From a virus, in the IMG/VR virus record IMGVR_UViG_3300017757_000210, positions 1 through 20,941 of that record: 20,941 bases of DNA; one strand, given 5' to 3'. Position numbers and translations under genes: made by a program. Below are positions 1 to 20,941 of this stretch, piece after piece. Below the pieces are notes generated by a model. That model saw nothing but the letters and a program-made list of their open reading frames with translations. It had not been told where the DNA came from and did no database searches. Numbering within the stretch: the first letter of the stretch is position 1; every line of letters starts with the position of its first letter.

Positions 1-719
1 AAGTTTGCATCTCTTAACTCTAACCCGTGTCCTGAGTTGTATTGCTTGCCAGCTATAGTATCAACTCCATCCGCTCTAAACAAAATACTTCCTGTACCAA
101 CTTTAGGAGACGCTATAGAGCCAGACAGTATATTAATTCTCGAAAACACTGAGTTACCTCTTGCATGAATTAAATCAATATTACCTTCAGAGTCTGTAAA
201 TTTACTCTGTGATGATTCAAACCTGTAACGGTTAGCCATAAGTGGAGCAGTCTGATAAGTGTAGAAATTAGCTGACCCACTCGTCTGCTTAAATCTATCT
301 AATACCATAGTTCTTAAGTAATCATCTGTAAATCTAAATGATCCAGATTTTATTTTCAAATCATATAAAGGAGATGGTATAGATATAACATGAGCTTGCT
401 CTTTAAGAGTTCTGTCTTGTTTTTCTGGTAAATTGTTGCCAAAATTTTCAGAAGGTTTATCTAGTCTAGAATAGTATAGATGGTTTATACTATTATAAGC
501 AGAGTAATTGTATATTCCGTTAGGATTTTTAGCTTCATTTTTAATATGAATACCTTTTAAAGGATCACCAAAGCTATGTGAATAGTCATTAGCGCTCATA
601 ATGTTAACCCCTAAACCATTACTACCAGTATAGTTACTTGAATTTATGGTATAGTCTTTATGAACATTAAATGGAATAATGCTTATGTCTTGCGGATGTA
701 CTTTTTTGAATACTGCCAT
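1..719 (-). CDS. Phage virion structural protein, C-terminus beyond the window (partial)
   Basis: The frame opens at ATG 719-717 (protein begins MAVFKKVHPQDIS) and stays open for 239 codons to the window edge, so the C-terminus is missing. The visible part has no membrane segment or enzyme motif. It is rich in Ser, Asn, Tyr and Gly, as expected for a beta-rich virion protein. Residues 83-87 read YSRLD, a pentapeptide also present in the two structural proteins encoded at 807-2078 and 2833-7302. A stretch near residues 111-128 (VISIPSPLYDLKIKSGSF) resembles what I recall from tail proteins of marine T4-like phages. The start lacks a strong SD and follows an inverted-repeat spacer. It is probably a tail, fibre or baseplate-periphery component, but the exact role is unknown. 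Confidence 0.8.
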   Translation of the reverse strand, partial: MAVFKKVHPQDISIIPFNVHKDYTINSSNYTGSNGLGVNIMSANDYSHSFGDPLKGIHIKNEAKNPNGIYNYSAYNSINHLYYSRLDKPSENFGNNLPEKQDRTLKEQAHVISIPSPLYDLKIKSGSFRFTDDYLRTMVLDRFKQTSGSANFYTYQTAPLMANRYRFESSQSKFTDSEGNIDLIHARGNSVFSRINILSGSIASPKVGTGSILFRADGVDTIAGKQYNSGHGLELRDAN

Positions 720-728
720 ATAATTTTT

Positions 729-802
729 ATCTTATTAAATAATAATAAACCCTCTATAATAAATATAAAGGGCTTATATAATATGGTTTATTTTAATAAG
801 AT
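729..802 (-). terminator. Nested inverted repeat with a terminator-like hairpin between two structural genes
   Basis: Read on the minus strand, the core at 772-750 folds as CCCTTTATA, loop TTTAT, TATAGAGGG. All nine positions pair, one of them as G-U. The sequence TTTATTATTATTT follows directly, a weak U-rich run. Flanking arms at 729-742 (ATCTTATTAAATAA) and 788-802 (TTATTTTAATAAGAT) are also mutually complementary apart from one extra base, so the core hairpin sits inside a longer imperfect stem. Its position just after the stop of the 807-2078 gene fits a partial intrinsic terminator or an mRNA-end stabiliser. Whether it terminates is inference. Confidence 0.5.
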
Positions 803-806
803 GAGT

Positions 807-2078
807 TTAGAAATCTAATTTAACCTTTACTAATGCTTCACGATCAAATGCTTTAAGTAATGGTTTACTTAATTTAGCAGTAGCGAGTAACTCTTGCTTA
901 TCATTATATAATCCTACTGTAGTGATATAAACTTTAGGATCAGATATCATAGATGCATGCCTTATAGCTCCTAATGATCCTGTAGTAAATGTTGGGTTAT
1001 TACTAAAGTTATAATCAGCATTCTTTACTCTAATATAGTAAAAAGTAGATGTTACTTCTTCTTCATTACGTGCTTGAAACCCGTATGTGCTATTATATAC
1101 AGCAGCTCCTGAGATTGCAGTAAATAATTGGCTATTCATTTGATTGTTAGTATTAGATGAAGTTAAAGCTCCAAATTTAGCACTTCCTATTCCAACCCCA
1201 CGCTCTTTTAATCTTCCAGCATTTAATACTATGATACCTAAATCAGGGTATACTAATCCATACCCACCTTTGATACCGTCATCATCTGCTGTGTATTCTC
1301 CTCCTGCTATTGTACCACTAACAACATTATAAACTCGTTTACCGTCAGATGTAGTAACTACTGAACCTTTACTATTATCTATTAGTTTAGTGATACCTTT
1401 TTGTGTACCAGTATAATCTGCTGATGAACCTGACATACTACCACTTAAGCATAGCTCCCAGTTGCCTGGATCAAGTTTTTCTTTGAGTCGTCCACGCTGA
1501 ATATTAATAACAAAAATATGTTCTTCGTTAGCTGAATTATCAAATGTAAATGTAGTATCACCTGGTGGTAATAGAAGATTAGCATATTGTGAGTAAACAG
1601 CTTTAGTTGGAAAATCTTCGTTGGATAATTTACTCCCACTACCTTGTTTATGTCCATATGCTATTGCATACTGAACTGCTGCTCCTGCTGCAGTTGATGA
1701 ACTTTGATATACATCCCAATAATATTTACCAGCATTAGAGCTAGTCTGTACTGAAGAAGTGTGAAATGTAGTTAACTCTCCTGAATTGGAAGACCATAAT
1801 CCTGCAGTAACTTTTTCTTTTCGATTAGATATTACATCATTACCTGGATCTAATCTTGAGTATATTTTACCTGTAGTTGTTTTTTGTGCAAGTGCATCTC
1901 TTTCACGAACTATTTGAGTAGCAAGTTTTTGAGCTTCACGAATGATAGCTCCTTGAGCGGAGTCACGGGTAGATGGTAACCCATCAGCTTGACGTTTTTC
2001 TTCTTGCAGTTGATTTTTTATCGCTTCTACTTCTGCAATTTCTTTTTCTATTTGTGCTTTACTTTTATTAGTAGCCAT
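807..2078 (-). CDS. Virion structural protein with N-terminal coiled coil (423 aa)
   Basis: Residues about 5-65 are highly charged and heptad-like (many E, K and Q with spaced I, L and A), which predicts a coiled coil. After it, KIYSRLDPGND (71-81) and RGRLKEKLDPGNW (about 195-207) stand out. I recall these short motifs from structural proteins of marine T4-like phages. The rest is Ser/Thr/Gly/Asn-rich and beta-like, ending in a conserved-looking stretch (DPKVYITTVGLYNDKQELL, then a basic C-terminus). The start at 2078 is supported by AGGGAAATTGAC directly before ATG, nearly identical to the leader of the next upstream gene. It lies in a run of virion genes downstream of the baseplate block. 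The role is most likely tail or baseplate periphery; no specific T4 homologue is assigned. Confidence 0.8.
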   Translation of the reverse strand: MATNKSKAQIEKEIAEVEAIKNQLQEEKRQADGLPSTRDSAQGAIIREAQKLATQIVRERDALAQKTTTGKIYSRLDPGNDVISNRKEKVTAGLWSSNSGELTTFHTSSVQTSSNAGKYYWDVYQSSSTAAGAAVQYAIAYGHKQGSGSKLSNEDFPTKAVYSQYANLLLPPGDTTFTFDNSANEEHIFVINIQRGRLKEKLDPGNWELCLSGSMSGSSADYTGTQKGITKLIDNSKGSVVTTSDGKRVYNVVSGTIAGGEYTADDDGIKGGYGLVYPDLGIIVLNAGRLKERGVGIGSAKFGALTSSNTNNQMNSQLFTAISGAAVYNSTYGFQARNEEEVTSTFYYIRVKNADYNFSNNPTFTTGSLGAIRHASMISDPKVYITTVGLYNDKQELLATAKLSKPLLKAFDREALVKVKLDF

Positions 2079-2098
2079 GTCAATTTCCCTTAATTATT

Positions 2099-2767
2099 CT
2101 ATAGATTGCCACCAGAGGTAGCTACTTCTTGTTTATTAACAGTTACCTGTACTGTAGCTCTACCACCTGTTTCATTTCCTATAATAGTTAATGTAGCAGT
2201 CTTTTTTTCAATTGGTTGATTTCTAGCTACTATTCTAAAACTGAATCCTACTGCTGTTACCGACTGAGCAGATTCATCATCTCCAACAAAAGTTGGTACT
2301 GTAGCTCCTTGCATTAAAACACTCTTAACAGGTGTTCCAACTTCTAAAAACGCTACATCACTGTTTGATAGTATAGCAGTATATCCTAGAGTTGCATTCC
2401 CTCCTTCGAAATTAGAAGTATTAGGTCTAACCTCAACTGCATCTCCACCTGCTACTAACGTAACACTTGATTGTGGTACTGTTATAACAGGTATTCGAGT
2501 TGTACTTTTTCTTAAAGTAACTAGTTTAAATTTCATTGTTTGAGTTTCATCAGGAATAGCTTCTATTAACGGCATATTATCAATAGCTATACCATAATAG
2601 TTACTACCTAATGAATGTGCTGGATTCCATAAACTGTAATCCACTTCATCATCTGCTAGTGCAAATTGAGTTATTTTGAAATCATCAGCTCCTTTAGCTA
2701 ATATTTCACGGCCTTTTTTGGTTAGTATGGCATCTACTGTGATTGATGTGTTATCTAAATATCCCAT
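2099..2767 (-). CDS. Virion structural protein of the MGYLDN type (222 aa)
   Basis: The N-terminal half (MGYLDNTSITVDAILTKK, FKITQFALADDEVDYSLWNP, then IDNMPLIEAIPDETQTMKFK) matches my memory of a family found next to tail genes in marine T4-like phages. Its biochemical role is not known to me. Residues from about 95 onward look like beta strands (repeated VTLVAGGDAVEV, ATLTIIGNETGGRATVQVTV), possibly an Ig-like or beta-sandwich domain. There is no signal peptide or membrane segment. The start is supported by AGAGGGAAATTAAC before ATG. The gene lies 20 nt before the 423-aa structural gene and 65 nt after the 1489-aa gene, the longer gap holding an inverted repeat. It is inferred to be a virion component made late and co-transcribed with its neighbours. 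Confidence 0.82.
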   Translation of the reverse strand: MGYLDNTSITVDAILTKKGREILAKGADDFKITQFALADDEVDYSLWNPAHSLGSNYYGIAIDNMPLIEAIPDETQTMKFKLVTLRKSTTRIPVITVPQSSVTLVAGGDAVEVRPNTSNFEGGNATLGYTAILSNSDVAFLEVGTPVKSVLMQGATVPTFVGDDESAQSVTAVGFSFRIVARNQPIEKKTATLTIIGNETGGRATVQVTVNKQEVATSGGNL

Positions 2768-2789
2768 GTTAATTTCCCTCTTTATTCTT

Positions 2790-2826
2790 ACTCTTTAATA
2801 AATATGTAAAACATATAAAAAAGAGT
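2790..2826 (-). repeat. Two-part inverted repeat in the spacer after the 1489-aa gene
   Basis: On the minus strand ACTCTTT (2826-2820) pairs with AAAGAGT (2796-2790). Inside it ATATGT (2816-2811) pairs with ACATAT (2807-2802) around a 3-nt loop, the two stems being separated by T-rich unpaired bases. No clear U-tract follows, so it is not a textbook intrinsic terminator. It lies seven nucleotides past the stop of the 1489-aa gene and ahead of the SD of the MGYLDN-type gene. It may be an mRNA processing or stability element. Confidence 0.4.
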
Positions 2827-2832
2827 GTATAA

Positions 2833-5800
2833 TTATTTAATACTTAAGTTTCCTCCAAACCCTGGATCAGAACTTATTATTTTATTTGGATCTCCTAGCG
2901 TAAATGATACAACTGGACCCCCATCAGGTGTATCTGAACTATTAACGTTAAAATCAATACCAGCTAATTGAGTACCTATATACCTCGCTCTATTGGAACC
3001 TAATGTACCACCTAAATTAAAATCTGATACTTCGGCTTGTTTTAATGATTGACTATATGCATACGGGTTAACTGATCCACCATCTTCATATGACTTTCCT
3101 AAAGAAGCACTTAAAGAGCTACTATAAAAATATTTAGCTGTTTTTCTAAATTCTGAAGGGCGATAATCGCATACGTGTAGCATACTACCAGATTGTTTCC
3201 AACCAGGCGTCTTAACTTTTATATATGTACCATCACTCTGTTTATATAATGATGTTTGAGCATATGAAGCAGCTTGAACTTGTTTAGTTGCAACTAACTT
3301 ACCAGTAATTTGAGAGTGTATGCTACCTTCATTAGAATTATCATGTGAAACTACAGTACTTGCATTAAACTGTTCAATTTTTTCTAACCCTTTACCAACA
3401 GTTTTAGCTGTTTCATTAGCTAGTACAAACATAGGTGAATTTGCGTTAGAGACTATTCCATCAATAGTAGTAGTAGCAGGAGCTTGCTGTTGGACTGAAG
3501 GTGATAGTTTAGCTACAAACTGCTGAGGGGTTACAGTAAACGATTTAACTACGGAGTTTACACCTGTAGTTGGTTGAACTGTAACTTTAGTTGCTGGTTT
3601 ATTTGGTTTACCTATTTTAGCTGTTATTGTTTGAGGTTGAACTGTAAACCCAATATTATTGACCTGTGGTTGTGATTTAGCTATTGATGTTGGTTGCTTA
3701 AATTTAACTAAAGATTTAGGGGTAGTAGCTATGTTTTGATTTTTAGTATCACCAGTAACTGTAATCTTACCTCTACCAGGTGTTTTTGATCTTTCTAAAA
3801 AGTGTGGTTGTATAACGACACCTAAATCAGCATTAGCTCTTGCAGGCAATGATTTTTTAAGCATAGTAAATAAAGACATATCATATAGCTTTAGTTCGTT
3901 TAGATAAGCCATTCTATCAGTACCTTTTGAATATTTTTTCCAATAAATTCTATTCAATCTTTGTAACTCATGGTACTTATCTTCAAATGATTCTTGTGCA
4001 TCTCCTATAAAGTTATCTAATTGTTGACCACCTATATGCTCAAATATATCTTTATTAGTTTGATCAGTAGGTGAAAAATATATACCTAAATTATTACTAT
4101 CTAACGCAAACTTCTCACTAGCTGGTGCTTCTGCTCGGGCTTCAGAACTTAAGTGACGCATTAATTTATTTTCTTGACGTCTTATTTTATTACTTGTATA
4201 ATTGTTCGGCCCTAGCTCCGGTGTATTGATATAATATGTCTCGTCTGAATAACCGTAATCTTCTTTATCAGCGTAATTAGTTGCTGAACCGGTAAGAGGA
4301 AATAAATTACTTTTATCCCAAAAAGTACGGCTTGATCTTTGATCAGGGTGTTTACTTATTATATTAACTGAAGAACCAGTCTCTGGTAGCCCTCTACTTG
4401 CTGAATAATGGTTTGCTTTTTGAGTTAAATTTAAACGTAATAGTAACTCATTAAATGTTTCGGTGCCATTATTTGAAGCATATAATTCTGGTGCGAGTGC
4501 GTGATCACGTAATGTATCTAACGATATTGGGTTTGCATAATACCTAAGCTCTTGCATTGAACCGTTAAATGGGTGACCGAAATGTCTTCCAGAAAAGGTT
4601 TTTCCATGACCATGTTGACCAATATACTTTGATGTACTTTGAGTAACATAACCACCAAAATAAGCTTTTACAGAAGATTCTAAACTACCTGACCATGATG
4701 AGTTTAATGATGCAGAAAAATAACTTCTACTACCTGTTACTTTAATACTGCATGAAACGGCTTGATCAATAGTCCCATAACCTGCTCTAACTGCGGTTAG
4801 TTCATACTCATACTTACTACTTGAATGATAAGCTCCATATGCTCTGTGGGGGGTAGATTGTGTATTTTTTCTATTTAATAGTACGGTCCACCATCCACTA
4901 CCATCCTCTTTCTCATTAGTTGATTCAAATGCTCTCACTATAGGTGTACTTGCTGAAATGTATTGATCAGAACCAGATATTACTAAACTAAAATAACCGT
5001 CTTGAGTAATACCGATTTGTTTACCTAACCTATTTTTATCTACTGAATGGCTCCTATGAAGTACTATACCTACCTTATCATTTACTTGCCAAAGCGATTG
5101 ACTGTATTGACCTGCTGTTGATACACCATTACCTATACTAGGACTTGGCCAGATTCTAAACTCTACTGCGTTAGGTGTTACTGCACTACTAGTCACTGTA
5201 CCTACCGTACCTTGATGAGGTCCCCATGATGTTGCAATTGATTGACTAGAGTTAAAATTTAAACAGTAGTTAAATCTCTGCTCTTTATGCAGCGTTTTTT
5301 GTCTACTCTTCTTACTAGACCCATACTCATAAACTGGTAATATATCTTCTGGTATACCGTAGCAATTTATTAACCCTCTGACACCTGCTGGTGTTCCTTT
5401 AGCCTTCAATAAAAATGGTAAGTTGTTAACTATACGTCTCCAAACTTCAGATTTTCTCTGGTTAGCTGTTAAAGTTTTTATTGAACTAGTAGGGTTGTTT
5501 TGCAGACGTATACCACTATCATTTTTGCCGAGTTTATAATACCATAAGTTTTGATTAGGATCACCATCTAATAAATCCATACCATAATTTTTACCTACAT
5601 GGTAAATTAAATCATCTGAAATACCGGTCCTATTATCATAATTTTGGTTATGAAAACGATTAGAAGTATCAGTTAAATGTCTAGCATAAGTCCACTGTAC
5701 GTCGTGAGCTTGTCCAACCATATCTAAAAATCGTATATATGTCTCGTTAGAATCTTTACCTGTATCTGATATAAATTCAGGTACTGTTTTTCGAAGTATA

Positions 5801-7302
5801 TTATTATTTTGTTTGTCATATGCACTAGCTGATGCAATTGTGGTAGTTTTCCAGTCGGTTGATTTACTATGTGTTACGTGAAGTAATTCATAGTTAGGTC
5901 CAGGTATAAATATACTGTGTACCGCCCAGTCAAATAATTGATCCAAGCTCCAATTATGATAATCTTCAGTCCATAAATCATTCTTAAATGATCCTGATAA
6001 TTTAGGGAATGGGGTTATTGCTGATCTAGACCAATCATGAATTCCACCTCCTCGTGAACCAGTAGTAGTTTTAAAGTGACTGTTGGAACCACTCTCAAAA
6101 TACAACCACTTTTCGAAACTGTCAAATTCGTTTATTAATTTTACTTTTTTATCAACCCACCGTTTTTGATATTGCTTAACATATGTAGAGCCGTGTGAAC
6201 CTGTATATTCATAAACGTATACATCTGAAGTTGAATATTCACTATAGTTATACTTACGAACTGCTTCATCAAATTGATGTATTTGCCTGAGTTTATAAAT
6301 AAAATTTTCTACTCGCTGTTCAGCAGAGCTAAAGTGTACATAATTTTCTAATACTGAATAGTCTATATTTAAGCTTACACCATCAAGGCTTGAGCTCATA
6401 TTATTTTGGAGTTCAGTTTTTATATCACTATCACCACCTAGTATATTATTATAGCTCTTATACCCGGTTTGAACTCTAGGAGCTGTATCAAGACATAGAT
6501 CAAAATTAGGTCCAGCAATAGAGTTTCCAGTTATTGAAAAAGATTTATCTAAAATAACCTTTTCAATAATTGGTTGAGTTGCTTCAGCTACTACCCATCC
6601 TTGTTGTTTTGGTTTAAATTCAGTAGGTAAAGGTTCATACAACTTAATCAACATACTATTAGGTACATCTGGATCAGGTGGAAATATATCGTTTATTACC
6701 CACGCGGCTATTGTAAATATCCTGTTATGACCGAGGTTTAATTGTAATTGAGTCCATAAAGGGTTGTTTGGTATAGCAGCAAAGTTACCTTGATTATTAT
6801 TTGTACCTGATGTTCTAAACAGTCTGTCTAACCTTGAATAGAATTCTTCAAGTTCAGCTCCTTGATTTAAGTCGTCATCTTCCTGGAAGGTTGGTATTAT
6901 TCTTATTTCTGTTCTACTTGGACTTATAGCGTGTATTTTAAATTTAGGTCCTACTGGTTTACCTACTGCATCACGGTGAAAGTTATAAACTATATTGAAT
7001 ACTCCTGAATCGTACCCAGCTGCAGTTATATTATTATTTAAGGATAATTGAATTTGAGGTTTTAATTCTTTATCTGTATCTACTGACCAGTCAGTAATTC
7101 TATGGTCAGAAAATAAGTGATTGTTATCTGTATCGTAAACATGAAGCTCAACTCGATCAAAAGAACTTTCTCCAAATACTGGATTTTGTAGATACCCAGA
7201 TAAAGGATTCATTAAAGTTAGATCCTCTTCTGTATAGTATTGAGCTCTCGAAGTACCTTGAGCTAAATTTATATCTATTATATTTTTATAATTTAACGCC
7301 AT
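2833..7302 (-). CDS. Very large tail/baseplate structural protein with LamG-like section (1489 aa)
   Basis: This is the largest gene here. Visible parts in order: a beta-rich N-terminus (1-150); FYSRLDRL at about 154-161; an aromatic-rich middle; a conserved-looking segment at about 619-661 containing NNLPFLLKAKGTPAGVRGL then CYGIPEDILPVYEYG; a concanavalin/LamG-like section at about 675-940 ending FNGSMQELRYYANPIS; a helical charged segment (about 1090-1150) followed by PARANADLGVVIQPHFLERSK; a Pro/Val/Gln-rich stretch with degenerate repeats (FTVQPQTITAKI, VTVQPTTG, FTVTPQQFVAKL; about 1219-1267); and a beta-rich C-terminus. AGGAAAA lies about 10 nt before the ATG, and the start abuts the stop of the preceding gene. 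Marine T4-like phages carry such proteins downstream of gp6, where T4 has gp7. The LamG-like part suggests glycan or surface contact, which is inference. Confidence 0.82.
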   Translation of the reverse strand: MALNYKNIIDINLAQGTSRAQYYTEEDLTLMNPLSGYLQNPVFGESSFDRVELHVYDTDNNHLFSDHRITDWSVDTDKELKPQIQLSLNNNITAAGYDSGVFNIVYNFHRDAVGKPVGPKFKIHAISPSRTEIRIIPTFQEDDDLNQGAELEEFYSRLDRLFRTSGTNNNQGNFAAIPNNPLWTQLQLNLGHNRIFTIAAWVINDIFPPDPDVPNSMLIKLYEPLPTEFKPKQQGWVVAEATQPIIEKVILDKSFSITGNSIAGPNFDLCLDTAPRVQTGYKSYNNILGGDSDIKTELQNNMSSSLDGVSLNIDYSVLENYVHFSSAEQRVENFIYKLRQIHQFDEAVRKYNYSEYSTSDVYVYEYTGSHGSTYVKQYQKRWVDKKVKLINEFDSFEKWLYFESGSNSHFKTTTGSRGGGIHDWSRSAITPFPKLSGSFKNDLWTEDYHNWSLDQLFDWAVHSIFIPGPNYELLHVTHSKSTDWKTTTIASASAYDKQNNNILRKTVPEFISDTGKDSNETYIRFLDMVGQAHDVQWTYARHLTDTSNRFHNQNYDNRTGISDDLIYHVGKNYGMDLLDGDPNQNLWYYKLGKNDSGIRLQNNPTSSIKTLTANQRKSEVWRRIVNNLPFLLKAKGTPAGVRGLINCYGIPEDILPVYEYGSSKKSRQKTLHKEQRFNYCLNFNSSQSIATSWGPHQGTVGTVTSSAVTPNAVEFRIWPSPSIGNGVSTAGQYSQSLWQVNDKVGIVLHRSHSVDKNRLGKQIGITQDGYFSLVISGSDQYISASTPIVRAFESTNEKEDGSGWWTVLLNRKNTQSTPHRAYGAYHSSSKYEYELTAVRAGYGTIDQAVSCSIKVTGSRSYFSASLNSSWSGSLESSVKAYFGGYVTQSTSKYIGQHGHGKTFSGRHFGHPFNGSMQELRYYANPISLDTLRDHALAPELYASNNGTETFNELLLRLNLTQKANHYSASRGLPETGSSVNIISKHPDQRSSRTFWDKSNLFPLTGSATNYADKEDYGYSDETYYINTPELGPNNYTSNKIRRQENKLMRHLSSEARAEAPASEKFALDSNNLGIYFSPTDQTNKDIFEHIGGQQLDNFIGDAQESFEDKYHELQRLNRIYWKKYSKGTDRMAYLNELKLYDMSLFTMLKKSLPARANADLGVVIQPHFLERSKTPGRGKITVTGDTKNQNIATTPKSLVKFKQPTSIAKSQPQVNNIGFTVQPQTITAKIGKPNKPATKVTVQPTTGVNSVVKSFTVTPQQFVAKLSPSVQQQAPATTTIDGIVSNANSPMFVLANETAKTVGKGLEKIEQFNASTVVSHDNSNEGSIHSQITGKLVATKQVQAASYAQTSLYKQSDGTYIKVKTPGWKQSGSMLHVCDYRPSEFRKTAKYFYSSSLSASLGKSYEDGGSVNPYAYSQSLKQAEVSDFNLGGTLGSNRARYIGTQLAGIDFNVNSSDTPDGGPVVSFTLGDPNKIISSDPGFGGNLSIK

Positions 7303-7303
7303 A

Positions 7304-8494
7304 TTATAATTTTCCTAATAGCTCAGAAAATTCTGTATCTATAGTATTTTTATACTGCTTATAATTAAATGATTGTCCTTGTAAGCTCACCGGTAGTTTA
7401 GGATTTTTATCTGCCGACAATACTATTACACCTCTATTATTTCTAACAAGATTTTCTTTGATACTCTCCCTATCTCCTATCAGAACTATATCTTGTTCAG
7501 ATGCTAACTTATTATCGTTAGCTAGCTCCCCACCAACTTCTTTACGTATAGCTGTACGTTCAGCTACTTCTTTTTCTGTTTCTGTAAATATTAAATCACT
7601 ATCATCCAGAGCTGGTCTGTCGATTTCATCAACTAATTCAAGATCAGCCGTTATTTCTTCACCGTTAGATAGTAATATTATACCAGGTGTATCTGAATTT
7701 TCAGTCTGATCAACTAATTCCCTCTCTACTTCAAATAAAACTGTACCATGTGAATCTACAAACGGAGTTACCGGTGGTATATTAACTGGAGTTTTAGGTG
7801 ATTCGGTTATTGTAGTTATAGGTTCCGCTTCTTCTACAGGTTCAAATTTACACGAACCATCATCAATACGGGCTGCTGGATCATAATTTATAGCATCAGG
7901 ATCAGTACAACCTAACCTTGGTGCTTCAACTACTACTGCTGCACTTGCAGATGCATTAGATGACAAATCAATTACAGGATTAAACTCATTAACTATATTA
8001 ATGTTTGGTATTTCTACATCCTTCTCACAATTTTTTTGATTCTCTAATAATATTTCTGTTGGAGTTATAGCAGGTGGTGGTGTTACAATATCTTGTTGAG
8101 GTACTACAGGTGGCCTTTGTGGATCAGTTTTAGTTTCAATCTCTTTAACTATCTCTCTAGAATCTTCTATTATCTTATCTACTACCGTCTTTATTGGTGA
8201 TTCTGGAAGTGGTCTTCCCGGCTCCGGCTTTGGAGGTGGAGGTGGTATAGTACGTATATATTCCTGATTGGGTTTACCATCTTTTATCGGTGATATATAC
8301 GCTGGCTCTTTACCTGGTGTCCTAACAGGTGATTCCGGTTGAGGGGTTGGTCTAGGTACAGGTTTTACATCAACAGGAAATACAGGAACTTCTTTTCCTA
8401 TAAAAGTTTGAGCTTTTTCGATAGGAGTTTTGTTTGCATTAGCTATACGTCTAGCTCGCTTTAACCCACCAGTATTTTTCTTATTGACTGCCAT
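7304..8494 (-). CDS. Proline-rich structural protein with a GCTDP...DDGSC Cys motif (396 aa)
   Basis: The N-terminus (1-35) is basic. Residues about 36-150 are a Pro-rich, probably extended linker, including PPPPPKPEPGRP at 84-95. Residues 195-215 form a compact motif starting GCTDPDAINYDP and ending DDGSC. That pattern is known from repeats in secreted proteins of marine Bacteroidetes and also, as I recall, from some marine phage proteins; its Asp/Asn/Cys pattern suggests a small Ca-binding or disulfide knot. The C-terminal half is acidic (VEREL, ELVDEIDR, then VAERTAIRK). Its ATG shares a base with the stop of the preceding gene (TAATG), so translation is probably coupled. The extended linker and position imply a virion protein connecting baseplate parts or a fibre. 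No T4 homologue recognised. Confidence 0.75.
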   Translation of the reverse strand: MAVNKKNTGGLKRARRIANANKTPIEKAQTFIGKEVPVFPVDVKPVPRPTPQPESPVRTPGKEPAYISPIKDGKPNQEYIRTIPPPPPKPEPGRPLPESPIKTVVDKIIEDSREIVKEIETKTDPQRPPVVPQQDIVTPPPAITPTEILLENQKNCEKDVEIPNINIVNEFNPVIDLSSNASASAAVVVEAPRLGCTDPDAINYDPAARIDDGSCKFEPVEEAEPITTITESPKTPVNIPPVTPFVDSHGTVLFEVERELVDQTENSDTPGIILLSNGEEITADLELVDEIDRPALDDSDLIFTETEKEVAERTAIRKEVGGELANDNKLASEQDIVLIGDRESIKENLVRNNRGVIVLSADKNPKLPVSLQGQSFNYKQYKNTIDTEFSELLGKL

Positions 8495-9636
8495 TACCTA
8501 TTAACCTTGAAATAAAAATTCTCATCATAAACTACTACTGACGAGTCAGATTGTGTAACTTGAAAACACATCTTATAATATCGTTCTGGCATAAATGAAT
8601 TCATTTCAAGCTTAATATAATTACCATTTGAATCACAACTCAATTTAGTCCCAAAGCTACTATATGGTACAACAAATTCATCCGTTATTGCATCCTTAAC
8701 TGCATAGTAAGATGACGTCGGTAAATATTTTATAGTTTTAAAATTTGAAGAAGTTGCAAAAGTTTTAGTTGGATATCTATCACGACCTACTACTCGTATT
8801 TTAGGAATCTCCCTTCTATTATACTCGTGCTTTAAATTTTTTAAATATACAACACTCTGTTCTGAAGTTAGCTCAGATAAGGATCCAGAAACAAAAGTAG
8901 AATCATCATAAACTACTTCAAGTCTAGGTTGATATACTGTATTTGTTTCTCTTGAAAAGAATGAATTTTTACCATATTTAGTTGCATTAGTTTCTTGTGA
9001 CCCTGATCTTAATAATATAATACCATCATTAATATACTTACCATTAGCGCCTTTAGTAGAAAGAATTTTATTAATTACCGGTGTTACATCCATTCGTAAA
9101 TCTGCAGATTCATGTTCAAATGACTGAGTACCGTAGTGAGTAGTATACCAAGTACCACCACCAGTAACGCTTGAGTATATCATAGCTGAACCTTCAGCTA
9201 AGGATTGAGATGTCCACTGCGTATCCCTAGCAGGAACATCTGCCGTAGTAGGGGAAGTCTTATTCCTATATGTCCAAGAGGATCCAATGTTATCAAATTT
9301 GTTTAAAGCTACTGGGTCTAGTTTTCTACCTTCACCAGGTGACCAAGATTGAGATATAGGGTACGCAGTTAGCTTATACTCTAAAGGCACTTCTTGAGTT
9401 TCTGTTTGATATAAGTTTAAATAAAACTTAGGTGTGCTTAAACTCTTTGATATATCACCTTCTGCAATAGAGGAACTAACCTGATCTAAATTAAACTTAA
9501 GTATTATTCTAGAGTTAAAGATTCCAGCTGATGATGAAACTTTCATTAGCTCTAGAATAGAATCTACACCAGCGTTTAAGCTTGATGTTTTTTCATATAT
9601 TGTATTATCTGATTCTGCAAATATTGATTTAATCAT
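8494..9636 (-). CDS. DNRLRE-like beta-sandwich virion protein (380 aa)
   Basis: The N-terminal 245 residues look like a DNRLRE-type domain: an opening strand pair with RIILKFNLDQV (43-53), GTWY (161-164), a helix-like DVTPVINKIL (183-192), then NDGIILL and finally FFSRETNTVYQPRLEVVYDD (226-245). That order, with the closing PRLEVVY, is typical of the family, which is common in surface proteins and carbohydrate-binding scaffolds. The C-terminal part (about 265-380) is another beta-rich domain. The start has a good SD (AGGAG, 8 nt before ATG), and the gene begins 10 nt after the gp6 stop. It is probably a baseplate-periphery or fibre-attachment component translated with gp6. The domain call is from visual pattern only. 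Confidence 0.72.
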   Translation of the reverse strand: MIKSIFAESDNTIYEKTSSLNAGVDSILELMKVSSSAGIFNSRIILKFNLDQVSSSIAEGDISKSLSTPKFYLNLYQTETQEVPLEYKLTAYPISQSWSPGEGRKLDPVALNKFDNIGSSWTYRNKTSPTTADVPARDTQWTSQSLAEGSAMIYSSVTGGGTWYTTHYGTQSFEHESADLRMDVTPVINKILSTKGANGKYINDGIILLRSGSQETNATKYGKNSFFSRETNTVYQPRLEVVYDDSTFVSGSLSELTSEQSVVYLKNLKHEYNRREIPKIRVVGRDRYPTKTFATSSNFKTIKYLPTSSYYAVKDAITDEFVVPYSSFGTKLSCDSNGNYIKLEMNSFMPERYYKMCFQVTQSDSSVVVYDENFYFKVNR

Positions 9637-9646
9637 TCATCATCTC

Positions 9647-11533
9647 CTATATAGAAACTACTCTACCTTTAATATCAGAGTTAGGGAACCTAACTTCAAA
9701 TATACTTGGATCTAGAGATGGATAAACTACACCACCGCGGGTTGCTTGATCTATGTTATATATATTACCAGAATAACCGTCTTGTGCATTGCTTAAATTA
9801 AAAACCTTAATACTAGAAATACTTTGTATTCCCATAATAGATGCTAATTTAGTATATGCATCTGCAAGTATAATAGGTTGATTTATCTGCATACCGTCTA
9901 CATGTAAAAATTCTTTTAGTGCGTCTATAGCTTTTATAAGTACGTCATTACTGTTAAAACCAGGTAAAGTAATAATTTCAAAATCTAGCCCAACATTTAT
10001 AATAAATGCATTTTTAAGGGTTACTGAATCGGTTAACAGCCTATAAGGAGCTAAATAATTCTTTATGTTTTCTTTAGTAGCTGGGTTAGTTTTTACTAAT
10101 TGTTTGTTTGAATTATAAGACAGCGTATATAAATTTACTGCTGAGTGATTAGCTAACCTGTTAACATTATTAATAGTATTTAATTTCTCATCTTGAGTAA
10201 CATACACTTTAGCTATTGAACCGTACTGTGAAGGCATAGTTAAAGTTCTTATCATATAATCTTCTTTACTCACTACCCTACCTTGAGCGTTAAAGAATGC
10301 TAGTGCATTGTTTCTTATTTCTTCTATCGATTCAGGACCTTTTCCTCCTTGAGCAGGTGTAGGATTAACCACTGCTAGAGAATTTCTTGCATTATTATAT
10401 GCAGTATTATCTAACCCGCCTCCATCAGTTAAGAATCCGACTAAGTCTATATCAGTAATATCGCTTGATGGAACATTATCTTTTACACCTTTACCTATAG
10501 TGTATTCTACAGTTAAGGTTGTACTGGAAGGTGCTTCACCATATGCTTTAGTATACATAAAATTTGATGGATCTAAAAATGTTCTACTGAGAGGTGTAGC
10601 GCTAGGTAGATTAGAACCAGCAGTAAGAGGGTTAGGAACTATTTCTTCGTCCGGTCTAGTTGATGTACCAGATCCAAATTCAAGAACTGTTTTACCATCT
10701 TCTCTAACTTTAGTTATAAATCGTTTTGAAGTCTTTTTAAGTTTTAATAAATAAGGCGTTTCTGCATTATAGTCGGTAAGTTCTGGATCATTGTATTGAT
10801 TGTTTTGTATTTGCTTAAATACTGTATCTTGAGCTAGAAATGGCACTTCTGACCATTCTCTGCCATCTGAATCTGTACATTTAATTATTTCTATAACATT
10901 AGTATTAGATAATGCTAATTGCAAAAATGGTTGTGCTTCACCTAATGTAAATGTTTGAGTTACCGTATTACCGGATTCAAACGACTCACGCTTACGTAGT
11001 AAATAATAAGTTGGTTCACCTGTAGTATCATCAGTAGAAAATACTGATATTTCAGTTGGTGATTGTGAACCAGATATTGAAAAGTCTACCGGTAGACCAC
11101 GTCTAAAGGTTGATCCTTTAGTTGATTTAACTCTCATACCAGCTTCAAGAACTAATGCATATCTAAAATCCGGTTTGTTATTCTTCCCAACACCTATAGA
11201 TGGTACTGTTTGAAATATATCTATATCAACTTGAGCTGCTATAGCTTGTTTTGGTCTGTACCCTAAAGCTTGTGACAAAGCAACTATATTTTTTCTTTCA
11301 GTTGCATAAGGAAGCATAGTTTCTTTAAACTGCTTATCTAAATAAAAACTTAATAGATCCCCTACATATGCTGTAGTTTCAAGAAACATCATACCAGGTG
11401 ACGCTTCATTAAAATCATTAAAAGTTGTAGGGTAATAAGTTTTTGAAAAGTCTATTAGATTTTTTCTAATAGTAGCAAAATCCTTACCGGTATATTTTAT
11501 ATCTTTAGCTATTTTTTCGTTTACTGATGCCAT
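9647..11533 (-). CDS. 6: Baseplate wedge protein, T4 gp6-like (628 aa)
   Basis: The N-terminus carries the features of gp6/baseplate-J-like proteins: DIKYTGKDFATIRKNLIDFS, then FNDFNEASPGMMFLETTAYVGDLLSFYLDKQFKE and ERKNIVALSQALGYRP (within residues 11-94). The central section includes EFGSGTS and VEYTIGKGVKDNVPS. The C-terminal half has the family's NNALAFFNAQGRVVSKEDY and a domain with IDALKEFLHVDGMQINQPI. In T4, gp6 forms the inner ring of the baseplate that holds the wedges together and changes shape on contraction. The length is close to T4 gp6 (660 aa). It follows gp25 with a 3-nt gap and no evident SD, so coupling to gp25 translation is likely. The synteny gp25-gp6 supports the assignment strongly. 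Confidence 0.93.
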   Translation of the reverse strand: MASVNEKIAKDIKYTGKDFATIRKNLIDFSKTYYPTTFNDFNEASPGMMFLETTAYVGDLLSFYLDKQFKETMLPYATERKNIVALSQALGYRPKQAIAAQVDIDIFQTVPSIGVGKNNKPDFRYALVLEAGMRVKSTKGSTFRRGLPVDFSISGSQSPTEISVFSTDDTTGEPTYYLLRKRESFESGNTVTQTFTLGEAQPFLQLALSNTNVIEIIKCTDSDGREWSEVPFLAQDTVFKQIQNNQYNDPELTDYNAETPYLLKLKKTSKRFITKVREDGKTVLEFGSGTSTRPDEEIVPNPLTAGSNLPSATPLSRTFLDPSNFMYTKAYGEAPSSTTLTVEYTIGKGVKDNVPSSDITDIDLVGFLTDGGGLDNTAYNNARNSLAVVNPTPAQGGKGPESIEEIRNNALAFFNAQGRVVSKEDYMIRTLTMPSQYGSIAKVYVTQDEKLNTINNVNRLANHSAVNLYTLSYNSNKQLVKTNPATKENIKNYLAPYRLLTDSVTLKNAFIINVGLDFEIITLPGFNSNDVLIKAIDALKEFLHVDGMQINQPIILADAYTKLASIMGIQSISSIKVFNLSNAQDGYSGNIYNIDQATRGGVVYPSLDPSIFEVRFPNSDIKGRVVSI

Positions 11534-11536
11534 GTT

Positions 11537-11968
11537 TTACAAATTCATTACTGCTACTGTTCCATCAGATGCAAACTTAAATGTTACCGAAGTAAAATTA
11601 GTTATATCGTTTGTTACTGAAAAGGTTAATGCTACATTTATTCTATATTGATCTATATTTTCTACTGATCTATCAACTGATATATTTTCTAGGTTTACAT
11701 AAGGTAACCAAAATTTAATAGCACTAATAATTTCGTTTCGTATCTGCTGACCTGTATTAGAAGTGTTAGGTTGAAATAAAAATCGCCTTAAATTAGTTCC
11801 AAAATCGGGTTGCATAAATCGTTCACCTTTATGTGTTAAAAGCAAATTTACTATATTAGTTCTAGCTTGATCTAGAGTTGTATAGTTTAGCTTAAAATTA
11901 GATTGACCTGGACCAAATGGTAGGGCAATTCCTAACGCTATATCTTCGCTTTCAAATTTATCTAACAT
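11537..11968 (-). CDS. 25: Baseplate wedge protein, T4 gp25-like (143 aa)
   Basis: This is a compact gp25/lysozyme-like-fold protein. The hallmark segment LLLTHKGERFMQPDFGTNLRRFLFQP (residues 42-67) contains the Glu, Pro and Arg of the conserved core (E49, P54, R61/R62). It is followed by an amphipathic helix (IRNEIISAIKFWLPYV) and strands (YRINVALTFSV, SVTFKF). In T4-type tails and related contractile systems, gp25 sits at the baseplate inner ring and starts sheath assembly; the family is not known to retain lysozyme activity. The length is typical of the family. The ATG overlaps the stop of the upstream gene (TAATG), and gp6 follows after 3 nt, so the three are translated as one unit. Confidence 0.93.
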   Translation of the reverse strand: MLDKFESEDIALGIALPFGPGQSNFKLNYTTLDQARTNIVNLLLTHKGERFMQPDFGTNLRRFLFQPNTSNTGQQIRNEIISAIKFWLPYVNLENISVDRSVENIDQYRINVALTFSVTNDITNFTSVTFKFASDGTVAVMNL

Positions 11969-12498
11969 TATTTCTTAAACTTTTTTACTAATTCACTATA
12001 ATCACGAGTTAATGCTTTTGCTACACCTGGATCTACATCTGTTGTATGACTAGCTACCCCTCGTACGTCAGTAGTAGGTATCATTTCCGCTACTGAAGGA
12101 GTTCCTGTCTGAGTCATATCTCCATAACCTAGTTTAGCTGCTAGAGAGTTTCTATCAAACGTTTGAGCATTATTTGAAGTTAATACCTGTCCACCCATTG
12201 TATCATATCCACCTGTTTCTGATGTTAATCTAGATGAATTACCTGACTGTATTTCACCTGCAGTTTCATTAAGTATATCGTTTAACATTTTATTTTTCGT
12301 ATACTCAACTTGTTTTTTAGGTTTTCTTGAACGTCTTTCAATACTATCAGCTAAACCTAAAGCATGCTTTAACCCACTTTTCATATCATTAGACGTAACT
12401 TTTTTATTTTTTTGCTCATTTAATACTTGACGTACTTCTTTGCGTACCTCTTCACGAACAATCTTTCTTATAACTTGTGCTATTTTGTTTGTAGACAT
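11968..12498 (-). CDS. Baseplate-operon coiled-coil protein (176 aa)
   Basis: Residues 1-30 form a strongly charged amphipathic helix (IRKIVREEVRKEVRQVLNEQ), and a second basic helical segment runs to about residue 80. The middle is Ser/Thr/Gly/Asn-rich and probably disordered, and the C-terminus ends in a short basic helix (YSELVKKFKK). No enzymatic motif, Cys cluster or membrane segment is visible. The start has a good SD (AGAGGA) and a 66-nt upstream spacer, and the stop overlaps the gp25 start. Genes of this type sit directly ahead of gene 25 in marine T4-like phages, as I recall, and are listed only as structural. It may be an assembly factor or minor baseplate part; no function is assigned. 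Confidence 0.75.
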   Translation of the reverse strand: MSTNKIAQVIRKIVREEVRKEVRQVLNEQKNKKVTSNDMKSGLKHALGLADSIERRSRKPKKQVEYTKNKMLNDILNETAGEIQSGNSSRLTSETGGYDTMGGQVLTSNNAQTFDRNSLAAKLGYGDMTQTGTPSVAEMIPTTDVRGVASHTTDVDPGVAKALTRDYSELVKKFKK

Positions 12499-12564
12499 AA
12501 TTTTCCTCTAAATATACTTTATCATATATAAATATAACTTATCTTAATTTATTGATTAAAATTT

Positions 12565-13161
12565 CTATGCAACTCCCATCCATGGTATAGGTGTTGGTAC
12601 TGGACCAGCTGGAGTAGGTACTAAACCAGTGTACAGTCCAGATATCATTGTTAAATGCTGTGTAAATCCAGATACAAGTATTCCTGCTATAGCTCCACAG
12701 TTATTAGAATGAAATGCATCATTAATAGTTGATGCAAGACCTGGTATTGCTCCAAGTCCTGGATCTAATTGAGTTACACCGGGAGCTGGTGCTACTGTTG
12801 GAGGGTGTGGTGGTACAGGTTGATATTGAGCAGCTGCCCAAGCATTAACTGTACCAGTTGCTGCAGCCATCCAATTAGGTGCACCTAAATCTAAACCTTC
12901 AGGTGGTACACTTGCTGAATTAAATACCTGTGCAAAGGAAGCTTTCCAACCGCTCTCCATAGTTGCTTTAACCCAGCCACTAGCTAATAAATTATTATAA
13001 GGAATGATACCTGCAGTAATAATTGCTAGTTCATATTCATCCGCTATCTTTTTAGCAGTAGGAGCTCCTGCTTCTTCCCACTCTTCATCACTATCACCTC
13101 TTGCGTTACCACAAAACCATGAATTCATAGCTGCTGTAAATCCTCCCCAATTAGCTGGCAT
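12565..13161 (-). CDS. Pro/Ala-rich baseplate-block protein with PTPAGP tail (198 aa)
   Basis: The sequence is unusually rich in Ala, Pro, Gly and Trp (MPANWGGFTAAMNSW, then GAPNWMAAATGTVNAWAAAQ). A Pro-rich linker (about 115-130, PVPPHPPTVAPAPGV) separates a helical N-terminal half from a C-terminal part ending HLTMISGLYTGLVPTPAGP then VPTPIPW. That end resembles the tail of the adjacent spike protein (WLTTLQGEIHPTPAGPSGPP), which suggests the two share a folding or docking element. The start has a strong SD (AGGAG, 8 nt before ATG) and lies 14 nt after the spike gene, so co-translation with the spike is likely. It could be a spike-tip or hub-associated protein. It is not recognised as gp27, gp29 or any T4 hub protein. 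Confidence 0.7.
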   Translation of the reverse strand: MPANWGGFTAAMNSWFCGNARGDSDEEWEEAGAPTAKKIADEYELAIITAGIIPYNNLLASGWVKATMESGWKASFAQVFNSASVPPEGLDLGAPNWMAAATGTVNAWAAAQYQPVPPHPPTVAPAPGVTQLDPGLGAIPGLASTINDAFHSNNCGAIAGILVSGFTQHLTMISGLYTGLVPTPAGPVPTPIPWMGVA

Positions 13162-13175
13162 ATACTATCTCCTAT

Positions 13176-14630
13176 TTATCCGTTTCTCTGCACCCACACA
13201 GTATCACTGTAGCTAGTAGCTAGAGTTGATTTTAATGTTGCAATATCTGCTTGATGACCAGCATACTGTGGTGCTTGTATAGGTGGCCCTGATGGACCAG
13301 CTGGTGTTGGGTGAATTTCACCCTGTAGTGTGGTAAGCCAAGCATCTAGAATATCACATAAAGTACTCTTCCATAAATCATCTTCATCACCTAAAACTAG
13401 AGGGTGACCTTTAGTAGCTTGTGTAGCTCCTACACCACCATCATCTTCTGATTGCTGTGATTTACCTAGATATATAAGTGGAGCTTCTATTTCTACCTTT
13501 TCAGTTGCATTTAGATATATTGACGGTGTATCAACTAAAAATTCAACTCCTGCATCAAAAGTTATATCTGTTTCTGTTGTTAAGCCTATACCACCTCCAC
13601 CGAAAATGTAGGTACCAGCTTCACGACTATTAAAAATTAACCTATTAGAAGTTAATAATATTTGACCTTGACGCTCACCTTCTTCGTCTATTAAATCATC
13701 AGTAGTAGGTGCAGTAAGATCTTCACCTACAGTATTAGTTCCTGCAGTAAAAGAAAGCGCGTCATATTTAGTTGAACCAAATGTTAAAGGAACTGTTTGT
13801 CCACGAGTCATCCATATTGAGCTAGCTTCTAAATTAGGATCCTCTATTACATGCTCTCCACCATCTTCAAGGTCCTGGTCTTGCCCATTACGTATAATCG
13901 TTATAGGTTCTGCTGGATCATCAGTTGATGGATCCGACCACGTATTAGCTGGTTCGCTCTTAACTGCTGATCCAAACCTAATTGACTGACCAAACCTACC
14001 TTCAAAAGTAACATCACCTTCGTATGGTTGAATTGGTCTTATTTTAGGCTGTTCTTTAAATGTATCACCATATTCAATATCACCACCTTCATCCCCTGCT
14101 ATATTAGGGTTACCAAATCCTATCTCTTTATATTCTTCAATCTTACTTTTGTTAGCTGAGTCTGCGTTTGGCTTTGGTATAGTTACAAATGGTAAAGCAT
14201 TATGGTGAATAGATCCCCATATATTTATAACATCATGGTAGTATAATTGTTCAGTACCTGCGTCACCTACTGATTGTTTATTAAGGTATGAGGTTGTTAA
14301 AACTATTTCATGCTTTAACGGATACTGTTTTATATTACGTGTTAATGGAACTGCCCATGGTAGATTATCTTCATCTTCTATATTTTGATCTGAAAATAGT
14401 CTTCTAACTTTGATAAAGCCAAACTGTTCTTCTGGATCTGGAATTGTAGAATCATAATTGTCGTGATCAGCATTAAGAATTATATCAATAACCTCTGCTG
14501 GTTCAATATGGTAGTCTGCAACTTCTAGACTACTTTGTAGTTCTGCTGTTTGTTGATCGACTGGTCCTGAAGGCCCGGTTTGTACCCTAGCTTCTGTCCC
14601 GTGATTGAATTTTACTTTCTGATACCCCAT
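13176..14630 (-). CDS. Baseplate central spike, T4 gp5-like without lysozyme domain (484 aa)
   Basis: Residues about 45-115 match the OB-fold of gp5-type spikes (VIDIILNADHDNYD, FGFIKVRRLF, LPWAVPLTRNIKQYPLKHEIVL). A middle section has EGRFGQSIRFGS (210-221) and PITIIRNGQ. Residues about 322-392 (ILLTSNRLIFNSREAGTYIF to YLNATEKVEIEAPLIYLG) look like a repetitive beta-helix or needle, as in gp5 C-termini and VgrG. The C-terminal 80 residues contain HPTPAGPSGPP, a motif I associate with spike and hub tails. T4 gp5 carries a lysozyme domain between OB-fold and helix; no lysozyme-like catalytic segment is seen here, so membrane piercing may be purely mechanical. The start overlaps the preceding gene by 44 nt and has only a weak AAAAG upstream. 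Confidence 0.82.
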   Translation of the reverse strand: MGYQKVKFNHGTEARVQTGPSGPVDQQTAELQSSLEVADYHIEPAEVIDIILNADHDNYDSTIPDPEEQFGFIKVRRLFSDQNIEDEDNLPWAVPLTRNIKQYPLKHEIVLTTSYLNKQSVGDAGTEQLYYHDVINIWGSIHHNALPFVTIPKPNADSANKSKIEEYKEIGFGNPNIAGDEGGDIEYGDTFKEQPKIRPIQPYEGDVTFEGRFGQSIRFGSAVKSEPANTWSDPSTDDPAEPITIIRNGQDQDLEDGGEHVIEDPNLEASSIWMTRGQTVPLTFGSTKYDALSFTAGTNTVGEDLTAPTTDDLIDEEGERQGQILLTSNRLIFNSREAGTYIFGGGGIGLTTETDITFDAGVEFLVDTPSIYLNATEKVEIEAPLIYLGKSQQSEDDGGVGATQATKGHPLVLGDEDDLWKSTLCDILDAWLTTLQGEIHPTPAGPSGPPIQAPQYAGHQADIATLKSTLATSYSDTVWVQRNG

Positions 14631-14997
14631 CTTTTACACTTTTAACCTTTTCGTTAAGCTTCTTATTACCTTCTTCGATAGCGTTTAACTCATCTAATAA
14701 CTGAGCTTTCTCTTCCTCGGATATACCAAAATCACCCTCTCCCTGTGTATTATTACCAATAAGTCGCTGTACTACTGCAAGTAGTTTAGCTAACTGGTCG
14801 TCATTTTTCACACTTACTTCAAGGTAATCCTTTATTAAAGGTACTATAATGGTTGCATCACCTATGTTTTGCACAAATGGTTTTAATTCAGATATAAGTA
14901 AGTTTATTTGAGATTCTTTTTTCTTGGAAGCACCATATAAATCCTTTGCTATATCTGCAAAACTCTTTCCTTTAAATATTTCACTATCTTTATCCAT
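14587..14997 (-). CDS. Conserved helical phage protein between sigma and spike genes (136 aa)
   Basis: The protein is almost entirely helical and charged. It opens with MDKDSEIFKGKSFADIAKDL and a basic segment (YGASKKKESQINLLISELKP), then a hydrophobic helix (IIVPLIKDYLEVSVKNDDQL), LAKLLAVVQRLIG, and an acidic coiled-coil C-terminus (EEEKAQLLDELNAIEEGNKK). I recall similar proteins beside spike genes in marine T4-like phages, but their function is unknown to me. No SD is visible before ATG 14997-14995. Its 3' end overlaps the spike gene by 44 nt in another frame, longer than the usual 1-4 nt overlaps in this window. It could be a baseplate assembly chaperone. That is a guess from position only. 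Confidence 0.75.
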   Translation of the reverse strand: MDKDSEIFKGKSFADIAKDLYGASKKKESQINLLISELKPFVQNIGDATIIVPLIKDYLEVSVKNDDQLAKLLAVVQRLIGNNTQGEGDFGISEEEKAQLLDELNAIEEGNKKLNEKVKSVKDGVSESKIQSRDRS

Positions 14998-15006
14998 ATA
15001 TAATAA

Positions 15007-15840
15007 TTAGAAATATTTAGAGTTTTGGTCAATAGAACCCGAGTTTTTATAGGTTACCATTCCAGAGTGCTGATATTCCTCCCACTTTTCATTATATATC
15101 TTTCGCATAGTATTAACTACTTTAGTTATATACTGTGTTTTAACATCTGCCATTTCTCGAATTAGTATATAAAGAGCTTTTTTATTATATATCTCAATCT
15201 GTTCTCTACGTCTAAAAAGCTCTGCAATAGCAGCTGCTACTCGAATATCTTTCTTTCTAGAAAATATTACATTAAGATTATTATCCCAATACTCAACCAT
15301 TTGATTAGTAAAGTCTTTTTTAGCTTCTTTATATTCATCACGCACTATCTCGTTTGTAATATTACGTTTGAGATCGACTGCATCTAGTGTAGTACGTTGC
15401 TTCATCTTTTTATAATTCTCATTGTTATTATATATAAGATAATTTTTAGCTACTATACTGAAATATGAGTAAGCTTTAGAACCTTTAGTATGATCATATT
15501 TATCTATCTTTTCAATTAAGTATGCAACTACTTCAGCTTGAACATCAACATACGGGTCATCAAAGCAATAAAATTTAAAAGTGTGAATTATATTTTCAGC
15601 TAACTTCATAAACGGTTTATGAATATGTTGAGTGTATACTTTGTTGCGTAAATGAAATGATTCTTCGTTATTATAAGCTACAATAGCTTTTTCATTTTCT
15701 TCGTGAAAATAACCACGACGTTTTTTTTGCTTTGTAGCTTTTCTTTTATCTTCAAATTTACCATACCATTCATAAAATTGAGTAACATTAAGAGGGTATG
15801 AGTCTATTGTTATACTTGAAGTAGCTTGTGAATTTATCAT
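15007..15840 (-). CDS. 55: Late-transcription sigma factor, T4 gp55-like (277 aa)
   Basis: Residues about 70-150 resemble sigma region 2: FDDPYVDVQAEVVAYLIEKI, KYDHTKGSKAYSYFSIVAKN, then YLIYNNNENYKKMK. The Tyr/Phe-rich AYSYFSIVAKNYL stretch is the typical -10-recognition and melting helix. A C-terminal helical region (about 218-248) could be an HTH-like segment. In T4, gp55 binds host RNA polymerase and directs it to TATAAATA late promoters together with the sliding clamp. One such octamer lies upstream at 19902-19909. The protein is clearly longer than T4 gp55 (185 aa), with an extra basic N-terminus (KRKATKQKKRRG, about 32-43). The start has a strong SD (AGGAG) and overlaps the previous gene by ATGA. 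The family call is solid; promoter partnership is inference. Confidence 0.88.
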   Translation of the reverse strand: MINSQATSSITIDSYPLNVTQFYEWYGKFEDKRKATKQKKRRGYFHEENEKAIVAYNNEESFHLRNKVYTQHIHKPFMKLAENIIHTFKFYCFDDPYVDVQAEVVAYLIEKIDKYDHTKGSKAYSYFSIVAKNYLIYNNNENYKKMKQRTTLDAVDLKRNITNEIVRDEYKEAKKDFTNQMVEYWDNNLNVIFSRKKDIRVAAAIAELFRRREQIEIYNKKALYILIREMADVKTQYITKVVNTMRKIYNEKWEEYQHSGMVTYKNSGSIDQNSKYF

Positions 15841-16109
15841 TCATTATCTCCTAGATTATTTAGTTGTGATATTATCTTTTTTAATTCCTTAAAGAAATAG
15901 CCTACTTCATCATCAGAGCTAAATGATCCTTTGTTATCTATTTTTTTAATCTCACGGTTCATATCTGTTATAGTTTCTGAAAACCGTTTAACCCACGATT
16001 CTAGATTTTCTATATATTCCTCACTCTTCTCAAAGTTACGTAAAAGATTCCAGTTAGCATATAATGATCCGATTAAAGCTATAGATAATATTATTATTGT
16101 TAAAATCAT
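15837..16109 (-). CDS. Small single-TM membrane-anchored protein (90 aa)
   Basis: Residues 2-21 (ILTIIILSIALIGSLYANWN) form a hydrophobic anchor. The rest is a charged helical, probably cytoplasmic or periplasmic tail (EKSEEYIENLESWVKRFSET, then DDEVGYFFKELKKIISQL). Small TM proteins of this layout are common beside sigma or late-gene blocks in T4-like marine phages, but no function is known to me. It is not a plausible gp33 co-activator because of the TM segment. It overlaps both neighbours by 4 nt (ATGA at each end), so translation is coupled with the HD protein before it and the sigma factor after it. Confidence 0.75.
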   Translation of the reverse strand: MILTIIILSIALIGSLYANWNLLRNFEKSEEYIENLESWVKRFSETITDMNREIKKIDNKGSFSSDDEVGYFFKELKKIISQLNNLGDNE

Positions 16110-16927
16110 CCAAATAACTCGTCAAATAATTTACTAGCATCTGAACCTGTATTAAGTTGCGATGTAGGTGAGGGTGTTTTTTTAGGTTTAGTTTTAGTGA
16201 TATTTACTTCTTTCTTAACAACATGTTGCATCATTTTGTCTTTAGATACATCTGTCAAAGTTCTTGTTCCATGTAGGCCATTCGAACCATGCTTCCACCT
16301 TTCCCACTCTACTCTTGAAGCCATCATATCTGCTTGATGTAGTATTAAAGGTAGATTAGAACGTAATCTAGAATCAGGATTAAAGCTAACTAGATAAGGT
16401 TTATTAGCTTCTTCATACATACCGTCATGTATTCTTATACCTAAGAACTCGTTCCAAGAGTATTTAATACCAAAATGTTGTAATAGAAATAAACTTCTAT
16501 CAGGTACCAGACTAAATTCAGTTTTAGGATTTACTGTATATAATGCCCCTTGATTTTTTCTATGCCATTCTGACTCATTAGGTATATAAGTGTCATTATC
16601 TAAATCACCTATCTTACCTAAATCGTGATTAAGTGCTGCAAACATTAACTCTTCAACTGTATAATTCTCTGTATGTGCTCCCTGCATCATCCAGGAATTA
16701 TATAAATCAAATGCACAATCCATAACACGTAGAACATGATCAACATAACCACCAGGAAAGCAATTATGATAATGCTCTCTAGAACTAGCTGGAGCAAACA
16801 TCATTCTATCTTCAAAATGCTTGTACATTTCAATAAGTCTATCTTTTCGATCACCTTTAAACTGGTGATCTATCCTACCGAGTAAATCATTCCAGTTTTC
16901 TATAATTTGTTTTTCGTTTAATTTCAT
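16106..16927 (-). CDS. HD-domain phosphohydrolase (273 aa)
   Basis: The HD-superfamily metal ligands are visible in order: H64 (GGYVDHVLRVMD), H101-D102 (AALNHDLGKIGD) and D200 (LILHQADMMASR). Further His residues at 151, 167 and 197 could complete a dinuclear site. Members hydrolyse phosphate esters of nucleotides or cyclic/alarmone nucleotides; the substrate here cannot be read from sequence. After the domain comes a basic, Pro/Thr/Ser-rich linker (about 238-258, KPKKTPSPTSQ) and an acidic-hydrophobic C-terminus, DASKLFDELFG, that resembles sliding-clamp-binding peptides of T4-like proteins. No SD precedes the start, which lies 3 nt after the ClpP stop. Neighbours (ClpP upstream, sigma downstream) suggest a role in host takeover or late regulation. 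Confidence 0.85.
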   Translation of the reverse strand: MKLNEKQIIENWNDLLGRIDHQFKGDRKDRLIEMYKHFEDRMMFAPASSREHYHNCFPGGYVDHVLRVMDCAFDLYNSWMMQGAHTENYTVEELMFAALNHDLGKIGDLDNDTYIPNESEWHRKNQGALYTVNPKTEFSLVPDRSLFLLQHFGIKYSWNEFLGIRIHDGMYEEANKPYLVSFNPDSRLRSNLPLILHQADMMASRVEWERWKHGSNGLHGTRTLTDVSKDKMMQHVVKKEVNITKTKPKKTPSPTSQLNTGSDASKLFDELFG

Positions 16928-16930
16928 ATA

Positions 16931-17581
16931 TTAATTTATTATTCCGTCTATTACACCTAACTTCAATGCATCTTTAGCTGATAAGTATAAATCAGTTTTA
17001 GACTGTTCTGACCAAAACTTTTTATCTTTGTTTGTTTTCTCACCTAATATGGAGTTAGCCATAGATTCAAGATGAGAATTATATTTATGAGCTGCTTTTA
17101 AATCTGATGACTTACCTGCTTGCATCGATGATCCTTCATGAATCATAATGGTTGATCGCTTACTTGCTAGACGTTTACCAGTACCACATGCTAGAATCAT
17201 TGCAGCTGCACTCATAGCTTTACCTCTACATATAGTATTAATTTTAATATTACTATTTTTTTCTAAACTTTCAATATAATCTATCATACCAAACATCTCG
17301 TATACATCTCCACCTACTGAATCTATAATAACGTTTATAGGTGAATTGTCATCTTCTTCTCTATTCTTAATAATAGCACGACAACGAACCATAAAATCGT
17401 ATAAGCCAAAATCTTCTATCTCACCTATTATATAGACAACACTATCCTCTACATCAACTGCAAATTCAATCTCTTTATAAAGATGTTTTTTCTCTAAATC
17501 ATCCTCATAATAAACTTCTTCTTCTGCTGAATTTACTTTTGATTCTTGTTCCTCGTAACTACCGTATATATTACTAGCCAT
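16931..17581 (-). CDS. clpP: ClpP-like serine protease (216 aa)
   Basis: This has the ClpP fold and a complete catalytic triad. Ser124 lies in RGKAMSAAAMILACGTGKR, His148 in STIMIHEGS, and Asp197 in TDLYLSAKDALKLGVIDGII, matching the spacing and context of E. coli ClpP (DRFLSA at the Asp). DSVGGDVYEMFGMIDYI (87-103) is the usual glycine-rich oxyanion segment. The N-terminus has an acidic extension of about 35 residues absent from typical ClpP. No Clp ATPase is encoded in the window, so it would need a host ClpX/ClpA/ClpC or work alone. Some phages use ClpP-like enzymes as prohead proteases; no capsid gene is near, which makes that less likely. A weak SD (AAGG) precedes the start. Confidence 0.9.
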   Translation of the reverse strand: MASNIYGSYEEQESKVNSAEEEVYYEDDLEKKHLYKEIEFAVDVEDSVVYIIGEIEDFGLYDFMVRCRAIIKNREEDDNSPINVIIDSVGGDVYEMFGMIDYIESLEKNSNIKINTICRGKAMSAAAMILACGTGKRLASKRSTIMIHEGSSMQAGKSSDLKAAHKYNSHLESMANSILGEKTNKDKKFWSEQSKTDLYLSAKDALKLGVIDGIIN

Positions 17582-17582
17582 A

Positions 17583-17792
17583 TTAACCTTTTATTATTTG
17601 TTTTAATTTATCAAACGGCTTCGTCTTACCTTCGAAAGCCTCTTCAACACTATTACTATCATATCCTAATGCACAAGCTAATCGCTTACACACTCTTTTA
17701 AAGTCATGTATATCTACATTCTCATTTACATCTAATTCAACCTTCTGAATTTCTTTAGAATATGTACCACGAGTATAAATTAGTTTATCCAT
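17583..17792 (-). CDS. Unrecognised small protein (69 aa)
   Basis: A short charged protein opening MDKLIYTRGTYSKEIQKVEL, then a helical part (FKRVCKRLACALGYDSNSVE) and a basic end (DKLKQIIKG). It has two Cys residues close together (CKRLAC) but no zinc-binding pattern. I do not recognise it. It stops one base before the ClpP start, so it may be translated with ClpP and could be an accessory factor; that is position-based only. No SD precedes it. Instead it has the duplicated element (17801-17822) exactly 8 nt before the ATG, also found before the next gene upstream. Confidence 0.65.
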   Translation of the reverse strand: MDKLIYTRGTYSKEIQKVELDVNENVDIHDFKRVCKRLACALGYDSNSVEEAFEGKTKPFDKLKQIIKG

Positions 17793-17800
17793 ATTGTATA

Positions 17801-17822
17801 ATATACGAAAAATAAAATTAAT
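17801..17822 (-). promoter_or_regulatory. Duplicated upstream element, copy 1
   Basis: On the minus strand this copy reads ATTAATTTT, then a T-rich run, TTTTTCGTATAT, ending 8 nt before the ATG of the 69-aa gene. A near-identical copy stands at 18345-18365, also exactly 8 nt before its ATG. The two differ by one base and one indel within the T-run. Neither gene has an SD. The element could be a promoter or a U-rich translation-initiation site (for example an S1-binding leader). Confidence 0.6.
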
Positions 17823-17823
17823 A

Positions 17824-18336
17824 TCAAACTAATTTTATTTTTAATTTACGACTAATTTTTCTGATGCTTGTTTCGATAGCTTTCTTATCTTTTTTGAGAG
17901 TAACTTTTTTTAAACGTTTTTTAAGATCATACAACTCTGCCATGTGCGTTCTTTTTTGAGATTCTCGCTCACGTTTACTTAAACGTTTTTTTGACTTCTT
18001 ACCTGTTACTATGGTTGCTGGTAAAGTACCTTTTAGACTAGGTTGCTCTTTACCTTTATGGAATACATTACCTTCCTTATCAACGTATTCATTCATCCAC
18101 TGCCAACCTTTTGGTCGACCTGTTGGTTTATACCTTGGAGTAAATTTAGGAGGTTCAGTTACTTTGTTAACACATTTATAGCATAATGTAGCGGTTACAT
18201 TAGATCCGACTTCGTTCCACTCACCACAAAAATTACCTCTCCACCATCGACCTCCTTCTACACTATTTTGACAGATCATATACCTTTGACCGTTATCAAC
18301 ATAACTTTTATAAACTGTTTTAGATTTCTTTGCCAT
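17824..18336 (-). CDS. Cys-rich, very basic putative nucleic-acid-binding protein (170 aa)
   Basis: Four Cys in a possible zinc-binding order, C22, C37, C52 and C55 (MICQN, GNFCGEW, TLCYKC), fall in the N-terminal third with a Trp-rich stretch (GGRWWRGNFCGEW). The middle has PTGRPKGWQW (71-80), reminiscent of an AT-hook core (GRP flanked by basic residues) but without the usual second Arg-Gly. The C-terminal 60 residues are extremely Lys/Arg-rich and helical (KKSKKRLSKRERESQKR). This looks like a phage DNA- or RNA-binding protein; similar marine phage proteins exist in my memory without known role. Expression is likely set by the duplicated element 8 nt before its ATG, since there is no SD. 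Confidence in function is low. Confidence 0.7.
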   Translation of the reverse strand: MAKKSKTVYKSYVDNGQRYMICQNSVEGGRWWRGNFCGEWNEVGSNVTATLCYKCVNKVTEPPKFTPRYKPTGRPKGWQWMNEYVDKEGNVFHKGKEQPSLKGTLPATIVTGKKSKKRLSKRERESQKRTHMAELYDLKKRLKKVTLKKDKKAIETSIRKISRKLKIKLV

Positions 18337-18344
18337 ATAATTAA

Positions 18345-18365
18345 ATATACGAAAAAAAAATTAAT
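18345..18365 (-). promoter_or_regulatory. Duplicated upstream element, copy 2
   Basis: The minus strand reads ATTAATTTTTTTTTCGTATAT, which ends 8 nt before the ATG of the Cys-rich gene. It matches copy 1 at 17801-17822 in sequence and in distance to the start codon. No SD lies between element and ATG. See copy 1 for possible roles. Confidence 0.6.
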
Positions 18366-18372
18366 CTACCAA

Positions 18373-19701
18373 CTAACCACCGTACACATAACCTTTACCT
18401 CCTGATTTAGGTCGCTGTTTAGACTTCTTAACTTTTTTTACAACACGTTTTTTACGCCTTCTTTTATCGTTATCACTGTAAGATTTACCTTCTGAACCAT
18501 GGTATAATTCATGTTCATTAAGTTGATCTGTTGGGGCAGCTTTTTCTTCTTTGCTTTCTTGAAGTTTTAATTCCTCTTCCTTTTCCTCTTCTTCTAACAC
18601 TTCAATCCATGCATCAAGTCCCGTAGTAGTAGGTGCACTTACATCTGTATTAGTTTCAAGATCATCCATTATTAGATCTTTCTTCTCTAATTTAACACTT
18701 TCAGTTACACTATTAGGGTTAATGCCTAGCTCAGCTACTTTTGTATCCCAGTTGTCTTGACTATACTCTTGATCACTTAATTTAGCTTGATTAGCTTTAA
18801 CACGCTGCTTTAACTCTGGAGATGGTGCAGTCCATTCTGTTGGCATCGAATATGGTTTATTAAATTCCATCCCGTCAGGTACAGACATTTTAATATCTTT
18901 AGATCTTATTTGAGCAAATGCCATATTGGCCGCTATTACAAGCGCTATAGCTAGAGGATCAAATACAAATATTATAAGTAATAAAAACCAATTAACTACT
19001 TTATTCATAGGTTGACCTGTTGTTTCAGCTAAATACTTAAGCGGGCCTAATTCACTCTCTGCTTCATTAGATATTTCTTTATCTAAAAGTGCCATATCAG
19101 TTTGATTAATTGAATCCATTACAGCTTCTATTTTGATATTAATACCATCTCTACTAGTAGTAGCAGTAGATAACTCATTTTGTAAAGCTCTACGTGCTGA
19201 TGAAGATGATGTTGTAATAAGCTGTCCTGACTCTTTATCTATATACTGTACTTGCGCAGGATTAGATAAAGCTATTCTTAAATCTGAAATCGATTTAGTT
19301 AAGCTAGCTTTTTCTATTTTAAGATCTTGCTTTTGTTCTTCAAACCTAACCTGTTTTTGATTTAAAATCATTAATGATTTATCTAATAATTCTGATTGAG
19401 TAGCAGTTGATTGATACGCACCTGATAGAAAGCCGTATATACCACCTGATGTTATTATTATAAGTACAAAACACGCTATGGATAGGTAAGCACGTAAACC
19501 TTTATTAATAGTATCCCAGTATTGATAGAGTAGAGAAGCAACAACTAATTTTGCAAACTCTAATGATCCAGCCATAATCATAACCTGTAGACTAGCTCCT
19601 GCAAATAATTTACTTAATCCGTAAACAGAATAAAAAGCTGCACTACCAGATACAGCTAATGCGCTTAATGCTATAAGTAAAGGAAACAATCGCTTCTGCA
19701 T
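18373..19701 (-). CDS. Four-TM membrane protein with coiled coil and long charged tail (442 aa)
   Basis: Predicted membrane segments are about 5-27 (LFPLLIALSALAVSGSAAFY), 36-58 (SLQVMIMAGSLEFAKLVVAS), 71-93 (AYLSIACFVLIIITSGGIYG) and 236-258 (VVNWFLLLIIFVFDPLAIAL). A charged coiled-coil-like region of about 130 residues lies between TM3 and TM4. By the positive-inside rule its side is unclear. The last 180 residues are soluble, first acidic (EEEEKEEELKL near 369) and then strongly basic (RRRKKRVVKKVKKSKQR). I recall similar long membrane proteins in marine myoviruses but know of no function. Holin, superinfection exclusion or membrane remodelling are all possible; it is too large for a classical holin. 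AGAGGA precedes the ATG, within the end of the preceding gene. Confidence 0.75.
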   Translation of the reverse strand: MQKRLFPLLIALSALAVSGSAAFYSVYGLSKLFAGASLQVMIMAGSLEFAKLVVASLLYQYWDTINKGLRAYLSIACFVLIIITSGGIYGFLSGAYQSTATQSELLDKSLMILNQKQVRFEEQKQDLKIEKASLTKSISDLRIALSNPAQVQYIDKESGQLITTSSSSARRALQNELSTATTSRDGINIKIEAVMDSINQTDMALLDKEISNEAESELGPLKYLAETTGQPMNKVVNWFLLLIIFVFDPLAIALVIAANMAFAQIRSKDIKMSVPDGMEFNKPYSMPTEWTAPSPELKQRVKANQAKLSDQEYSQDNWDTKVAELGINPNSVTESVKLEKKDLIMDDLETNTDVSAPTTTGLDAWIEVLEEEEKEEELKLQESKEEKAAPTDQLNEHELYHGSEGKSYSDNDKRRRKKRVVKKVKKSKQRPKSGGKGYVYGG

Positions 19702-19702
19702 T

Positions 19703-19876
19703 CTAATCCTCTAGATCAGCAAAATTATTTATCTCGTTAACTTTTCTTTTAATTTTAGCGGTTAAATTAAGAGCTTCAGTTTTAGTAATAGCGTTAGCTC
19801 TTAAACCTCTTTCTAAAGTCTCTAATAAGTTTGATATAGCCTCCGCCCTCGTTTGTACTTGATCTTTATATTTCAT
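19703..19876 (-). CDS. Small helical protein (57 aa)
   Basis: A small Lys/Glu/Ala-rich helical protein (MKYKDQVQTRAEAISNLLET through AKIKRKVNEINNFADLED) with no Cys and no membrane segment. Two in-frame ATGs exist. The upstream one at 19888-19886 overlaps the only SD, GGAG at 19886-19883, so the downstream ATG at 19876-19874, six nucleotides after GGAG, is the better start. Starting at 19888 would add only four residues. It is the first gene after the late promoter at 19902-19909, and its stop lies one base before the start of the membrane protein. Small proteins of this kind occur in T4-like phages; no function is known to me. Confidence 0.72.
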   Translation of the reverse strand: MKYKDQVQTRAEAISNLLETLERGLRANAITKTEALNLTAKIKRKVNEINNFADLED

Positions 19877-19882
19877 ATTTAT

Positions 19883-19886
19883 CTCC
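19883..19886 (-). promoter_or_regulatory. Shine-Dalgarno GGAG deciding the start of the small helical gene
   Basis: The minus strand reads ATGGAGATAAATATG. GGAG lies six bases before the second ATG (19876) and overlaps the first ATG (19888), so ribosomes should use the second. The site lies just downstream of the late promoter. Confidence 0.7.
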
Positions 19887-19901
19887 ATATATAATTATCT
19901 A

Positions 19902-19909
19902 TATTTATA
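19902..19909 (-). promoter_or_regulatory. T4-type late promoter (TATAAATA)
   Basis: The minus strand carries an exact TATAAATA octamer, the T4 late promoter -10 consensus recognised by gp55-type sigma factors. It ends 25 nt before the preferred ATG at 19876, so transcription starting about six bases downstream would give a short leader that still contains the GGAG site. It stands ahead of the long co-directional run of membrane, regulatory and tail genes, and a gp55-like sigma is encoded in that run. The match is exact, but in AT-rich DNA an octamer can occur by chance. Confidence 0.6.
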
Positions 19910-20011
19910 TAAATTATATTATAGAAGAATTATTTATTATTATTATATATTATTAATTATTATATTATAAATTATAGAATATAATAAAAAAATAACGGAA
20001 AGGCAACTAAT

Positions 20012-20242
20012 TTAGAGTATTTCTGCAGTTTTTATTTGCTCACAGAAAAGAAATCGTCCATCTTTATGGAATACTTTATGAATATCACTACAGTTATCAC
20101 GTAACCATTCTACCCAGATACGTACCATTTTATTAATATCATCTGAATTGAAACCATGAGCTCTAGGTGTCATTTGCTGCTCAGGTATACTTCTATGTAT
20201 TACCCAATACTCATTATCGTATTTCCATACTTTTTTAGTCAT
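20012..20242 (-). CDS. Unrecognised small protein (76 aa)
   Basis: A Trp-rich small protein (MTKKVWKYDNEYWVIHRSIP, then DDINKMVRIWVEWLRDNC and a C-terminal DGRFLFCEQIKTAEIL). It has two Cys and no membrane segment or signal peptide. I do not recognise the family. The ATG has no SD and follows a short spacer with an unusually GC-rich patch. The AT-rich spacer begins right after its stop, so it probably closes the transcript that starts at or before Hsp20. The open frame, composition and spacing support it as a real gene, but function is open. Confidence 0.65.
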   Translation of the reverse strand: MTKKVWKYDNEYWVIHRSIPEQQMTPRAHGFNSDDINKMVRIWVEWLRDNCSDIHKVFHKDGRFLFCEQIKTAEIL

Positions 20243-20275
20243 AGTGTGTGATTGTTATTGACGTGCGGGTCAGCT

Positions 20276-20512
20276 TTATTTATTTTCTATAACCTTTTTT
20301 ACGTTTTTGTCTATTCCATATTTGCATTTAATCCAAGCACGTTCATGAAAATAATACAGAATAAATTTTGTAAAAATTTCTAACGCTCCTATTTTCAATC
20401 CTACTAAAGGACTACCAGTTATTATCCATCCCAGTGCCATTGTATCCAATGTTCCTACAATTCTCCAACTAATAGTTTTTAATAAGCTTCTTTGTTTACT
20501 TGCAAACATCAT
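20276..20512 (-). CDS. DUF2061 family membrane protein (78 aa)
   Basis: The family signature is clear: KTISWRIVGTLDT (12-24), ITGSPLVGLKIGALEIFTKF (31-50) and YYFHERAW (53-60). It has two short membrane-spanning stretches (about 15-33 and 36-56) and a basic cytosolic end. The length fits the family, which occurs in bacteria and in marine phages. Its function is not known. Two tandem ATGs (20512 and 20509) are possible starts; neither has a clear SD, and the first is given. It begins 11 nt after Hsp20, so both are likely on one transcript. Confidence 0.88.
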   Translation of the reverse strand: MMFASKQRSLLKTISWRIVGTLDTMALGWIITGSPLVGLKIGALEIFTKFILYYFHERAWIKCKYGIDKNVKKVIENK

Positions 20513-20523
20513 TATAATAGACT

Positions 20524-20937
20524 CTACTTAATAGTTATTGACTTTGGTTTAGCTGCATCTGCAAGTGGTGCAAATAAGTGCAGCAAACCATTTTCTAGTT
20601 TAGCTTCAAGATTTGTTAAATCAAACCTTCTGCTAATTCTCCATCCAAAGTTAAATGCTCGTTTAGCTATATTTCTTTGAATGTATTCTGCATGAGTAGA
20701 ACCAGGATCCTTCTTGTACTCTACTCGAAGTACATCTCCCTCAATGGTAAGATCAATGTCTTTCTTGGTTAGTCCAACACAAGCAATATCAATATTTAGA
20801 CCTTCACTGGCCTCATAAATGTCTACTGGATGGTTGAGTTTAGTTGCATCTGCAAACTGATAGTCTACATCTGACTTAAAAAAGTCCTTAAAAAGGACGT
20901 CGAATGGCGATGTGCCGAATGGTGTTAAATTTCCCAT
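20524..20937 (-). CDS. Small heat-shock protein Hsp20 (137 aa)
   Basis: The alpha-crystallin domain covers about residues 36-128. It opens HPVDIYEASEGLNIDIACVG and includes KKDIDLTIEGDVLRVEYKK and the canonical LENGLLHLFAP (114-124). The C-terminal I-x-I motif that locks oligomers is present (SITIK, ITI at 134-136). Members hold unfolded proteins without ATP. T4-like marine phages often carry an Hsp20 gene, thought to help virion folding or host stress survival. The N-terminal part (PFGTSPFDVLFKDFF) is the usual Phe-rich arm, so the protein looks complete. Only four bases precede the ATG in the window, so any promoter or SD lies outside. Confidence 0.92.
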   Translation of the reverse strand: MGNLTPFGTSPFDVLFKDFFKSDVDYQFADATKLNHPVDIYEASEGLNIDIACVGLTKKDIDLTIEGDVLRVEYKKDPGSTHAEYIQRNIAKRAFNFGWRISRRFDLTNLEAKLENGLLHLFAPLADAAKPKSITIK

Positions 20938-20941
20938 AATA

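Follow-up and report, generated by a model that had tools for sequence, protein, structure and literature searches.

Late promoters of phage T4 (TATAAATA) are short, lie near start codons and have no −35 box, and in this phage early read-through RNAs hide start sites that are exposed by the late promoters. In Bacteroidota, promoters of the primary sigma factor, σABfr, carry a −33 box TTTG and a −7 box TAnnTTTG or TAHHTTTG (PMC6847099, PMC7366714), and in probable promoters of Flavobacterium johnsoniae the 8-base −7 box is followed by 4–5 nt before transcription starts (PMC6847099). An early phage case of leaderless mRNA comes from lambda (PMC3160421), in Flavobacterium psychrophilum leaderless transcripts account for 5.5% of the mRNAs that were mapped (PMC9723704), 3.7% of the 5′ UTRs of B. 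thetaiotaomicron are shorter than 10 nt (PMC7366714) and 87% of the predicted leaders of F. johnsoniae are longer than 10 nt (PMC6847099). A literature search by title and abstract opening, mostly outside subscription papers, returned nothing on the element described below or on leaderless mRNA in Bacteroidota phages.

The DNA analysed here (the window) is a 20.9-kb virus record of 20,941 nt with its long ORFs on the minus strand, and it carries two copies of a promoter-like element, each directly upstream of a start codon. Like Bacteroidota σA promoters, both copies have two boxes, the last G of the −33 box being separated by 19 nt from the T of the −7 box (the rule for Bacteroidota σA being 19–20), as well as a TA..TT core and an AT-rich stretch near −18, but both lack TG at −6/−5, have TTTCG before the −7 box and use GTTGG or GTTTG as the −33 box. 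They resemble the promoters of leaderless mRNAs in that the −10 box lies only 7 nt before the ATG in both copies, no Shine-Dalgarno sequence (SD) is present and the AUG is predicted to be at the 5′ end; they differ from known cases in that several unrelated genes of one phage clade stand under one promoter class, and in that the 5′ ends are predicted here. Like T4 late promoters, the element is a short phage promoter near a start codon, but its sequence is different and its upstream box is conserved. The same boxes at the same spacing recur in promoter-like sites of Flavobacterium phage immuto (found in this analysis and not annotated), and a matrix built from them transfers to the window; unlike the window copies, the immuto sites do not have leaderless spacing (18 sites, 150 kb).

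An earlier note on this DNA had drawn the repeat as two minus-strand copies, ATTAATTTTATTTTTCGTATAT at 17822-17801 and ATTAATTTTTTTTTCGTATAT at 18365-18345, with one indel and a single A/T change between them, each stopping 8 nt short of an ATG (17792 and 18336), and we recovered both copies, their differences and this fixed distance exactly as described. No GGAG-like SD was seen by eye upstream of either ATG. The drawn part of the element is real, but two parts were left out of it, the −33 box and the final T of TATATT: alignment of the upstream regions of relatives gives a full element of AGTT(G/T)G, 14 nt, TTTCG-TATATT and then 7 nt to the ATG, such that an AGTTGG or AGTTTG box lies 14 nt upstream of TTTCG in addition to the drawn repeat. 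In both copies the stop codon that ends the preceding gene overlaps this upstream box, and the intergenic gaps holding the two copies are only 31–36 nt long. The coordinates are given in Table 1.

Table 1. Features discussed in the text; positions are those of the window unless a relative is named
Feature	Position	Strand	Remarks
Promoter A	18344..18374	-	AGTTGG (-33 box, 18374-18369), N14 with T-run, TTTCG (18354-18350), TATATT (-7/-10 box, 18349-18344)
Promoter B	17800..17830	-	AGTTTG (17830-17825), N14, TTTCG (17810-17806), TATATT (17805-17800)
Third, weaker copy	19978..20008	-	AGTTGC...TATATT; candidate only; score 12.5 bits, chance expectation 0.03 per strand
Predicted transcription start A	18336..18337	-	on the A of the ATG or on the base before it
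Predicted transcription start B	17792..17793	-	by the same rule as for A
Gene A	17824..18336	-	170 aa, unknown function; ATG 18336
Gene B	17583..17792	-	69 aa, unknown function; directly before ClpP-type gene; ATG 17792
Stop codon TAG of preceding 442-aa gene	18373..18375	-	overlaps -33 box of promoter A
Stop codon TGA of gene A	17824..17826	-	overlaps -33 box of promoter B
TGCGGGTCAG / CTGACCCGCA repeat	20242-20275; L005 1580-1589 and 2309-2318		

The core TTTTTCGTATAT was found exactly twice in the window. With up to two mismatches it gave 13 matches against 7.6 expected, a number reached by 4 of 100 shuffles, and weaker matches are therefore near background. The third candidate copy lies 89 nt before an ATG at 19888 and would be leadered. 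On the minus strand the T4 late promoter sequence TATAAATA is confined to two sites, 19909 and 14229.

By domain and family matches the window encodes baseplate wedge genes, a ClpP-type protease, Hsp20 and a DUF2061 protein. Neither gene A nor gene B has a match in Pfam, PHROG or NCBIfam; the four cysteines of gene A are invariant across 13 aligned sequences, and its structure model is too poor for use (mean pLDDT 60.5). Each of the two ATGs is the first possible start after an in-frame stop. Variable sites in codons 2–20 of gene B (14 distinct sequences) fall at the three codon positions in numbers of 4, 2 and 16, a coding signal that runs from codon 2 and supports this ATG as the true start; the corresponding signal for gene A (11, 13 and 18) is weaker. 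The phage, represented by metagenome contigs only, is marine and probably infects a Bacteroidota host. We infer this type of host because a CHU_C type IX secretion sorting domain is present in a phage ORF of a relative (L005 418-942, Pfam E 8.9e-10), upstream of the hsp20 promoter, and because the window is related to the Flavobacterium phage immuto.

Relatives of the window phage conserve both the element and its position. A first alignment comprised 13 distinct upstream rows for gene A and 14 for gene B, in which the aligned blocks read AGTTGG (gene A) or AGTTTG (gene B) followed 14 nt on by TTTCGTATATT, and the upstream box was about as conserved as the T-run. For gene B the letters between TATATT and the ATG vary, and the length of this stretch is 7 nt in 13 of the 14 rows. 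Because the gene A rows had been chosen with a pattern that holds the element, the comparison was repeated by protein homology at 26 loci, several of them near-identical (gene A in 20, 19 of these with the start region, and gene B in 21). TTTCGTATATT lies 7 nt before the ATG of gene A in 18 of the 19 loci, and the element precedes gene B in 20 of 21, at 7 nt in 19 and at 6 nt in one (L024). The repeat also brought in a counter-example, L026 (ClpP identity 63%), which is the sole exception for both genes: here gene A, with AGTTGG and a variant TATATT that lies 23 nt upstream of the ATG, is leadered, gene B has no promoter directly upstream, and an extra ORF between the two genes has a variant copy 9 nt upstream, outside the 5–7 nt class. 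The promoter-on-ATG layout is therefore not universal.

Several placements of the element indicate that it acts in DNA. In a distant relative (L042) it is found at 4982-4992, 26 nt before a tRNA-Leu gene (5019-5105), and in 8 relatives it lies about 89 nt before the ATG of hsp20, a gene with an SD of its own. In the first 150 of the 160 kb of phage immuto, 18 coding-strand sites match TTTTCGTATATT with at most one mismatch and none does so on the other strand, while the reversed control of TTTTCGTATATT gave one coding-strand site. Fifteen of the 18 lie 15–34 nt before annotated starts and the remaining three at 58, 68 and 126 nt; all are at least 15 nt from the next annotated start, and leaderless spacing is found in none. 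A scoring matrix trained on 32 immuto sites alone and then applied to the window ranked promoter A first, with 31.6 bits; the maximum over 40 randomised versions of the window (first-order Markov) was 16.3. Promoter B ranked second with 15.75 bits (0.03 expected per strand), which on its own is at the edge of chance when compared with that maximum. The further copies that the earlier note proposed to look for thus exist in relatives, in immuto and before a tRNA gene, and their placement is not random, which supports the first of its two suggestions, a promoter class other than TATAAATA.

The promoter also behaves as a module, since it stands before different genes in different relatives. In the 8 relatives with hsp20, the promoter and a long leader precede that gene and a 76-aa gene (gene E) lies further on; in L024, which has no detectable hsp20 and DUF2061, the promoter is found 6 nt before gene E; and in L026 a variant of it precedes the extra ORF. 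A translation signal bound to its gene would not be expected to move in this way. The repeat is best read as a promoter and not as a U-rich translation leader. We consider it likely that each copy is a promoter at which host RNA polymerase starts at the ATG or 1 nt before it, with genes A and B leaderless. The promoter fills the short intergenic gap, its −33 box lying on the upstream stop codon and TATATT ending 7 nt before the ATG, and the RNA polymerase of a Bacteroidota host would initiate on the start codon or one base before, so that genes A and B would be expressed from leaderless mRNAs for which neither an SD nor a leader is needed. The class is common to many phages, mostly at leadered distances, and in this clade it is set against the ATGs of several different genes.

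Other features were seen in the window and its relatives. The hsp20 mRNA leader is highly conserved and has a strong SD, AAGGAGA, which is unusual for Bacteroidota (L005 1561-1650, and the equivalent position in 7 relatives); three of the eight leaders were folded, and their folding is hardly better than that of shuffles (z −0.7 to −1.0). The inverted repeat TGCGGGTCAG / CTGACCCGCA flanks the hsp20-DUF2061 pair in L005, L010, L011 and L021. Its left half alone is present in L012, L016, L019 and L020, and its right half alone in L017, the sequence of which begins inside hsp20; in L024, hsp20, DUF2061 and the repeat were all not found. It is possible that hsp20-DUF2061 is a cassette inserted next to the promoter. 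In L033 (8108-8400; G008 48108) a promoter copy is followed by a stretch of about 240 nt, with no ORF starting within 150 nt, similar sequence is present near 7321 in L186, and the stretch has no Rfam match; it might be an untranslated RNA. A permuted tmRNA gene is also found in these two relatives (L033 14711-15053; L186 409-750, minus strand), reported by ARAGORN as tmRNA* with the tag GEHVEMAMAA and matching Rfam RF04321 with 55.7 and 66.4 bits (gathering score 47).

The alternative that survives best concerns the polymerase: the element might be read by a sigma factor that the phage encodes or by a polymerase that it modifies, and not by plain host σA. Such a reading keeps the leaderless output, and its odds overlap those of the explanation given above; we regard it as possible but lean against it. 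The box spacing speaks for the host. In 508 kb of host-type DNA, taken from 70 of the 80 loci listed in a genome scan and with the selected sites excluded, TTTG-N-TAHHTTTG had 15 and 17 matches at spacers of 19 and 20 and only 1–6 at ten other spacers (the scan gave at least 120 records, and those 70 are titled Bacteroidota, Chlorobiota, Ignavibacteria or Rhodothermales). The −33 box of promoter B, GTTTG, contains the host TTTG, and that of promoter A, GTTGG, is one base off. The host −7 box TAHHTTTG, with T at −6 and G at −5, is found in neither copy (A has TATATTTA and B has TATATTAT), and among 112 phage sites G−5 is present in 16% and T−6 in 34%, whereas both bases are near-invariant in host promoters.

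The added TTTCG points in the same direction as these missing bases. It is an addition relative to the host consensus, and we do not claim it as part of that consensus, given that in 31 Bacteroidota genomes TTTCGTANNTTTG is no more frequent than its reversed control (173 vs 195); in 31 Bacillota genomes the counts were 38 vs 92 reversed, a depletion stronger than in Bacteroidota (odds ratio 2.1). Enrichment of the element in Bacteroidota genomes was likewise rejected: the form TTTG-N14-TTTCGTATATTTG was found in 1 of 198 Bacteroidota genomes vs 3 of 199 Bacillota genomes (a sample around a Macrococcoides genome), seeds included, and GTTGG-N14-TTTCGTATATT in 1 of 296 Bacteroidota genomes and in none of 5 in a smaller sample. 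These frequencies and the low share of G−5 weaken the reading by host σA. Either TTTCG and the −33 box make the element acceptable to host σA, or a factor of the phage takes part.

An ORF at 15007-15840 is a weak candidate for such a factor, as a gp55-type sigma factor that it resembles by eye. It has relatives in immuto and in Microcystis phage Mel-JY01, and one of the 11 members of its alignment (A1) matches PHROG 234, late sigma transcription factor (E 0.0044). Against this, a profile comparison with T4 gp55 gave a probability of 4% (E 0.0098), no PDB sequence matched at E up to 1, and a poor model (mean pLDDT 60) gave no fold match (best E 1.8). Mel-JY01 (L367, PP395634) also carries relatives of ClpP and of the baseplate wedge gene, in the same order with this ORF as in the window, and a gene named 'major paralogous domain'. 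This domain is known from Bacteroidota and Fibrobacterota, and the stated cyanobacterial host of Mel-JY01 may deserve a check.

A second alternative leaves the promoter in place and moves the transcription starts: the main starts would lie further upstream or downstream, genes A and B would be translated mainly from read-through mRNA, and the 7 nt would reflect genome compaction only. The co-directional main genes, gaps into which a promoter just fits and the L026 variant copy 9 nt from an ORF are all in keeping with it. The distances from TATATT to the ATG argue otherwise. A scan of viral sequences for GTTKG-N14-TTTCGTATATT gave at least 120 stretches, and 119 distinct sites among the matches listed were measured to the first ATG from which an ORF of at least 40 aa, or an open-ended one of 20 aa, begins. 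Among these 119 listed sites, 15 are at 5–7 nt and 92 at 14 nt or more, none is at 0–4 or 8–13 nt, and 12 have no ORF start within 150 nt. Spacing is bimodal, and the leaderless-spaced class is distinct from the leadered one, although compaction would permit sites at 8–13 nt. Of the 15 sites at 5–7 nt, four belong to gene A, gene B or primase C in the window's clade.

Two complete scans gave a similar picture, with an ATG at N5–7 in 78 stretches vs N9–11 in 12. An ORF of at least 40 aa, or one running off the contig, is opened at 56 of 80 sites vs 5 of 12, and gene A makes up 17 of those 56; rows dropped from the N5–7 scan were a 16-site cluster, judged by eye to be a chance match within a coding region, and 7 sites with ORFs under 20 aa. 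The host-like pattern TTTG-N14-TTTCGTATATTTG at 119 bacterial sites gave 4 at 5–7 nt and 5 at 11–13 nt, the remainder being at 17 nt or more or without an ORF (28), so the clean 8–13 nt gap of the phage sites is absent from these bacterial loci.

Leaderless spacing is common in the window's clade. When relaxed forms of the promoter are counted as well, the genes at 5–7 nt are A, B, the primase-like C, an M23 peptidase (D), gene E in L024 and a UvdE endonuclease (F), and the sites without leaderless spacing are those before hsp20 (at 89 nt), before the gene at G008 38003 (30 nt) and before the untranslated stretch at G008 48108. This amounts to 6 of 9 sites (6 of 10 with the candidate at 19978) vs 11 of 114 sites of other phages (Fisher p 0.0002, post hoc for 6/9 vs 11/114). 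Per contig, and on the strand of the other copies only, leaderless spacing is found at 4 of 7 sites in G008 and 4 of 4 in G011; three relaxed opposite-strand matches (one in G008 and two in G011), none of them followed by an ORF start within 150 nt, were set aside as chance.

The 7-nt distance between TATATT and the ATG, together with the 4–5 nt rule of F. johnsoniae, places the predicted start on the A of the ATG or on the preceding T, and by this analogy the mRNAs of A and B should begin at the AUG or 1 nt before it. Under a rigid 4–5 nt rule the start of primase C, with its 5-nt spacing, would fall inside the AUG. The earlier note was right that the distance to the ATG matters; it did not draw the predicted consequence, namely transcription starting on the start codon.

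Folding predictions bear on the read-through alternative as well. In read-through RNA the AUG of gene A is predicted to be paired with a probability of at least 0.90 in 13 of 13 distinct rows, and that of gene B with 0.43–0.99 in 14 rows, so both AUGs may be silenced there, in prediction only. Joining the upstream half of the window's gene A in silico to 69 foreign phage start regions gave energies at or below the native one in 27.5% of cases, with a range of 1.4% to 85.5% over 12 gene A rows. Since swapped start regions fold about as well, we rejected the start-codon hairpin as a selected feature; in these models it would be mostly a by-product of the promoter sequence, with no special coding sequence needed. 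AUG pairing in other phages has a median of 0.85 at leaderless-spaced sites vs 0.57 at leadered ones (30 and 76 sites; p 0.006), a difference that may have the same trivial cause as the gene A hairpin. The predicted hiding of the AUG of gene A still stands against translation from read-through mRNA, even if it follows from the promoter itself and not from a matched coding sequence, and with the empty 8–13 nt interval it makes this second alternative improbable.

The weakest alternative, raised by the earlier note, is that the T-run and CGTATAT act in the mRNA as a U-rich translation-initiation leader (e.g. by S1 binding), and it is highly improbable: starts without an SD, a T-run and a constant distance would suit it, but the element precedes a tRNA gene, lies far from the ATG of hsp20 and mostly at leadered distances in immuto, and has an upstream box about as well kept as the T-run, which is itself not a constant part of the element class in other phages.

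Returning to promoters that start transcription on the ATG, one may go further and suppose that GTTKG-N14-TTTCG-TATATT is a phage-specific class, read by a phage-made or phage-altered polymerase and used as a portable module on start codons, which in one marine T4-like clade gives a mainly leaderless output for hosts that hardly use SDs, with the AUG hidden in read-through RNA. As a whole we think this rather unlikely. The parts of the system are ordinary, their arrangement is uncommon and the prediction is testable. Leaderless mRNAs are a small minority in the Bacteroidota that have been mapped, and if this class routinely makes leaderless mRNA, it would provide natural, sequence-defined cases for asking how ribosomes that largely ignore the SD initiate on a bare AUG. 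The element also serves as a simple rule by which to predict transcription starts and to correct gene starts in similar phages known only from metagenomes.
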